Notes under the pieces: generated by a model | Database searches by the model: none | The model's input: only the letters and a program-made list of their open reading frames with translations | What the model was told of the DNA's origin: nothing | Assembly: GCA_949285255.1 (NCBI GenBank) | Contig: CASDXV010000001.1 | Span: forward strand, 1 to 64,000 | Length of the DNA stretch: 64,000 bases | Source of the DNA: an uncultured bacterium | Lineage (GTDB): Bacteria; Cyanobacteriota; Vampirovibrionia; Gastranaerophilales; Gastranaerophilaceae | Direction of reading: 5' to 3' | Part shown: one piece after another, positions 1 through 64,000 of the stretch | Layout: every line of letters starts with the position of its first letter | Numbering within the stretch: the first letter of the stretch is position 1 | Translations under genes and position numbers: made by a program

Positions 1-2385
1 AAACGGGTTGCGAGGTAAGATTTTTTCTTCAACGTATTTGTTTAAGAATTTACCCTCAGCGTCATCACGAGAGAACCCGAAAGTCATCTGTGTCAAGTCG
101 TTTGTACCAAATGAGAAGAATTGTGCGTATTGAGCAATTTCATCCGCAGTAAGCGCTGCACGAGGAATTTCAATCATCGTACCGAACATATAATCTATTT
201 CAACGCCTTTTTCCTGCATAACTTCGCGAGCTACGCGCTCTAAAAGTTCGCGGTCAATTCTAAGCTCATTAACATGAGATACAAGAGGAATCATAACCTC
301 AGGTTTTACTTCTAAACCTTCTTTTTTAAGGTCACAAGCAGCCGAGAATATTGCTCTTACTTGCATTTCGTTAATTTCAGGGAACATAAGACCCAAACGG
401 CAGCCCCTTAAACCCATCATAGGGTTAGATTCGCTCAAGTTTTCAACTATGTGAAGCATTTCTTCTTCTTTTTTGTAATCTTTGCCTTGAGCTTTGAGGG
501 TTGCAACCTGTTCAATCAAGCTTTCTTTATCGGGCAAGAACTCATGTAACGGAGGGTCAAGCAGACGAATTGTCATTGGAAGTCCGTTTAGAGCTCTAAA
601 CATATCTACAAAATCTTGATATTGCATTGGTAAAAGCTTGTCCAGAGCTTCTTTTCTGGCTTCAGGAGTTCCTGCAATAATCATTTTTTGAACCCAAGGA
701 AGTCTTTCAGGGTCCATAAACATATGCTCGGTACGGCACAGACCAACACCTTGAGCGCCCAATTTAACGGCGTTTTTAACGTCAGTAGGTGTATCTGCAT
801 TAGCACGAACTACAAGTTTTTTAGTCTCATCAACCCATCTGAAGAGAGTTTCAAAGTTTTCATCCATATCGGCACGAAGAGTTTTTACTTCACCCTCCAT
901 AACTTCACCTGTTCCGCCGTCAAGCGAGATGATGTCATTTTCATGGTACACCTTACCGTCGCCTGCCGTAAGGGTTTTATTAGCAAGGTCGATTTTTAAG
1001 TCTTCGCAGCCCGCAACACAGGGTTTACCCATACCTTTTGCAACAACTGCAGCGTGAGATGTCATACCGCCTCTGAGTGTCAATACACCTTGAGAAGCTA
1101 TCATACCGTGAATGTCATCTGGACATGTTTCAATTCTGACCAAAATAACTTTCTCGCCAGCTTCGCCGCGCTCAGCTGCAGCGTCGGTATCAAAAACAAT
1201 TTTACCAACCGCAGCCCCGGGAGATGCTGCAAGACCTTGAGCGATTTTGTGTGCTTCTTTTTTAGCTTTTGTATCAAATGAAGGTAAAAGAAGCTGGTAA
1301 AGTTGATAAGGGTCAACAAGGGATATTGCGCGCTCTTTTGAAATTATACCCTCACGCTCCATTTCAACGGCAATTCTAACTGCAGCTGCAGCTGTTCTTT
1401 TACCGTTTCTTGTTTGAAGAACATACAACTTGCCGCGCTCGATTGTAAATTCCATATCTTGAACATCTTTGTAGTGTTTTTCAAGGTTTTTAGCGATTGT
1501 AACGTATTCTTTATAAAGTTCGGGCATTTCATGCTCAAGTTCGCAAATCGGTTTAGGTGTTCTAATACCTGCAACAACGTCTTCACCCTGAGCATTTGTT
1601 AAATATTCACCGTAGAATTTATTTTCACCTGTAGAGGGGTTTCTGGTAAATGAAACACCTGTAGCACAGTCATCACCCATATTACCAAATACCATGGTTT
1701 GTACGTTTACGGCTGTACCGTAGTTATGGTCGATTTTGTAGTGGTTACGGTAAGCAACCGCACGAGGAATATTCTGTACATAAGGGTCTTGGGGAAATTC
1801 CTTTCCTGTTTCTTTTTTGATTAATTCTTTATAAGGTTCGATAAGTGATTTCCAATCATCAGCGCTTAATTCGGTATCTTGTTTAACGCCTTTTTGTTCT
1901 TTGATTTTATCAATGTATTCTTCAAATTTTACTCTTTCAATGTCCCAAGCAACCGAGCCGAACATTGTTAAAAATCTGCGATATGAGTCATAGCAAAAAC
2001 GCGGGTTGTTGGTAAGTTTAATCATACCCTCAACGGTTTTATCGTTCATACCGAGGTTCAAGATTGTCTCCATCATGCCGGGCATAGAAAGTCTTGCACC
2101 CGAGCGCACGGAAACCAAAAGCGGATTTTCGCTATCGCCAAACTTTTTACCTGTTTGTTTTTCAACATCGGCTAAAGCTGCTTTTACTTCATCCATAACG
2201 CCCTCAGGCATTTTATTTCCCGCATTAATATATTCCATGCAGGTTTCCGTAGTAATAGTTAAACCGGGGGGAACAGGCAGACCTGCATTTGTCATTTCAG
2301 CAAGGTTTGCACCTTTACCGCCAAGCAAGTTGCGCATATCGGCATTACCTTCTCTAAAGAGCCATACACGTTTTTGTGTTGTCAT
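1..2385 (-). CDS. ppdK: Pyruvate, phosphate dikinase, C-terminus cut off by window edge
   Basis: Interconverts pyruvate, ATP and Pi with PEP, AMP and PPi in the cytoplasm; central to PEP supply in anaerobes. The protein opens with the MTTQKRVWLF...GGKGANLAEM nucleotide-binding start of the family. It contains the swivelling phosphohistidine loop GGMTSHAAVVAKGMGKPC and runs into the PEP/pyruvate TIM barrel (LCRTEHMF, TIRLLDPPLHEF, SFGTNDLTQM). 795 codons are present of a usual ~875, so only the last part, with the catalytic Cys, lies off the left edge. The start is the ATG behind a good AAGGAG (2395-2400). A 6-bp inverted repeat, GCAAAC/GTTTGC, lies in the leader at 2429-2445; its role is unknown. 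Identification is secure. Confidence 0.97.
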   Translation of the reverse strand, partial: MTTQKRVWLFREGNADMRNLLGGKGANLAEMTNAGLPVPPGLTITTETCMEYINAGNKMPEGVMDEVKAALADVEKQTGKKFGDSENPLLVSVRSGARLSMPGMMETILNLGMNDKTVEGMIKLTNNPRFCYDSYRRFLTMFGSVAWDIERVKFEEYIDKIKEQKGVKQDTELSADDWKSLIEPYKELIKKETGKEFPQDPYVQNIPRAVAYRNHYKIDHNYGTAVNVQTMVFGNMGDDCATGVSFTRNPSTGENKFYGEYLTNAQGEDVVAGIRTPKPICELEHEMPELYKEYVTIAKNLEKHYKDVQDMEFTIERGKLYVLQTRNGKRTAAAAVRIAVEMEREGIISKERAISLVDPYQLYQLLLPSFDTKAKKEAHKIAQGLAASPGAAVGKIVFDTDAAAERGEAGEKVILVRIETCPDDIHGMIASQGVLTLRGGMTSHAAVVAKGMGKPCVAGCEDLKIDLANKTLTAGDGKVYHENDIISLDGGTGEVMEGEVKTLRADMDENFETLFRWVDETKKLVVRANADTPTDVKNAVKLGAQGVGLCRTEHMFMDPERLPWVQKMIIAGTPEARKEALDKLLPMQYQDFVDMFRALNGLPMTIRLLDPPLHEFLPDKESLIEQVATLKAQGKDYKKEEEMLHIVENLSESNPMMGLRGCRLGLMFPEINEMQVRAIFSAACDLKKEGLEVKPEVMIPLVSHVNELRIDRELLERVAREVMQEKGVEIDYMFGTMIEIPRAALTADEIAQYAQFFSFGTNDLTQMTFGFSRDDAEGKFLNKYVEEKILPRNPF

Positions 2386-2506
2386 TAATATTTTCTCCTT
2401 TTCAATGTTTAAATATCTAAAACACCTTGCAAACAGTGGGTTTGCGCCAATTTATCTTTTTTAGATAAAAGATAGCGCTATTCTATCACAAAAACCTTTT
2501 CTTTGC

Positions 2507-2520
2507 TATAATTATGTACA
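2507..2520 (+). promoter_or_regulatory. Extended -10 promoter for a leaderless TPR mRNA
   Basis: TGC-TATAAT (hexamer 2507-2512) ends 7 nt before the ATG at 2520, so transcription should begin at that ATG. There is no Shine-Dalgarno. An earlier in-frame ATG at 2514 would lie upstream of the predicted transcription start and is not used here. Confidence 0.55.
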
Positions 2521-4307
2521 TGGAAAATAAAAAAGAATTAATAGACCAATCTATCGACCTGTTGGCAAAAGGCGAATTTGAAAGTGCAGCAGCACTTTTA
2601 GAAAAAATTTGTTTAGAAGATGAAAAAAATATTGAGCTTATAAAAAATCTCGGATTATGCTACATAAATACCGAAGATTACGAAAAAGCCTCTGCCGCCT
2701 TTAAAAAAGCCCTTGGCATCGAGCCAAACGACGCAACTGCGCTTTTCTACCTTGCAAACTGTAATGACAAGCTTGGTTTTGAAGATAAGGCAATTGAAGA
2801 ATACAAAAAGGTAATAGAGCTCAGAGATGAGTTTTTTGAGGCTTATAAAAACCTTGCGGTAATTTATATGAAACAGGGTAATCATGAGAGTATTATCTCT
2901 TTAATTGAGCCTGTTTTAGAAGTAAAAACGGACGATTATCTTCTTTATTATTTAATTGCAACGGCAACAATTGCCCTTAACAGGCAAAAAGAGGCTATAA
3001 AATACCTTAAAAAAGCAATTGAGCTGCGTCCTGACCATCTACAGCTGCAAAATAATCTTGCAAACTGCTACATAGCGCTTGATGAAATTGAAAACGCTAA
3101 ATTAATACTTGAAAATACATACGCTCAAAACCCTGATTTTGCAATGACAAACTACAATCTTGGAGTTTTGTATCAAATAAAAGGCGATTACAAAAAAGCG
3201 CTTTCGTATTTTAATGTTGCATACCAAAAAGAGCCCTCCATATCGCTTATGACAACTCTTGCATATTGTGCCAAGCGTGCGGGAAATCTTGAATTAGCTT
3301 GCGACTTATACAAAAGCCTTACTGCGCTTTATCCCGATAAAGCTAATTTTCAAAACAACTTAATGTCCACCCTTATGGACTTAAGAAAATATGACGAGGC
3401 TATAAAAACGGTAAAAGACCTGTTAAAATTTGACCCTAAAAATACCGATTTAACAAAAAAATATGCTGCTCTTTTAAGGCTCACGGGAAATGACGAAAAA
3501 GCGGTAGAAAAATTAGAAGAATTAATCAAAAGAGGCAAGGTTGATGTTGAAATATACTACAACTATGCACTTTCTTTGATTAACCTTGATGAGCTTGAGG
3601 GTGCAAAAGAGGCGTTTAAAAAATGTATTGCCCTTGAACCGCACAATCCCTTTGTACACAAGGACTTAGGGCTTTTGTATTTGAGAATGAACTTTGTCGA
3701 CTGGGCAGGGGATGAATTTAAACAGGCAATCGAGCTTGAAGGGGATGAACCTGAAATAACCTTTGCCTACGCCGTTTATCTGAATAAAACAAACAACTTT
3801 GAACAGGCTGATGAATACTACAGAAAAACCATTGCTCTTGAGCCTGATAATGCGGATTATCTGGCACATTTCGGAGAAAATCTCATCGCTTGGGGCAAAT
3901 ACGACGAGGGTATAGAAAAGCTGCAAGAAGCTATAAAAATTAACCCTAAAAACTACATAGCGCTTTATAATCTCTCAAGGGTTTATTTTTCGAAGAAAAA
4001 ATACTCTACTGCAGTGCAAATCCTTGAAGATATGCTAAATATAACAAAAGATGACCCTGAAATACTTAATATGCTTGCTATGTGCTATTTTAAACTAAAA
4101 GACTACAAAGGGGCTGTTGGTATATTTGAAAATTTAAGGGAAAAATTCCCTAAAAATCACATTCTGCTCACGACTCTGGGGCAGTGTTATCTGAAATTAA
4201 ATGAATTTGAAAAGGCAAAAAAAGCCGCTCAAGACGCGCTTGTTGTCTTTAGCGATTATGACGAGGCATTAAAAATATTAAAAGAGGTAGAAAGACAAAA
4301 TGACTGA
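2520..4307 (+). CDS. Tetratricopeptide-repeat protein
   Basis: A cytoplasmic-looking 595-residue protein with no signal peptide or membrane segment. It is built almost entirely of 34-residue TPR units (about sixteen), with repeated patterns such as N-LG-Y-A-AF-KAL-P. TPR arrays are protein-interaction scaffolds; the partner cannot be told from sequence. Its stop overlaps the trpS start by 8 nt, so the two are co-transcribed, but that pairing does not explain function. The start at 2520 rather than 2514 was chosen because the -10 box ends at 2512 (see promoter entry). Confidence 0.85.
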   Translation: MENKKELIDQSIDLLAKGEFESAAALLEKICLEDEKNIELIKNLGLCYINTEDYEKASAAFKKALGIEPNDATALFYLANCNDKLGFEDKAIEEYKKVIELRDEFFEAYKNLAVIYMKQGNHESIISLIEPVLEVKTDDYLLYYLIATATIALNRQKEAIKYLKKAIELRPDHLQLQNNLANCYIALDEIENAKLILENTYAQNPDFAMTNYNLGVLYQIKGDYKKALSYFNVAYQKEPSISLMTTLAYCAKRAGNLELACDLYKSLTALYPDKANFQNNLMSTLMDLRKYDEAIKTVKDLLKFDPKNTDLTKKYAALLRLTGNDEKAVEKLEELIKRGKVDVEIYYNYALSLINLDELEGAKEAFKKCIALEPHNPFVHKDLGLLYLRMNFVDWAGDEFKQAIELEGDEPEITFAYAVYLNKTNNFEQADEYYRKTIALEPDNADYLAHFGENLIAWGKYDEGIEKLQEAIKINPKNYIALYNLSRVYFSKKKYSTAVQILEDMLNITKDDPEILNMLAMCYFKLKDYKGAVGIFENLREKFPKNHILLTTLGQCYLKLNEFEKAKKAAQDALVVFSDYDEALKILKEVERQND

Positions 4308-5313
4308 AGATAGCAAAAAAAGAATAGTATCAGGCATGCGCTCAACGGGAAAATTGCACCTCGGGCACTATTTTGGCGTGCTTGCAAACTGGAAAAAACT
4401 GCAGGAACAGTATGACAGTTTCTTTTTTATAGCTGACTGGCATGCGCTTACTACCAAATTTGATACGACTGAAGATTTAGCTACAAATGTCTACAATGTA
4501 GCGCTGGATTGGCTTTCTTGCGGTATTGACCCTGAAAAATCAACAATATATGTCCAGTCTTACGTCCCGCAAATCGCCCAGCTGCATATATTTTTAAGTA
4601 TGATAACACCTCAAAACTGGGTAGAGCGCGACCCCACCCTTAAAGATATGGCAAAAGCGCTAAGGCTTAAAGGCAGCTCTGAAAGTCAGGTTTCATACGG
4701 GCTTTTAGGTTATCCTGTGCTAATGACAGCAGATATTATGATGTTTAATGCAAATTATGTACCCGTAGGCATTGACCAAGTGCCTCACGTTGAGCTTTCT
4801 CGCGACATTGTAAGGCGTTTTAATAATATTTATAAAACAGACTACTTTGTAGAGCCCGAGCCGCTTTTAACCCAAATACCACTTATGAAAGGCGTAGACG
4901 GAAATAAAATGGGCAAATCGTTTAACAACGATATAAAAATCTCAGACGATGAAGAAACCACGACAAAGAAAATCATGAGTGCAATTACAGACAGAAGCCG
5001 CCTAAGACGCGATGACCCCGGACATCCTGAAGATTGCGAAGTGGTTTATGATTATTGGAAAATTTTTGACAGTGAAGAAAAAGTAAAAGAAATAGACTCA
5101 CTCTGCCGAAAAGGTGAAATAGGCTGCGCTCAGTGCAAGCGTGAACTTGCAAAGAAAGTAAATGAAATGCTTGCGCCAATAAGGCAAAAACGTCTTGAGT
5201 TGGCTCAAAAGCCTGAACTTGTGAGAGAAATTCTTATGGAGGGGTCTAAAAAAGCACAAACAGAAGCACAAAAGGTACTTGATAAAGTAAAAGAAGTTGT
5301 GAGGATGTATTAA
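4300..5313 (+). CDS. trpS: Tryptophan--tRNA ligase
   Basis: Charges tRNA-Trp with tryptophan using ATP. It is a class I synthetase with the HIGH motif as HLGH at residues 20-23 and the KMSKS motif as KMGKS near residue 205. The length of 337 aa is normal for bacterial TrpS. The start overlaps the TPR gene by 8 nt and has AAGAGGT (4281-4287) upstream. The stop overlaps the next ATG (TAATG), so 2520-6515 looks like a three-gene operon. Confidence 0.97.
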   Translation: MTEDSKKRIVSGMRSTGKLHLGHYFGVLANWKKLQEQYDSFFFIADWHALTTKFDTTEDLATNVYNVALDWLSCGIDPEKSTIYVQSYVPQIAQLHIFLSMITPQNWVERDPTLKDMAKALRLKGSSESQVSYGLLGYPVLMTADIMMFNANYVPVGIDQVPHVELSRDIVRRFNNIYKTDYFVEPEPLLTQIPLMKGVDGNKMGKSFNNDIKISDDEETTTKKIMSAITDRSRLRRDDPGHPEDCEVVYDYWKIFDSEEKVKEIDSLCRKGEIGCAQCKRELAKKVNEMLAPIRQKRLELAQKPELVREILMEGSKKAQTEAQKVLDKVKEVVRMY

Positions 5314-6515
5314 TGGATAAACTCGTAGAAACTTTCATTGAACTTGCAAAAATACCCTCTCCCTCTTTAGGAGAAGAAAAAGTTGCGGATAAAATCATTG
5401 AAATTCTGCAAGAAGAAAACATAAAAGCTCAAAAAGATGACTACGGAAATGTTTACGCCTATATTGAGGCAACGGATAATACAAAAAGACCTCTGCTTTT
5501 AAGTGCGCATATGGATGTTGTGGGAGATGATTCACCCGTGAATATCGTCGTAAACGGCGATATAATTGAAACAGATAAAACAAAGACTTTAGGTGCGGAT
5601 GATAAGGCAGGAGTAGCTGCAGCGATAAGATTGGCATCAGAAGTAAATAAAAATAAAAACCTCTCTCATGGCGGGCTTGAGCTTGTATTTACCCGTGATG
5701 AAGAACAGAGTATGACAGGTATTCACCACCTTGATTTTTCTAATCTTGAAAGTGAATATATTTTAGTTCTTGACTCATCAGAGCTTGGCAAGTTTGAAAT
5801 ATCAGGCGCCAGCTACACAAAGCTTGATGTAACCGTTACAACAAAAACAGGCGGACACAGCGGTCTTGATATTGACAAAAAAGACAGAATTAACGCCGCA
5901 AAAATCATTGCCGACTATGTAAAAGTCGCTCCCATAGGCGTTATTAACGAAGATGAGCTGGGCGTTGTTACATCCGCTAACTTAGGCTGCATTGTAGGCG
6001 GGGGAATAGAGCGAACACTAAAAGCCGCCGCTAAAGAAAAAAATCCGCATAAGTTTATCTCAAAAAACTGTACGGATAACGTAATAAACACTATTGCCTG
6101 CGCTCACTACTCTATCAGAAGCTCAAACGCTTGGTATGAAAAGGAATTAATAGACGCTTATAAAAATATTGCAGATACTATAAAGAAAAAATACGGCGAA
6201 CTTGTAGATATAGAGCTTGAAGTAACGGAACATTTAAAACCTTTTGAAAAATCAGACGACAATACCCTTGTTACAATAGGGCGCGAAGCGGCTAAAAAAA
6301 CAGGTTTAAGGCTTGATGTAAGTTCATTCCATGCAGGTGCTGAAACTCATATCTACGCTAATGAAAAAAATAAATACAATAAAACCTTTAAACCGGTTTT
6401 AATAGGAATTGCAGACATAAAAAATATGCACTCGCCAAACGAGTGCATAAATACCAAAACTTATCTTGAAGGGTATAAATTCTTAAAGCAATTCTTTGAA
6501 GAATTTAACGCTTAG
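5313..6515 (+). CDS. M20 family metallopeptidase, PepT-like
   Basis: Probably a cytoplasmic aminotripeptidase or dipeptidase with two zinc ions. The M20 metal ligands are visible: H66-x-D68 in LLSAHMDVV, D96/D97 in LGADDKAG, the E130-E131 pair in FTRDEEQS, D154 in VLDSSELG, and a late His in NMHSPNE. The lid domain (TGGHSGLDI onward) is present. At 400 residues it fits PepT and peptidase-T-like enzymes. It starts within the trpS stop codon, with GAGG just upstream. Exact substrate is unknown. Its end overlaps the convergent secreted-protein gene by 4 nt. Confidence 0.88.
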   Translation: MDKLVETFIELAKIPSPSLGEEKVADKIIEILQEENIKAQKDDYGNVYAYIEATDNTKRPLLLSAHMDVVGDDSPVNIVVNGDIIETDKTKTLGADDKAGVAAAIRLASEVNKNKNLSHGGLELVFTRDEEQSMTGIHHLDFSNLESEYILVLDSSELGKFEISGASYTKLDVTVTTKTGGHSGLDIDKKDRINAAKIIADYVKVAPIGVINEDELGVVTSANLGCIVGGGIERTLKAAAKEKNPHKFISKNCTDNVINTIACAHYSIRSSNAWYEKELIDAYKNIADTIKKKYGELVDIELEVTEHLKPFEKSDDNTLVTIGREAAKKTGLRLDVSSFHAGAETHIYANEKNKYNKTFKPVLIGIADIKNMHSPNECINTKTYLEGYKFLKQFFEEFNA

Positions 6516-7126
6516 CGATTTCTTGCCCAGAACTTCCATTTTGGAACATCGGATTGATAAAACTTGAGCGCAAGCAAATCTCCGCTTCTTACCTGAAGTG
6601 CTTTGCCCTCTTCAATGTAAGAAAGTATTGAATTGTCATAAACTTCATTTACGCCCGACTTAAAACGACCCTTACCTGCTGTCGGGTGAATAAAGCCGTT
6701 ACCAAAGTGATAAACGGTGCTAAAACCTTGCACAAAGAAGTTTGCAACACTTATGCTTGCTTTTTTTGCGGTGTCTTTGGCATCAAAGGGCTTATAGCCT
6801 ACAACTTTTGCCTCCCAGTCTTCGTCTTTTACTTTATAAGTTACGTTTTGTCTGGGGTCAGTGTAATATGTCGGTTTTATAATAAAGTAAGCGTCACGCT
6901 TAGCACGTTTTGCGTCAACTACCTGAAGAACCTTGCCCTGTACAATAGCGTTTTTTCTAAATAAAACACCGTTTTTAAACTCAACTTCTTCAACTACTCT
7001 GCCTTTAAATGTTGCAGAGGGGTTATCTGTCGAAAAAGAATTTAAACACTCAACAACCGCTTTATTTGCAGCAAAAGCAGGTGTCACACAGAGTAGAAGA
7101 GCCAGTGTAAGTAATATTTTTTTCAT
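6512..7126 (-). CDS. Secreted protein of unknown function
   Basis: 204 residues starting with a clear Sec signal peptide (MKKILLTLALLLCVTPAFA, cleavage before ANKA). The mature part is beta-rich, with phrases such as GRVVEEVEFKNGVLFRKNAI and GKVLQVVDAKRAKRDAYFII that look like related beta-repeats. No catalytic motif is seen. A good Shine-Dalgarno, AAGGAG, precedes the ATG. It lies 23 nt downstream of gmd and is probably co-transcribed. The location is periplasm or outer envelope by inference from the signal peptide only. Confidence 0.7.
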   Translation of the reverse strand: MKKILLTLALLLCVTPAFAANKAVVECLNSFSTDNPSATFKGRVVEEVEFKNGVLFRKNAIVQGKVLQVVDAKRAKRDAYFIIKPTYYTDPRQNVTYKVKDEDWEAKVVGYKPFDAKDTAKKASISVANFFVQGFSTVYHFGNGFIHPTAGKGRFKSGVNEVYDNSILSYIEEGKALQVRSGDLLALKFYQSDVPKWKFWARNR

Positions 7127-7149
7127 ACATTCTCCTTAAACTAATAATT

Positions 7150-8238
7150 CTAAGGCTCTTGAGGAACTAAAATTTCATATCCTCTTTCTTTTAGAACTTT
7201 TGCTTTTTTAGCAAGCTTCATATCCTCTTCAACCATTTCATAAACCATGGTTTTAAGGTCATATTTAGGCTGCCAGCCGAGTTTTTGGCGTGCTTTTGTG
7301 CTATCACCCAACAGGAAATCAACCTCAGCAGGCCTAAAGTACCTCGGGTCAACTTCGATTAAAACTTTACCTGTTTTTGAATCAATACCTTTTTCATCAA
7401 GACCCTTGCCCTGCCAGATTAAATCAATACCGAGCTCTTTAAATGTCATGTTGCAAAAATCACGAATTGAAGTGGTTACGCCCGTTGCAAGTACAAAATC
7501 CTCGGGCTCATCCTGTTGAAGAACTCTCCACATACCCTCAACGTAGTCTTTTGCATGACCCCAATCGCGCTTAGAGTCAAGGTTTCCAAGGTATAATTTA
7601 TCTTCCATACCAAGCACCATACGAACCGCAGCACGGGTGATTTTCCTTGTAACAAAAGTTTCGCCGCGGCGGGGGCTTTCATGGTTAAATAAAATACCGT
7701 TGCAAGCGTATAAGCCGTAGCTTTCTCTGTAATTTATCGTAATCCAATACGCATACAACTTAGCGCAAGCGTATGGCGAACGGGGATAAAAAGGTGTGGT
7801 TTCTTTTTGAGGTGTTTCCTGAACAAGACCGAAAAGCTCTGAAGTTGATGCTTGGTAGAATTTTGTCTTTTTTTCAAGTCCTAAAATTCTTATTGCCTCA
7901 AGAAGTCTTAAAGTACCTATACCATCGGAGTTAGCAGTATATTCAGGCTCATCAAAAGAAACTTTTACATGAGATTGAGCTGCAAGGTTGTAGATTTCAT
8001 CAGGCTGAATTTCACCTATTAATCTGATAAGATTTGCAGAATCGGTCAAATCACCGTAGTGCAGCTTAAATTTCAAATCGGGATTGTGAATATCCTGATA
8101 AAGGTGGTCAATCCTTGAAGTGTTAAAAGATGAAGCCCTGCGCTTCATACCGTGAACTTCATATCCTTTTTCCAATAAAAGTTCGGCAAGATAACTGCCG
8201 TCTTGTCCTGTAATACCGGTTATAAGCGCTTTTTTCAT
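7150..8238 (-). CDS. gmd: GDP-mannose 4,6-dehydratase
   Basis: Converts GDP-mannose to GDP-4-keto-6-deoxymannose, the branch point to GDP-fucose and GDP-rhamnose for surface glycans. It is an extended SDR: NADP-binding [20 protein letters not shown] at the N-terminus, the RRAS motif, catalytic STSELFG and YACAK (YxxxK), and [11 protein letters not shown] near the end. A longer reading frame to 8334 exists, but ATG 8238 is directly after GGAGAAGG and gives the conserved MKKALITGI start (362 aa). A TATAAT at 8269-8274 (minus strand) gives a ~25-nt leader. The next enzyme of the fucose pathway is not in the window. Confidence 0.96.
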
Positions 8239-8298
8239 ACCTTCTCCATAATAATGTCTGATAAGTATATTATACAATTTATAAAAAGCAAAGCAAGT

Positions 8299-8336
8299 AA
8301 AAAAGAATTGCCCCAAAGACGCTCTTAGGGGCAATT
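8299..8336 (-). terminator. Rho-independent terminator of the sigma/Spy operon
   Basis: A perfect 9-bp stem, AATTGCCCC/GGGGCAATT, with a 13-nt loop, followed on the minus strand by C and six U. It sits just after the stop of the Spy-like gene. Confidence 0.85.
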
Positions 8337-8357
8337 TGTTCGGTTGTAGTGAATTAT

Positions 8358-8948
8358 CTATTTGGCGGGATTTTGGACATCGGGGTGCTTAGGAGGCATA
8401 GGATGACCTTGCGGGCCTCTTTTGCCTTTATGATTTTTAGCAAATTCTTTTCTGCCTTCTTGTTTCATTTTTTCAAGAGTTTTCTTTTGTTTATCAGTCA
8501 AAATTGCTTCAAAGTCTTGCATATTTTGTTTTCTGATTTCTCTTGCTTGAGCTTTCAAATTCATAATATCTTTGTGCAGAGCATCAATTTTTGTTTTTGC
8601 TTCTGCTTGAGTAAGCGAACCGTTTTCACGAATTGCACGGATTTCATCTTTTTTAACTTTGATTTGGTCCATTACGGGTTTCATTTTTTCAAAACCGTCT
8701 TTTCTGATTTGTTCGGCTTTTGCTTTTTGTTCATCCGTTAAATTTAATTTCTTGTCAAATTCTGCCTTCTTTTTCTCCATTTTAGCTTTCATTTCAGGGC
8801 TCATAGGAGGTCTTTGGTGTTCAATTCTTTTTTGTTCGCATTTAACGCCTTTGTTGTTTATGTCACTAACAGGGCATGGAGCAGCATATGTTGCTGAAGT
8901 TACGAAGAAAAGTGCCAAAGTTGAAGCAAGTACTATTGATTTTTTCAT
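8358..8948 (-). CDS. Periplasmic Spy/CpxP-like protein
   Basis: 196 residues with a Sec signal peptide (cleavage after ATYA) and a highly charged all-helical body. It carries [13 protein letters not shown] near the middle and [12 protein letters not shown] near the end, the paired LTxxQ-type motifs of the Spy/CpxP/CnrX/ZraP family of periplasmic chaperone and stress-sensor proteins. The C-terminal tail is His/Pro/Lys rich ([10 protein letters not shown]) and might bind metal. It is the last gene of the anti-sigma/ECF sigma operon, 15 nt behind sigma, with AAAGGA upstream. The context suggests a sensor or output of the envelope-stress response; this is inference. Confidence 0.8.
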
Positions 8949-8963
8949 AATTAAAAATCCTTT

Positions 8964-9455
8964 CTAAATTAAATCCTTTAATATTTCGCAGAGCTCTTTT
9001 TTTGCGTTGTACAATCTTGATTTTACCGTGCCTATAGGACATTTGAGTTTTTTTGCAATGTCCTCGTAGAGCATGTTTTCTATTTCATGAAGCATAATAA
9101 CTTCTCTGTATTTTGGTTTTAAGCCGTTTATGGCGTTAATTATCATTTGATGACGCTCGTTTTGAATAAGTTTCAATTCGGGAGTCGTTTTTTTGTCTTT
9201 TATTTCATTTATTTTTTCTTCATCAATATCAGTCCTGTTTTTGACATAGGAAGATTTCAGGTAGTCTTTGGAGAGGTTCTTTGCGATAGTTCCTATCCAG
9301 CTTTTCAACTTCCCTTGTTCTTTGTATTTATCTTGATTTTGCCAGACTTTGATATAAACTTCCTGTTCTATATCTTCATTTTGCTCGTTTGTAATTTTTT
9401 TGATTATATATCTGACATTTTTTTTGTTTTGTTCGATTAATTCACTAAACTTCAT
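8964..9455 (-). CDS. ECF-type RNA polymerase sigma factor
   Basis: 164 codons including a GTG just before; ATG 9455 is preferred because it forms a TGATG junction with the anti-sigma stop. It has region 2 (DIEQEVYIKVWQN and SWIGTIAKNLSKDYLK) and region 4 with a helix-turn-helix (LYEDIAKKLKCPIGTVKSRL), and lacks regions 1 and 3, as in ECF sigma factors. It presumably directs its own operon (see the promoter at 9831) and an envelope-stress regulon. Identity as an ECF sigma factor is secure; the subgroup cannot be named by eye. Confidence 0.93.
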   Translation of the reverse strand: MKFSELIEQNKKNVRYIIKKITNEQNEDIEQEVYIKVWQNQDKYKEQGKLKSWIGTIAKNLSKDYLKSSYVKNRTDIDEEKINEIKDKKTTPELKLIQNERHQMIINAINGLKPKYREVIMLHEIENMLYEDIAKKLKCPIGTVKSRLYNAKKELCEILKDLI

Positions 9456-9808
9456 CACTCTACCATTATCAGGCCGTATTCATCCGTAGGAAAGCCTAAA
9501 TCCTCCGCACTTAAATTATGATATACAAGCGAATTTACTATATCATATTGATAATTTAGCGCGCTGCCTCCTATGGCGAAGAACATTAATGCAAGGGTTA
9601 AACATGCGGTTTTAAGCGCATATTGAACTCTGTTTTTACGTTTTTTCTGCTCTAAAAAATACGGGCGTACTTCATTTATTAAAGATGATACTTTCTGCAT
9701 CTTTTCATGTTCTTTTGTGCACTCAGGGCAATTTGCAACATGCTCAAGAAATTCTTTATCATCTTTAAAAATAAAATATGCTTCGTATTTATTACATTTA
9801 TGTTCCAT
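9455..9808 (-). CDS. Anti-sigma factor with zinc-binding ZAS motif and one membrane segment
   Basis: 117 residues. The N-terminal cytoplasmic part has HVANCPEC, i.e. the H-x3-C-x2-C zinc anti-sigma motif with an upstream Cys at residue 5. One hydrophobic span follows at about 66-86 (TACLTLALMFFAIGGSA) and then a short ~30-residue outer tail. It precedes and is translationally coupled to the ECF sigma gene. The usual order in many ECF operons is sigma first, so this order is notable. Shine-Dalgarno TAGGAG is upstream. Release of sigma is probably controlled through the membrane segment and tail, perhaps with the Spy-like partner. Confidence 0.82.
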   Translation of the reverse strand: MEHKCNKYEAYFIFKDDKEFLEHVANCPECTKEHEKMQKVSSLINEVRPYFLEQKKRKNRVQYALKTACLTLALMFFAIGGSALNYQYDIVNSLVYHNLSAEDLGFPTDEYGLIMVE

Positions 9809-9830
9809 TTTTTCGCTCCTACATTTGTAT

Positions 9831-9855
9831 AACGAAGCACAAAATAAAAATGTTC
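9831..9855 (-). promoter_or_regulatory. Candidate ECF promoter (autoregulation)
   Basis: On the minus strand, TGAAC (GAAC at 9855-9852) is followed after exactly 17 nt by CGTTATA (CGTT at 9834-9831). This is the AAC...CGT pattern of many ECF promoters. It is 22 nt upstream of the anti-sigma ATG. Confidence 0.5.
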
Positions 9856-9866
9856 ATTTTTATTTT
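9841..9866. repeat. Perfect AT-rich inverted repeat overlapping the ECF -35
   Basis: Arms AAAATAAAAATG (9841-9852) and CATTTTTATTTT (9855-9866) are exact reverse complements around TT. It may be an operator, or a weak terminator for purB, whose stop is at 9879. It contains the proposed -35 GAAC. Confidence 0.5.
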
Positions 9867-9878
9867 AAAAAATTTTTT

Positions 9879-11162
9879 CTAAACCCCGAAACGCTTGTAT
9901 ATCGCCTCAATGTTGCGCAAATATTTTTTCTCGTCAAAGCAGTCTTTTATTTCTTCTTCGCTTAAATAATGACGCATATTCTCTTTAAAATTACCCTCAT
10001 CACCGCGGCTAAAAGCGTCAAGTGCCTCTTTTTGCACAATTTCATAAGCTTGCTCGCGGGTTTTGCCTTTTTGAGTGAGCTTTAAAAGACATGCCTGCGA
10101 ATAGATTATCCCGCCGTATTTTTCGATGTTTTTAATCATATTCTCAGGCTTTAAGACAAGATTATTCACAACATTATTAAAACGATTCAGCATGTAATCA
10201 ATTAAAATCGTTGAATCGGGGAAAATTACCCTCTCAACGCTTGAGTGAGAAATATCACGCTCATGCCATAAGGTTATATCTTCCATTGCTGCAAGAGAAT
10301 TTGCACGAACTATGCGCGCTAAGCCCGAGAGATTTTCGCAAGCTATAGGATTTTTCTTGTGCGGCATGGCACTTGAGCCTTTTTGACCCTTGCTAAAGCC
10401 TTCCTCTGCCTCGCAAACTTCCCATCTTTGCAGGTGACGAATTTCTACGGCAAAGTTTTCTATAGCACAAGCTATGTGAGATAATGCGCTAATATAGGCG
10501 CTGTGTCTGTCCCTTGCGATTACTTGAGTAGAGATTTTTGCACTTTTAAGACCTAAAATCTCACAAGTCATCTGCTCTATTTGAGGTTCAACATTTGAAT
10601 AAGTACCCACAGGGCCTGATATTTGCCCTACAAGAATATCATTCAGTGCATAGTTAAATCTCTCCTTTGCACGAGATAGCATATCATACCAGTTCAAAAG
10701 CTTAAACCCGAATGTTATAACCTCTGCTCCTATACCGTGCGAGCGGCCTATGCAGAGAGTATTTTTATGCTCTTTTGCAAGGTTTAATATAGAATTTAAA
10801 AGAGTATCCAAATCCTCGTTTATTATGTCAGATGCGTCTTTTATCTGAAGTGCAAGGGCTGTATCTATGACATCAGAACTTGTAAGACCCATATGAATAT
10901 ATGGAGAATATTTTTCGCCCACATTTTCATTGACGTTAGTTAAAAAAGCTATAACGTCATGGCGAACTTCTGCTTCAATTTCATCAATTCTTTTAACATC
11001 AAAAGAGGCTGTTGTTTTAATGTGTGAAAGTGCTTCATCGGGGATTTTGCCGACTTTGTTGTATGCCTCACAAACTGCAAGTTCTACCTTTAGGTAATAA
11101 GAGAACTTTGAGTTTATGTCCCATATGGATGAAATTTTTTCTCTTGAATATCTTTCAATCAC
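9879..11162 (-). CDS. purB: Adenylosuccinate lyase
   Basis: Acts twice in purine synthesis: SAICAR to AICAR, and adenylosuccinate to AMP, releasing fumarate each time. The fumarase/aspartase superfamily signature SSAMPHKKNP is near residue 265, with GLTSSDVIDTA and GRSHGIGAE upstream. The length of 427 aa is typical. It starts with GTG at 11162, preceded by TATAAT at a 7-nt distance and no Shine-Dalgarno, predicting a leaderless message. It stands alone, divergent from the 11220 gene. Confidence 0.96.
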   Translation of the reverse strand: MIERYSREKISSIWDINSKFSYYLKVELAVCEAYNKVGKIPDEALSHIKTTASFDVKRIDEIEAEVRHDVIAFLTNVNENVGEKYSPYIHMGLTSSDVIDTALALQIKDASDIINEDLDTLLNSILNLAKEHKNTLCIGRSHGIGAEVITFGFKLLNWYDMLSRAKERFNYALNDILVGQISGPVGTYSNVEPQIEQMTCEILGLKSAKISTQVIARDRHSAYISALSHIACAIENFAVEIRHLQRWEVCEAEEGFSKGQKGSSAMPHKKNPIACENLSGLARIVRANSLAAMEDITLWHERDISHSSVERVIFPDSTILIDYMLNRFNNVVNNLVLKPENMIKNIEKYGGIIYSQACLLKLTQKGKTREQAYEIVQKEALDAFSRGDEGNFKENMRHYLSEEEIKDCFDEKKYLRNIEAIYKRFGV

Positions 11163-11175
11163 AAATTGTATTATA
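11163..11175 (-). promoter_or_regulatory. -10 box for leaderless purB
   Basis: TATAAT (minus strand, 11175-11170) ends 7 nt before the GTG start, so the transcript should begin at or within 1 nt of the start codon. Confidence 0.5.
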
Positions 11176-11219
11176 CTATAAAAAAAATTTTTTTAGGGGT
11201 TTTATAGACCTGAGATATT

Positions 11220-11951
11220 ATGAGAATATTGCCTGTACTGATTAATTTAAAAACACCTGCACTTAGGGGGAAAAGTGCGGGAAATGACGGTGAAAAAGGC
11301 GCACATCCTGTGTATGCAACGCTTGAGACGCCTGATTCTACGCAAATTTCAACTATTACAAGAGCACTAAGCGAGCTTGATAAGGTAGAGTTTTTACCAA
11401 ATGACCTTATTTATGTAAAAAATTTAGGTGCAAACCCTCCCTTTAATAACGGCCATGAGGCTGTTGAGTGGATAAAAAACAGCGGCGCAAAAATACTTTA
11501 TGCTGATTTTTCTAACCCTAAAGTCCATGCCTGCCTAAACTATGACAAAGACAAAGGGACAATGATTTTTATTAATTCAAATTATAAAGACAAATGTTCT
11601 CACTCTGATGTACTTGCGATTTCTGAGGCGATATTTCATGAATGCGGGCATGGAAAAGACCAAGACAGCGAAAACTCTATACAAGAAGAGCTTAACTGCC
11701 TTAGTTTAAATGTTTTGGCACACAGATTTTACGAGAAAAAATACCCTAAAGTATTTGATAACCAAAATTCTTTTCTATACTCTGAAGGAGTGAGTTTATA
11801 CCCCAAACTCTTTTTCAGTTTTTATAAAAATGCTCTTAAACAAAGAATTGCAGATAAGTACGGATATCTTCAAAGCGGGGATAGCAAACATCCTGCTACA
11901 AAAATAGCAGATGAAATAAAAGATATATACCAAAGTGCAACATTTGTGTAA
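11220..11951 (+). CDS. Unknown protein with HExxH-type zinc site
   Basis: 243 residues without a signal peptide. IFHECGHGKD places H140-E141-x-x-H144, a zincin motif, and a Glu pair (156-157 in IQEELN) sits where a gluzincin third ligand could be. The helix before it (SDVLAISEAI) and the downstream helical region are compatible with a small metalloprotease fold. No family could be recognised. The N-terminus (LINLKTPALRGKSAG) is low-complexity and basic. No Shine-Dalgarno is visible; the ATG lies ~11 nt after TATAGA. It is divergent from purB. Calling it a peptidase rests on one short motif. Confidence 0.6.
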   Translation: MRILPVLINLKTPALRGKSAGNDGEKGAHPVYATLETPDSTQISTITRALSELDKVEFLPNDLIYVKNLGANPPFNNGHEAVEWIKNSGAKILYADFSNPKVHACLNYDKDKGTMIFINSNYKDKCSHSDVLAISEAIFHECGHGKDQDSENSIQEELNCLSLNVLAHRFYEKKYPKVFDNQNSFLYSEGVSLYPKLFFSFYKNALKQRIADKYGYLQSGDSKHPATKIADEIKDIYQSATFV

Positions 11952-12037
11952 TAAAAATTTACAAAAAAATTTCAAAAATAGCCTAAAAATTAGCCACATG
12001 GGTAATAAAACAGGCTTACAAAATTATAAAAGTGTGA

Positions 12038-12043
12038 TATAAT
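12038..12043 (+). promoter_or_regulatory. Extended -10 box for the 53-aa gene
   Basis: TGA-TATAAT with the hexamer at 12038-12043. It touches an in-frame ATG at 12044, which therefore should not be in the message. The real start is at 12098, after a ~50-nt leader. Confidence 0.55.
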
Positions 12044-12097
12044 ATGTCTAAGGTTGTTAGATATGTGTGTGCTTTAAAAAAATGGGAGGCAAAATTT

Positions 12098-12259
12098 ATG
12101 TCAACTCTTGTAGAAAAATTGAAAGTAAAACCGGTCATCAAATCAAAATTCAACGATGAATTCCAACACTATCTCAAAAAACAATGCCTGAAAACTACAT
12201 TCAACGGTCTTGAACTTGAAACTTTCAGCTGGTACAAAAAAATGTTAGGTTTAATGTAG
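12098..12259 (+). CDS. 53-residue protein of unknown function
   Basis: A short, basic, soluble protein (MSTLVEKLKVKPVIKSKF...KKMLGLM) with no membrane span or recognisable domain. A strong GGGAGG at 12084-12089 sits 8 nt before this ATG. A longer reading frame from 12044 is rejected because it begins inside the -10 region. Promoter, Shine-Dalgarno and a perfect terminator hairpin at 12302 together make a complete small transcription unit, so it is likely real and expressed. Confidence 0.75.
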   Translation: MSTLVEKLKVKPVIKSKFNDEFQHYLKKQCLKTTFNGLELETFSWYKKMLGLM

Positions 12260-12301
12260 TTTAAAAAAAGACTTTAGGTGTTGATTAAAGTTTAAGATTT
12301 T

Positions 12302-12333
12302 ATAAGCCTGTCATAAGTGTTTGACAGGCTTAT
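12302..12333. terminator. Bidirectional terminator hairpin between convergent genes
   Basis: A perfect 12-bp stem, ATAAGCCTGTCA/TGACAGGCTTAT, with an 8-nt loop lies between the 53-aa gene (+) and the nitroreductase (-). No long U-tract follows on either side. Confidence 0.7.
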
Positions 12334-12344
12334 AGAAGTCTCTT

Positions 12345-12974
12345 TTAATCCAAAATCGTCATAATTTCGTCTAACTCTTTTTTTGGCGAACGCTTATCTG
12401 AAACCTCAGGCTTACCTATGGTAAGCAATGAAACAATTCTATCATCATCATTTATATTTAAAATCTCTCTAAATCTGTCTGATGCTAAAACGGGCGCAAC
12501 CATCCAACAGCTGCCCAGATTAAGAGCATGCGCACTTAGCGCCATGTTCTCAATTGCTCCCCCCATGCTCAAAAGCTGGGAATCAGGACGCATTTGGCTG
12601 ATTTTTGCACACTCAAATCCACAGTTCTCAAGAACCCCTTCACAAAATGAGGGGGCTTTTGTTATTATACAGGCAATAACAACCGGAGCTTTTTCAAAAA
12701 ACGTAGAGTGCCCTCTGTAGCGCTCGATTTTTTCTTTTTGGTCTTCATCTTTTAATTTTGATAAAATTTCATCATAAGTATCAAGCACGGCTTGAGCCAT
12801 TTTGTGCTTAATTTCATTATTGTATATGGCAATAAATTTCCAGTTTTGAGCATTTATAGCGCTCGGAGCGAGTCTTGCAGAGTTTATTATCCTTTTAATA
12901 TCTTCTTTTGGAGGTATATAATCCTCATATTTTCTGTTAGTTTTTCTCGTATCAACTATTTCAAAAAAATCCAT
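12345..12974 (-). CDS. Nitroreductase family protein
   Basis: An FMN-dependent NAD(P)H oxidoreductase of the nitroreductase fold, 209 aa. The N-terminal RKTNRKYEDYIPPKEDIKRI and SARLAPSAINAQNWKFI are the FMN-contacting start of the family, and GAIENMALSAHALNLGSCWM is the conserved central helix. The insert PSFCEGVLENCGFECAKISQ is Cys-rich (three Cys) and might hold a metal; this is uncertain. Shine-Dalgarno AGGGGG is 5 nt from the ATG. Substrate unknown. Divergent from the VWA gene. Confidence 0.88.
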   Translation of the reverse strand: MDFFEIVDTRKTNRKYEDYIPPKEDIKRIINSARLAPSAINAQNWKFIAIYNNEIKHKMAQAVLDTYDEILSKLKDEDQKEKIERYRGHSTFFEKAPVVIACIITKAPSFCEGVLENCGFECAKISQMRPDSQLLSMGGAIENMALSAHALNLGSCWMVAPVLASDRFREILNINDDDRIVSLLTIGKPEVSDKRSPKKELDEIMTILD

Positions 12975-12988
12975 AATACCCCCTTTGA

Positions 12989-12997
12989 TGATATAAT
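12989..12997 (+). promoter_or_regulatory. Extended -10 promoter for a leaderless VWA gene
   Basis: TGA-TATAAT (hexamer 12992-12997) ends 6 nt before ATG 13004. No Shine-Dalgarno lies between, so the mRNA is predicted to be leaderless. Confidence 0.55.
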
Positions 12998-13003
12998 AAC
13001 GCT

Positions 13004-13744
13004 ATGAAAAAATTTATTTTAATTTTATTTGCTTTTTGTTTTTTTGTAAATACGGCACTATCCGAGCCAAACTACAAATACAATGTCTATCGTGCAGGCG
13101 AAACTTCAAACCTTGGTGCAAAAGATTTTTCTCAAAGTTCAAGAGTGCTCTTTATCGTTGATTTTTCAAACAGTATGAATGAAAAAATGGGCGACAGGAC
13201 AAAGCTTGATGTAGCACTTGATACACTGTCTTCCATATTGCCGCAAATTCCCCAAAATGTGCAAACAGGTCTTAGAATTTACGGACATCGGGGCGGCTTT
13301 ACTTACATGGACGGATGTATGGCATCAAAATTAGCCGTACCGCTTGGCGCAAATAACTCAAGCAACATTTTAAATTCCCTCTATAAAACCTCAGCCGTAG
13401 GCTGGACGCCTATTACTTATTCGCTAAAGCAAGCAATAAACTCAGATTTTGCAGGAGTGAGCGGTCAAAAACACATAATTCTTTTAACCGACGGGGGCGA
13501 AAACTGCGACGAGAGCCCTTGTACTTATGCTATAGAACTTATGAAAACAAGAAACGATATTTCAATTGACGTTATAGCTTTTGATATTTTTGACCAAGAG
13601 GCAAGAAATCAACTGAGGTGCACCGCCCTTACTACATCGGGCAAATTCTACAGTGCAAACTCTCCCGATGAATTAAGAAACAGTCTTTTTGAAAGTTTAA
13701 ACATAGATAAAGATGTCAGAGGCAGGATTAAAATTAATCCCTAA
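13004..13744 (+). CDS. Secreted von Willebrand factor A domain protein
   Basis: 246 residues with a Sec signal peptide (cleavage near TALS-EPNY). The VWA domain has a complete MIDAS metal site: VDFSNSM (DxSxS), the Thr in GWTPITYSL, and the Asp in LLTDGGENCD. Cysteines in DGCMAS, ENCDESPC and LRCTAL could form disulfides outside the cytoplasm. VWA proteins of this kind bind protein ligands through Mg2+; the ligand here is unknown. It is followed 39 nt later by the U32-like gene, which has its own promoter. Confidence 0.85.
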   Translation: MKKFILILFAFCFFVNTALSEPNYKYNVYRAGETSNLGAKDFSQSSRVLFIVDFSNSMNEKMGDRTKLDVALDTLSSILPQIPQNVQTGLRIYGHRGGFTYMDGCMASKLAVPLGANNSSNILNSLYKTSAVGWTPITYSLKQAINSDFAGVSGQKHIILLTDGGENCDESPCTYAIELMKTRNDISIDVIAFDIFDQEARNQLRCTALTTSGKFYSANSPDELRNSLFESLNIDKDVRGRIKINP

Positions 13745-13748
13745 AAAC

Positions 13749-13777
13749 TTGACTAAATACGCTCAAAATCCTATTAT
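13749..13777 (+). promoter_or_regulatory. Consensus promoter for a leaderless U32-like gene
   Basis: TTGACT (13749-13754), 17-nt spacer, TATTAT (13772-13777), then 6 nt to ATG 13784. This is the clearest leaderless promoter in the window, because the -35, spacer and -10 are all near consensus. A GGAGAG directly abutting the ATG is too close to act as a Shine-Dalgarno. Confidence 0.7.
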
Positions 13778-13783
13778 GGAGAG

Positions 13784-15451
13784 ATGAAAGATATTTTTAT
13801 AGTATCGCCTGTTAAAACTCCCGACAACATAAGAGAATTTTGCAAAAAGACCAACTGCAGAGAGTTTTACGTATATCATCATCGCTTTATAAACGACAAT
13901 TTTGAGTATATTGAAGAGTACATAAAAGCGGCAAAAGAATGCGACGCAAAAATTTATGTAAACTTTAAACACTCAATTGATGAAGAAGAAGTATCAAAAA
14001 CCAAAAAGTTTATAGAATTTCTCCATACAACAAAAATCAACGGTATTTTTGTAAATTCATACGGAATACTTGAAATTATAAAGACCATGGACTTGCCTTT
14101 TAAGGTCATTATAGATTCTTACTTTGATATTCATAACCTCTGCGGTATAGAATTTATGGAGATGTTCCACAAAATTGACAGACTTATAATAACAGAAGAA
14201 TTGTACCTTAAAAATATTGAAAAAATTAAAAAATACGCAAAAATCCCTCTTGCAATAGATACGGATAATCTCCCGTACTTTGCCGATGATATTATAAAAT
14301 CCCGCGCGGTTTCATCTGTTGTAATTAAGGGAAAATTCCAAAATTCAGATGAGATTTTGCATGCTATAAAACTTATAGAAAAAATCCTTGCTAAACCAAA
14401 AATGTTTAAAGAGCAAAAACTCCCCTTTAAACACGTGAGAAAGAGTTTCTACAGGACAAATCATTTCTGCGGAGAAATACAAAGCGCTCAGGGCGGGGAT
14501 TTTAAATTTGCAAATAATATACACAAATATGACTGGAAAATAAAAGGTTCAACCCTTAAAAAAGACTGTAGCTACCAAGAGTTAAAACTGCCAAAATTAA
14601 ACCTTAGAATATCAAGTTTAGAGCAGCTAAAAGAGCTCGAAAAATTTATTGAAAAGGCAGGCTTTAACCCCGTTAACTCAATTGAATACGGAGAAGTAGC
14701 CTCAACGGTTGACCTTTATACAAAAAGTTTTGATGAGTTAGTAAATGTTGTTAAAGATTTTTGCAAAAAACATAAAATAAAACTTAACCTCTCTACACCG
14801 AGAATACTTATAGAAAGGGACTTTGACAGGGTTTATGAACTTATAAGGACTCTTGCTTTAAAAGCCCCAAAACCCACAACCGTTGTTGTAAACAATATAG
14901 GCATGTGGTGGGCAATAATTAACGACAACAAATTAACCGACGTTAATCTTGAAATCGGCGGAGGAATAAACCTGCTTAACAGTTATTCTATAAAATGCCT
15001 TTCAAACCTGCACCCCATACGCGCTATAGACTTTTCTACATTGGGAGATGAGGATAATGTAGTTTCTTGCATTAAAAAAACAAAACGCTTAATACCTAAT
15101 AAAAAAATGTTTATAGGCGGTGCAAAAAGGGTTGAGAGCATCGGACTTTGCCCGCTTAACTGCGACAGTGCCGTTGTTTCAAGGCTTTCCTGTTCAGCTC
15201 CGTGCCATAAGGGCCACTGGTGCATAACAGACCCTCTTATAGAAAAAACTTTCCCCATTATGGTGGATGGTTTTTGCAAAATGCATATGTTTGAAGAAAA
15301 AATAGTGCAGAATTTTGATAAAATCCCTTATTATCAAAACCTTGGAATAAATGAATTTATTATAGATTTTTCATCTATCCATTCACCCCTTGTACCAAAG
15401 ATTTTAAGCAATTATCTAAATGCAATTTATAAAAATTCTCATCTTAAATAA
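13784..15451 (+). CDS. Divergent U32 peptidase/hydroxylase-like protein
   Basis: 555 residues, no signal peptide. The layout suggests two TIM-barrel-like halves. The second ends in a cluster of cysteines, SIGLCPLNCDS, SCSAPCHKGHWC and VDGFCKMHM, resembling the Fe-S-ligating cysteines of U32 proteins such as UbiU, UbiV, RlhA and TrhP. The first half (VSPVKTPDNIREFCKKTNC) also looks like a U32 barrel start. Assignment is by general resemblance, not a strict motif, and the reaction is unknown. Its 3' end overlaps the convergent XRE gene by 13 nt. Confidence 0.55.
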   Translation: MKDIFIVSPVKTPDNIREFCKKTNCREFYVYHHRFINDNFEYIEEYIKAAKECDAKIYVNFKHSIDEEEVSKTKKFIEFLHTTKINGIFVNSYGILEIIKTMDLPFKVIIDSYFDIHNLCGIEFMEMFHKIDRLIITEELYLKNIEKIKKYAKIPLAIDTDNLPYFADDIIKSRAVSSVVIKGKFQNSDEILHAIKLIEKILAKPKMFKEQKLPFKHVRKSFYRTNHFCGEIQSAQGGDFKFANNIHKYDWKIKGSTLKKDCSYQELKLPKLNLRISSLEQLKELEKFIEKAGFNPVNSIEYGEVASTVDLYTKSFDELVNVVKDFCKKHKIKLNLSTPRILIERDFDRVYELIRTLALKAPKPTTVVVNNIGMWWAIINDNKLTDVNLEIGGGINLLNSYSIKCLSNLHPIRAIDFSTLGDEDNVVSCIKKTKRLIPNKKMFIGGAKRVESIGLCPLNCDSAVVSRLSCSAPCHKGHWCITDPLIEKTFPIMVDGFCKMHMFEEKIVQNFDKIPYYQNLGINEFIIDFSSIHSPLVPKILSNYLNAIYKNSHLK

Positions 15452-15768
15452 GCTAAATATTGATAAAGCGGGGTAATTTTGCTTTTGTCTTTGTCAATAG
15501 CAGAGATTATTTCTTTTTTCATGGTTTCAAGGTCAGGCTCTTTTTCATCAAAGTATAACTGCCATGGGGCAACTTTTAGGACACGAGCTATCGCAACAAG
15601 GTTTTCGCACTGCGGATAGTTATGTCCAGATTCAATCCTTGAAAGGCTTTTCATCTCTATATTTACTAACTCCGCAAGCTGCGTTTGTGATAAACCTTGT
15701 TTTTTTCTGAAAAATTTAATTCTTTTGCCCAGAGTTTTTTTAAGTTCTGCGGCTTCAATTTCTCGCAT
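15439..15768 (-). CDS. XRE-family transcriptional regulator
   Basis: 109 residues with an N-terminal helix-turn-helix of the Cro/cI type: LGKRIKFFRKKQGLSQTQLAEL and SLSRIESGHNYPQCENLVAIA at about residues 14-68. A short helical C-terminus (DLETMKKEIISAIDKDKSK) may dimerise. No adjacent toxin or phage gene is present. Target unknown; the AT-rich gap of 156 nt between it and the glycine-rich prepilin could hold a shared promoter region. Confidence 0.88.
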   Translation of the reverse strand: MREIEAAELKKTLGKRIKFFRKKQGLSQTQLAELVNIEMKSLSRIESGHNYPQCENLVAIARVLKVAPWQLYFDEKEPDLETMKKEIISAIDKDKSKITPLYQYLAYLR

Positions 15769-15924
15769 GGAATCTTCCTTGTTTAAACAATTTTAATTTT
15801 AAAGCACGGTGATAAAAACTTATTTTTAAATAGATTTTTCTATATTTTTCTTATTTTAAGTTGTAATTTATCGAATTATAATGTAATATTTTATTAAAAA
15901 TTATCATTTAAAAGGGTAATTCAA

Positions 15925-18705
15925 ATGAGCAAATTAAATACGAAAACCGCCCGCAGGTCTTTTTGTGCGGCATTCACTCTTGCGGAACTTTTGACCGCCG
16001 TGCTTGTAATATCAATAATTATGGTGGCGCTTGCCCCTGTTATTACAAAGAGAATGCAGCAGACAGTGGACGTTCAGATGACAAAAAAGAAGGGCGAAGA
16101 AGTTTTTTCAAACCCCGGTGATTATGTCTTTGAAATTCCTATCGGGATAAACACCCTCTATATTCAGGCTGCAGGCGGCTCCGGCGGCGGTTCGGGCGTG
16201 TCATGGTTTGAACATACGGATAATTACAATAAAGAAAATATAACCTCCTCTACATACAACTGGACCGTTCCCAAAGGCGTCAGCGAAATAGAACTCACCA
16301 TAACAGGCTCCGGCGGCGGAGGCGGCGCGGGGTATATCAAGGATGCCGCAGATGTGTATATGAGTCCGTCAACATCAACACCAAACGCGCCTGTAGTAAA
16401 CGGATATCATTTAAGGATTCCTGATGTAACTCTGTATTCAAATAAGTGTTTAAGCGATGAATTTTTGGCTGTGCGGGGAGATGATAATGATTATGATTCC
16501 TGTATAACGAAGAAAAATGTAAATTTTGGCGACTGGACTGTTACAAGCGGTGTCCATGCGGATGATTATGCACAAATAAAAGCTATGTATAAAGATTCTA
16601 CAGCGGCGGATATATCACATTGCTTGCAAACAGGTTACTGTTATTGGCCGAAAGGTGTTGATTCTCCCTCATTATATGAAGATCCTGTATACCCTTCAAA
16701 AAATCGACCTCTTACAAGTGCTAAACTTGGAGATATTTTATGCAGGATGTATCATTCAAAAGAATCATATTCTTTAATTATGCAATATAACAGTGCAAGT
16801 TATTCCCTTTTAACAAATTCTCAGGCGCAAAAAATAATAAAATATTACAATGAATGGGGTGGTACGGGTTTAAAATTATGCGGCTGGAATATTGCGACGG
16901 AATTGGTTGATTGTGCAAGAAAAAATCACTGCCCCGGTGTAACTTTAGGTAAAGAATGCAGTCCTAATGAAGTAGTTATTCAGGGTGGGATTCTTGATAT
17001 GAATAGTTACACAGGTGAGCATTATACAATAAAACAAGTCTATTTGGATACATACGGAAAAGCCGTAACGGTACGCTGTGCGCGTCCTTTAATCAGAAGC
17101 ACCAATTATAACGGCGGCGGAGGGTCGTCGGGGGCGCAGCTGACAAGGACTCTTAAAGTTTTGCCCGGTGATGTGCTTACATTTACCATAGGCGCAGGAG
17201 GTGCCGGCGGGAAACTCGGCATTAATAACGGCAACGGTTCGCAGGGCGCACAAACAAAAGTTGTCCATAAAAGAGGCTCTACCACTATGGGTACATACTA
17301 TGTAAACGGCGCTACGGGAGGAAAAGGCGCAACTTCATCCGCTCACGGCTCAGCCTCCACGGTTTCCACAAGTTCCGTTTGCTATGCACGGTACAGAAAT
17401 ACTCCTTCAGGCAGTCTTACCGGTGGCACGACAAGCTGCGGTAAAAATTCGCAAAAAGGAGACAAAGGCACGGCGGAAGCGGGCGGCGACGGTGCTGCAA
17501 GCCCTATGGATTCAAAATATAAAGCCCGCGGCGGGGTTAACTTTGTTGATGATTCACGCTCTGCAAATACAAGAAGCACAACAAAAGAAAACACCTGTAC
17601 TAAGGGGGAAAAAGCCTCTCCTTACAGCTCTTCTTCAAGCAGTTATTACTGTGAAAACAGGGAAAATTCTTTCGCGGATGCCGATGATATAATGGCTTTC
17701 GGCGGGGGCGGAGGCGGCGGTTTTGTGCCCAACTGGGGCGCAGGTTACTCCACAACGCAGCGAAAATCTTATTTTAGCGGAGGTCAGGGCGGCAGCGGAA
17801 ATATAAGCCTTAAATACAAAGTACAAATCCCGGGTGCGGGCGGAGGCGCAGGAGCACGAGTAGCAGGGCTTTCCACCACAAAAGATGACAGCGGGGCATA
17901 TCAGTCCTATGAAATTCTTTATAAAGTAAAAGAAGGTGAAAAACTCTCTCTTACCGTTGGCTCGGGCGGTCAGGGCGGAGAAGAGAATCAGGACGGCACT
18001 GACGGTTCGGCTACAAGTATAAAAGGCACAAACGGCACAATGGTATTTTTTGGCGGCGAGGGTGCAAAAGCTGTGTCTTATGAAGATAAACAAAATTTTA
18101 AAGAATGCCTTGATTCACGTTCAAACGGCTCGGGCGGCAGCACAACACCATCAACCCTTATAAACACAACCTGTTATGAGGCGCCTTCTGCGGGCAGGGC
18201 TTCCGTTATAGACGCAGATGGAGATATTTCGACAAATTCTCTTGGGCTCCTTCTGCCTTCTTCAAGTTCTTACGTTTACAGTGTAAGCCGCCCGACATCA
18301 ACCACTTATAAGGCTTTTAAAGGCAATGACGGCAAGGTAAGCCCTCAGGGCACAAGCACATCGCAAACACCATGGAGCTACAGACTGGACGGCGGTATGG
18401 GCGGAACAACATTCAGCGGAACCTATACATCCCAGACAGCCTCGGGAGTAGCCTGCGGCGGGGGTATAAGCGCGTCATACGGCCCGACTGTTTCGATAAA
18501 CAGCCTCTATAACTATACAATATACTGTTTAAACGGTACTCCTGACGGTACAAGCGGCAAAAAATACCAGCAGGAAGAACAAATCCCTCTCTCGGGAGGC
18601 GCAGGCGGCGGAGTGATTGAAGGCGCGGACCCGGGCAAGGGCGGCAGCGGTTCGGGCGGATATATAAGAATCCGCTGGGATGAAGCCAAAAACCGTGACT
18701 GGTAA
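15925..18705 (+). CDS. Giant glycine-rich type IV prepilin-like protein
   Basis: 926 residues. The N-terminus is a class III signal: basic leader, then CAA|FTLAELLTAVLVISIIMVALAPVI, with Glu at mature position 5 and Ala rather than Gly at -1. After the pilin helix come two copies of a beta/glycine unit (IPIGINTLYIQAAGGSGGG, then WTVPKGVSEIELTITGSGGGG), as in glycine-rich domains of phage-tail and surface proteins. Later sections have long Gly runs (FGGGGGGGFV near 592) and end in GGSGSGGYIRIRWDE. Residues about 152-391 form a Cys-containing, AT-richer insert unlike the flanks. Shine-Dalgarno AAAGGG. It is presumably exported and processed by PilD; function is likely surface adhesion (inference). 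Confidence 0.8.
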   Translation: MSKLNTKTARRSFCAAFTLAELLTAVLVISIIMVALAPVITKRMQQTVDVQMTKKKGEEVFSNPGDYVFEIPIGINTLYIQAAGGSGGGSGVSWFEHTDNYNKENITSSTYNWTVPKGVSEIELTITGSGGGGGAGYIKDAADVYMSPSTSTPNAPVVNGYHLRIPDVTLYSNKCLSDEFLAVRGDDNDYDSCITKKNVNFGDWTVTSGVHADDYAQIKAMYKDSTAADISHCLQTGYCYWPKGVDSPSLYEDPVYPSKNRPLTSAKLGDILCRMYHSKESYSLIMQYNSASYSLLTNSQAQKIIKYYNEWGGTGLKLCGWNIATELVDCARKNHCPGVTLGKECSPNEVVIQGGILDMNSYTGEHYTIKQVYLDTYGKAVTVRCARPLIRSTNYNGGGGSSGAQLTRTLKVLPGDVLTFTIGAGGAGGKLGINNGNGSQGAQTKVVHKRGSTTMGTYYVNGATGGKGATSSAHGSASTVSTSSVCYARYRNTPSGSLTGGTTSCGKNSQKGDKGTAEAGGDGAASPMDSKYKARGGVNFVDDSRSANTRSTTKENTCTKGEKASPYSSSSSSYYCENRENSFADADDIMAFGGGGGGGFVPNWGAGYSTTQRKSYFSGGQGGSGNISLKYKVQIPGAGGGAGARVAGLSTTKDDSGAYQSYEILYKVKEGEKLSLTVGSGGQGGEENQDGTDGSATSIKGTNGTMVFFGGEGAKAVSYEDKQNFKECLDSRSNGSGGSTTPSTLINTTCYEAPSAGRASVIDADGDISTNSLGLLLPSSSSYVYSVSRPTSTTYKAFKGNDGKVSPQGTSTSQTPWSYRLDGGMGGTTFSGTYTSQTASGVACGGGISASYGPTVSINSLYNYTIYCLNGTPDGTSGKKYQQEEQIPLSGGAGGGVIEGADPGKGGSGSGGYIRIRWDEAKNRDW

Positions 18706-18763
18706 GATTTTACAATTTTATATTAAACCAATATGTCATTAAGTTTTCGTATCTTAATTCTAT

Positions 18764-18818
18764 GAGGCACGCTCCAGGTAGGTAGATTAAATCTATACAA
18801 CATAGTGCCTCTTTTTTT
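18764..18818 (+). terminator. Terminator after the glycine-rich prepilin
   Basis: Stem GAGGCAC (18764-18770)/GTGCCTC (18805-18811) followed by seven T. The 34-nt loop contains a second small hairpin, TAGAT-TAA-ATCTA. The unusual large, structured loop leaves open a small RNA from this site. Confidence 0.7.
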
Positions 18819-18832
18819 GGGTTCTTTTCTAC

Positions 18833-18860
18833 TTGAAAAATCCAGATTTTCAGGTATAAT
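18833..18860 (+). promoter_or_regulatory. Promoter of the CorC-type gene
   Basis: TTGAAA (18833-18838), 16-nt spacer, TATAAT (18855-18860), then a ~26-nt leader with AGGGAGAA before the ATG. Confidence 0.65.
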
Positions 18861-18886
18861 ATACACTGTCACTTTAGGGAGAAAAA

Positions 18887-20221
18887 ATGGATATAGACCA
18901 GAGTTTGATATTTAATTTGCTAGTAGTGGCATTTTTGTTGTTTTCAAACGGATTTTTTGTAGCAAGCGAGTTTGCATTTGTAAGTATCAGAAAAACGCGT
19001 GTCTCACAACTCTCAAACGAGGGTAATACTGACGCTAAAATCGCACTTGGCGGTATTGAACACCTTGATAAAACAATTGCTGCGGTTCAATTAGGTATTA
19101 CAATTTCAAGTATCGGCTTAGGTTGGGTGGGCGAATCTACTCTTGTAAGGCTTATTGAGCCTGTTTTCCACTTTTTACCCGAGGCTTGGCGCGGCTTTGC
19201 AACACACTCTCTTGCAGTTACACTTGCATTTTCACTCATTACATTTATGCACGTTGTAATAGGCGAACTTATGCCAAAGTCTATTGCACTGCAGTTTCCT
19301 GAGCGCACAACGCTTTTTGTAGCACGTCCGATGTATGCTATAACAAAAATCTTCACACCGTTTATTTTCCTTCTAAACGGTCTTGGCAACTGGCTTTTAT
19401 CGTTAATTAAAATCCCTCCGGCTCATAGTGCACATATTGTACACTCGGTTGAAGAGCTGGATATGATTATAAACGAATCTCACAAAGAGGGTGTTTTAAA
19501 CGACACGGAAAAAGAAATTTTACAAAATGTCTTTAAATTTTCCGACACTTTGGCAAAACAGGTCATGGTGCCTCGTCCCGACGTTGTGAGTGTTCCTATT
19601 GACATATCAACTCAAGACTTAAATAAACTCATTATTGAAAATCAATACACAAGATACCCTGTCTACAGTGACGATTTAGACCATGTTTTAGGTATATTGC
19701 ATGTTAAAGACATCTATCCTCTTATGGTTGAAGGCAGAGAAATAAACCTAAAAGAAATCCTGCGTGAGCCCATTTTAGTCCCTGAAACAATGACTATGGA
19801 CAATATGGTGCTCGAATTTAAAGAGAAAAAGACTCAGATGGCAATTGTTATAGATGAATTTGGCGGAGTATCGGGTCTTATTACTCTTGAAGATGTGCTT
19901 GAAGAAATTTTTGGCGAAGTGCAAGATGAGTTTGATGAAGAGGAAGCCGACATCAGACAGATTTATGACAATGAATATGTGGCAAATGCCATGATGAGAT
20001 TGGATGAATTTAGCGAGTACTTTGACTTAAAATTTGATGATGAGGACGTTGATACTATAGGCGGTCTTGTTGTTAAGTACTTGGGTCACATCGCAAAAGA
20101 AAATGACATCACAACTATCGGCGACTTTACTTTTAAAGTCCTTGAAACAGACGGCGCAAGGATTGTTAAATTAAAAATAAAAAGACAAGAAAGCGCGCTT
20201 AGCGCACAAGAAAATGAATAG
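18887..20221 (+). CDS. CNNM/CorC (HlyC) family membrane transporter
   Basis: 444 residues: an N-terminal DUF21 membrane domain with four hydrophobic spans (FNLLVVAFLLFSNGFFVASE first), then two CBS domains (VMVPRPDVVSVP; AIVIDEFGGVSGLITLEDVLEE) and a C-terminal CorC_HlyC domain (DTIGGLVVKYLGHIA). The family handles Mg2+/Co2+ export or homeostasis, with CBS domains sensing nucleotides. The historic 'haemolysin' label is not informative. It has its own promoter and is followed 9 nt later by the small immunity-like gene. Confidence 0.93.
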   Translation: MDIDQSLIFNLLVVAFLLFSNGFFVASEFAFVSIRKTRVSQLSNEGNTDAKIALGGIEHLDKTIAAVQLGITISSIGLGWVGESTLVRLIEPVFHFLPEAWRGFATHSLAVTLAFSLITFMHVVIGELMPKSIALQFPERTTLFVARPMYAITKIFTPFIFLLNGLGNWLLSLIKIPPAHSAHIVHSVEELDMIINESHKEGVLNDTEKEILQNVFKFSDTLAKQVMVPRPDVVSVPIDISTQDLNKLIIENQYTRYPVYSDDLDHVLGILHVKDIYPLMVEGREINLKEILREPILVPETMTMDNMVLEFKEKKTQMAIVIDEFGGVSGLITLEDVLEEIFGEVQDEFDEEEADIRQIYDNEYVANAMMRLDEFSEYFDLKFDDEDVDTIGGLVVKYLGHIAKENDITTIGDFTFKVLETDGARIVKLKIKRQESALSAQENE

Positions 20222-20229
20222 GGGTAAAA

Positions 20230-20481
20230 ATGGGATTTGAAACATTTTTCAGCATAATAATAATGTTTATGTTCTTAGGTCTTGCAATTGGCGGCTTTAT
20301 AGCTTTAGCGCTGTATTTTTTGCCTATTATAATTGCTGCCGCAAGAAAACATAATCAAATTTTGCCCATAACTTTAATTACAATTTTTCTCGGGTGGACG
20401 TTTTTAGGCTGGCTTGTTGCTACTCTGTGGTCTTTAAGCCCTGATGTTCAAACAAATCCTCCCGAAACAAAAGAAAATTAA
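20230..20481 (+). CDS. Superinfection-immunity-like small membrane protein
   Basis: 83 residues with two hydrophobic spans. LALYFLPIIIAAARKH and ITLITIFLGWTFLGWLVATLW match the LPTIIA...N...LGWTLIGW pattern of the T4 Imm-like superinfection-immunity family, widespread on bacterial chromosomes. In phage T4 the relative blocks DNA injection; a chromosomal role is unproven. Shine-Dalgarno AGGGG is 6 nt from the ATG. It is probably co-transcribed with the CorC gene; its last codons overlap nagZ (convergent) by 4 nt. Confidence 0.8.
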   Translation: MGFETFFSIIIMFMFLGLAIGGFIALALYFLPIIIAAARKHNQILPITLITIFLGWTFLGWLVATLWSLSPDVQTNPPETKEN

Positions 20482-21587
20482 TTAAGCGCGGATTTTACTT
20501 TTGATATTTTTATATAAGCCTCTTCAATTCTCTGAGGGCTTATTTTGCCGTCTTTTACGGCGTTAAAGACAGTATCGTTAAACTTTTTAGCTATTTCTTT
20601 ATCTTCGCTTATGTTGTTACCAAATACCAATATATCGCAGCCTGCGTTAATAGAGTTTATTACAGCCTCTTCAAATGTATAATTATCAGCTATTGCACCC
20701 ATCTGCATGTCATCTGTTATAATAAGCCCTCTAAAACCGAGTTTGCCCGCTAAAAGGTCATTTACCGTTTTATATGAAAGTGTAGCGGGGTATTTATCAT
20801 CAATATTTTTATTGTAAATGTGAGAAACCATAATATTCTGTGCAGCTGCGCTTGAAATAAGCGCCTTATAAGGCTCAAGTTCAAGGTTTGTGTACATATC
20901 GCTAACATCAACAAAGCCTTTGTGAGTGTCACCCGAAGCACTGCCATGACCCGGAAAGTGCTTTGGAGCGGTTAAAATACCGTATTGATTATGCGCTAGA
21001 ATATACGCATTAGCATGGTTTATAACTTTTTTCGGGTCGTCTGAAAAAGAACGCCCGAGTTTATAAATTACCTCTGAATTAGGATTAAGCGCCAAATCCA
21101 CACATGGGGCAAAGTTTAAGTTTATGCCCAAATCTTTAAGGGTTGAGGCAATTTTTTTTGCCTCAAGATAAGTTGTCATCTCGTCGTTTTTGTCCCCGAG
21201 TTCTTTATGAGAAAGGGTATCAACGCTAAAACCCCTGTTTGAAGGCAGGCGGGAGATTTTTCCGCCCTCTTGGTCAATTGAGATAAAAAGTTTTGTCTTT
21301 GAGGCTGCTTTAATATCTGAGATAAGCTTTTTTAACTGTTTTGGATTTTTTACGTTTTTAATGCTTTTTGGGTCTTTTGTAGAGTTAGAAAAAATTATAA
21401 CCCCTGATATTCTGTCATTTTCAAGGTCATTATATAGAGTAGAATTTTTCTCAAGCTTTGTGCCGTCAAATCCAACTATAAGCATTTGCCCTATTTTATG
21501 GCGCAAAAGAGTGTTATTATAGTTAAAATCCGCACTTACGGGCATACATAGCACAATAAAGGCAAAAAGAGCTATTATTTTTTTCAT
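20478..21587 (-). CDS. nagZ: Exported beta-N-acetylhexosaminidase (GH3, NagZ-type)
   Basis: Removes N-acetylglucosamine from muropeptides or similar glycans. GH3 landmarks: ISIDQEGGKISRLP, then KHFPGHGSASGDTHKG with the catalytic Asp-His dyad of NagZ-type enzymes, and LIITDDMQMGAI with the nucleophile Asp. 369 residues. Unlike the cytoplasmic NagZ of Escherichia coli, it begins with a Sec signal peptide (LFAFIVLCMPVSA). It should thus act in the periplasm. It sits 9 nt behind the beta-rich secreted protein gene and is probably co-transcribed with it. Confidence 0.92.
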   Translation of the reverse strand: MKKIIALFAFIVLCMPVSADFNYNNTLLRHKIGQMLIVGFDGTKLEKNSTLYNDLENDRISGVIIFSNSTKDPKSIKNVKNPKQLKKLISDIKAASKTKLFISIDQEGGKISRLPSNRGFSVDTLSHKELGDKNDEMTTYLEAKKIASTLKDLGINLNFAPCVDLALNPNSEVIYKLGRSFSDDPKKVINHANAYILAHNQYGILTAPKHFPGHGSASGDTHKGFVDVSDMYTNLELEPYKALISSAAAQNIMVSHIYNKNIDDKYPATLSYKTVNDLLAGKLGFRGLIITDDMQMGAIADNYTFEEAVINSINAGCDILVFGNNISEDKEIAKKFNDTVFNAVKDGKISPQRIEEAYIKISKVKSALN

Positions 21588-21596
21588 AAATTCCCC

Positions 21597-22337
21597 TTAA
21601 AAGACATAAAAATTGGTTCTTAAATTAAGCGATTGAGATTGCATGGCATTATCAAGAATAGTAGCACCCGCGCCCATCCATATACTGCTGTTTTTAATGT
21701 ATTTAGGGGTGTAGTCTATTCCGACCATAGGCTCATATTTATTGAGTTTTTGACCGCTTATTTTGTTTTTAAAAGATATAGAAGCTCTCTCCCCTAAACG
21801 AATGCTTGGAGTAATAAAAGCGCCCCTTGAGGCAGAACTTATATTTGTCGTATCATAGATAGTTTCAACTCCGCCCGTCAGACTTAGATATTTACCTCTA
21901 ACCGTTGCACCAAGCTCTTGACGGAGATTTTTATTTAAAGTGTTTGAATCGTTATACTGAGTAGATTTTGAAGTTATACCAAATTTATCACTCCCCAGCA
22001 TCATATCGTTTCCCGAGGGCATTTCAAGAGATTTTGAATAAGTTGACACTTTTTTTATCTGATTAACCCTGTATTTAGGGTTAAAATCGGTATTTAGCAA
22101 AATATCATCATCGCAGGCAGTTTCTTTTAATTCAATATAATCTCCCAAGAAAGGTTTTTCCTCCTCTTGAGTTATCTCAACAGCGCCTTCTATAACTTCA
22201 TCAGCGTCATCCACTGCAAAGACAAACTGCTGCAGCTCGCTTTTATCCTCGCTCTGAGGTGTAATTTCTTCACCATAGGCAGGATAAAAACCAAAAAACA
22301 TTATATAAAATATGAACAAAAATTTCTTGATATTCAT
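21597..22337 (-). CDS. Secreted beta-rich protein, possible outer-membrane barrel
   Basis: 246 residues with a signal peptide (cleavage near YPAYG-EE). An acidic N-terminal stretch is followed by alternating amphipathic strands (LGATVRGKYLSLTGGVETIY, SISLGERASISF-like) and a C-terminal aromatic residue in NLRTNFYVF, the usual end of outer-membrane barrels. This supports an outer-membrane location, but the number of strands is small and no family was recognised. AAAGGG lies upstream of the ATG. Paired with exported nagZ. Confidence 0.6.
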   Translation of the reverse strand: MNIKKFLFIFYIMFFGFYPAYGEEITPQSEDKSELQQFVFAVDDADEVIEGAVEITQEEEKPFLGDYIELKETACDDDILLNTDFNPKYRVNQIKKVSTYSKSLEMPSGNDMMLGSDKFGITSKSTQYNDSNTLNKNLRQELGATVRGKYLSLTGGVETIYDTTNISSASRGAFITPSIRLGERASISFKNKISGQKLNKYEPMVGIDYTPKYIKNSSIWMGAGATILDNAMQSQSLNLRTNFYVF

Positions 22338-22405
22338 ATCTTATATATTACCCTTTCAGGCTATTTTTTCAAGCTTTTTGGAACAAAAGGAGGATAGAAA
22401 AGTCA

Positions 22406-22441
22406 TTAAAAACAAAAGAGCGCATAAAAAATATGCACTCT
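22406..22441 (-). terminator. Terminator of the 51-aa membrane protein gene
   Basis: On the minus strand AGAGTGCATA pairs with TATGCGCTCT (one mismatch, short A/T loop) and is followed by TTTTGTTTTT. Confidence 0.65.
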
Positions 22442-22462
22442 AAAGTTATAAAAATGCTTCGC

Positions 22463-22618
22463 CTAGCGTCCGAATGAGTTTACGTGGGGTTTTGCCAGAT
22501 GTTTAAAATAAGAGCTGCTAAATTCTTCATTGCCGATAAATTCAATTGCAGCAGGTACTACAACAAGAAATAAATATACGACACCTGCAAAAAATACTAA
22601 ACCAAGAGCTTCAAACAT
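22463..22618 (-). CDS. 51-residue single-span membrane protein
   Basis: A short reading frame starting at ATG 22618 and ending at TAG 22463. MFEALGLVFFAGVVYLFLVVV is a membrane span from the very N-terminus, followed by a ~28-residue tail (PAAIEFIGNEE...HVNSFGR). GAGG is 8 nt before the ATG, and a terminator hairpin follows the stop, so it has the full anatomy of a gene. No homologue is recognised. It lies divergent from the zinc-ribbon gene. Confidence 0.7.
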   Translation of the reverse strand: MFEALGLVFFAGVVYLFLVVVPAAIEFIGNEEFSSSYFKHLAKPHVNSFGR

Positions 22619-22664
22619 ATATAAGCCTCGCTTTCTAAACAACCTGTTCCTTGTACTTTTTTAA

Positions 22665-22693
22665 TCGACACAAAAAGGGGTATTCTTTATAAT
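22665..22693 (+). promoter_or_regulatory. Promoter of the zinc-ribbon gene
   Basis: TCGACA (22665-22670), 17-nt spacer, TATAAT (22688-22693), then a ~37-nt leader with GAGGAT before ATG 22737. Confidence 0.65.
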
Positions 22694-22736
22694 TTCACAC
22701 GATATTGTAATAAAAATTAATAATGAGGATTTAATT

Positions 22737-23054
22737 ATGTCAGAATTAAGCAATATAAAAAGACTGTTAATTAATATGCACTGTTCCCGATGCAGGAGCG
22801 AATATGATGAAAATTCCATAAAAATTATGAGGAGTGAAAAGGGTTTACTTGTTTTTCAAGTAAAATGCGAAAAGTGCAAAAGGTGCTTTGGCATGGCGCT
22901 TTTGGGCATGGATTCAAACGAACTTGAAAAAGCTCTTGATATGGATGAAAAAAAGCCAGAAATTAACGCAGAGCCGATAAATTACGACGATGTATTAGAC
23001 GCACATCATTTTTTTCAAAATCTCGATGAAAACTGGTCAAAATACATTAACTAA
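22737..23054 (+). CDS. Small zinc-ribbon protein, function unknown
   Basis: 105 residues with two CxxC pairs, HCSRC (about 17-21) and VKCEKCKRC (about 46-54), a likely treble-clef or ribbon zinc site. An acidic helical C-terminal half (DMDEKKPEINAEP...DENWSKYIN) follows. It could be a nucleic-acid- or protein-binding adaptor. It converges with nadA, overlapping by 4 nt. Confidence 0.7.
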   Translation: MSELSNIKRLLINMHCSRCRSEYDENSIKIMRSEKGLLVFQVKCEKCKRCFGMALLGMDSNELEKALDMDEKKPEINAEPINYDDVLDAHHFFQNLDENWSKYIN

Positions 23055-23959
23055 ACCGCGCATTTTACCATGCGCTCAATAGCGCCAAGAGCGAGTTTTC
23101 TTAAGTTTTCTTCAACAAAAACTTCATTCTCGCCTGTTTGCAGAACATGCAAAATGTCCTCTAAAGTATTATATTTCATATTATGGCAGACAAGCCTGTC
23201 TGAAATGAGTATAAATTCTTTTTCCGGAAAATCGCGCGAGAGCCTGTCTACAACGCCTTTTTCCGTACCTATTAAAAATGTTTTTTTCTTGCTTCTTTCG
23301 CAATACTGCATAATCTGAGTGGTTGAGCCTACAAAGTCGGCAAGCTTAACTACTTCCTGATGGCACTCGGGGTGCACAAGAGTCGCAGCATCAGGGTATA
23401 AGATGCGCATTTTTTTGACTTCGTCGGGCATAAGCCTCAAGTGAGTCGGGCAAAAACCGTTATATGAGATAATTTCTACATCAGGCAATTTTTTTGCAAC
23501 CCAAGAGCCCAAATAACAATCCGGAGCAAAAAGAACTTTTTTGCAATTAAGAGAACGAACTATATCAATAGCGTTTGAACTTGTGCAGCAAACATCAGCC
23601 TGTGCTTTAACTTCTGCGGTTGAATTTACATAACAAACAACGGGAATATCAGGGTATTTTGCTTTAAATTCCCTCATGCGCTTAATATCAATCATATTGG
23701 CCATTTGACAGCCTGAGTTCATATTAGGCAGGAGAACTTTTTTATCGGGAGAAAGAATTTTAGCGGTTTCCGCCATAAAATAAACACCCGCAAAGACAAT
23801 TATCTCAGCGTCTGTTTTGGCCGCTATTCTTGATAAACCTAAAGAGTCGCCGACATAATCTGCCACATTATCAATTTCAACATTTTGATAACAATGCGCC
23901 AAAATTATCGCTTTGCGCTCTTTTTTGAGCTTATTTATTTTCTCTATAATCTCTTGCAT
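23051..23959 (-). CDS. nadA: Quinolinate synthase
   Basis: Condenses iminoaspartate with dihydroxyacetone phosphate to quinolinate in NAD synthesis, using a [4Fe-4S] cluster. The three expected cluster cysteines are visible in NSGCQMAN, HPECHQE and LVCHNMKYNTLEDI. The start motif ILAHCYQNVEIDNVADYVGDS and the STAEVKAQADVCCTSSNA loop are diagnostic. Length 302 aa, the short bacterial type. No nadB or nadC lies in the window. It is 56 nt downstream of proA and might be read from the same message. Confidence 0.96.
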   Translation of the reverse strand: MQEIIEKINKLKKERKAIILAHCYQNVEIDNVADYVGDSLGLSRIAAKTDAEIIVFAGVYFMAETAKILSPDKKVLLPNMNSGCQMANMIDIKRMREFKAKYPDIPVVCYVNSTAEVKAQADVCCTSSNAIDIVRSLNCKKVLFAPDCYLGSWVAKKLPDVEIISYNGFCPTHLRLMPDEVKKMRILYPDAATLVHPECHQEVVKLADFVGSTTQIMQYCERSKKKTFLIGTEKGVVDRLSRDFPEKEFILISDRLVCHNMKYNTLEDILHVLQTGENEVFVEENLRKLALGAIERMVKCAV

Positions 23960-24015
23960 CTAATAAGTGCGCCTTTTGTTGTTGCTTAGATTATTTTATT
24001 ATAACAAAAAAATAA

Positions 24016-25266
24016 TTAAATAAACTTGTGTGTAAAAGTTTTTTCACCCTTAGCGTAAGGCTCAACTGTCTGATAAGAGCCAAAAAGCTTGTATTTGTAT
24101 ATTGTAAGCCCATCTAAGCCCACAGGGCCTCTTGCGTGGGTTTTATTTGTTGAAATGCCTACTTCTGCGCCAAAACCGTATCTGAAACCGTCTGAAAAAC
24201 GGGTGGATACATTGTGATAAACTCCTGCAGAATCCACATAGTTCATAAATTTTTCAACATTTTTGCTATCTTCGCTTAAGATACTGTCAGTGTGCCCCGA
24301 GCCGTATTTGTTAATATGGGCTATTGCTTCATCCGTATCGTTTACGACTTTTAGAGAAACGATTTTATCACCGTATTCATGTGAAAAATCTTCAGGATTT
24401 TCAACAATTTTAACATCCGCAGCTTTAAGCGCATTTTTTAATTCATCAAGCTGCGGGTAGTCTTTGTGCACAAGTATGGTTTCAACGGCGTTACATGCGC
24501 TCGGGTATTGAACTTTAGCATCAACGCAGAGCTTATGTGCAAGCTCAGGCTTTGCGGTTTTATCCACAAATATATGGCAAATGCCTGAGGCATGGCCTAA
24601 AACTGGAATTTTTGTATTTTCTTGAATGTATTTAACAAGCTTATTCGAGCCTCTGGGGATGATTAAATCCACATACTCATCAAGCTCCAAGAGTCCTTTT
24701 ATATCATCTCTTTTAAACACAAGGTTAATGGCATTTTTTGTAAAGCCCTCAACCTCATTAAGCGCCTCGTTTATTATCTTTGCAATAGCGGCATTTGTGT
24801 TATTGGACTCTTTTCCGCCTTTTAGAATAACTGCATTACCTGATTTGACCGCAAGAGAGGCAATTTGAGAAATTACATCCGGACGAGCCTCAAAAATCAC
24901 TCCTATAACCCCTATAGGGCAGGAAATTTTCTTTAAAACTAAGCCCTCATCAAGCTCTTTTGTCCAAAAAACTTTATTTACTGGATCTTCAAGAGAGATA
25001 ACATCACTTATGCCTTTTAGCATATCTCTCATTTTATTTTCATCAAGCTTTAATCTGCCATAGGTAGATTGAGTTATCTCGCCTGATTCTACAAGAGCTT
25101 TTGCCTCGTCTAAATCTTTTTTATTAGCCTCAAAAATCTCATCCTTATGCAGTTCAAGATTTTTTCTCATAGCTTCAAGGGCTTTGTTTTTTATTTCTTC
25201 ACTCATCCCTAAAAGCTCAAGGGAGGCGTTTTTCGCTGCTTTTGCAATATCTTTTATATTATCCAT
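24016..25266 (-). CDS. proA: Glutamate-5-semialdehyde dehydrogenase (gamma-glutamyl phosphate reductase)
   Basis: Second step of proline synthesis: reduces gamma-glutamyl phosphate to glutamate semialdehyde with NADPH. The aldehyde-dehydrogenase fold has the catalytic Cys in VQYPSACNAVET, and the ProA features LKGGKESNNTN, SGICHIFVD and the C-terminal GPVGLDGLTIYKY. 416 aa, normal length. It lies 9 nt after proB and is co-transcribed. Confidence 0.97.
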   Translation of the reverse strand: MDNIKDIAKAAKNASLELLGMSEEIKNKALEAMRKNLELHKDEIFEANKKDLDEAKALVESGEITQSTYGRLKLDENKMRDMLKGISDVISLEDPVNKVFWTKELDEGLVLKKISCPIGVIGVIFEARPDVISQIASLAVKSGNAVILKGGKESNNTNAAIAKIINEALNEVEGFTKNAINLVFKRDDIKGLLELDEYVDLIIPRGSNKLVKYIQENTKIPVLGHASGICHIFVDKTAKPELAHKLCVDAKVQYPSACNAVETILVHKDYPQLDELKNALKAADVKIVENPEDFSHEYGDKIVSLKVVNDTDEAIAHINKYGSGHTDSILSEDSKNVEKFMNYVDSAGVYHNVSTRFSDGFRYGFGAEVGISTNKTHARGPVGLDGLTIYKYKLFGSYQTVEPYAKGEKTFTHKFI

Positions 25267-25275
25267 AACTTACCT

Positions 25276-26385
25276 TTATAAAATTACAAGATTATCTTTT
25301 ACAACCACGTCATCGTCACCCTTATAGCCCAAGATATTTTCTATCTCATGACTGTGTGCGCCCATGATTTTTTTGCACTCATCAGAGCTGTAGTTAACCA
25401 TAGCGCGAGCAAATTCTTCGTGATTTTCATCAAAAATACTTACAATCTCGCCTGCTTTAAAATCACCCTTAACATCAACTATACCAACGGCCAATAGGCT
25501 TTTTTGCTTGTCAATTATAGCGGATTTTGCGCCCGCGTTAACCGTGATTTCGCCCATGATGTTTGTAGCATAGGCAATCCAGCGTTTTTTATGAGAAAGA
25601 ATTTTATTTGGCAAAAACAATGTGCCTACGTTTTCTTCTTCAAAAATTCTTTTTATAATTCGCGGTTTTTTGCCGTTTACAATCATCGCATAAAGCCCCG
25701 AGAGGTTTACGACTTTTGCCGCGGAGAGTTTTGTAATCATACCGCCTCTGCCGCCAAGGGACGCACCTGAGGCGAGTTTTTCAATTTTTGCGGTCACTTT
25801 TTCTACCACATCAATTTTTTTGGCGTCAGGGTATTCTTTAGGGTTTTTATCAAATAAACCGTCAATATCTGAAACCATTACAAGCAAATCTGCATCAAGC
25901 TTTGAGGCAACTATGGCAGATAGTTTATCATTATCCGAAAAACACACATGCACAAGCTCTGATGGCAACACCGCGTCATTTTGGTTAATTATTGGAACAA
26001 TACCAAGCTCTAAAAGCTTAGAGAGAGTATTTCTCAGGCTCAAATATTTCTTTCTGTTAGAAAAATCATCCTCAGTAACAAGTATTTGAGCCACGGATAT
26101 GCCGTATTTTTCAAAACCGTCTTGCCATATACGCATTAAAATCTGCTGCCCGACAGAGGCTGCAGCCTGTTTTAAGACGTTACTTGTACTTGTATCAACT
26201 TTTAGTTTTTTTGCACCGATACCAACAGCACCTGAGGTTACAACAAGAACTTCTTTGCCTTTTTTTCTTAAAGATGCGATGTCTTCTATAAAAGAATACA
26301 TGTGAGTGAGGGAAATCTCGCCCTCTTCGTTTCTTAAAATATTTGTTCCGAATTTAAAAACTATTCTGTTTGCGTCGTTTATCAT
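25276..26385 (-). CDS. proB: Glutamate 5-kinase
   Basis: First step of proline synthesis: phosphorylates the side-chain carboxylate of glutamate. An amino-acid-kinase domain (VFKFGTNILRN, VTSGAVGIGAK, FSDNDKLSAIVAS, GASLGGRGGMITKLSAAK) is followed by a C-terminal PUA domain from about residue 275 (GEITVNAGAKSAIIDKQKSL), giving the 369-aa long form typically subject to proline feedback inhibition. Overlaps ald by 4 nt (ATGA), indicating translational coupling. Confidence 0.97.
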   Translation of the reverse strand: MINDANRIVFKFGTNILRNEEGEISLTHMYSFIEDIASLRKKGKEVLVVTSGAVGIGAKKLKVDTSTSNVLKQAAASVGQQILMRIWQDGFEKYGISVAQILVTEDDFSNRKKYLSLRNTLSKLLELGIVPIINQNDAVLPSELVHVCFSDNDKLSAIVASKLDADLLVMVSDIDGLFDKNPKEYPDAKKIDVVEKVTAKIEKLASGASLGGRGGMITKLSAAKVVNLSGLYAMIVNGKKPRIIKRIFEEENVGTLFLPNKILSHKKRWIAYATNIMGEITVNAGAKSAIIDKQKSLLAVGIVDVKGDFKAGEIVSIFDENHEEFARAMVNYSSDECKKIMGAHSHEIENILGYKGDDDVVVKDNLVIL

Positions 26386-27518
26386 TTAATTTTAAAACCT
26401 ATTAAGACTGAAATTTCAGTATGCTCATAACCTAAAGACTGAGCAAGAGCTTCATTTGTAACAGCACCTCTAAATGTAGCCACGCCGCGGCTTAGAGAGT
26501 CATCTTCTTTAAGAGCAACAAAAGTGCCTTTTTCGCCTAAATCTTGAAGATAAGGTAAAATCGCATAAGAATAAGCATAAGAGGCGGTTTTTGGAACATA
26601 TGAGGGGATATTTGGCACGGCAGAGTGAATTACGCCGTATTTTTCAAACACCGGATTATCCAAAGTAGTTACTCTATCTATAGTTTCTACGTTTCCGCCT
26701 TGGTCTATTGCAATGTCTATAATAACCGAGCCTTTTTTCATTGTTTTAACCATATCGGCACTTACAAGTTTTGGAGCACGAGCCGAGGGTATTAAAACGG
26801 CAGTAATTAATAAATCTGCCTCCTTAACTTGCTCAGCTATAGTTGAGGGGTTAGAATAATATGTTTTTATTTGACCTGAAAAAAACATGTCCAAATTAGA
26901 CATACGTCTTGAATTTATATCTAACACGGAAACATCAGCCCCCATGCCAAGCGCCACTTGAGCAGCGTTTGAACCTGCTACACCGCCGCCTAAAATAACA
27001 ACTTTTGCAGGCGCAACACCCGGCACACCGCCTAAAAGCAAACCTCTGCCGCCATTTTGTTTTTCTAAAAATCTTGCACCAAGCTGAACACTCATTCTGC
27101 CCGCTACTTCGCTCATTGGTCTTAAAAGCGGCAGCTCGCCCCACTGAGTTTGCACCGATTCAGTAGCAATAGCGCAGACTTTCTTTTTTAAAAGTTCTTT
27201 TGTAAGTTCTTCTTCAATTGCCAAATGAAGATAAGAGAATATAACCAAATCTTCTCTAAAACATTGATACTCAGACTTTTGAGGTTCTTTAACTTTTACG
27301 ATTATATTTGATTTTTCCCATAATTCCCTTGGGTCAGAGATAATCTGAGCGCCCGCTTTTTCATATTGAACATCATCAAAACCGCTTAAATCTCCGGCGC
27401 CCGATTCTATTGCAACCGATAGGCCTTTTTGGGTAAGCATACCGACTGAATCAGGAGTAAGTGCAACTCGGGTTTCACCCTCTTTTAGTTCTTTTGGAAT
27501 ACCAAAATTTATCTTCAT
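26382..27518 (-). CDS. ald: Alanine dehydrogenase
   Basis: Reversible NAD-dependent deamination of L-alanine to pyruvate and ammonia. Family start GIPKELKEGETRVALTPDSV, the K-VKEPQKSEY substrate region, and the Rossmann motif VVILGGGVAGSNAAQVALGM. 378 aa fits the family. It sits between pyrF and proB in one tight operon, linking alanine/ammonia metabolism to proline and pyrimidine supply only by transcription. Confidence 0.95.
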   Translation of the reverse strand: MKINFGIPKELKEGETRVALTPDSVGMLTQKGLSVAIESGAGDLSGFDDVQYEKAGAQIISDPRELWEKSNIIVKVKEPQKSEYQCFREDLVIFSYLHLAIEEELTKELLKKKVCAIATESVQTQWGELPLLRPMSEVAGRMSVQLGARFLEKQNGGRGLLLGGVPGVAPAKVVILGGGVAGSNAAQVALGMGADVSVLDINSRRMSNLDMFFSGQIKTYYSNPSTIAEQVKEADLLITAVLIPSARAPKLVSADMVKTMKKGSVIIDIAIDQGGNVETIDRVTTLDNPVFEKYGVIHSAVPNIPSYVPKTASYAYSYAILPYLQDLGEKGTFVALKEDDSLSRGVATFRGAVTNEALAQSLGYEHTEISVLIGFKIK

Positions 27519-28280
27519 TTAAAGTCTTTCCTTAATAATTTCTTTTGCTTCTTCAATTTCATCAATTATAAGTGTTATTGCTTCAATTCTGTCTTTTGCA
27601 AAAATTACTGGTCTGCCTACAACCATGTAATCAACTCCTGCTTCAATAGCGTCAGTCGGCGTTACAACTCTTACCTGATCATCCACAACAGACCATGTGG
27701 GGCGAATTGCAGGGCAAACTATAATAAAGTCATCACCGCAAACACGCCTTATAGCGCCAACTTCAGACGCTGAAGCCACAACACCGTCAAGCTTAGCTTC
27801 CAGTGCAACTTTTGCAAGACGAGAAACATACTCGTCAATATTCATATTTACATTCAATTCTTGATTAAGTGTTTTTTGGCCAAAACTTGATAACAATGTA
27901 ACACCAAGAATTGTAGGCTGAGGTTTGTTATATTTTTTGGCTACTTCTCTGCATAGTCTGCAGGTAGTAGAAAGCATTTTTGAGCCGCCTTTAATATGCA
28001 GGTCAAAAAAGTCTACATCATTTTTTACAAGATTTGCACTTGCACGCGCAACAGTGTTTGGAATATCATGAAACTTTGCGTCAAAAAAGACTTTTGAGCC
28101 CATTTCATGTATCATTCTGACAGCGTCATATCCGCATGCAGTATACAGTTGCAGACCGACTTTAAAATAGCCCACATAGTCTTTTAGCTGCACTACAAGC
28201 TCACGAGCCTCTTCAAGCGTATCTACATCAAGCGCCAGAATAATTCTCTCAGATGCACTTTGGGGTTTTTTTATAACCAT
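27519..28280 (-). CDS. pyrF: Orotidine 5'-phosphate decarboxylase
   Basis: Final step of UMP synthesis. The catalytic DAKFHDIPNTV (DxKxxDI) is at about residues 67-77, and the C-terminal VVGRPVIFAKD phosphate-binding Arg motif is present. 253 aa. The N-terminal ASERIILALDVDTLEEAREL is typical of the bacterial type 1 enzyme. It is the first gene of the pyrF-ald-proB-proA operon and abuts ald with no spacer. Confidence 0.96.
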   Translation of the reverse strand: MVIKKPQSASERIILALDVDTLEEARELVVQLKDYVGYFKVGLQLYTACGYDAVRMIHEMGSKVFFDAKFHDIPNTVARASANLVKNDVDFFDLHIKGGSKMLSTTCRLCREVAKKYNKPQPTILGVTLLSSFGQKTLNQELNVNMNIDEYVSRLAKVALEAKLDGVVASASEVGAIRRVCGDDFIIVCPAIRPTWSVVDDQVRVVTPTDAIEAGVDYMVVGRPVIFAKDRIEAITLIIDEIEEAKEIIKERL

Positions 28281-28437
28281 TTGCCAACCTTAAAAAACTG
28301 CTATAGTACAAAAATTTTAACACCTTGAGTGCATAATTGCAACCGCGCATAAATATTGAGAAATGTAAATAAATAAGGTTTTAGCGAATATCATATTTAA
28401 AATATTTTTTTATTTATATGTAAAAAGAAATTTCAGA

Positions 28438-28516
28438 GGCAATATTTTGCCATTGAACATATGCGGGGGATAAAGAACAATCTAAAACCTCACAAAGCTT
28501 GGCTTTGTGGGGTTTT
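28438..28516 (+). ncRNA. Possible small RNA ending in an orphan terminator-like hairpin
   Basis: Within the 296-nt gap between pyrF (-) and the 28577 gene (+) there are two hairpins: GGCAA-TATT-TTGCC (28438-28451) and a 15-bp stem, AAAACCTCACAAAGC/GCTTTGTGGGGTTTT (28484-28516, one G:U), with a TTG loop. No annotated + gene ends in front of it. The stem is symmetric with four T on either side, so direction is uncertain. No RNA family was recognised. Confidence 0.3.
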
Positions 28517-28576
28517 GAGTTTACAAAGACTTAAATAGATGTTATCATAGTAGGGTAGTTAAAAGGAGTGTTGTTT

Positions 28577-28996
28577 ATGAAAAAATATTTAGGCTTAGCT
28601 TTAGCACTTTGCTTGAGTGTAAGTTCGGTATTCGCTGCAAGCGAATTTGGAAATGCTTTTAAAAATGCGGTTAAAAGCGACCTAAACGCTGTTAAAGAAG
28701 CTGCAAAACAAGATGTCGCAGCTAAAAAACGAGCAGCAACGGCCCAAAAACAAGCACAAAACAAAGCTAAAAAGAACGAAATTGAAAAGAAAAGAGCTGA
28801 ACAGCTAAAACCAATTGAGGCAGAAATTAAAGAAAAACAACAACTTATCAAACAAACAAACAACGATAAGACTCTGCTTCAAACACAAAAAACCATAAGA
28901 ATCAGAACTTATGAAAGACAACTTGAATCTTTAAACACCAGAAAAGCTAATATTAACAAGATTTACGACGCACAGCTTAAAGCTATCGGATACTAA
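28577..28996 (+). CDS. Secreted coiled-coil protein of unknown function
   Basis: 139 residues: a signal peptide (cleavage after SSVFA) and a Lys/Ala/Gln-rich body predicted to be one long coiled coil (KQDVAAKKRAATAQKQAQNK; ERQLESLNTRKANINKIY). An upstream in-frame GTG at 28568 is rejected because AAAGGAG (28562-28568) would overlap it; ATG 28577 is 9 nt from that Shine-Dalgarno. Similar small periplasmic coiled-coil proteins are common but undefined. A hairpin follows at 29023. Confidence 0.7.
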   Translation: MKKYLGLALALCLSVSSVFAASEFGNAFKNAVKSDLNAVKEAAKQDVAAKKRAATAQKQAQNKAKKNEIEKKRAEQLKPIEAEIKEKQQLIKQTNNDKTLLQTQKTIRIRTYERQLESLNTRKANINKIYDAQLKAIGY

Positions 28997-29022
28997 AAAT
29001 ATTAACTTTGGTAAACAATTTT

Positions 29023-29060
29023 ATAAATCCCTGTGATTATTTTTGATTACAGGGATTTAT
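29023..29060 (+). terminator. Hairpin terminator
   Basis: A perfect 12-bp stem, ATAAATCCCTGT/ACAGGGATTTAT, lies 26 nt after the stop of the coiled-coil gene. The following tract is only ATTATT, so it is a weak intrinsic terminator. Confidence 0.6.
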
Positions 29061-29098
29061 ATTATTAAGAAGGTAGTGAAAAGAAAGATTATTTTGTT

Positions 29099-29389
29099 AT
29101 GAAAAAAATTTCAAGTACAGCTCTTGTTATGATATTTTGCGTGTTTTTTAGCGCATCATCTGTTATAGCGCAAGAAAAACTCGTGCTTAGTACTCCGTTA
29201 GATGAAATGCCCTCTCAAATTGAAGATAGCGACACTTTTGTAAAACAACTTTATGTACAAGAGAAAAGAAGTTTTGACCAAAAAATTTCTCAAGCGAAAA
29301 AACAAAATCAAAAAGTACCGCTCTACAGATACAAAAAACTCGCCCCAAGCGCTGATGAACAAAAAAGCGGCATAGAAATTATTCAATAA
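29099..29389 (+). CDS. Small secreted protein of unknown function
   Basis: 96 residues with a signal peptide (cleavage after SSVIA-QEK). The mature ~70 residues are charged and soluble (EKLVLSTPLDEMPSQIEDSD), without motifs. The upstream GATTAT and AAGAAAG are weak signals, so the start is likely but not decided by a strong site. It converges with the TonB-C-like gene with no gap. Confidence 0.55.
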   Translation: MKKISSTALVMIFCVFFSASSVIAQEKLVLSTPLDEMPSQIEDSDTFVKQLYVQEKRSFDQKISQAKKQNQKVPLYRYKKLAPSADEQKSGIEIIQ

Positions 29390-30220
29390 TTACATCCAAG
29401 GATTCATGTTTTGATATCTTAAATAATAATCATTATTCAAATCCGAAAAATTTTGCAAAAAGGTTTTCTTTTTCTTAGTATTTCCCGAAGTTGTTAAAAA
29501 TTCACGGTTTGTAAGTGAATAGTCAATAAACTTTGAATCCCCTTTAATATAGCTTGGCAGTGGCGCTAAAGGAGAGCTGTTTTTTATTGTTTGAACGGCT
29601 AAATTATCAAATGCTCTATCTTCGGAGGATTTTATGACAATAACATCATCAATCTCGCCTGTTCTTTTTATGTAAAATCTTAATATAACTATTTTTAAAG
29701 TACTGTTATTCAAGTTTTTGGGATTCCAGTTTGACTGAATAGCGCTCTCTATTCCCCTTAAATAAGCGTTCCACTCAAGTGTTGAATATGAATATTTCAA
29801 ATTATTGGACATCTCAAAAACCATTGTGAAATTTTCATTTGAGTATTTTGGCGCAGGATACAAGAAAAGATTAAAAGTCGTGGGCATAAATTCATTAGGA
29901 CTGATTGCACCCATTAAGTTAAGTGATTTTAGCGAATTTAGGACTATATCTTCTGCTCTTTTAGCGTCAGAATTTTGGACTACTTTTACATTTACCAGCT
30001 TACCCTGAGCAGAAACATCACCAGTTAAGGCTATACCGTTTTGGATTTTTAGGGATTGGTTGTTTAAGGCACTTTTAATTGCAGATTCAAACTTGATTCT
30101 GTAGTTTTTCTTTATTTGATACATCTGTTCATAGCTATAGCCGCTATCTGCGCGTGCTACAGTGTTGTACACAGGTATAAATAATGCAAAAAGAATTGCC
30201 AAAAGTATAATCTTTTTCAT
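29390..30220 (-). CDS. Secreted TonB-C-like protein with two degenerate TonB-type domains
   Basis: 276 residues with a signal peptide (cleavage near ARA-DSG). The second half carries a TonB C-terminal-like pattern: SAIQSNWNPKN, then VILRFYIKRTGEIDDVIVIKSSEDRAFDNLAVQTIK and PLAPLP. The first half repeats a weaker version (FESAIKSALNN...ALTGDVSAQGKLVNVKVVQNSDA). Canonical TonB has an N-terminal membrane anchor and Pro-rich linker, both absent here. It is probably a free periplasmic protein, not an energy transducer. A related 138-aa protein is next upstream. Confidence 0.65.
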   Translation of the reverse strand: MKKIILLAILFALFIPVYNTVARADSGYSYEQMYQIKKNYRIKFESAIKSALNNQSLKIQNGIALTGDVSAQGKLVNVKVVQNSDAKRAEDIVLNSLKSLNLMGAISPNEFMPTTFNLFLYPAPKYSNENFTMVFEMSNNLKYSYSTLEWNAYLRGIESAIQSNWNPKNLNNSTLKIVILRFYIKRTGEIDDVIVIKSSEDRAFDNLAVQTIKNSSPLAPLPSYIKGDSKFIDYSLTNREFLTTSGNTKKKKTFLQNFSDLNNDYYLRYQNMNPWM

Positions 30221-30272
30221 AATAAAAAATTATAACAATATTTTATATAAAAAAGCTCACTCATAAAGAGTA

Positions 30273-30689
30273 TTACTGCATTTTTGGCGTGATTATTGCA
30301 TATCTTCTGCAAGGAAATGACATAATGTGCTCAGCGTACTGGGCATTTAGTTCCTCTGGAATAGGCTCAAAAGGAACGGCGTCGCTTATGGCGTCAAGCG
30401 CTGCTTGATTATTTTGCTCGTATTTTGAAGACTGAAGAACTTTAATATCTTCTATTGAGCCGTCAGGCAGAGTTTTAAAAGAGATTTTTATTTCAGTATC
30501 ATCATGTTTAATTTTAGAATTTTTCCAGTTAGTTTGAACTTTTTCGCTACATTTTAGCTTATATTGATTGAGCGCCTCTTGATTTTCAACAGGAGCAAAA
30601 GTACTGTCTTTTGGAGGATTAACTTCAAGAGAAAAAACAGGCATAATTGCAAATATTGTGATAGCCGCAAGTAAAGTTAATTTTTTCAT
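30273..30689 (-). CDS. Secreted single TonB-C-like protein
   Basis: 138 residues with a signal peptide (cleavage near VFS-LEV). The pattern SEKVQTNWKNSK, EIKISFKTLPDGSIEDIKVLQSS, NQAALDAISDAVPFEPIP is that of a TonB C-terminal domain, without membrane anchor. Two Cys (KCSEK and FPCRRY) could pair. Shine-Dalgarno AGGAGG lies 5 nt before the ATG. It lies directly after the tRNA-Glu terminator and 52 nt before the paralogous 276-aa gene. Confidence 0.7.
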   Translation of the reverse strand: MKKLTLLAAITIFAIMPVFSLEVNPPKDSTFAPVENQEALNQYKLKCSEKVQTNWKNSKIKHDDTEIKISFKTLPDGSIEDIKVLQSSKYEQNNQAALDAISDAVPFEPIPEELNAQYAEHIMSFPCRRYAIITPKMQ

Positions 30690-30706
30690 ACAATCCTCCT
30701 AAATAC

Positions 30707-30754
30707 TTAAAAAAGCGGTCATAGCCGCTTTATTAAATGGTACCCCCAAGGGAA
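30707..30754 (-). repeat. Copy 1 of 48-bp repeat: tRNA-Glu 3' end plus terminator
   Basis: Identical over 48 bp to 30809-30856. It contains the last nucleotides of tRNA-Glu with CCA and the terminator stem AAAGCGG/CCGCTTT with U-run. The two copies start 102 bp apart; here the rest of the tRNA is missing. Confidence 0.85.
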
Positions 30755-30808
30755 CTTTCTGAGCGACCGGCGAAGAAACGTCAGTTTTGACTCCGATTCG
30801 AATTCCAA

Positions 30809-30856
30809 TTAAAAAAGCGGTCATAGCCGCTTTATTAAATGGTACCCCCAAGGGAA
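30809..30856 (-). repeat. Copy 2 of 48-bp repeat, forming the true tRNA-Glu 3' end
   Basis: The intact-tRNA copy of the repeat. The 54-bp stretch between copies (30755-30808) has no gene and carries a 12-bp match to the tRNA T-arm region in inverted orientation (GATTCGAATTCC). Confidence 0.85.
30811..30833 (-). terminator. Terminator of tRNA-Glu
   Basis: The minus-strand hairpin AAAGCGG-CTATGA-CCGCTTT followed by U-run, 7 nt after the CCA end. A second identical hairpin at 30712-30732 lies further downstream. Confidence 0.85.
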
Positions 30857-30915
30857 TTCGAATCCCTGTCTACACCGTGAAAGGGTGTTGTCCTAGGCCT
30901 CTAGACGATGGGGGC
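30840..30915 (-). tRNA. tRNA-Glu (anticodon TTC)
   Basis: Cloverleaf visible: acceptor GCCCCCA/TGGGGGT with discriminator A and encoded CCA, D-arm TCTAGAGGCCTAGGA, anticodon arm ACACC-CTTTCAC-GGTGT, and T-arm GGGATTCGAATTCCC. The G1:U72 wobble and general sequence closely resemble the cyanobacterial tRNA-Glu. The 5' end is 7 nt after the stop of the acidic-protein gene, so the tRNA may be processed from that mRNA. Confidence 0.97.
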
Positions 30916-30922
30916 ATAGAAC

Positions 30923-31534
30923 TTATTTTCTGTCATTGTAAACAAACAAGCCGATAATATCGTTTAGTTTGTTTAATTGTTTTTGGTAATTTGCACCTTG
31001 TTTTTCAAGGTTGCGAATATTTGCTTTATATTCTTGAATTGTATAGTTACAATCTTTAATTGAGCTGTTTAGACAATCTCTAACTCTTTGAGCGTCTTGA
31101 AGAACGCTTTTCATAGGAATACCAAGAGCTTCAATTGTTTGACGAATAATCTGCGCACCTGTTTGTCTTGGTACACCTGTCGGAAGCTGGCTGATAAGTC
31201 TTTTTAGAACATTGATGTTGTTAGGCATTTCAAACTCTTCAGCAACATCGTCTTCCTCTGAGTTGATTGAAAGTTTTAAATCAGGTGTTTGCTCAATTTC
31301 ATCAACATCAACTGAAAAAACAGGGTTGTATTCTTCGTTAGACTTATCATTATCATCTTCATCTAAGTCAAAGGAATTATCAAAAGACTCATTTGTTTCT
31401 TGATAATCAATTGTATCAGATACACTATCTGCATCTATTTGTAATGTATCAAGATTATCTTCCGACATATCTTGTTGCTTTAATGCATCGGCAATTTTCT
31501 TTCCCATGTTTTTAGGTAGATTATTGTTTTGCAA
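30923..31534 (-). CDS. Acidic protein with helical C-terminus, function unknown
   Basis: About 204 residues. The N-terminal half is very acidic and probably disordered (SFDLDEDDNDKSNEE). The C-terminal half is ordered: LISQLPTGVPRQTGAQIIRQ, then a Cys pair (VRDCLN, IKDCNY), then a coiled coil (ANIRNLEKQGANYQKQLNKL). The start is uncertain: TTG 31534 is 8 nt from GGAG and is preferred over TTG 31540, which is too close; an ATG lies a few codons inside (NMGKK). It is followed immediately by tRNA-Glu. The CDS/tRNA arrangement resembles co-transcription. Confidence 0.65.
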   Translation of the reverse strand: MQNNNLPKNMGKKIADALKQQDMSEDNLDTLQIDADSVSDTIDYQETNESFDNSFDLDEDDNDKSNEEYNPVFSVDVDEIEQTPDLKLSINSEEDDVAEEFEMPNNINVLKRLISQLPTGVPRQTGAQIIRQTIEALGIPMKSVLQDAQRVRDCLNSSIKDCNYTIQEYKANIRNLEKQGANYQKQLNKLNDIIGLFVYNDRK

Positions 31535-31640
31535 CTGCAACTCTCCTTTTCCTTAGTAATTAATTTTATTTTAAAGAAAAAATAAAATTATTTCAACTAA
31601 TTAATATATTCTCAAATAAATATTCCTTGTCAAGCAAAAT

Positions 31641-31704
31641 TGCGCAAGCCGTGTGTGAAATCTTGAGCTTTCGTTGAGAAAGCGAAAGATGAAACCGTAC
31701 GATG
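31641..31704. repeat. 64-bp intergenic repeat, copy A
   Basis: Identical to 31752-31815. It contains GCTTTC-GTTGA-GAAAGC and overlapping CTTTCG/CGAAAG hairpins. It is noticeably GC-richer than neighbouring intergenic DNA. No gene is supported in 31535-32047. Confidence 0.85.
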
Positions 31705-31751
31705 GCGACGTAGGATAATCGAGCGCAAAGGCGCGAGATACCCACAGGAGC

Positions 31752-31815
31752 TGCGCAAGCCGTGTGTGAAATCTTGAGCTTTCGTTGAGAAAGCGAAAGA
31801 TGAAACCGTACGATG
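31752..31815. repeat. 64-bp intergenic repeat, copy B
   Basis: Exact second copy. It is followed to 31928 by GC-rich DNA with further small inverted repeats (AAGGC-GAAGA-GCCTT; CCCG-AA-CGGG). Confidence 0.85.
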
Positions 31816-31928
31816 ACGCAAGTCAAGCGAGCTTAGCGTAAGCTTAGCAAGCGAAGACGAGCGCTTGGGTGTGCGAAGCCCGAACGGGAAGGCGAAGAGC
31901 CTTGCCGACAGGGCGTAGCCGTACCAAA

Positions 31929-31952
31929 TGCGCAAGCCGTGTGTGAAATCTT
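31929..31952. repeat. 24-bp partial copy C of the intergenic repeat
   Basis: Carries only the first 24 bp (core GCAAGCCGTGTGTGAAATC). It marks the right-hand border of the GC-rich block, mirroring copy A at the left border. Confidence 0.85.
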
Positions 31953-32047
31953 TTAATACATAAAATAAAAACCCCACATAAACTGCAGGGTCGTGTGTTG
32001 TTGTGCTTCGGGATTGTGTTGTTAGGTGTTGATAATGCTTATCCTCA

Positions 32048-32305
32048 TTATGCAATGAGATTTAATTTTGTTTTTTCAAGGCCTTTATCAATGCTTTCGC
32101 TTCTTTGTTTTACCGTAGAATTGAAATCAAACAGCGGAGAATTTTTTAATGTTCCGACAAAACCTGTGAACAAACCGCCTAAACCGCCTTGAACCATATC
32201 ATTGCTTTGAGCGGGAGCTTTAACAAGCTCGTTGCTTCTGTAACCAAAGCTTATGTTTCTATTTAGTGTACTATTTACATTATTTATTGCATTTATAGCT
32301 AACAT
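32048..32305 (-). CDS. Small protein with NISFGY N-terminal motif, function unknown
   Basis: 85 residues, no signal peptide. Asn-rich N-terminus ending in RNISFGYRSNEL, a Gly-rich hydrophobic centre (MVQGGLGGLFTGFVGTL) and a charged C-terminus. It may associate with a membrane. The start is supported only by a weak AAAGAAAAG. No Pfam-type family was recognised. The large flanking intergenic regions suggest an independently expressed gene. Confidence 0.55.
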   Translation of the reverse strand: MLAINAINNVNSTLNRNISFGYRSNELVKAPAQSNDMVQGGLGGLFTGFVGTLKNSPLFDFNSTVKQRSESIDKGLEKTKLNLIA

Positions 32306-32584
32306 TTTTCTTTTCTTTAACCTCTTGTTTTTTTGTTTTTAGTGTTTGTCTAACACTTTATCTTTATACTCACATTATGTACCTAAAAAATTCATTTGTC
32401 AACCCCTGTGTTAAAATTTTTTATTTTCAAATATAGCAAGGGTTTTAGGCATATTTTTAAGACCTTTATAAAATATTAATGTATAAAATTGTCTAATGTA
32501 CACTTATTTTTTACTGTGGCATGCCTCAAAAAAATACTACCCGCATGTACTATTGCGAAGTTAACATAAGTATTGTTATATATA

Positions 32585-32655
32585 ATTAATCTTTTTCATA
32601 CTTCCAGCTATTCTTAATTCCAGACAGTTTGGGGCTTATGCCCCATTTTTTTTAT
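32585..32655 (+). ncRNA. Candidate ~70-nt small RNA with strong terminator
   Basis: The terminator TGGGGC-TTAT-GCCCCA followed by eight T (32630-32653) has no + gene upstream; the nearest upstream gene is on the minus strand. A TATAAT-like sequence (TATATAAT) near 32579-32586 could start a transcript of ~65-70 nt. The rest of the 474-nt gap (32306-32779) is AT-rich, with no gene seen. Confidence 0.4.
32630..32653 (+). terminator. Strong intrinsic terminator without an upstream gene
   Basis: A 6-bp GC-rich stem, tetraloop TTAT and eight T, on the + strand. It insulates fliI from upstream transcription. Confidence 0.8.
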
Positions 32656-32742
32656 TGTAAAAATACAAAAAAATCATACTTTAAAAATTCAATATATTTT
32701 TAAGATAAAAATATAAAATGTAATTTTTACAATTGTTCTGTT

Positions 32743-32772
32743 TTGTGAAGAGTTTGTACAGTGTGTTATAAT
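32743..32772 (+). promoter_or_regulatory. Extended -10 promoter for leaderless fliI
   Basis: TTGTGA (32743-32748), 18-nt spacer, TGT-TATAAT (hexamer 32767-32772), then 7 nt to ATG 32780. No Shine-Dalgarno is present. Confidence 0.6.
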
Positions 32773-32779
32773 TTATTTA

Positions 32780-34126
32780 ATGGATGAGAATTTAGAACTA
32801 AAATTACATAACATAAAAACAAAAGCTATAAACACGCTTGAAAACACTCAGCTCTACGGCTTCAAAGGTGCGGTATCAAAGCTTTTGGGTCTGACTGTTG
32901 AGGTTAAATTGCCGGGGCTTAAAATTGGCGACTTATGCTACATTCAAACCTACACGGGAGAAAAAAAAGCCGCCGAAGTTGTAGCATTTAAGGGTGATAC
33001 GGCTCAATTATTGCTCCTATATGACGGAGAAGGCATAGGACAGGGCAGCCTTGTTAAAACAACGGGCGGGCCTATTATGTTTCCTGTGGGAGATTTTTTA
33101 TTAGGCAGGCTGGTTAATCCGCTTGGAGAGCCGCTTGACGGGCGTCCGCTTGATTTAACAGATGCTCAATATATGAACATAAACGGCACTATTCCTGATG
33201 CTTTTCATCGCCCTATTATTAAAAATTCAATATCAACAGGTATAAGGGTAATTGACTCACTTCTTACAATGGGTCAAGGGCAGCGTATGGGGCTTTTTGC
33301 AGGCTCGGGGGTGGGAAAATCCACTATGCTTGGTATGATAGCAAGAAACTCTGAAGCCGATATAAATGTCATGGCGCTAATTGGAGAACGCGGCAGAGAG
33401 GTAAAAGAATTTATTGAAAACTCGCTTGGCCCTGAGGGCATGAAGCGCTCGGTTATTGTCTGCTCGACGGGCGACCAGCCCCCTCTTATCAGACAAAAAG
33501 CTCTTCTTGCGGCGACTACTGTGTGTGAGTATTTTAGAGACCAGGGTAAAAAAGTATTTTTAATGACAGATACCGTAACTCGTTGCGCTATGGCGGGGCG
33601 TGAAGTCGGTCTTTCAATAGGTGAACCGCCTACTATGAAAGGCTATCCGCCTTCTATATTTTCTTGGCTGCAGCGTGCGCTTGAGCGTACCGGAAACTCT
33701 GAAAAAGGTTCAATAACAGCTCTTTACACCGTGCTTATGGAGGGAGATGACATAACAGACCCAATTGTAGATACTGTAAGGGGTATTGTTGACGGACACA
33801 TTTTCCTATCACGTAAAGTTGCAGAGATGAACCATTATCCTGCTATTGACCCTCTTGGTTCAATTTCCAGGTTATTTACGGAAATTACCGATAAAGAACA
33901 TCAGGAAGCCGCGCAAAAAATGCGCCGCCTGCTTGCAATGTATCGAGAAAATAAAGACCTTATTGACGTTGGTATGTATCAGGCAGGCTCTAACCCAAAA
34001 CTTGATATTGCAATTGAGCTGATGCCCCAGATAAACGCTTTCTTGCAGCAAAAAGTCTCTGACACGGTCAGCATGGCAACTACCATAAAAACTCTTAAAG
34101 ATATGATGCGAGGGGTAGAAGTTTAA
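32780..34126 (+). CDS. fliI: Flagellum-specific/type III export ATPase FliI
   Basis: Hexameric ATPase that feeds substrates to the flagellar export gate. 448 aa. Walker A GLFAGSGVGKST near residue 175, MALIGERGREVKEF and a Walker B-type VFLMTDTVTRCAMAGREVGLS, with SIGEPPTMKGYPPSIFSWLQR, typical of FliI/SctN rather than F1-ATPase beta. The N-terminal beta-barrel is present. Flagellar identity is favoured over an injectisome because fliM/fliN are at 51-53 kb and no injectisome gene is visible. It stands alone as a single leaderless gene. Confidence 0.92.
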   Translation: MDENLELKLHNIKTKAINTLENTQLYGFKGAVSKLLGLTVEVKLPGLKIGDLCYIQTYTGEKKAAEVVAFKGDTAQLLLLYDGEGIGQGSLVKTTGGPIMFPVGDFLLGRLVNPLGEPLDGRPLDLTDAQYMNINGTIPDAFHRPIIKNSISTGIRVIDSLLTMGQGQRMGLFAGSGVGKSTMLGMIARNSEADINVMALIGERGREVKEFIENSLGPEGMKRSVIVCSTGDQPPLIRQKALLAATTVCEYFRDQGKKVFLMTDTVTRCAMAGREVGLSIGEPPTMKGYPPSIFSWLQRALERTGNSEKGSITALYTVLMEGDDITDPIVDTVRGIVDGHIFLSRKVAEMNHYPAIDPLGSISRLFTEITDKEHQEAAQKMRRLLAMYRENKDLIDVGMYQAGSNPKLDIAIELMPQINAFLQQKVSDTVSMATTIKTLKDMMRGVEV

Positions 34127-34383
34127 GCTTCGCTTGTCTTAAAGTAATCGCAGATAAGTTTCTTTTTAGAGTGAATTCTTAAAAGCCTTTTGATTTTTTC
34201 TTTGATAGAGGGCTTATGGCAGATTTTATTGTACTTTTGCATAAGCACAGCTTTTTTAATCAAAGTTTTATTATAAACCCTCTCTAAATTAGTATTTTCA
34301 GATATTTGGGGTTCTAATTCTTTTAATTTTTTCTTACAGTTAATAATCTCAACCTTTAGGGCTTCTAGTTTTTTCTTGTCCAT
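34123..34383 (-). CDS. Small basic coiled-coil protein, function unknown
   Basis: 86 residues, Lys-rich, mostly helical (KKLEALKVEIINCKKKLKEL; IKEKIKRLLRIHSKKK). AAGG lies 5 nt before the ATG. It overlaps the fliI stop by 4 nt, convergent. The coiled coil and position suggest, weakly, a flagellar chaperone or FliJ-like role, but the opposite strand argues against operon membership. Confidence 0.55.
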   Translation of the reverse strand: MDKKKLEALKVEIINCKKKLKELEPQISENTNLERVYNKTLIKKAVLMQKYNKICHKPSIKEKIKRLLRIHSKKKLICDYFKTSEA

Positions 34384-34465
34384 ATAAACCTTAATAACGG
34401 GGAATTACGGAAATATATTACAACATATTTTCTCTTAAAAGTTCCTCTAAAGAATGGAAAAAGTT

Positions 34466-34486
34466 TTGTTGCACAACAAGTATAAT
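34466..34486 (+). promoter_or_regulatory. Palindromic operator and -10 box in front of the alpha-mannosidase
   Basis: TTGTTG-CA-CAACAA (34466-34479) is a 6-2-6 palindrome directly before TATAAT (34481-34486), which ends 6 nt before ATG 34493. Its position between -35 and -10 is where a repressor would block RNA polymerase. Confidence 0.5.
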
Positions 34487-34492
34487 GATTAT

Positions 34493-36739
34493 ATGAAAAA
34501 GCGCACAATTGCATATCTTCAAACACACTGGGACAGAGAGTGGTACAGAGAAAAAGAAGAGTTCAACCTGAGGCTTCTTGAGGTTTTTGACGAAGTTGTA
34601 GAAGAACTAAAGAAAAACAACGCTCCCTGTTTTTATTTTGACGGGCAAACAAGCGCTATTATTGACTATTTAAAATTCAGAGAAGAAAAACTCACTGACA
34701 TTAAAAAACTCATTAAAGACAAAAAACTCTGCATCGGGCCTTTTTTTGTAAGTGCTGACGCTTTTTTGGTGAATTTAAGATGTCTTATAAAAAATCTTGA
34801 AAAAGGTATAGAATACTCAAAAAACCTTGGCTGCAGCGACTTTATAGGATATTTACCCGATATTTTCGGACATTCAAGAGGAGTTTTTGAAGTTTTAAAA
34901 AAATTCAACATCAAAAACTCTCTCATCTGGCGCGCAACAGGCAGCATAAAAAATGAAATGAACCTAAGAGGGGTACATACTGCAAGATTGAGCGAGGGGT
35001 ATTTTATAGACATATTGCACCAAAATTTGCCTGATGATGTTCTTGCTCAAAAGCTTGAAGAAATTTTAGATAAAATTGCAAAAAATTCTTCCGACACGCT
35101 TATTTTACCCCTTGGCGGCGACCATTTGGGAATTATAAAAAACGCATCTGAAAAAATTAAAAATATAAATAAATACTTAAAAAAATATGAAATAGAACTC
35201 TCGAGCCCTTTTAAATATTTTAATGAAGTAAGTTTTAAAGGTGCTAAAAGCTACAGCGGAGAGTTTTTAGACAATTCTGACAGTAATATTTTAGGCGGGG
35301 TGTTTTCATCAAGAATTTATCAAAAAGTGCAAAACTCAAAGCTTATGCATAAAATTTCACGCATAATTGAGCCTATGAATTTCTTTCTTAATCTGAATTA
35401 TGACAAAAACATAAACTACGCTTACGAACTTATTTTAAAAAACCATGCCCATGATTCAATTTATGGCTGCTCAACGGATAAAGTGCACAAAAATGTTGAT
35501 ATGCGTTTTGAAAAAGCAGATGAAATACTATCAGGACTTGAAAAAAGATTTATAAGAGATTTTCATAAAAACACTAAAAAGCCAGATAAACTGGGTGTTT
35601 TTAACCTGTCGGGATACAAAAACACAGGTGTTGTAAAATTTATAAGTGAACATAAATTTAAAAACGCTCAGATAATCTCAAAAACTAAGGGTTTTAGCGA
35701 CTCAAAACTCTATGACATAAGGCAGGTGCCCGTAACAGAGGATATTTTAACTCTTTATGAACAAATAGCCCAAGTTGAGCCGCAGCAAGGATTTAGCTAC
35801 AAAACTCACAACATTAAAAAACCTCAAAAGAAAGTTTTTCTAAAAGAAAACTCTATTGAAAATCCCTATTTAAAGTTGACTTTTAAAGATAGAAAAATAA
35901 ATATTGAAGATAAAATTTCAAAAAAAGTTTATAAAAATTTCCTTAAAATAACAGACACCAAAGACCACGGCGACAGCTACAACTACGCTCCCGCATCATT
36001 AGAGAGCGTTATTGAACCCATAAAATCAAAAGTTGTACAAAATGGCGATATACAAGGTATATTAAGGATTTATTACAAAAATCTTGAACTTGATGTGATT
36101 TTAAACAATGAGAGCAGATTTTTTGAATTTTGTGCAAATATAAACAACAAAACCAAAAATCACAAGCTGCAAGCGGTCTTTAAGCTTGATGATTTAATCT
36201 TTGAAACATTTGCACAGGATAATTTAGGGGTCATAAAAAGAGATTGTGACCCGCATTATTCACTTTATAAAAACCAGCCTGCAAAGCGTCCAAATGAACT
36301 TAAGACAAATTCTTTCCCTATGTTAAACTTTGTGCACGCACAAGGTGTAAGTGTAATGGGAGAAGGCATAAACGAGTATGAAATATATAAAAAAGAGCTT
36401 AGAATTGCACTTTTAAGGGCTACAGGAATTTTATCCAATCCAAAATGCGCCTCTCGCTCTATTCCTGCGGGGCCTCCTTTAATAACTGAAGATTTACAAT
36501 GCTTAGGATGTCACAAAATCCGCTTTGGACTTTATTTTACAGATAGTGTTTATAAAACTTACCAATGTTTAGATGAATTTTTAGGCACAAGTGTTTCTTT
36601 TGTACAAGATTGTAAAATTGAAGAAAAAACTTTTATGAAAATAAAGGAAAATCAAATATTCTATGGAATAAATGATAATAAAGAAGCAATTTTGTACGAC
36701 ATTAAAAAAGATAAACTCGATTTTATCAAACTTACCTAG
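34493..36739 (+). CDS. GH38 alpha-mannosidase
   Basis: A 748-residue cytoplasmic (no signal) retaining alpha-mannosidase. HTHWDREW-type motif at residues 12-17 (zinc ligands and catalytic region), nucleophile Asp123 in GYLPDIFGHS, and the second zinc His in NHAHDSIYGCSTDKVH. A C-terminal beta-sandwich region is typical of the family. It likely hydrolyses mannosides taken up from outside or from glycan turnover. The start was moved from 34454 to 34493 because the -10 box lies at 34481-34486. Probable substrate-responsive repression through the palindrome is inference. Confidence 0.9.
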   Translation: MKKRTIAYLQTHWDREWYREKEEFNLRLLEVFDEVVEELKKNNAPCFYFDGQTSAIIDYLKFREEKLTDIKKLIKDKKLCIGPFFVSADAFLVNLRCLIKNLEKGIEYSKNLGCSDFIGYLPDIFGHSRGVFEVLKKFNIKNSLIWRATGSIKNEMNLRGVHTARLSEGYFIDILHQNLPDDVLAQKLEEILDKIAKNSSDTLILPLGGDHLGIIKNASEKIKNINKYLKKYEIELSSPFKYFNEVSFKGAKSYSGEFLDNSDSNILGGVFSSRIYQKVQNSKLMHKISRIIEPMNFFLNLNYDKNINYAYELILKNHAHDSIYGCSTDKVHKNVDMRFEKADEILSGLEKRFIRDFHKNTKKPDKLGVFNLSGYKNTGVVKFISEHKFKNAQIISKTKGFSDSKLYDIRQVPVTEDILTLYEQIAQVEPQQGFSYKTHNIKKPQKKVFLKENSIENPYLKLTFKDRKINIEDKISKKVYKNFLKITDTKDHGDSYNYAPASLESVIEPIKSKVVQNGDIQGILRIYYKNLELDVILNNESRFFEFCANINNKTKNHKLQAVFKLDDLIFETFAQDNLGVIKRDCDPHYSLYKNQPAKRPNELKTNSFPMLNFVHAQGVSVMGEGINEYEIYKKELRIALLRATGILSNPKCASRSIPAGPPLITEDLQCLGCHKIRFGLYFTDSVYKTYQCLDEFLGTSVSFVQDCKIEEKTFMKIKENQIFYGINDNKEAILYDIKKDKLDFIKLT

Positions 36740-36807
36740 CCTTTAAAACTTGCAAAGAGTTTAAAAATTTAATAATATTATAATATTCACAAGAAATTTA
36801 GGTAAAA

Positions 36808-38109
36808 ATGTCTAAAGGTTACAGTGCAAAATGGATAATAGCTTCTGATGGCAATCTTTATGAAGATTGCACTCTTGTTGTGGATGAAGGCAAAGTTGAG
36901 GGCATAGTAAAAACCTCAGAACTCAACAAAGACGAGTGCAAAAACGTAAAAGACTACGGCAGGTGCGTTATTACCCCGGGGTTTGTAAATTTGCACAACC
37001 ATCTTCAATATACTGATATAAACATTAAACAAAACGGCATTAAATACGCATTTAAAAAGGCATATACCCAACTTAAAAAGCAGTATTTTATAGGAGGTAT
37101 GAAAAAAACCTCTTTTGTATGGAAACTGGCAGACCTTTTAAGCAAGTATTTTTGCCTAAGTTCGGATAATAAACTCGCCTCTTTTAAAAAAGGGCTTGAA
37201 CTGTCACTTTTAAACGGCACAACCTGCGTTGCTCAATTATCTAAAGAAAGCAAGTATTTTAAAGTCTTAAATGACCTGCCCATAAAAACCTATCTTTTCT
37301 TTGAGCTTTTCTCAGACTCTGCTGAGAGCAGCAAAGAAGAATTCAGGTCTATTCAGAAAAAAATTGATAAACTGATAAAACAAAAATCCGAAAACACTTT
37401 TGTGGGTGTTGCTCCTCACAGTGTTTGCTCGGTGCACAAAAGATTATTTAAAATTCTTGTTAAATATTGCAGAAAAAATAATATCTTAATGACAATAAGA
37501 ATATCTGAAAGCCAAGAAGAAAAAGACTGGCTTAAATACGGTTTTTCAGATATTGATTTGTTAAACGAACTAACGGGACAAAAGAAATTTGACCCTATAT
37601 ATAAAGGTGTAACATCTGTTCAATACCTTGCTCAAATGGATGTTATAAATAAAAGACTTATTGCAAGTTACGGCAACTATCTAAACGATGATGACCTTGA
37701 AATTTTAAAAGAAAATAAAGTTGCACTTGCATATTGTCCAAGAGTTAGCAAAAATCTTCACAATAAAATGCTTGATTTTGACAAGGTGCTTGAATTTTTC
37801 CCAAACAGGTTTGGTTTTGGCACAAATTCTCTTGCGTTTGATGAAGATATGAGCCTTTTAAATGAACTTAGATATGTAAATAACGGCAGATTAGACGCAC
37901 TTGAAGCTATTAGGTATCTTACGATAGTGCCAGCTAAAATTTTAAGATTAGATAATATTATAGGAAGCCTTGAAGTAGGCAAAGACGCTGATTTTAATAT
38001 TTTTGAACTTAATGAAAACGAAGACTATAAAAACGTCTTAGACAAATCTCGTCCTGATTTTGTCTATATTAAAGGACACAGAAAAGTTCACAAGGGTGAA
38101 TTAAGATAA
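36808..38109 (+). CDS. Amidohydrolase family protein (cytosine deaminase/chlorohydrolase-like)
   Basis: 433 residues. Metal-dependent TIM-barrel hydrolase: VITPGFVNLHNHLQYTD holds the first His-x-His, GVAPHSVCSVHKRLF the next His, and FGFGTNSLAFDEDMSLLNELR the position where the usual GTDS Asp would be; here it is Asn (GTNS) with an Asp two residues later, which is unusual. VPAKILRLDNIIGSLEVGKDADF is the typical C-terminus. Likely a deaminase of the ATZ/TRZ group; substrate unknown. Own TATAAT at 36779-36784. Confidence 0.82.
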   Translation: MSKGYSAKWIIASDGNLYEDCTLVVDEGKVEGIVKTSELNKDECKNVKDYGRCVITPGFVNLHNHLQYTDINIKQNGIKYAFKKAYTQLKKQYFIGGMKKTSFVWKLADLLSKYFCLSSDNKLASFKKGLELSLLNGTTCVAQLSKESKYFKVLNDLPIKTYLFFELFSDSAESSKEEFRSIQKKIDKLIKQKSENTFVGVAPHSVCSVHKRLFKILVKYCRKNNILMTIRISESQEEKDWLKYGFSDIDLLNELTGQKKFDPIYKGVTSVQYLAQMDVINKRLIASYGNYLNDDDLEILKENKVALAYCPRVSKNLHNKMLDFDKVLEFFPNRFGFGTNSLAFDEDMSLLNELRYVNNGRLDALEAIRYLTIVPAKILRLDNIIGSLEVGKDADFNIFELNENEDYKNVLDKSRPDFVYIKGHRKVHKGELR

Positions 38110-38112
38110 AAC

Positions 38113-38715
38113 CTATTCAGGTAATGTCCTTGTATACAGTCTTAGTTTAACTTTTGCAATAAGAACTTTTTTGTCTTTATCCCAAGGGTTCAATTCAACC
38201 TCTGCAAGGTTAGTTACATACTGCTCTTTCATAATTGTTTTAAAAAATGTTTGAAGTTCGGTGTATGAACCAACTACAACCATATTAAGTTCACAAGTAT
38301 TATACCCTTCAAGTTTTGCAGCAAATATTGCATCTTCTTGCGGTGAATAATTATAATCTATTGCTCTTATTCTGATACCGCTTTGCTGAGCTATTGTTAA
38401 AACAAGCTCAAACAAAGGCGCAAAAGAAGCATCGGGGCTAAATTGCATATCAGGAGCTTCAAAAATTACCTTACCGTCCTTTACAACTTTTTTTTGTCTG
38501 TTTTGTGCATCCTGCTGTATTTTAATCATGTTGTATTGTTCAACAACCTGCTCATATTGAGCTTTATTTGATTTTAAAAGTTTAAGCGCATCAAGGCTTT
38601 TTGTAAACTGGGGAATAACAAAATTAACAAAAAGGACAATGACAAGAACAATCGGTGCAGCGTATGTTGCATTTTCTTTTAAAATATTAAGTGCTATCTT
38701 AAGTGTTTTGTCCAT
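38113..38715 (-). CDS. pilO: PilO-like type IV pilus inner-membrane protein
   Basis: 200 residues: one N-terminal membrane span (YAAPIVLVIVLFVNFVIPQF), a coiled-coil (KLLKSNKAQYEQVVEQYNMI), then a periplasmic ferredoxin-like domain (GIRIRAIDYNYSPQ...GSYTELQTFFKTIM). This architecture and its place 18 nt after pilMN identify PilO, part of the alignment subcomplex linking the pilus motor to the outer membrane. No pilP or pilQ follows here. Confidence 0.8.
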   Translation of the reverse strand: MDKTLKIALNILKENATYAAPIVLVIVLFVNFVIPQFTKSLDALKLLKSNKAQYEQVVEQYNMIKIQQDAQNRQKKVVKDGKVIFEAPDMQFSPDASFAPLFELVLTIAQQSGIRIRAIDYNYSPQEDAIFAAKLEGYNTCELNMVVVGSYTELQTFFKTIMKEQYVTNLAEVELNPWDKDKKVLIAKVKLRLYTRTLPE

Positions 38716-38733
38716 TTTTTTTGTTTTTCCGAA

Positions 38734-40413
38734 TTAATTATTTATATCAACAGGCTGAAGTGCGTTTGTCGGTGCTGTATCAGAACCTGTATTTTGAGGC
38801 TGTTCACCTTGATTATTATTTTGGTCTTGGTTTTGTCCTGCAGGATTTAGAGATTTATTTCTGGGTGATTTTACATTTGAAATTTCAAAATCATAGAATT
38901 TTGCACCTAAATCAGGAGCTGCTATATCAAAATTATCTCCGTTAACTTCGGTCAAAATTTGAAGTTTATTTAATTTAATACTTGATTGAGGAGATATAAT
39001 TTTTAAACTTTTATAATAATTATAAATATCTGCAATATTAGCACTTACTCCTTCTATAGCTACTTTATCTCCGTTTTTGTTATAGTAGTATTGAAGCCAA
39101 ACGGATTGAGGAATATCTGTTGCTATAGAATCATAAAAACTTATTGCCTTTTTATTTGTATCAATTATTCTTGTAACAAGAGTTTCAATATCAACTATAC
39201 CGCCTTGACCCATAATTGAGTTAATTTGTTCTTGTATTTGATTAGTTTGTGTTTGAAACTCAGAAGCTTTTTTATTAACTTGCGTTTCAAGCAAATAAAA
39301 TAAACCGTAAATTAGCGCGCAAATTACCGCAAGGACACCTGCAATCATAAAAAGCGCTTTTCGTGCTACTTCTTGGGTAACAATAATTTCTTTATCATAA
39401 AATTCAAAAGTGAAATATGCTTCACTAAATGAATGCATTTTACTTAAAATATTTAAATCAAGAATTTTTTCTTCCATATGCTCTGTGGCAAAAATACCAA
39501 TTAGCGCATATGTCATAGCCGCCGCTTCATTTTCTATAACGGAAGAGGCATAGCTGATAGGAGGAATTTTTGAATATTTATTACTGTCATGAGTTATTAT
39601 TTCTTCATCAAAAGTAATTTGTGTTTTTAAAACTTCTGCACAAATCTCATCTGATTGGCTTAAAATAAACAGTTTTTTAGCAGGGAAGTTTGGAAGAACT
39701 TGAGAAACTGATGTAGCAATAGCCTGATATGCTTCTTCATAAGAAAAAGATTTAATAGCAAGCGGAACTTCCGTATAATCAACAAGTCTTGAGCCTTGCA
39801 TAGAAAACATGGCGTAACTGTTAGAATTTACAAGAAGTAGGTTCCAGTTAGTGTTTTCATCAACATCTTCTCCGATAGCGCCTGTAAACCACAAACCGCG
39901 AATTGTAGCGGAATATGAACTTTCTAAACCGACAAGATTTGAACCAAGCTCTAAAAATACTTCTTTTATCTGATTAACTGCAGTTTCCTGAAAAGAAGTA
40001 TAGGCTATAATTCTTTTATCTGTTGTAGTATTGGTTAGTAAGTCTGCCCATGCACTTATAGGTTCAACTCTTTTAAAGATATAATTATCTTCTGCTTTTG
40101 ATAATATAGCATTACTTATGGCTTCATCACCAATAATAAGGGGAAGACTTTCAAAATCCAAGTGGACATTAGGCAGGGTTAAATAAACGCTTGATTTTAG
40201 GTTTATATCAAGTTCTTTGAATAAATCTATAATTGTAGCTTTAAAGACCGAATAGTCTTGAATCTCTCTTGTTGCAAGATTATATTCAATAGGTCTTTTT
40301 GCATACTTAATAACAGTAGGACTTTTTTTATCAAGCAGCGCAACTTCTACACCAACACTTGGTGTAACCGAAACTCCAACTATTTGTTTTGTTGAATTAA
40401 CAAACTGTGCCAT
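38734..40413 (-). CDS. Fused PilM-PilN type IV pilus assembly protein
   Basis: 559 residues. Residues 1-~340 look like the actin-fold PilM (VGVSVTPSVGVEVALL start; LLLVNSNSYAMFSMQG; LPLAIKSFSYEEAYQAI). A DLNIL motif, the normal N-terminus of PilN, is at about residue 318-322 in EKILDLNILSKM. Then one membrane span (ALFMIAGVLAVICALIYGLF, ~350-373), a coiled coil, and a periplasmic PilN domain (IPQSVWLQYYYNKNGDKVAIEG). A Gln/Asn-rich tail follows. In most bacteria PilM and PilN are separate and bind each other. No Shine-Dalgarno is visible. Confidence 0.82.
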   Translation of the reverse strand: MAQFVNSTKQIVGVSVTPSVGVEVALLDKKSPTVIKYAKRPIEYNLATREIQDYSVFKATIIDLFKELDINLKSSVYLTLPNVHLDFESLPLIIGDEAISNAILSKAEDNYIFKRVEPISAWADLLTNTTTDKRIIAYTSFQETAVNQIKEVFLELGSNLVGLESSYSATIRGLWFTGAIGEDVDENTNWNLLLVNSNSYAMFSMQGSRLVDYTEVPLAIKSFSYEEAYQAIATSVSQVLPNFPAKKLFILSQSDEICAEVLKTQITFDEEIITHDSNKYSKIPPISYASSVIENEAAAMTYALIGIFATEHMEEKILDLNILSKMHSFSEAYFTFEFYDKEIIVTQEVARKALFMIAGVLAVICALIYGLFYLLETQVNKKASEFQTQTNQIQEQINSIMGQGGIVDIETLVTRIIDTNKKAISFYDSIATDIPQSVWLQYYYNKNGDKVAIEGVSANIADIYNYYKSLKIISPQSSIKLNKLQILTEVNGDNFDIAAPDLGAKFYDFEISNVKSPRNKSLNPAGQNQDQNNNQGEQPQNTGSDTAPTNALQPVDINN

Positions 40414-40524
40414 TAAATATATTTAACTCGTAAAAAATACTATATTATCTATTTTATAATACAATAATCAGTACAAATTAAAAACCTTTTTAAAAAAAAT
40501 ATACAATAAACGGAGTAAAGAAAA

Positions 40525-41301
40525 ATGCAAAATTCCTCTGATAAATTTAATAATTATATTTACGGAAAAAATTCCGTACTTGAAACAATCAGCCAAAACC
40601 CCAAAAGAATAAATAAAATTTTCTTTTCTGACGGTATAAATTTTGACAACAGATTAAAAAAAATAAAAGAACTTGCAGATAAAAATTCTATACAAGTTCA
40701 ATTTACAAATCTTAATAAGTTTAACAAATATTTTCAAGATAATTCAGATAAAATCCAAAACATAAATTTTCAAGGGGTTATTGCCTCTGTTTCGCCTGTT
40801 GAATACTTGGATTTTGATGAATTTTTAAACAAAAAATCTGAAGATTTTAGAAAAATCGTAATTTTAGACGGGGTAGAAGACCCTCACAATTTTGGTGCAA
40901 TTTTAAGAACATTAGCCGCTGCAAAGTATGATGCGGTAATTATACCAAAACACAGAAGCTGCCCTATAACTTCAACTGTTGAGAAAACTTCATGCGGTGC
41001 GATAAATTACATTCCAATAATAAAAACAAATAGCCTCCCGACTATTGTAGATATTTTGAAAAAAAACGACTGGTGGATAATTGCGGCAGACGGACAAAGT
41101 AAAGATAATTATTTTGACATAGATTACAAAAACATGAATTTTGCCGTTATACTTGGCGCAGAAGGGGAAGGAGTTTCTAAGACTTTAATTAATAAAGCTG
41201 ATTTTAAAGTAAAAATCCCATGTGCTATAGAATCGCTGAACGTTTCTGCCACTTGTGCCGTTATAGTTTATGAAAGTATAAGACAAATACTTCAAAAATA
41301 G
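40525..41301 (+). CDS. rlmB: SpoU-family RNA 2'-O-methyltransferase (RlmB-type)
   Basis: Methylates a ribose 2'-OH in 23S rRNA (G2251 in Escherichia coli) with SAM. 258 aa with an N-terminal substrate-binding domain (YIYGKNSVLETISQNPKRIN) and the knotted SPOUT domain: ILDGVEDPHNFGAILRT, AVILGAEGEGVSKTL and IPCAIESLNVSATCAV. The exact site is assumed from family membership. CGGAG lies upstream of the ATG. Upstream of rpoD in the same direction, with rpoD having its own promoter. Confidence 0.9.
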   Translation: MQNSSDKFNNYIYGKNSVLETISQNPKRINKIFFSDGINFDNRLKKIKELADKNSIQVQFTNLNKFNKYFQDNSDKIQNINFQGVIASVSPVEYLDFDEFLNKKSEDFRKIVILDGVEDPHNFGAILRTLAAAKYDAVIIPKHRSCPITSTVEKTSCGAINYIPIIKTNSLPTIVDILKKNDWWIIAADGQSKDNYFDIDYKNMNFAVILGAEGEGVSKTLINKADFKVKIPCAIESLNVSATCAVIVYESIRQILQK

Positions 41302-41324
41302 TTTGTTTATATGTCAAAAAATTG

Positions 41325-41330
41325 TATAAT
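41325..41330 (+). promoter_or_regulatory. -10 box of rpoD
   Basis: TATAAT at 41325-41330, with a leader of ~18 nt containing GGAGAAG (41346-41352) before ATG 41356. The -35 match is weak. Confidence 0.5.
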
Positions 41331-41355
41331 AATTTAAGGCTTTTTGGAGAAGAAA

Positions 41356-42348
41356 ATGAAAACTAAAAGTTCAAAACATCACTTAGAAGATGAACTCACA
41401 GATGACGTTTTTGAGATGGATGATATTGATAATCTTGAAGATGAAAACGGGGAATCTGAAGAGTTAAAAGAAAAACAAGAAGACTACAGAACCATAAGCG
41501 CAGATGATTCCGTTAAAGTTTATCTGCAGCAAATAGGTAAAATTCCTCTTTTGTCTTTTGAAGAGGAACTAAAAGTTGCAAAAGAAATTAAAGAAAATAA
41601 CTCACAAAAAGCAAAAGAAATTTTAATAAATGCAAATTTAAGACTTGTTGTATCTATTGCTAAAAAATACATTGGACGCGGACTTTCTTTTCTTGATTTA
41701 ATTCAAGAAGGTAACATGGGACTTATGAAAGCTGCCGAAAAGTTTGATTATTCTAAGGGTTATAAATTTTCAACCTATGCCACTTGGTGGATACAGCAGT
41801 CTATTACAAGAGGTATAGCAGATAAGTCACGTATGATAAGGCTTCCTGTTCATATGATTGAAACTTTAGGAAAAATTAAACGCGCAACGGTTGAACTCTC
41901 TACCGAACTAAATCGCGTTCCTACAAAAGAAGAGGTTGCTCACAGAATAGGTATGAGCCCTTCAAAATTGTCTGCTCTTATGAAAAGCGCACAAAGCACC
42001 ATAAGTATAGAAACACCTGCTAATCAAAAAGATGATTCATCTAAAATAGCCGATTTTATCATTGATGATTCTCATCTTACACCCGATACAAAAGTTACTC
42101 AGGAAAACCTTTTAACAGATGTGCATAAAATGCTTAATCAACTAAATCAAAAAGAAAAAGATGTGCTTATTATGCGCTATGGTCTTGATGATAACGGACA
42201 AAAGAAAACTTTAGATGAAATAGGCAGCCGCTACGGTGTTTCTCGAGAACGTATAAGACAAATTGAAACCCGTGCTATTTCAAAACTCAAAAAACTCTGC
42301 AGAAATCAAAACCTGAGCGGTAATTTAAAAAACTATATCGGTTTATAG
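41356..42348 (+). CDS. rpoD: Primary-type sigma-70 factor
   Basis: 330 residues. A Asp/Glu-rich N-terminus replaces region 1.1. Region 1.2 ([20 protein letters not shown]), region 2 ([37 protein letters not shown] with the -10-reading residues), region 3 ([14 protein letters not shown]) and region 4 HTH ([19 protein letters not shown]) follow. Group 1 versus group 2 cannot be decided by eye, but nothing else in the window competes. The start at 41356 is used instead of TTG 41344 because the Shine-Dalgarno lies between them. Confidence 0.92.
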
Positions 42349-42349
42349 T

Positions 42350-44242
42350 TTAAGATTTTAATCTGCGAGATTCTATTAAAACCATAAGACAAGAAATATC
42401 TGCAGGTTTAACTCCGCCTATTCTAAGCGCCTGAGCCAGAGTTTTGGGGCGAACTTTGTCGAGTTTTTCTTTTGTTTCGGTTGATATTTGTTTTATTGCA
42501 AAATAATCAATATCTTCAGGAATATTAATGCGCTCCATTTTATCGGCACTTTCTATCTGGCTTGCCTGACGCTTAATATAGCCGTCGTATTTTATTTTTA
42601 TTTCCGCCTGCTCAAGAACTTCTCTTTTAAAATACTCGTCAATATATTCTCCGCAAGTTTGATAATTTAGTTCAAAAAGCACATTATAGTCAATGTTTGG
42701 ACGTTTTAAAAGTTCATAAGCGCTTTTTCCTATATCAAGCCCCTCGTTATATTTTGCAAGAATTTCTTTATTTTCCTGAGTGGGAGAGATTTTTGTATTT
42801 TTAAGATTATTCAGTTCAAGCTCAATTTGTTCTTGTTTTTTTCTAAATCTTAAAATCATATCTTCACCTAAAAGCCCGCATGAATAACCCATCTCCATAA
42901 GTCTTTCATCGGCGTTATCCTGTCTTAAAACAAGCCTGTACTCGCTTCTTGACGTTAGCATTCGATACGGTTCATCCAAGTCTTTTGTAACCAAATCATC
43001 AATAAGTGTACCAATGTAAGAGTTAGCGCGCGTTAGTTCAAGATGATTTTTATTTTGCAGATAATTAACCGCATTAATTCCTGCAACAAGCCCTTGTGCT
43101 GCAGCTTCCTCGTATCCTGAAGTGCCGTTTATCTGACCTGCAAGAAAAAGTCCTTTTATTTTTTTTGTCATTAGAGAATAATCAAGCTCAAGAGCGCTTA
43201 CCGAATCATATTCAACTGCGTAAGCAGGTTTTATGACAGATACATTTTCTAATCCCGGAAGAGAATGCAGCATATCAAATTGCACTTCAATAGGTAAACT
43301 TGTGGAAAATCCCTGTACATAAACTTCGTATGTATTTTTTCCCTCAGGTTCAATAAAAATATGGTGCGAAGGGTTTTGCGCAAAGCGAACTACTTTATCT
43401 TCAATACTTGGACAGTATCTCGGGCCTCTGCCGTGAATTAAGCCTTGATAAAGAGGTGATTTATCGAGATTAGAGCGAATAATTTCATGGGTTTTTTGAG
43501 TTGTTTTGGTTAAATAACAAGGCAGTTGTTCTCTTATTGGTCTGTTTGGTTTAAAAGAGAAAAAGTTTGGCATATTATTTATTACTTTATCAGGCGGCTG
43601 AATTATTAATTTTGAATAATCTATTGTTCTGCCGTCAACTCGAGCAGGTGTACCTGTTTTTAGTTTTTTTATTTTAAGGCCGTGCTCTTCAAGGCTTTTA
43701 GACAATCCTATTGCAGCTCTTTCGCCTAACCTGCCTGCACTAAAGGATTTTAGACCGATATAAATTTTACCCTCTAAACTTGTTCCTGTTGTTAAAATTA
43801 CAGTTGGAGCTAAATATTCAAGTCCAAGCTCATCTTTTACACCTTTTATAGAGTTATTTTCTACAATAATTTCAGTTATTTGAGTTTGTTTAAGGGAGAT
43901 ATTTTCTTCACTTTCTAAAAGGTTTCTAAAATATCTCATATACTCTTTTTTATCGGATTGAGCACGCAGCGCGCGCACTGCAGGGCCGCGCGAAGAATTT
44001 AGCATTTTTAGCTGCACATATGTATTATCTGCAGCATCCGCCATAACACCGCCAAGTGCGTCAATTTCTCTTACAAGGTTTGACTTTGCAGGGCCGCCTA
44101 TAGCAGGATTACATGGCATAAGACCAATGTTATCAAGGTTTAGTGTACAAAATAAAACTTTTGCACCAAGACGGGCAGCACTAACTGCTGCCTCAATTCC
44201 CGCATGGCCTGCGCCAACTACAATTGTGTCAAATTTAAACAT
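42350..44242 (-). CDS. mnmG: tRNA uridine-5-carboxymethylaminomethyl modification enzyme MnmG
   Basis: With MnmE it installs the cmnm5 group at U34 of several tRNAs, using FAD and methylene-THF. FAD motif VVGAGHAGIEAAVSAARLGA at the N-terminus, NPAIGGPAKSNLVREIDALGG, and TSRSEYRLVLRQDNADERL near the C-terminal third. 630 aa, normal length. mnmE is not in the window. Last gene of the dnaN-thrB-ompH-mnmG run. Confidence 0.97.
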   Translation of the reverse strand: MFKFDTIVVGAGHAGIEAAVSAARLGAKVLFCTLNLDNIGLMPCNPAIGGPAKSNLVREIDALGGVMADAADNTYVQLKMLNSSRGPAVRALRAQSDKKEYMRYFRNLLESEENISLKQTQITEIIVENNSIKGVKDELGLEYLAPTVILTTGTSLEGKIYIGLKSFSAGRLGERAAIGLSKSLEEHGLKIKKLKTGTPARVDGRTIDYSKLIIQPPDKVINNMPNFFSFKPNRPIREQLPCYLTKTTQKTHEIIRSNLDKSPLYQGLIHGRGPRYCPSIEDKVVRFAQNPSHHIFIEPEGKNTYEVYVQGFSTSLPIEVQFDMLHSLPGLENVSVIKPAYAVEYDSVSALELDYSLMTKKIKGLFLAGQINGTSGYEEAAAQGLVAGINAVNYLQNKNHLELTRANSYIGTLIDDLVTKDLDEPYRMLTSRSEYRLVLRQDNADERLMEMGYSCGLLGEDMILRFRKKQEQIELELNNLKNTKISPTQENKEILAKYNEGLDIGKSAYELLKRPNIDYNVLFELNYQTCGEYIDEYFKREVLEQAEIKIKYDGYIKRQASQIESADKMERINIPEDIDYFAIKQISTETKEKLDKVRPKTLAQALRIGGVKPADISCLMVLIESRRLKS

Positions 44243-44243
44243 T

Positions 44244-44675
44244 TTACTTTAATATTGCAAGAACAGCTTGAGTTACATCAACTCCGCCTGCTACAACAGA
44301 ATCTTTGTTTAAAACAACATCAAGTTTCTTTTGAACTCTGACTTTTTCAACTGCTACACTGATTTTTTTAGTTAAATCAATTTCATATCTGTTTCTTGTG
44401 GCCAGATAATCTTTTTGTCTTTTTTCAATTTCAGCTAAAGCTGCTTTTCTGATGTTGGCTTTTTGAGCAGGTGTTTTTGCATTTGCTACTTCTTTATCTT
44501 TTTGAGTTGTATAAGTTTTAATATTTTTTACTTTGTTATTCAGGTCAGTTGTATATTTTTTTGCAAGAGGGTAAGTTTTTGAAATAGTATCGTAGTTAAC
44601 ATAGCCAATGCCTGCAGCATTTGAAGCAAGTGTTAAAAACATAAAACTCATAATTGAAAGTATTACTTTTTTCAT
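44244..44675 (-). CDS. OmpH/Skp-like periplasmic chaperone
   Basis: 143 residues with a signal peptide (cleavage near SNA-AGIG). The mature start IGYVNYDTISKTYPLAKKYT, the long coiled tentacle (TTQKDKEVANAKTPAQKANI), and the C-terminal RVQKKLDVVLNKDSVVAGGVDVTQ are the OmpH/Skp pattern: a trimeric holdase for outer-membrane proteins. It fits the two-membrane envelope. It sits 18 nt after thrB and 1 nt before mnmG. Confidence 0.87.
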   Translation of the reverse strand: MKKVILSIMSFMFLTLASNAAGIGYVNYDTISKTYPLAKKYTTDLNNKVKNIKTYTTQKDKEVANAKTPAQKANIRKAALAEIEKRQKDYLATRNRYEIDLTKKISVAVEKVRVQKKLDVVLNKDSVVAGGVDVTQAVLAILK

Positions 44676-44693
44676 TATTTTCTCCTTTTATTT

Positions 44694-45623
44694 TTAGAGT
44701 ATTCTTTTTGCACCCTCATTGTCAAGAGGCAGTGAATAAAACTGTGTATTTACGTTTATATCATTCCAAGTGGATGATACTATTTCTTTAACTTCACCTA
44801 TATTTGCTCCGCAGGAAACAACCCCTATAGCTGGGCCTGCACCGCTTAAAAAGCAGCCTATAACACCTTTTGTATGTCTTAGATTATCCATAATAGAGCT
44901 TAATCCGGGGACAAGTTTTTTTCTGTAGGGTTGGTGTAATTTATCTCTCATTGCCATTTTTAAAAGTTCGCTGTCATGAGTATGCAGAGCTTCTATAAAC
45001 ATAGCAGAATGTCTTAAATTATACGCCGCATCTTTAAGAGCTACTTCATTTGGTAATACAGAGCGAGAAATTTCTGTTGCAAGTTCATAATCGGGAATAC
45101 AAACTGTTATTTTCCAATCATCATACCAAGGGAGCTTTCTATAGACCACACTGCCGTCTTCTTCCCAGCTGGATAATGTTACGCCGCCTTTAATAGCAGG
45201 GGTAATATTGTCAGGGTGTCCCTCTATTTCTGTTGCAATAGATAATAATACAGCTTCATCGGCAGGGTTCCTTAAAAGCTCATTTGCCGCCATTAAACCG
45301 CCTACAATAACTGAAGCAGATGAGCCAAGCCCGCGCGCTACAGGGATTTGAGTTTTTATTGTTATTTTCATCTCATCAGGGCTTTGACCGATATAACTGT
45401 ATAAAAGTTCTATTGCTTTATAAACTATATTATTTTTATCTGTCGGTATGTTTAAAACTTTTTCCTGATTTTTTTCATCTATTATATTAATTTCAACTCC
45501 GGAACCGGGTAGAACCGTTTCTTCCACAATAACAGTATTATATATAGGAAGAGCCAAACCAAGACAGTCAAAGCCGCAGCCGAGATTTGCCATTGTAGCC
45601 GGAACTTGAATACCTACTTTCAT
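44694..45623 (-). CDS. thrB: Homoserine kinase
   Basis: Phosphorylates homoserine in threonine synthesis. GHMP kinase: VPATMANLGCGFDCLGLAL start, the phosphate loop PVARGLGSSASVIVGG at about residue 95, and SGAGPAIG near the end. 309 aa. A reading frame to 45656 exists, but ATG 45623 follows GAGG and is 2 nt after the dnaN stop, giving the conserved MKVGIQVPAT start. Confidence 0.96.
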   Translation of the reverse strand: MKVGIQVPATMANLGCGFDCLGLALPIYNTVIVEETVLPGSGVEINIIDEKNQEKVLNIPTDKNNIVYKAIELLYSYIGQSPDEMKITIKTQIPVARGLGSSASVIVGGLMAANELLRNPADEAVLLSIATEIEGHPDNITPAIKGGVTLSSWEEDGSVVYRKLPWYDDWKITVCIPDYELATEISRSVLPNEVALKDAAYNLRHSAMFIEALHTHDSELLKMAMRDKLHQPYRKKLVPGLSSIMDNLRHTKGVIGCFLSGAGPAIGVVSCGANIGEVKEIVSSTWNDINVNTQFYSLPLDNEGAKRIL

Positions 45624-45625
45624 TT

Positions 45626-46762
45626 TTACCTCACTTGAACAGGCATAATCAAGCAAACATAAGAATCATCTTTTGTTTCATCTTTATCAGATGGTTTAAA
45701 CAAAGTAGCGCTGAGGCTTGTAGCGATTTCTATTTTTACTTTTTTAGTGTCCATATTTTTTAAACTGTCTAAAACATATTTGTAGTTAAAAGCTATAATT
45801 ATTTCATCAAAATTGCTGTCAACGTCTATAAAGTCCTTACCTGAACCTGCGTCTGGAGAGTCTGTACTTAGTTCAAGAGAATTTTGATTGAAAGAAAATT
45901 TTATAATGTTTGTGCGCTCGTTTACCATAACACAAACCCTCTCAATAACCCCTATAAGCTCTTCTCTGTCAATGTAGACAATTTTATCGTTATTTGTAGG
46001 GATTAACTGTTGATATTTAGGATATGTTCCATTTATAAGTTTTGATTGAAAAACTACATCTTCAAAGTTAAACTGGATTTTTGCTTTTTCAAGCTTTATT
46101 GTTACTTTTTCATCTTCTATGATAGATGAAATTCTGATAAGCTCTTGCAGTGTTCTTGAAGGAACAATAAAAATAGCACTGTCATCTTTTGAATTAATTT
46201 CTTTTGATGCGCGGGTTAAGCGATTACCGTCTGTTGCAACAATTTCAAGCGTATTTGAATCAATATTAAAACACACACCCGATAAAACACTTGCGCTTTC
46301 ATGCAACGCTGCAGAAAATACTACCTGTTTAACCCCTTTTATAAGAGTGTTTTTGTTTATTTCAAAAGATTTTTGATTTTCTTCCGAAACTTCTTCGTCA
46401 AAAACTTTTGGAAATTCGTTTGCACTTATTCCTATAAGTTCAAATTTTGCCTTGCCGCAGCTTATTGTAACTATGTTGTTATCAGGATTTAGAGAAAGAG
46501 TAATAGGTTTATTGTCAAGTTTTGTGGTAATTTCTCCAAGTCTTTTTGCACTAAGGGTTATTTTACCTTCTTTTGCAACTTGAGCTTTTACTTTATGACT
46601 GATTGATAAGTTTAAATCCGTTGCACAAAATTTTACTCTGTCGTTTGATACCGTTTCAATTAATATATTTGAAAGAACGGGTTGTGTACCTTTTTGAGCG
46701 GTAATTTTTTCAACAACTTTAATCCCGTTTAAAAGCTCTTCTTTACTTAAGATAATTTCCAT
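45626..46762 (-). CDS. dnaN: DNA polymerase III sliding clamp, beta subunit
   Basis: Ring-forming processivity clamp. 378 aa with the three-domain pattern: start MEIILSKEELLNGIKVVEKI, middle VFSAALHESASVLSGVCF and ATDGNRLTRAS, and C-terminus ending in VCLIMPVQVR (equivalent to the conserved MPM-L/R end). AAAGGGAAGAG precedes the ATG. dnaA is not adjacent, so this is not an obvious origin region. Leads an operon with thrB, ompH and mnmG. Confidence 0.97.
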   Translation of the reverse strand: MEIILSKEELLNGIKVVEKITAQKGTQPVLSNILIETVSNDRVKFCATDLNLSISHKVKAQVAKEGKITLSAKRLGEITTKLDNKPITLSLNPDNNIVTISCGKAKFELIGISANEFPKVFDEEVSEENQKSFEINKNTLIKGVKQVVFSAALHESASVLSGVCFNIDSNTLEIVATDGNRLTRASKEINSKDDSAIFIVPSRTLQELIRISSIIEDEKVTIKLEKAKIQFNFEDVVFQSKLINGTYPKYQQLIPTNNDKIVYIDREELIGVIERVCVMVNERTNIIKFSFNQNSLELSTDSPDAGSGKDFIDVDSNFDEIIIAFNYKYVLDSLKNMDTKKVKIEIATSLSATLFKPSDKDETKDDSYVCLIMPVQVR

Positions 46763-46908
46763 ACTCTTCCCTTTTATATTTTATATTAATTATATTATAA
46801 AAAAATAATAATACATAATAATACAATAACTTTTGTGCAAAACTCTAAAAACCCTTATAAATACTGATATTTTACCTGTGCAAAACTCAGATTATTTTTG
46901 AACAGTTT

Positions 46909-47570
46909 TTAACAGGCAAGAGTAAAACAAATAATGTTATCATAAGAGGATTTTTTAAGCTCGCAAACTGCCTCATTTAAAGTTGCACCGGTTGTTGTAA
47001 GGTCATCTATAAGTATTATGGTTTTATTATTATATTTTTTATAATACCTGACTTTAAAAGCCCGCGCACGTTTTGGGCCTTTTTATCTGCTCTTATTTTG
47101 TATTGAGGAGTGGTATTTTTTGTCTTTTTAATGATATTAAAATCAGCTTTAATGCCCGTTAAATGTGAAAATTCTTTTAATATAAGTTCTGTATGACAAT
47201 AACCGCGCTGAAAAATCCTAAACGGGTGGCTTGGAATACACACTAATATTGAATTTTTAGGATTTAGACTTAAATCATTTTCCTTACACACCTGTTTAAA
47301 GTACTCAAAAAGTAGAGAGGCAGCGGGTTTTGCGGCACTTTTTCTTTTATTAAATTTAAAATTTCTGATTAGATTTTTTATGGTGTTTTCGTACCTGAAA
47401 GCACAAAAAATATTAACACCTTGAACTTTTCTCTGTGCAAAAGGTGATAGTTTTTGAACAGATTTTAAACAGTTTTTGCACAGAATTTGATTTGTTTTTG
47501 AACAGCCGCAGACAACACATTTTTGTTTGTATATTAAGTCTGCGAACTGTTCAAAAAAATCTTTTAACAT
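46909..47570 (-). pseudogene. comF: ComF-type phosphoribosyltransferase, frameshifted or using -1 frameshifting
   Basis: A zinc-finger start (KCVVCGC...LCKNCL) leads into a PRTase domain (CIPSHPFRIFQRGYCHTELI). The 0 frame stops at 47016, before the PRPP loop. In the -1 frame the sequence continues smoothly: TIILIDDLTTTGATLNEA, the PRPP-binding motif, to a stop at 46909, giving ~220 aa, the family's normal size. The junction is at A6 in ATAAAAAATAT (A AAA AAT, a -1 slippery heptamer). Either one A was lost or ribosomes shift frame. ComF helps natural DNA uptake. It starts in the thiG stop (TAATG). Confidence 0.8.
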
Positions 47571-48343
47571 TATTTACCTACAATACCGTCAAGCGGAGAA
47601 GAAGCGCTTGCATAGGCTTTTTTTGGTATTCTGCCTGCTTCATAAGCATATCTTCCTGCTATAACTCCGTATTTAAAAGCTTCAGCCATTTTCACTGGGT
47701 CATCAGCCTTAGCTATTGCAGTGTTAATTAAGCAAAAATCAGCTCCCGCCTCCATTACAAGAGAAGCATCAGAGGGAACACCGATTCCCGCGTCAACTAC
47801 AACAGGAATATTTGCCTGCTCGATTATTATTTTTATATTTTCTAAAGTTTTTACACCCTGACCTGTTCCGATAGGGCTTGCTAAAGGCATAACAGTAGCA
47901 CAACCCACCTCTTCAAGCCTTTTTGCCAAAATCGGGTCTGCGTTAATATAGGGAAGAACACAAAAACCCTCTTCAACAAGCTGTTTTGCGGCTTCAAGTG
48001 TTGCAATGGGGTCAGGAAGTAAAAATTTAGGGTCAGGTATAACTTCAAGTTTTATCCAGTTATTTATACCCATTGCTCTTGATAATCTTGCAACTCTAAG
48101 AGCTTCATCAACAGTTGCACATCCTGCAGTGTTAGGCAGAAGCCAGTATTTATTTGTATCAATATAATCCATTAAGCCAACGTGCCCTTGAGCGTTGTCG
48201 TTTACTCTTCTTATTGCAACAGTTACAATCTCAGCTCCCGAGGCACTGTGAGCTTTTTGCATAGTTTCAAAATCATCAAACTTACCCGTGCCGACCATAA
48301 GGCGGGAAGTAAATTCTCTATCGCCAATTTTTATTTTTTCCAT
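47570..48343 (-). CDS. thiG: Thiazole synthase
   Basis: Forms the thiazole phosphate of thiamine from DXP, dehydroglycine and ThiS-thiocarboxylate. 257 aa TIM barrel: [19 protein letters not shown] start, [37 protein letters not shown] and [20 protein letters not shown]. No ThiS, ThiF or ThiH is adjacent, and the 62-nt upstream gap is too short for a TPP riboswitch. Overlaps comF by 1 nt. Confidence 0.96.
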
Positions 48344-48405
48344 TTTTTAAAACCCTCCCGTCTTAATTTTAAGCCAAAAATAAAATTTTGTAGTAGTATT
48401 AAAGT

Positions 48406-49827
48406 ATGAAAACGATATTTGAAAAAGATAAATCTCTGCACTCTAAACCTTTATTTAAGGGTGAAATTGAGTTTAACAAAAGAACATCCCCTCTTAATTT
48501 GCCTGATATGTCAGAACTTGAGGTGATGAGGCATTTTAAAGAACTTTCCGACAGGAATTTTTGTGTAGAAAAAGGCTTTTATCCTCTCGGCTCTTGCACT
48601 ATGAAATATAATCCAAGGGTAAACGAGCAAGTTACAAGAGATGAAAATTTTCTAAATCTGCACCCCTTGCAGTCTGATACTGATTCTCAAGGCGCTCTTG
48701 AGATTATGTATGATTTAGAGCAAATGTTAAAAATCATTACAGGAATGGACGCTATTACTCTTCAGCCATGCGCAGGCGCTCATGGCGAGTTTTGTGCAAT
48801 GAGTATAGTAAAAAAATATTTTTTGCAAAAAAACGACCTTAAAAGAAAAAAAGTTATAATCCCCGATAACGCTCACGGCACTAACCCGATGAGCGCCAAG
48901 ATGAACGGTTTTGACTGTATTGAAGTAAAGTCTGATGTATCAGGCGGGGTTGATATAAAAGAGCTTGAAAATATCATAAACACTTACGGGGATGAGATTG
49001 CAGCCATTATGATGACAAACCCTAATACTTTAGGGCTTTATGATGAAAATATTTTAAAAATATCTGATTTAATGCACAAAAACGGCTCATTACTTTATTA
49101 TGACGGGGCAAATCTTAATGCCGTTATGGGTCATACAAACCCTCGCTTAATGGGTTTTGATATAGTTCATCTTAACTTACACAAGACTTTCTCTACTCCG
49201 CACGGCGGCGGAGGCCCCGGGGCAGGCCCTGTTGGGGTTGTTGAAAAATTAAAAGATTATCTGCCGACTCCTACAATTGAATTTGACGGGGAAAAATATT
49301 TCAGAAATTATAATAAACCTTATTCTATAGGCAAAGTAAGCACATATTACGGTAATTTTTCAGTACTTGTAAAAGCCTACACTTATATTTTAATGATGGC
49401 AAAAGACTTAAAAAATGCAAGTACAGATGCTGTTTTGTGCGCTAATTACATAAAAGAAAAACTGAAAAAATACTATAAACTTCCATATAACAGAGCTTGT
49501 ATGCATGAGTTTGTTTTATCGGGAGATTTACAAAAAGAAAAAGGTGTATCAACACTTCAAATTGCAAAAAGATTAATGGATTCAAATTGCCACCCGCCAA
49601 CGGTTTACTTTCCTTTAATTGTCCATGAGGCAATGATGATTGAACCTACAGAAAGCGAATCCAAGGAAGTTTTAGATAACTTTATAAATATTATGATTGA
49701 AATTGCAAAAGAAGTTGATTCTGACCCGGAAAGTTTTGAAAACTATCCTTCAAAAACCCCTGTATCAAAGGCTGATGAAACTCTTGCGGCTAGACACTTG
49801 AATGTAAAATATGAATTTAACAACTGA
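48406..49827 (+). CDS. gcvPB: Glycine dehydrogenase (decarboxylating), subunit 2
   Basis: P-protein subunit of the glycine cleavage system: decarboxylates glycine with PLP. 473 aa. PLP Lys in HLNLHKTFSTPHGGGGPGAGP; GSCTMKYNPRVNE and DNAHGTNPMSAKM are diagnostic of the beta subunit of split GcvP. The partner gcvPA and gcvH/gcvT are not nearby. TAGTAT ends 6 nt before the ATG and no Shine-Dalgarno is visible, so the mRNA may be leaderless. Confidence 0.95.
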   Translation: MKTIFEKDKSLHSKPLFKGEIEFNKRTSPLNLPDMSELEVMRHFKELSDRNFCVEKGFYPLGSCTMKYNPRVNEQVTRDENFLNLHPLQSDTDSQGALEIMYDLEQMLKIITGMDAITLQPCAGAHGEFCAMSIVKKYFLQKNDLKRKKVIIPDNAHGTNPMSAKMNGFDCIEVKSDVSGGVDIKELENIINTYGDEIAAIMMTNPNTLGLYDENILKISDLMHKNGSLLYYDGANLNAVMGHTNPRLMGFDIVHLNLHKTFSTPHGGGGPGAGPVGVVEKLKDYLPTPTIEFDGEKYFRNYNKPYSIGKVSTYYGNFSVLVKAYTYILMMAKDLKNASTDAVLCANYIKEKLKKYYKLPYNRACMHEFVLSGDLQKEKGVSTLQIAKRLMDSNCHPPTVYFPLIVHEAMMIEPTESESKEVLDNFINIMIEIAKEVDSDPESFENYPSKTPVSKADETLAARHLNVKYEFNN

Positions 49828-50860
49828 AGATTTTAACTACAATTTACCTGATGAGCTTATTGCAAGTTATCCTTTAAAAAAGCGCGAAGATGCAAGGATG
49901 ATGGTTTTACACAGAGATAGTAAAACCCTTGAGCACAAGCACTTTTTTGATGTTGTTGATTATTTAAAAAAAGATGATGTGCTTGTTTTAAATAATACAA
50001 AAGTTTTCCCTGCAAGAATAATCGCAAAAAGAGCTACAGGCGGAGAGGTTGAGGTATTTTTGCTTAATCCCGAGGGCAAAGACAACAGGTGGTTTTGTCT
50101 TATGAAACGCTCAAAAAGGGTTAGGGAAGATGAAATACTCAGTGTCAGCGACGATTTTAAAATTAAAGTAATTAAAAAAGATATAGAAAACTCAAAAGAA
50201 GGCGACCTGCCAAAAAACCTTGTAGAGCTTATATTTAGCGCAAATGATGTTTATGAAGCCCTAAATCAATACGGCTCAATCCCTCTGCCTCCATACATTC
50301 AAAGAGAGGCAACAGCAGATGATAAGGAAGATTATCAGACGGTTTTTGCAAAAGTAACAGGCTCTGCCGCAGCGCCGACTGCGGGACTGCACTTTAGCAG
50401 AGAAATCCTCAAAGAAATTGAAAAAAAAGGTGTAAAAATAGTCTATATTACGCTAAATGTAGGTTTAGGGACGTTTTTGCCCGTTAAAACAAATGATATA
50501 ACAAAACACAAAATGCACCATGAGAGCTTTGTAATACCAAAAGAAACAGCAGATACAATAAACTCTGCCAAAGGTTCTGTTGTAGCGGTTGGAACAACGG
50601 TTTTAAGAACGCTTGAAGCTACATATTTAAAACACGGTAAAATTATCCCGACACAAGATGAAACAGATATTTTTATTTATCCGCCTTATAAAATAAAATC
50701 AATAGATAAACTCATCACAAATTTTCACCTGCCAAAATCAACTCTTATAATGCTTGTAAGCGCATTTGCGTCAAGAGAATTTGTGCTTGACGCTTACAGA
50801 GAAGCAATAAAAGAAAAATACAGATTTTTTAGCTACGGTGATTGTATGTTAATTGAATAG
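49811..50860 (+). CDS. queA: S-adenosylmethionine:tRNA ribosyltransferase-isomerase
   Basis: Transfers and isomerises ribose from SAM to preQ1-tRNA, forming epoxyqueuosine. 349 aa: NYNLPDELIASYPLKKREDARM, GSIPLPPYIQR, SAAAPTAGLHFS, and ITLNVGLGTFLPV are family hallmarks. It starts 17 nt inside gcvPB, which implies coupling. FolE2 at 53 kb can supply the shared pterin/queuosine precursor. Converges on the response-regulator gene with no gap. Confidence 0.97.
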   Translation: MNLTTEDFNYNLPDELIASYPLKKREDARMMVLHRDSKTLEHKHFFDVVDYLKKDDVLVLNNTKVFPARIIAKRATGGEVEVFLLNPEGKDNRWFCLMKRSKRVREDEILSVSDDFKIKVIKKDIENSKEGDLPKNLVELIFSANDVYEALNQYGSIPLPPYIQREATADDKEDYQTVFAKVTGSAAAPTAGLHFSREILKEIEKKGVKIVYITLNVGLGTFLPVKTNDITKHKMHHESFVIPKETADTINSAKGSVVAVGTTVLRTLEATYLKHGKIIPTQDETDIFIYPPYKIKSIDKLITNFHLPKSTLIMLVSAFASREFVLDAYREAIKEKYRFFSYGDCMLIE

Positions 50861-51460
50861 TTAAGCCGCTGTTACAAACTTAACAAGCTCGTCTTGCCAG
50901 CCTGTATCTTTTTCTAAGAACATATTTGCACCGCGATTCAGGCACTTTACCTTGTGCTCACCCTTGGTAGATGCCGTTATTACAATAATTTTTGTTTTTA
51001 GATTGTTTGCTACAATTATTTTCTTTGTTTCATCAAGTAATAAGAACCCTTCTCTTTCTGTTGAAACAAATAAATCCATTACAACAAAGTCGTAAACAGT
51101 TTTTCTTATAAGCTGTGCTGCAGAATAAATATCTTTTGCCGTATCAACCTCAAAACCTATTTTTTGAAACAGTACTTTTAATTGATAAGTTACAACACCA
51201 ATATCATCTACTACAAGGATTTTTTTCTTTTCACCAAAGCCTGCCATAGCCATATCTCTTTGCCAATCAGCTTCTGAGTATTCACCCTCTTTTGTTTCTT
51301 GAGGGACAATATCTAGTGACTCAGCATCGCTTAATTTTTTTTGAATTACACAGAGTGCAAGTTTAATAGTTTCATCGCTAAGAGTTTCGGGTTTATCAAT
51401 TTGTGCGATTTTATAGATTAAATCAATTGTCTCTTTTTGGATTACAACTTGCTCACTCAT
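50861..51460 (-). CDS. CheY-like response regulator with N-terminal extension, in flagellar operon
   Basis: 199 residues. A receiver domain from about residue 79: [12 protein letters not shown] (acidic pair), phospho-acceptor Asp in FVVMDLFVS, Thr/Ser in IVITAST, and Lys in MFLEKDTG. The first ~78 residues are a helical extension of unknown role ([20 protein letters not shown]). No DNA-binding output domain. Overlapping fliN by 8 nt and following fliM, it probably acts at the flagellar switch, as CheY does, but with an extra module. Confidence 0.85.
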
Positions 51461-51794
51461 GGATTTTTAAGCCCTCTTCAACGGTATCTGTTATTCTAAG
51501 CCCAAAATTATCTTCGATAATTACAACTTCGCCCTTGCCGATTAATTTACCGTTTACAAGCAGGTCAATGGGCTCTGCGGTTTTATTTTCTAATTCTATT
51601 ATTGAACCCTTTGTGAGTTCAAGAATTTTTTTAATGCTCATATCAGTTGAGCCTAAAATCGCACTCAGCTCAAGCTCAACGTCCATCAAAAGCCCCAAAG
51701 TGCTGCCTGAAGCATTGTCCTGTTCTGTTTCAACAGGGCGCTCAACATTTTCAAATTTACTTAAATCAAGGTCTTTAGGCTCTTTTTCAGACAT
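51453..51794 (-). CDS. fliN: Flagellar motor switch protein FliN
   Basis: C-ring component that binds CheY-P and organises the switch. 113 aa with the SPOA domain: [40 protein letters not shown], and [20 protein letters not shown], very typical of FliN. An acidic N-terminal tail. 2 nt after fliM and overlapping the response regulator, confirming an operon. Confidence 0.95.
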
Positions 51795-51796
51795 TT

Positions 51797-52801
51797 TTAA
51801 TCCTTTGGTACATATCTGTCAACTATTTTTACACATATTCTGCCGTCTTTTCTGCCCGGCATTGCTTCAAATTTTTTCTTGTTATCAATTAAAACATAGA
51901 GTTTTTCATCAATTTTCTGTTCAAGTTTAATTACATCACCCTCTTTGAGTTCAAGTACATCGTTAATAAGAACTTTTGCAGTTCCCAAAACAACGCTTAA
52001 ATCAAGGTTTGCAGGGTAGATTTTATTTAGAATTTCATTTCTTCCTATTTCATTTGAAACAACATTTGTATGTTGAAAAATGTATTGCGGAGTGAGTTTT
52101 TGCAGTACTGTTTCTAAGACAGGGTAAGGGAAACACAGGTTTATAAGTCCGAAGTTTTTTGAACCCAGTCTTATTTCAAAAGAAATAAGCGCAACAATTT
52201 CACCTGATGTTGTAATAGGTACGACGTGATATCCGTTGTCAAGACTTGTAAATTCAGCTTTTACGGGTAAAACCGAACACCAGGAGTTTTCAAGTGTTTT
52301 TATTATTTTTTCAATAATTTTTTTTGTGAGAGCTTCTTCAATTTGTGTCAAATCACGGTTAAAATCACGATTTGAACCGTCCCCGCCAAGCATTCTGTCA
52401 AGTATTACAGTTAAAACTTCGCTGCTTAAACCAAGAGAAATTTCACCTGATAGCGGGTTTAGTTTAAAAATACCGTTTTGAAAATGAGGGGGCATAGAGC
52501 AGACAAACTCATCGTATGTGAGCTGGTCGACAGAGATTATATCCATCTCGACATCCATACGAAGATAGGTAGTCAAAGTAAGCGCCAACTGTCTTACAAA
52601 ATCTCTGTGAATATCTTGAAGTGCCCTCAAGTGCTCTTTTGAAAATTTATCCGGACGTCTGAAGTTGTAGAGTTTGTAGCCTTTTTTAAACTCTTCTGAT
52701 ATATCTTCAATTAAATCTATATCATTTTGAGCAGCGCTAAAATCATCCTGATTTGTTGCAGGATTATTTTCTATCGGGTTTGTATCAGGCTGATTTTGCA
52801 C
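51797..52801 (-). CDS. fliM: Flagellar motor switch protein FliM
   Basis: 334 aa. The CheC-like central domain begins at [17 protein letters not shown] and includes the [11 protein letters not shown] motif (GGxG family signature); the C-terminal SPOA domain includes [20 protein letters not shown]. The N-terminal CheY-binding stretch is divergent: NDIDLIEDI in place of the usual SQ-EIDALL. With FliN and a CheY-like protein next to it, it suggests a genuine rotating, switchable flagellum. Confidence 0.94.
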
Positions 52802-52909
52802 TCATCCTCCAAAGTGTACACATTATTGCAATTATATCTTACTATTATAGTGCTTGTTTGTCTATCGTGCGTATGATATACTTTTTTTGATATTTTTAGC
52901 AGGTGAGTA

Positions 52910-53245
52910 ATGGAAGAATCTTTTGAATATAAACGCTGGTATGACAGAGACCCTATCTTAAAAGAGGCGCTTGAGCTTTTAAGATTGTCGTCAGATGATG
53001 AAAAAGAAGCCGCAAAGAGCTTTATACTTAAATTGCAGGAAGATGTAGCAAAAGATGTCATTGAGCGCATTTATGAAATAGTTACAAAATATCAGGGCAA
53101 GGGTAATCGTTGGTATGATAATGACCCTGTTATGATAAAAGCAATAGAAGTTTTAAGAAATGCCGACCCAAAAACTCAAAGAAAAGCAGCGCTTAAACTG
53201 CTTTTAGCGCTTGAAGAAAAGAGTTTCCCTCAAGATAATGATTAA
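52910..53245 (+). CDS. Tandem RWYDxDP-repeat protein, function unknown
   Basis: 111 residues made of two ~50-residue units, each opening with RWYD-DP (YKRWYDRDPILKEALELL; GNRWYDNDPVMIKAIEVL) followed by a helical pair. No signal or membrane part. AGGTGA precedes the ATG. It overlaps folE2 by 8 nt, so the two are co-translated. The family was not recognised. A pterin-pathway accessory role is possible but rests only on context. Confidence 0.7.
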   Translation: MEESFEYKRWYDRDPILKEALELLRLSSDDEKEAAKSFILKLQEDVAKDVIERIYEIVTKYQGKGNRWYDNDPVMIKAIEVLRNADPKTQRKAALKLLLALEEKSFPQDND

Positions 53246-54029
53246 AGACGTACAAAACAGCATAGACAAAAGAAATATTCCTTTGCAAAAGGTCGGTGTT
53301 AAAAACGTAGAAACCCTTTTAAATATTGAAAGAAAGGGTTCTAAAACATCTCAGAAAGTATATGCAAAGGCAAAAATGAGTGTTTATCTGCCCTCAAACT
53401 ACAAGGGCACTCACATGTCGCGCTTTATTGAGATACTGGAAGATTACAGAAAGAAAAATCTCATCGGCGTTGATATTAAAAAAATGCTTGAGGACATGAA
53501 AATCCGCCTCGAGTCAAAAAGCGCGTATCTGAAGTTTGATTTTAAATATTTTGTTAAAAAGAAAGCCCCAAAATCCGCTCTTGAAGCGCTTATGTGCTAT
53601 GATTGCTACTTTGAGGGCACGCTTGATGAGAGTGACAATTATAAATTTTATCTTGGTATAAAAATCCCTCTTACAACCCTTTGCCCCTGCTCAAAAGAAA
53701 TATCCGACTGCGGAGCGCATAATCAAAGAGCAATTGTATCGCTTAAAGTTTCATACGATGAAGATAAGCACATCTGGCTTGAAGATTTGATAGAAGAAAT
53801 TGAGTCCTGCGGCTCATCTCAGCTTTATTCGCTTTTAAAAAGAGAGGATGAAAAATCTGTAACAGAGCAGGCGTATAATAACCCTAAGTTTGTTGAAGAT
53901 GTTATAAGAGATGTGGTTATTAAGCTTGAAAATCACCCCGTTATTAGCAGTTATGAAGTTGAAATAGAGGCATTTGAGAGCATTCACAACCACAGTGCCT
54001 GGGCAAGACAGGTAAGTGATATTAATTAA
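53238..54029 (+). CDS. folE2: GTP cyclohydrolase FolE2 (type IB)
   Basis: Converts GTP to dihydroneopterin triphosphate for folate and queuosine, using a metal other than obligatory zinc. 263 aa: VQNSIDKRNIPLQKVGVKN, the metal-site loop TLCPCSKEISDCGAHNQRA, and ESIHNHSAWA near the end are the FolE2 signatures. ATG 53238 overlaps the preceding gene (TAATGATTAA); an earlier frame from 53211 has no better site. Confidence 0.95.
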   Translation: MIKDVQNSIDKRNIPLQKVGVKNVETLLNIERKGSKTSQKVYAKAKMSVYLPSNYKGTHMSRFIEILEDYRKKNLIGVDIKKMLEDMKIRLESKSAYLKFDFKYFVKKKAPKSALEALMCYDCYFEGTLDESDNYKFYLGIKIPLTTLCPCSKEISDCGAHNQRAIVSLKVSYDEDKHIWLEDLIEEIESCGSSQLYSLLKREDEKSVTEQAYNNPKFVEDVIRDVVIKLENHPVISSYEVEIEAFESIHNHSAWARQVSDIN

Positions 54030-54219
54030 TTTTTTTATTTAATTTAACAAAATCTTTAAGTACTTCGCAGCTTTTATCAGAATTAATTTGCATCTTTTTT
54101 AAAATTTCAATAATTTGTCCGTCGTCTTTGTTTTCAAGCGCGACGGACATTTCTTCCTGCAATTCTTCCAATTCTTCAGCCAGTTTGATGGCTTTTTGTA
54201 GTACTTTTTGTTTGTTCAT
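54022..54219 (-). CDS. Small helical acidic protein, possible partner of XRE gene
   Basis: 65 residues, a strongly helical, Glu/Lys-rich coil (LAEELEELQEEMSVALENKD). No domain recognised. TATAAC (54231-54226, minus) ends 6 nt before the ATG and there is no Shine-Dalgarno, so it is a leaderless candidate. It overlaps the folE2 end by 8 nt and is divergent from the XRE regulator across an 85-nt shared promoter. This pairing resembles a regulator-partner cassette, without proof. Confidence 0.55.
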   Translation of the reverse strand: MNKQKVLQKAIKLAEELEELQEEMSVALENKDDGQIIEILKKMQINSDKSCEVLKDFVKLNKKIN

Positions 54220-54270
54220 TGGTTTGTTATATAACTAATAAGTTTTATATTATAACAAATAACATAGTTA

Positions 54271-54304
54271 AATTTATAAGTCAATATTTATATACTTATA
54301 AATT
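54271..54304. promoter_or_regulatory. Perfect inverted repeat at the XRE promoter (operator candidate)
   Basis: AATTTATAAGT (54271-54281) and ACTTATAAATT (54294-54304) are exact reverse complements with a 12-nt spacer. The right arm abuts the ATG and overlaps TATACT (54291-54296), the likely -10. It is well placed for autorepression. Confidence 0.6.
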
Positions 54305-54523
54305 ATGAACAAAACAAGTCTTTTAAAAAGGTTTGGCAAAAACGTCAAAATAGAACGTATTAAGAAAGATTTAACGCAGGAAAAGCTTGCAGAAATTATG
54401 TCTGTTTCTCAAAACTATATTGCCAATATTGAAAATGGCAGAGCAAATATGTCTTTAGGTAAAATACTTGTTTTATCAGAGTTTTTGGATACAGATATTC
54501 ATAATTTATTGGATTTTAAATAA
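54305..54523 (+). CDS. XRE-family helix-turn-helix regulator
   Basis: 72 residues, nearly only the HTH domain: FGKNVKIERIKKDLTQEKLAEIM and QNYIANIENGRANMSLGKI. No Shine-Dalgarno; the start immediately follows the inverted repeat and a TATACT -10 ends 8 nt before, so the mRNA may be leaderless. Probably binds the inverted repeat and controls both itself and the divergent small gene. Confidence 0.85.
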   Translation: MNKTSLLKRFGKNVKIERIKKDLTQEKLAEIMSVSQNYIANIENGRANMSLGKILVLSEFLDTDIHNLLDFK

Positions 54524-54628
54524 TATATAAACTTTTGTAACAATTAGTTGTCCAAAATATAAAGTTCATTAAAATCTATCCGAAATACCTATTGTAAGCA
54601 ATGACAATAAGAACAATAAGGAGAAGAT

Positions 54629-55021
54629 ATGGACAACATTTCAAAAATAGCTGCAAATGCTAACTTTTACGTCCAAAACGGTGCGGTTAAAAAAGGGAAT
54701 GATGAAAAGAAAGCTGAAGAGAAACAGCCTGATACTCTTCAACCTCAAACAGAGGCTAAAGACCCGGATGCGATTTTTGACGCTATGCAAATGAGCGCAA
54801 TTCAAAATAAAGCAATCGCATTTGGTAAATTTATTAACCCCAGAGAATATTTATCTGAGGATAGAATAAAAGATATAGAAGCTTCGATGGGCACTTTTGC
54901 AGGTGCAACGGAAAGCGCTAAAGCTGCGATGGATACGGAGTTTAAAGGAATAAGCGCTTATGAAAACCTATCTGAAGCGCAAAAACTTGCTATGGCTGCA
55001 AAAATGCAGGTAGCAGAATAA
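54629..55021 (+). CDS. Unknown acidic helical protein
   Basis: 130 residues, no signal. The middle is disordered and charged (NDEKKAEEKQPDTLQPQTEA), followed by an ordered helical C-terminus (FGKFINPREYLSEDRIKDIE). The start MDNISKIAANANFYVQNG is Asn-rich. Strong Shine-Dalgarno AAGGAGAAG (54619-54627 region) and a terminator hairpin at 55059 show a real unit. No family recognised. Confidence 0.7.
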   Translation: MDNISKIAANANFYVQNGAVKKGNDEKKAEEKQPDTLQPQTEAKDPDAIFDAMQMSAIQNKAIAFGKFINPREYLSEDRIKDIEASMGTFAGATESAKAAMDTEFKGISAYENLSEAQKLAMAAKMQVAE

Positions 55022-55058
55022 AAACTACCCCCTTATTTGTTCTTCTCACTATTGTTCC

Positions 55059-55092
55059 AAAATATCGCCAAGGATTTCCAAGGCGATATTTT
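55059..55092. terminator. Terminator hairpin between convergent genes
   Basis: A perfect 11-bp stem, AAAATATCGCC/GGCGATATTTT, with a 12-nt loop, lies between the 54629 gene and fabI; the T/A-rich arms give it bidirectional potential. Confidence 0.75.
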
Positions 55093-55121
55093 AGTATTTG
55101 AATATTTAATTTATGCTAAGC

Positions 55122-55937
55122 TTATGCTAAGCTTGCTTGACTTACGCACTCCATTTCGTCGATTGATGCAAATACGCTTGATGCACCGCAGTCAACAAAT
55201 TGAACTTGTCCGGTTACGCCTGAAGATAAGTCAGAAGCCAAGTATAAACCTGCTTTACCAACGTCCTCCAAAGACGGTGTGCGATTAAGCGGAGCTTTAA
55301 GAGCGTTGAATTTAAGCATTTTGTCAAATCCGCCGATACCTTTTGCTGCAAGTGTTTTAACAGGGCCTGCAGATAAGCAGTTGCAGCGAATGTTAAATTT
55401 GCCCAAATCTGCGGCGATGAATCTCATTGAAGATTCAAGCGCAGCTTTTGCCACACCCATAATGTTGTAGTTTGCAACGGCATGAGTTGAACCTAAATAT
55501 GTAAGGGCTAAAATTGAGCCGCCGCCTGTTTTTTCCATTTGAGGTTTAGCGTATTTTGTAAGAGTTAAAAGAGAATAAGCGCTTACATGCATTGCTAAAT
55601 CCCAACCTTCTCTGCTTGTTGTATAAAAATCGCCTAAAAGGTCTTCTCTGTTTGCAAAAGCAACTGCGTGGATGACAAAGTCAAGTCTGTCATAGATTTT
55701 TTCATATTCTTTAAAAACTTTTTCAACGTCTTCTTCTTTTGTAACGTCGCATTCTATGCACATTTTAGCGTTCATTTCCTCAGCTATCGGTTTTACGCGT
55801 TTTTCCATTGCTTCATTAGCGTATGTAAAAGCAATTTCTCCGCCTGCCGCATAGATTTGTTCAGCTATGGCATTTGCAATCCCGTGTTTGTTTGAAACAC
55901 CGAAGATAATACCCTTTTTGCCATCCATAATACCCAT
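55122..55937 (-). CDS. fabI: Enoyl-[acyl-carrier-protein] reductase FabI
   Basis: Final reduction step of fatty-acid elongation with NAD(P)H. A divergent SDR: GIIFGVSNKHGIANAIAEQ start, catalytic Tyr and Lys in NYNIMGVAKAALE (Y-x6-K), and SAGPVKTLAAKGIGGF. ATG 55937 lies 7 nt after AAGGAG and gives MGIMDGKKG; a longer frame to 55964 is rejected. The stop region has a duplicated GCTTAGCATAA sequence. 271 aa, close to normal. Confidence 0.95.
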   Translation of the reverse strand: MGIMDGKKGIIFGVSNKHGIANAIAEQIYAAGGEIAFTYANEAMEKRVKPIAEEMNAKMCIECDVTKEEDVEKVFKEYEKIYDRLDFVIHAVAFANREDLLGDFYTTSREGWDLAMHVSAYSLLTLTKYAKPQMEKTGGGSILALTYLGSTHAVANYNIMGVAKAALESSMRFIAADLGKFNIRCNCLSAGPVKTLAAKGIGGFDKMLKFNALKAPLNRTPSLEDVGKAGLYLASDLSSGVTGQVQFVDCGASSVFASIDEMECVSQASLA

Positions 55938-56058
55938 AAAATTTCTCCTTAAATCTAAAATCAAAATTTATAAATTAAAATTACCATAAAAATAAATTTT
56001 ATGCACTAAAGCTAATTTTTATAATATAATTAACTGGAATATAACAGAAAGTACCAAG

Positions 56059-56829
56059 ATGAAAATAGTTGCAAATAACCTTGTAAAAATATACGGTGAC
56101 CGCTCTGTCGTAAATGATGTTTCTTTTGAGGTCAACAAAGGTGAGGTTGTAGGTTTATTAGGCCCTAACGGTGCAGGCAAAACCACTACCTTTTATATGA
56201 TTGTAGGACTTGTTAAGGCAAATAAAGGTCATATTTATCTTAATGTTGATGATAAAGACGGTCTGCCAAAGGGCGGAAATTATGCTAAATCGCTTGAAAT
56301 AACCAATATGCCCATGAACGAAAGGGCAAAAATAGGCATAGGTTATCTTCCTCAAGAGGCATCAATTTTTAGAAAATTATCCGTTGAGGACAATTTAAAG
56401 CTTGTTTTAGAGATGAATGAGTCTTTAAATGAAGAAGAAAAAGCTCAAAAACTTGAGGACTTGCTTGAAGAATTTGGTGTAAAAAAACTTAGAACAGCCT
56501 CTGCCGTGTCACTTTCGGGCGGTGAGAGAAGAAGGGTGGAAATAGCCCGTGCGCTTGCTGCTACGCCCCACTTTATTCTTCTTGATGAACCTTTTACGGG
56601 TATTGACCCTATTGCAATAGGCGAAATTAAAGACAATATCTATAAACTTGCTCAAGAAAAAGGCATAGGTGTGCTTATTACCGACCACAACCCAAAGGCA
56701 ACATTGTCTATTACAGATAGAGCATATGTAATTTTTGACGGAAAAATAAAAATCTCGGGTAAATCAAAAGACGTCGCAGTTGACCCTGTTGCAAAAGAAT
56801 TTTACTTAGGAAAAGACTTTACGCTTTGA
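56059..56829 (+). CDS. lptB: LPS export ABC transporter ATP-binding protein LptB
   Basis: Powers LPS transport from inner to outer membrane. Walker A GPNGAGKTT, signature LSGGERRR, Walker B FILLDEPFTGIDP, and the LptB-specific IGYLPQEASIFRKLSVEDN. A ~15-residue insertion (DDKDGLPKGGNYAK) follows the first strand region. 256 aa. A TATAAT pair lies at 56020-56030. Its stop overlaps the lptF start (TGATG). Confidence 0.95.
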   Translation: MKIVANNLVKIYGDRSVVNDVSFEVNKGEVVGLLGPNGAGKTTTFYMIVGLVKANKGHIYLNVDDKDGLPKGGNYAKSLEITNMPMNERAKIGIGYLPQEASIFRKLSVEDNLKLVLEMNESLNEEEKAQKLEDLLEEFGVKKLRTASAVSLSGGERRRVEIARALAATPHFILLDEPFTGIDPIAIGEIKDNIYKLAQEKGIGVLITDHNPKATLSITDRAYVIFDGKIKISGKSKDVAVDPVAKEFYLGKDFTL

Positions 56830-57935
56830 TGAATAAATTAAGACTTACAATTTTTGATAAATACGTTTTTAAACAAGTGCTCGGCGCTACTTTTGTGTGC
56901 TTGTTTTTGTTTATCATTGTTTGGATTGCCCCCGAAACGCTTGTAAGAACTATTAAAAGGATTTTAATCGAGCATATGCCTTTTGTTCAAGGTATGAAAA
57001 TGCTTTTGTACGAGATACCAAAAGTCTTGGCTAAAGCTATTCCTGTAGGTATTTTGCTTGGTTCGCTGTTTACTTTTGATACACTTTCAAAAAACTCCGA
57101 ACTCAGTATATTTAGAGGTGTAGGCCTGTCTTTTAACAGAATTATGGCGCCTGTCATAGTTCTCGGCGTAATTTTAGCTTATTGCTGCTATGTTGTTAAT
57201 GACAAATTTATCCCCTACGCATCTGCTAAAGCAGGCGAATCAGGCGGCTTTGATGTGCATTTTGTCTATATTATTAAAGACAAAAATGAAACGCCAAAAC
57301 AGGCGTTAATTGTTTCAAACTTTAGTGTTAAAACCATTAAAAACCTTATACTGCTTAATTTTTCGCCTAACAGATACGCAGATGCGCAGATGTTTAACAG
57401 TATAATTTTTGCCCCGTATGCTCTTAAAAAAGACGATATGTGGCTTATGAAAGAATCTAAGGAATACAGAATAAACAGAAACGGCATATACACTGAAATA
57501 AAAGAAGTAGGAGATTATCCCATATTAAACGAAAAACTCTCCGATGAAGTATTTCAGCTGATGAAAAACGCCACAAGAAGAGACAGGTCTTATACAAATA
57601 AGCAGCTCGGGGATTATGTAAAACTCCTTAAAAAGCAAGAATACACTGACGAGCACAACTTTATGCTTACAAAATACTATCAGAGATTTTTGCACCCTCT
57701 AACCTGTGTAATATTTGCTGCAATAGGCTGTCTGCTCGGGTTTTCTCCTCCGCGCTCACAAAGACTTGTCGGCTTTACAATAGGCGTAGGTATGATTTTT
57801 GCCTACTATATCACCCTGCCGTTTTTTGACCTGCTTGCGCAAAAAGGAGTTCTGCCGCCTTTTATTGCTGCGGCTTTTCCTATAATAGTCTTTATTGCGG
57901 CGATATTTGTAATTAAAAAAGCGAGGGATTTATAA
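56829..57935 (+). CDS. LptF/LptG-family LPS export permease
   Basis: A 368-aa YjgP/YjgQ-type permease: an N-terminal cluster of membrane spans (FVCLFLFIIVWIAPETL, IPVGILLGSLFTFDTLSKNSE), a large periplasmic beta-jellyroll (~120-270), and C-terminal spans with CVIFAAIGCLLGFSPPRS. Whether LptF or LptG is not decidable. ATG 56829 is coupled to lptB. Only one permease is here; its partner would be elsewhere. Confidence 0.93.
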   Translation: MNKLRLTIFDKYVFKQVLGATFVCLFLFIIVWIAPETLVRTIKRILIEHMPFVQGMKMLLYEIPKVLAKAIPVGILLGSLFTFDTLSKNSELSIFRGVGLSFNRIMAPVIVLGVILAYCCYVVNDKFIPYASAKAGESGGFDVHFVYIIKDKNETPKQALIVSNFSVKTIKNLILLNFSPNRYADAQMFNSIIFAPYALKKDDMWLMKESKEYRINRNGIYTEIKEVGDYPILNEKLSDEVFQLMKNATRRDRSYTNKQLGDYVKLLKKQEYTDEHNFMLTKYYQRFLHPLTCVIFAAIGCLLGFSPPRSQRLVGFTIGVGMIFAYYITLPFFDLLAQKGVLPPFIAAAFPIIVFIAAIFVIKKARDL

Positions 57936-58744
57936 TGTTTAAAAAAATAATTCTTTTACTTTTGATTTTTTTAATAAGCGCTCCCGTGTTTGCAAAAGAG
58001 GCAATTGAGGCTGATTACAATAAAAAAGAAAAATTTTATATTTATAAAATTGACCTTGAATCTGTTGGAGAAAGAATTAGACCCTATGTTGTTAAAGACG
58101 GTTTAAAAACCGCAAGAGAAGTCTTTAAGGAAAATGATTTTGATTTTGTTATAAACGGCGGATTTTTTGACCCCAACAGTGCAAAGTCGGTTTCTTATGT
58201 AGTAATAGATTCAAAAGTTGTCGGCTCTCCTTTTGAGGGCATGGAGATGATAGAAAATCTCTATAAAGAAGATAGGATTGATAATGTTCTAAACAGGAGC
58301 GAACTTAGAGTTTATAAACATCATCTAACAGGTGCTCTAAAATTTGACATTGCTAGGCATTTTGACCCCGTGCCAAAGTATTATGATATTTTGCACTCTT
58401 TAGGCGGCGGGCCGATGATTTATCCTGATTTTAACCTTGAGCAGGAGGGTTTTGTAAAATATGACGAAACTCAGACCCCTGTTATCCAAAGTGCTCATGT
58501 TTTGAAAAAAAGAGCTCGTACACTTGTGGCTCTTAAAGATGAAAATCTTTATGTCATAATATTTTCAAACTTTGCTCCTGTTACTTTAAGTGAAGCAAGT
58601 CAAAAGCTTAAAAGGTATCGTTTTGAAAAAATAATGGCATTTGACGGCGGCCCATCAACATCTCTAAACTACGGGGATAATGAAATTTCAAGTGCAAGCA
58701 ACGGGCAAAGAGAAGTAAAATCGTTTTTAATTATTCAAAAATAG
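57935..58744 (+). CDS. Secreted phosphodiester-glycosidase-family protein (NAGPA-like)
   Basis: 269 residues with a signal peptide (cleavage after PVFA). Family motifs: INGGFFDPN, SLGGGPMIYPDF, RARTLVALKDENLYVIIFS, and FEKIMAFDGGPSTSLNY. The family includes the enzyme that removes GlcNAc from phosphodiester-linked sugars, and bacterial members act on envelope glycopolymers. It starts inside the lptF stop (TAATG), linking it by expression to LPS export. Substrate unknown. Confidence 0.85.
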   Translation: MFKKIILLLLIFLISAPVFAKEAIEADYNKKEKFYIYKIDLESVGERIRPYVVKDGLKTAREVFKENDFDFVINGGFFDPNSAKSVSYVVIDSKVVGSPFEGMEMIENLYKEDRIDNVLNRSELRVYKHHLTGALKFDIARHFDPVPKYYDILHSLGGGPMIYPDFNLEQEGFVKYDETQTPVIQSAHVLKKRARTLVALKDENLYVIIFSNFAPVTLSEASQKLKRYRFEKIMAFDGGPSTSLNYGDNEISSASNGQREVKSFLIIQK

Positions 58745-58752
58745 AGGTATAA

Positions 58753-59178
58753 ATGAACAGAATTGCAAAACTTGAAATAGCGGTTGTGATAATTTTAGTC
58801 CTTTGTATAGGGCTTTATATGTCGCCTTTTTTCACAAAAAAAGTTGATGAAAGAAGAATGGCAAAAATTAACGCTAACGCCGCCGTTTTTACATCAAAAG
58901 CGCTTAGTGTTTTTTCTGCCGATAAAGATGCAAAAGCTTCAGATGTTGCAAGAAAAACCATGGACGAACTGAACACTTTAAGTAAAAACCCCTATGATAA
59001 AAAGCTCCCCGCCTATGTAAGCGGAAATGTTTTTTGCGGTTCTATTTCAATAGATTCTGATGATAAATTGCAAACAATAACCATAACAGGATACGGTAAA
59101 GACAATGTAGTTCTCGTAAGAACGGTAATAAAACCCCCGTCATTTGTTACTTATAAAAAATATGAGGACAAAAAATAA
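58753..59178 (+). CDS. Single-span membrane protein of unknown function
   Basis: 141 residues: an N-terminal membrane span (EIAVVIILVLCIGLYMSPFF) and a soluble outside-facing domain of a helix (MAKINANAAVFTSKALSVF) and beta strands. It resembles a pilin-like or minor-pseudopilin layout in size, but lacks a prepilin peptidase site. It lies 8 nt after the NAGPA-like gene with AGAGG in front, in the lptB operon. Confidence 0.65.
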   Translation: MNRIAKLEIAVVIILVLCIGLYMSPFFTKKVDERRMAKINANAAVFTSKALSVFSADKDAKASDVARKTMDELNTLSKNPYDKKLPAYVSGNVFCGSISIDSDDKLQTITITGYGKDNVVLVRTVIKPPSFVTYKKYEDKK

Positions 59179-59571
59179 ATGGAAAATGTTTTAAATTTTA
59201 AAGTCCAATACGCCGACACTGACGCCTATGGCGTTGTTTGGCACGGTTCTTATTTAAGGTGGATGGAAGAGGGCAGAGTTGAACTTTTAGAGGACTATGG
59301 ACTCAAAATTGATAAACTGCAAAAAGAGCAAGATGTCATTATGCCTGTAATAGAGCTTGATATCAAATACAAATACAGCGCAAAACTTATGGATGAGATA
59401 GTTTTAAAAACAAAAATTATCGAACTTACAAAAACAACAGTGACATTTTTGCAAGAAATTTTTATAAAAGAAACAAATAAACTCTCTGTTAGTGCTATAG
59501 TAAAGGCAACGGCGCTTAAGGGCGGCAGAGTTATGCGAAGTGTGGATGAATTTTTTAAAGAGAAGGTATAG
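59179..59571 (+). CDS. ybgC: YbgC-type acyl-CoA thioesterase
   Basis: 130 aa hotdog-fold thioesterase. The catalytic start VQYADTDAYGVVWHGSYLRW carries the family's Asp and the HGSYL loop. In proteobacteria YbgC is with the Tol-Pal system, here it is with LPS export instead. It starts one base after the preceding stop, within a co-transcribed string. Confidence 0.9.
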   Translation: MENVLNFKVQYADTDAYGVVWHGSYLRWMEEGRVELLEDYGLKIDKLQKEQDVIMPVIELDIKYKYSAKLMDEIVLKTKIIELTKTTVTFLQEIFIKETNKLSVSAIVKATALKGGRVMRSVDEFFKEKV

Positions 59572-59574
59572 AAT

Positions 59575-60195
59575 ATGCAAATATTTGGAGCGATGAACGA
59601 GTATTTTTCAAGCTTAGGGACAATAGGTCTTGCCCTAAACTCTTTTATAGAAAGCTTTTTTCTTGTTCCGCCTCCTGATTTTTTGCTTATAGCAATGGAT
59701 TTGGCTAACCCGCAAAAAGCTCTTTATTATGCGTTTATTTGCACTATAGCCTCTGCTTTTGGCGGGGTTGTAGGGTATTTAATAGGAAAATTCGGCGGCA
59801 GGCCTGTTTTTATATGGATTTTAACTTCTTTATCAAAAAAAGAGGGTGTACAAAAAAGAAAACAACTAAAAGATGCTCTGCAAAAGTTTAATGAAGTTGA
59901 GGCTCTGTATAACAAGTGGGGTGTGCATGCGGTGTTTTTTGCAGCTTTTACGCCCATACCTTATAAGGTTTTTACTATTGCAAGCGGTATTTTAAATATG
60001 AACCCTTATTCTTTTACTCTGGCGTCAGTTGTTGGGCGCGGAATGAGGTTTTTTATCGTAAGTATAGTTCTTATGCTCTTTGGAGAGAGCATTAAAGACC
60101 ACTTGGAACTTATTATTTTAGGTGCAACGCTAATAATAGTGGCGTTCTTTGTTATTTTGTACAAAAAACGCCACAGTATATCTCTTAAAAAATAA
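59575..60195 (+). CDS. YqaA/DedA-type membrane protein
   Basis: 206 residues with about five hydrophobic spans. FIESFFLVPPPDFLLIAM and TIASAFGGVVGYLIGKFGG are the YqaA/DedA (SNARE-associated) core; FFAAFTPIPYKVFTIASGIL is the conserved second half with its Phe-Thr-Pro-Pro-like and Gly residues. DedA-family proteins translocate undecaprenyl phosphate or phospholipids; the exact substrate here is unknown. AAGG upstream; last gene of the lptB operon. Confidence 0.88.
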   Translation: MQIFGAMNEYFSSLGTIGLALNSFIESFFLVPPPDFLLIAMDLANPQKALYYAFICTIASAFGGVVGYLIGKFGGRPVFIWILTSLSKKEGVQKRKQLKDALQKFNEVEALYNKWGVHAVFFAAFTPIPYKVFTIASGILNMNPYSFTLASVVGRGMRFFIVSIVLMLFGESIKDHLELIILGATLIIVAFFVILYKKRHSISLKK

Positions 60196-60197
60196 TT

Positions 60198-61856
60198 TTA
60201 GCCTGTTATAGCACCTACATTTGCGCCTTGAACGGTTTTTGCGTATTTTGTCAAAAATCCTGCGGGCACATCTTTTTTAACGGGCACAAAAGATTTTCTT
60301 CTTTCTTCAAGTTCTTTTTCATCTACAAGAAGGTCGATAGTTCTTTTGTTGATGTCTATTTTAATTTTATCGCCGTTTTTAATAAGCCCTATAATACCGC
60401 CCTCAGGAGCTTCAGGGCAAATGTGACCAATGCATAGGCCTCTTGTACCGCCCGAAAATCTGCCATCTGTAATAAGCGCACAGGATTTGCCAAGCCCTTT
60501 ACCTACAAGCAATGATGTAGGGGCAAGCATTTCTCTCATGCCGGGGCCGCCTTTTGGGCCCTCATTTCTTATAACTACAACATCTCCCGCTACTACTTCA
60601 TCTGTTTCAATGCCTCGCATAGCGTCTTCTTCGCGCTCATAAACTCTTGCGGTTCCTTCAAATTCAAACACGCTTTCATCAACGCCCGAGATTTTAACAA
60701 CCGCACCTAACGGCGCTAAGTTGCCGTGAAGTATTGCAAGACCGGGGTTTGAGGTAATAGGATTGTTAAAGGGTTTAATTACTTCACTGTTTACCCAGGC
60801 ACCTTTTGCACGCCCTTCAACCGTTTGACCAACCAAATTAACGGTATTTTTAAGTTCATCTGTGTGACCCCAGATAGTTTTTAGCGCCCCTGAAATACCG
60901 CCTGCGTTATCTAAATCGGTCATTGTAAGAGTTGATGAGGGGTCAAGTTTTATTATTTGAGGAATTTTAAAACTTAACTCTTCAAAATCATCTAAGCTAA
61001 GGTCAATACCTGCGCTGTTAGCTATTGCAAGCAGGTGCAAAATAGAGTTTGTCGAACCGCCAAGCGCCAAGTCGACAATTATAGCGTTTCTTAGTGACTC
61101 TCTTGTTATTATGTCTTTAGGTTTAATGTTTTCTCTTACAAGGTCTACAACCGTATAGCCCGAATCAAAAGCTATACGTCTTTTTTTAGAACTTACCGCA
61201 GAAGCTGTTGCGCAACCTTCTAAGCTCATACCCATAACTTCAGTTAAGCAGGCAAGGGTGTTTGCGGTGTATAACCCTTGGCATGCGCCTATTGTAGGGC
61301 AAGCGAAGTGTTCCATTTCGCATAGTTTTTCAGCGCTTATTTCTCCTGCTCTATAGCGCCCTACCGCTTCAGATGAGCCTCTTATAAATGTTAAAGTTTC
61401 ACCCTTGCACTGTCCCTCAAGGGATGGGCCTGCGGTTACTATAATAGCGGGTATATTCAAGCGAAGTGCGGCAATTAGCATCCCCGGAGTGATTTTATCG
61501 CAGTTTGTCAAAAGTACAAGTCCGTCTAACTGGTGCGCTGCAGCAACCGCCTCAACGCAGTCCGCGATTAAATCACGGCTGGGTAGAGAATATCTCATAC
61601 CCGAGTGCCCCATTGCTATACCGTCACATATTGCAGGTGTACCAAAAATATACGCCTGACCGCCGTTAGAGTGTATACCTTTTTCTATCTGGCGCTCTAA
61701 ATCTCTCATGCCGGCATGTCCGGGTACTAAGTCAGAAAAAGAACTTGCAATACCTATAAAAGGCTTTTTAATGTTCTTGTCGCTCAAGCCTCCTGCATAT
61801 AATAACGCTCTGTGCGGCGCGTGAGCTGTTCCTTCTTTAATAGCGTCAGATTTCAT
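60198..61856 (-). CDS. ilvD: Dihydroxy-acid dehydratase
   Basis: Penultimate step of valine/isoleucine synthesis; Fe-S dependent. 552 aa. Cluster cysteines are at NCDKITPGM and [15 protein letters not shown] (Ala before the Cys where many enzymes have Ser), and [12 protein letters not shown] and [14 protein letters not shown] are hallmarks. AAGGAG precedes the ATG. Stands alone; no other ilv gene is present. Confidence 0.96.
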
Positions 61857-61982
61857 ATAATTTTCTCCTTATTTTTTAAATATTATACAATTAAATATCC
61901 TTTTGTAAAAAAATGTTCATAAACTTAATTTTAAATCTTTAAATTTACATAACTTCATGAGAAAATTCACGGTAAGGAAAGT

Positions 61983-61994
61983 ATGAAATTATAA
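61983..61994 (+). CDS. Possible three-codon leader ORF (MKL) before glmU
   Basis: ATG AAA TTA TAA at 61983-61994 has AAGGAAA at 61974-61980 in front. Its stop overlaps the AAGG that serves the glmU ATG at 62004, and it is in the same frame. Translation of it could feed ribosomes to glmU; unverified. Confidence 0.25.
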   Translation: MKL

Positions 61995-62003
61995 GGCGCC
62001 CCA

Positions 62004-63332
62004 ATGAGCTTTGATAGCAAAACCGAATTAAGTGCAATTATCCTCGCTGCAGGTAAAGGCACGAGAATGAAGTCTAAAAAACCAAAGGTTTTGCATGAGA
62101 TTTTTTCAAAGCCCCTTGTAGGAAGAGTTGTAGAGGCAATTGATAATATTTGCCCCGACAAAAATATAAAAAGCGTTGTTGTAGTAGGCCATGGCGCGCA
62201 GGAGGTTGAAAAATACCTTACAAAATACAAAAACGTTACCTGTGTGTTGCAAAAGGAACAATTGGGCACGGGCCATGCGGTTTCTATGGCTCTTAATGAG
62301 CTTAAAGACTTTAAAGGTACGGTGATTATCGCTTGTGGTGATACTCCGCTTTTAAAATCGTCTACTTTAAGAAAAATGTGCGAGTATCACATTGAACACT
62401 CATCAGATGTTACTGTTATGAGTGCGATTTTTGAAAACCCCTTTGGCTATGGCAGAATTGTTCGTGCTCAAGACGGCTCGGTAGAAAAAATCGTCGAGCA
62501 AAAAGACGCTGATGAAGAACAAAAAGCAATAAAAGAAGTTAACACAGGTGTGTACTGCCTCAAGTGGGAATCTGTTAAGGACTGCTTTAGAGAGCTTAAA
62601 AACAATAACTCGCAAAGCGAGTATTACCTGACGGATATCATTGACTGGGCTCGTCAGAAAAAGAAAAAAGCTTTGTCTTTTGTGATTGATAATCCTGATG
62701 AGACTCTTGGAATAAATTCAAGAAAACAACTTGCACAAGCTACACAAATAATGAAAATGCAAAAGCTCGACGAGCTTATGGATGAAGGGGTGACAATTGT
62801 CGACCCTTTAACTGTATCAATTTCCCCTGAAACAAAAATAGGCGCTGATACTGTTATTTACCCTAATACTTTTATAAACGGCGAAAATACAATAGGCGAA
62901 AATTGTAAAATCGGGCCTTTTACTCACTTTAGAGGCAATGTCAGTGTCGGTGATTACTCTAAAATCGGCAATTTTGTAGAGTTGAAAAACGCCTCAATCG
63001 GTTCTCATACAAATGTTTCACATCTGAGCTACGTCGGCGACGCTACTCTTGGCTCAAATGTAAACATAGGCGCAGGTACGATTTTTGCAAATTATAACTC
63101 TATAACAAAAGAAAAGAAAAAATCACACCTGAAAGACGGTGTATCAATAGGCTCAAACGCCGTTATAGTAGCACCTGTAGAGCTTGGAGAAAATGTTTTT
63201 GTAGGCGCAGGAAGTGTTATTACAAAAAATGTAGAAAAAAATTCCCTTGCGCTCTCAAGGTCAGCGCAAAAAGAGTACCCTAACTGGGTTGAAAAACAGA
63301 AAAATTTACTTAACAAAAAAGGAGAAGAATAA
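62004..63332 (+). CDS. glmU: Bifunctional UDP-GlcNAc pyrophosphorylase/GlcN-1-P acetyltransferase
   Basis: Makes UDP-GlcNAc for peptidoglycan and lipid A. 442 aa. N-terminal uridylyltransferase ([40 protein letters not shown]), then a left-handed beta-helix of hexapeptides ([36 protein letters not shown]) carrying the acetyltransferase. AAGG lies 7 nt before ATG. Next to prs, a common order in many bacteria. Confidence 0.97.
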
Positions 63333-63333
63333 A

Positions 63334-64000
63334 ATGAAACTAGGGCTTGAAGTAATGGAACAACCGCAAACCACGGTTTTGCCCACGCATGATATTAAAC
63401 TTTTTTCAGGTCGTTCAAATCCCGTTTTGGCTCAAGAAATAGCACAATACCTTGGCACAACGGTAGAGCCTATGATTATAAAAAACTTTTCCGACGGTGA
63501 AATTTATGTACAAATTCAAGACTCTATAAGGGGCGATGACGTTTTTGTGGTGCAGCCGGTGTGCAATCCCGTAAATGAAAGCCTTATGGAGCTTTTGATA
63601 ATAATTGACGCATTTAAACGTGCAAGTGCAAAAACAATTACTGCGGTTATTCCATACTACGGATACGCTCGTCAGGACAGAAAAACATCAGGCAGAGAGG
63701 CAATTACCGCTAAGCTCGTTGCCGATTTGTTAACAACTGCAGGTGCAAACAGAGTTCTTGCAATGGACTTACACACAGGTCAAATTCAAGGTTTCTTTAA
63801 TATCCTTGTTGACCATATTTACTCTACCCCTGTTCTTGTTGATTATATTAAAAATCTAAATATCCCCTCAGATGTTCTTATGGCGGTATCTCCTGATACA
63901 GGCGGTGTACAAAGAACTCGTTCTTTTGCAAAAGCGCTTAACTGTCCTCTATCTATTATCGATAAACGCCGTGACAAGCACAATGTCGCTATAGCAGACC
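63334..64000 (+). CDS. prs: Ribose-phosphate pyrophosphokinase, C-terminus cut off by window edge
   Basis: Makes PRPP from ribose-5-phosphate and ATP, feeding pyrF, purB-pathway, nadA-pathway and trp steps. [21 protein letters not shown] start, the catalytic region [22 protein letters not shown], and [13 protein letters not shown] are typical. 222 codons of ~315 are present. AAGGAGAAG lies 7 nt before ATG, 1 nt after the glmU stop codon. Confidence 0.97.

Follow-up and report, generated by a model that had tools for sequence, protein, structure and literature searches.

Only a few groups of bacteria are known to carry short mobile hairpin repeats, and the mechanism behind them is for the most part unsolved. 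YPAL (RU-2) of Yersinia is a repeat of about 168 bp that is not A+T-rich, contains internal inverted repeats and lacks TA ends; its target duplications vary from 3 to 26 bp, its targets lie near dyad symmetry, it has no identified mobiliser, and its sites are empty in some related species and filled in others (PMC2229807). The BOX elements of pneumococci are intergenic repeats of composite, modular build, whose tandem modules vary and whose transcripts are predicted to be structured; their boxA and boxC ends, with terminal inverted repeats, have been likened to an insertion sequence (IS) (PMC3049150). REP sequences and REPINs, which are associated with RAYT transposases, are short extragenic palindromes arranged in arrays (PMC3116915, PMC2817692). 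The GC clusters of yeast mitochondria and the RHEs of sponges are GC-rich mobile hairpins in AT-rich genomes; clusters merge and shuffle, and those of yeast, which are organellar, are flanked by direct repeats of 2-3 bp (PMC4478555, PMC2800124).

The locus described here occupies positions 31641-31952 of a window of 64,000 nucleotides, the whole stretch of DNA that was analysed, from a metagenome-assembled genome (MAG) of Candidatus Gastranaerophilales. To judge from comparisons of sequence, it is probably an array of a mobile repeat with long target duplication (probability about 0.65), and the family to which it belongs is best read as new, non-autonomous, mobile structured repeats. YPAL is nearest in behaviour, followed by BOX and the mitochondrial GC clusters; the likeness to YPAL is one of description, homology of sequence not being expected across these phyla, and comprises variable target duplication, internal inverted repeats, a composition that is not A+T-rich, the lack of TA ends, a similar length, targets near dyad symmetry, sites empty in some related species and filled in others, and no identified mobiliser. 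In contrast to YPAL, the duplications consist of 28-56 bp of native sequence, the units combine two hairpin modules that are exchangeable and whose stems are rewritten from copy to copy, they form tandem arrays, and the phylum is another. The composite modular construction of an intergenic repeat with variable tandem modules is shared with BOX, but the array starts with a copy of the first hairpin (H1) and usually ends with a truncated one, its module order differs by inspection from boxA-boxB(n)-boxC, and neither a terminal inverted repeat nor, within the Y1 and IS110 families surveyed, a parent IS came to light. The units are several times longer than REPs; the duplications at tRNA-Tyr and fabI are not of the short, fixed kind expected of a MITE; and, unlike the yeast GC clusters, the repeats have long duplications and a bacterial host. 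No description of such repeats was found in the literature on Gastranaerophilales. The family has many filled and empty sites, duplications of native sequence as long as 56 bp at tRNA genes, and a natural experiment in stem covariation to offer, and it makes the question of mechanism testable.

Architecture of the array

The 312-bp block is intergenic, lying between two genes of this gut bacterium, and has a G+C fraction of 0.535 compared to 0.365 for the window. Its plus strand, folded as RNA, is more stable than 100 of 100 shuffled sequences (z -5.9), as is its minus strand (z -3.4); folded as DNA, the plus strand has z -4.7 relative to shuffles. A sequence-only reading of the locus announced a GC-rich composition, abundant hairpins, two exact copies of 64 bp and a third of 24 bp, all of which are real; the two long copies extend to 67 bp with one mismatch. 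The core GCAAGCCGTGTGTGAAATC, which that reading placed at both outer edges, is found there and also in the middle of the block. Dispersal of the 19-bp core itself was not observed, its three occurrences in the 1.6-Mb genome all being within the block, but the modules are dispersed elsewhere; it is therefore the family of hairpin modules, rather than the core, that is dispersed.

Table 1. Features of the array, and two related features of the window, by window position. H1 and H2, first and second hairpin; G013 and G011, other genomes compared.
Feature	Position	Strand	Remarks
Unit 1 (111 bp): leader TGCGCAAGCC, H1 and H2, ending in GGAGC	31641..31751	+	H2 model match at 31704-31751; first 64-bp copy at 31641-31704
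H1 hairpin with GAA/GAA and GA/GA internal loops and GTTGA loop	31653..31695	+	
H2 hairpin GCGACGTAGGATAATCGAGCGCAAAGGCGCGAGATACCCACAGGAGC, conserved dispersed module	31705..31751	+	Matched by the H2 covariance model
Second exact copy of leader and H1	31752..31815	+	
C module, ending in CCGTACC	31816..31928	+	Nearly identical to the unit that G013 and G011 carry at the fabI 3' end
Third copy of leader and H1, truncated to 24 bp	31929..31952	+	Right edge of the array
Terminator-like hairpin, T-tract touching the array	31970..31991	-	By eye; array-free sites, e.g. GTCAAGCAAAATAAAAACCC
fabI 3' end without insert	55111..55154	-	Single copy of the sequence doubled around the G013/G011 insert

Each direct copy is the 5' hairpin of a unit in a tandem series (Table 1); they are not the terminal repeats of one element. 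At dispersed sites a unit runs from the leader GCGYAAGCC through H1, whose loop is GNNGA, and a linker, often with GATRGCGAC at its end, to H2, which has the signature GCGACGTAGGATAATCGAG..CGAGATACCCACAGGAGC and ends in GGAGC. Units are about 98-186 bp long, and arrays consist of tandem units, usually with a truncated copy of H1 at the right. Modules have been swapped between units, the C module of the window being an example: it carries sequence that in G013 and G011 is the coding tail of fabI. Such tandem arrays of a whole number of units plus a fraction are common, as might be expected if GC-rich intergenic DNA had undergone local tandem duplication and slippage without any mobility; however, the same modules are present at unrelated loci and in other genera, insert-free sites exist, and some inserts are located inside native tRNA duplications, so that this explanation, already contradicted by the dispersed copies, is extremely improbable.

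Distribution and occupancy of sites

A DNA search with the block matched ten places in its own genome (the block included), and every one of the 15 genomes of the genus gave matches. The covariance model of H2 matched 48 of the 241 genomes of the order; 14 of 50 genera are represented, a genome has as many as 16 matches, and many pairs of matches lie 110-200 bp apart. Because all of the genomes surveyed are MAGs whose contigs often end inside arrays, these copy counts are lower bounds; the repeats may in turn account for the frequency with which MAG contigs of this order stop within them. A pattern search for H2 in 84,980 species genomes found 46 loci, and the genomes that bear a name all belong to Candidatus Gastranaerophilales or to its member Galligastranaerophilus, the remainder being MAGs titled uncultured bacterium. 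A viral origin was rejected on the result of the same search in viral contigs, which was zero matches.

The site occupied in the window is filled in G000, G001, G008 and G013, with differing combinations of modules, and has no insert in nine congeners (e.g. GTCAAGCAAAATAAAAACC in G004). Downstream of a terminator that itself lies upstream of fliI is a second site, at which G003, G004, G005, G009, G012 and G014 carry an insert and six others, among them the genome of the window, have none; further sites are likewise filled in some species and empty in others. The dispersal of the modules and their presence or absence at given sites among congeners support the proposal of the sequence-only reading that the block is a mobile or repetitive intergenic element and not a gene. 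The contrary possibility, of a repeat unique to this locus and lost in close relatives, describes the exact core as far as uniqueness is concerned, but not the modules, which every genome of the genus possesses. Proximity to tRNA genes, which that reading had listed among its checks, was found: copies adjoin or sit inside the 5' ends of tRNA genes, and are present at gene ends as well. A preference for T-tracts was considered and is not shown, since of the 116 start positions listed, which include more than one per site and are not independent, 14 are at T-tracts, compared to 9.3% of noncoding positions. At another locus (L040, near position 98000 of contig C11 of G000), 46-bp direct repeats (CCAAAATACTTACACTATTTG...) surround a related hairpin module, and G003 has this site once.

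Long target duplications

Clearest is the unit at tRNA-Tyr in G004, which is 121 bp long and is bordered on each side by an exact 56-bp copy of the region upstream of the gene (presumably its promoter) together with approximately the first 15 nucleotides of the tRNA gene, which is complete on the right. This unit is missing in three species: G005 and G007 have a single tRNA-Tyr start and a plain tRNA-Thr/tRNA-Tyr spacer without an insert, and G010, also with a single start, has a hairpin insert of another kind at a more upstream position of the spacer. The exact duplication is kept in G004 only; elsewhere among the filled species, divergence or shortening has affected the left copy. The 5' end of tRNA-Arg is duplicated in G217, where the unit and the duplication are themselves tandemly repeated, and the last 28-37 bp of fabI are found on both sides of the inserts of G013 and G011 but only once in G000 and G008. 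The repetition at fabI and tRNA-Arg of the pattern seen at tRNA-Tyr indicates that insertion duplicates long stretches of the target and thereby restores a tRNA or the end of a gene; the duplications of native sequence at tRNA-Tyr and fabI span 28-56 bp, a variable length. The FabI tails of element-free congeners share the residues EC[MV][CS], and at this site an older insertion followed by loss is conceivable.

Not every flanking repeat can be taken for a target duplication, because several contain H1-type sequence. The repeats that flank the arrays of the window, of group c and of L034 are of this kind, and are as likely to be tandem copies or scars of deletion as target duplications.

Element-type sequence provides the last codons and the stop codon of FabI in G001, G002, G004, G010 and G014, and also ends a second gene, which looks like phosphoenolpyruvate carboxykinase (L068, near position 7370), so insertions may alter the C-termini of proteins. 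Elsewhere in the window (30700-30915), the 3' end of tRNA-Glu and its terminator (about 46 bp) are doubled around an insert of about 55 bp that is unrelated to the hairpin units, in an architecture like that of the hairpin array. This tRNA-Glu 3' end is present once in G008, G003 and G010, and in other congeners the insert is a different one, present as a single copy or as several in tandem.

Stem covariation and the mode of insertion

Covariation of structure, which had been put forward as a check on the locus, is found in both hairpins. Thirty distinct H1 hairpins were picked by their GNNGA loop and closing pair, which makes the swapping of arms the informative part of the comparison, and were reduced to 16 that are clearly different. 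Their own arms pair with a mean of -15.1 kcal/mol compared to -4.1 kcal/mol for swapped arms, and the 5' arm ranks its own partner first in all 16, around a constant GNNGA loop. In H2, CGTAGGATAATCGAG and CGAGATACCCACAGG are nearly invariant around a covarying stem in which 97.5% of cells are paired, compared to at most 51% in slid versions; since this structure was drawn from the same sequences, shuffling is the fairer control, and none of 500 shuffles reached the covariation score. Mismatches on the GNNGA strand are G.A in 36 cases and C.T in seven, which indicates that the GNNGA strand is the folded one. G.T and A.C mismatches are equally frequent (six each); this absence of a G-U excess gives no hint of wobble pairing in RNA and leaves a function as RNA hypothetical. 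Membership in a known structured RNA family was rejected, Rfam scans having returned no match. The repeats could still be regulatory or structured RNAs with a function in the host, dispersed in the manner of a riboswitch or small RNA family and amplified by tandem duplication, which would account for covarying stems, for strand-specific structure, and for an internal-loop sequence of H2 that is invariant across two families of the order. Nevertheless, no association with particular genes was seen, matching sites are empty in close relatives, and copies, some of them truncated, occupy the 5' ends of tRNAs and the ends of genes, and these observations, together with the lack of a G-U excess and the Rfam result, make a host RNA improbable.

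A mobilising enzyme was sought among genomes that bear the element. Reverse transcriptase (RVT_1, PF00078) is absent from six such congeners (G000, G001, G006, G007, G011 and G013), unlike what a retroelement or SINE-like repeat would require; the Y1 (RAYT) transposase (PF01797) is absent from 14 of 15, with one genome positive, and by this criterion the family is not a REP/RAYT system; IS110 is absent from 14 of 15 congeners; and Cas1 (PF01867), which CRISPR-like or casposon integration would involve, is absent from all 15, whereas control genomes were positive. The survey of resident insertion sequences for a parent element covered Y1 and IS110. None of the four enzymes is encoded by G013, which is 99% complete and has a fabI insertion missing in its close relative G000. 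Each was rejected as the mobiliser on account of its absence from several element-bearing genomes. Terminal inverted repeats were neither detected by a repeat scan of the block nor seen at the unit ends, AA[AT]GCGYAAGCC and GGAGC.

The main rival to copying without an enzyme is a trans-acting integrase or endonuclease that makes staggered cuts 20-60 bp apart, by a target-primed or Cas1-like process, with the units as its non-autonomous substrates. The constant 3' end GGAGC, the near-constant 5' leader at unrelated sites, the long duplications, and the similar architecture of unrelated inserts at the tRNA-Glu 3' end of the window are all consistent with such an enzyme, which is nonetheless judged less likely than not given the pattern of absences just described and the variable length of the duplications, unlike the products of DDE enzymes, whose target duplications do not vary in length.

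An enzyme-free copying step is the favoured mechanism, though taken alone it is tentative and short of even odds. The GNNGA strand would act as a folded single strand; DNA synthesis that has left its template would copy a donor unit, placing the copy in a nick or stalled fork; and resumption of synthesis upstream of the point of departure would produce long, variable duplications. Homologous duplication or deletion between copies of H1 might later alter the length of the array, and insertions would persist on the 3' side of genes or where the duplication rebuilds a gene by restoring the tRNA or the gene end. A doubtful, more general formulation is that folded hairpin units are inserted in Gastranaerophilales by an integration process, whether an enzyme or template-switching DNA synthesis, in which 20-60 bp of the target are duplicated, the end of a tRNA or other gene is often rebuilt, and stems are rewritten with their arms kept complementary.

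Two associations with neighbouring sequences were recorded. In G013, four similar genes (at L068, L101, L094 and L090) each run directly into the same H1-H2 unit, as if gene ends and unit had been duplicated or converted together. Two of these genes, read whole, are glycine-rich and pseudopilin-like by eye, and such pilin-like genes were rejected as a mobile partner, no link having been found. A separate dispersed repeat (GTCATGCTGAACTTGTTTCAGCATCT / CCTGAAACAAGTTCAGGGTGAC) is located beside several arrays, at L275 (approximately 1600-2000), L211, L212 and L187.
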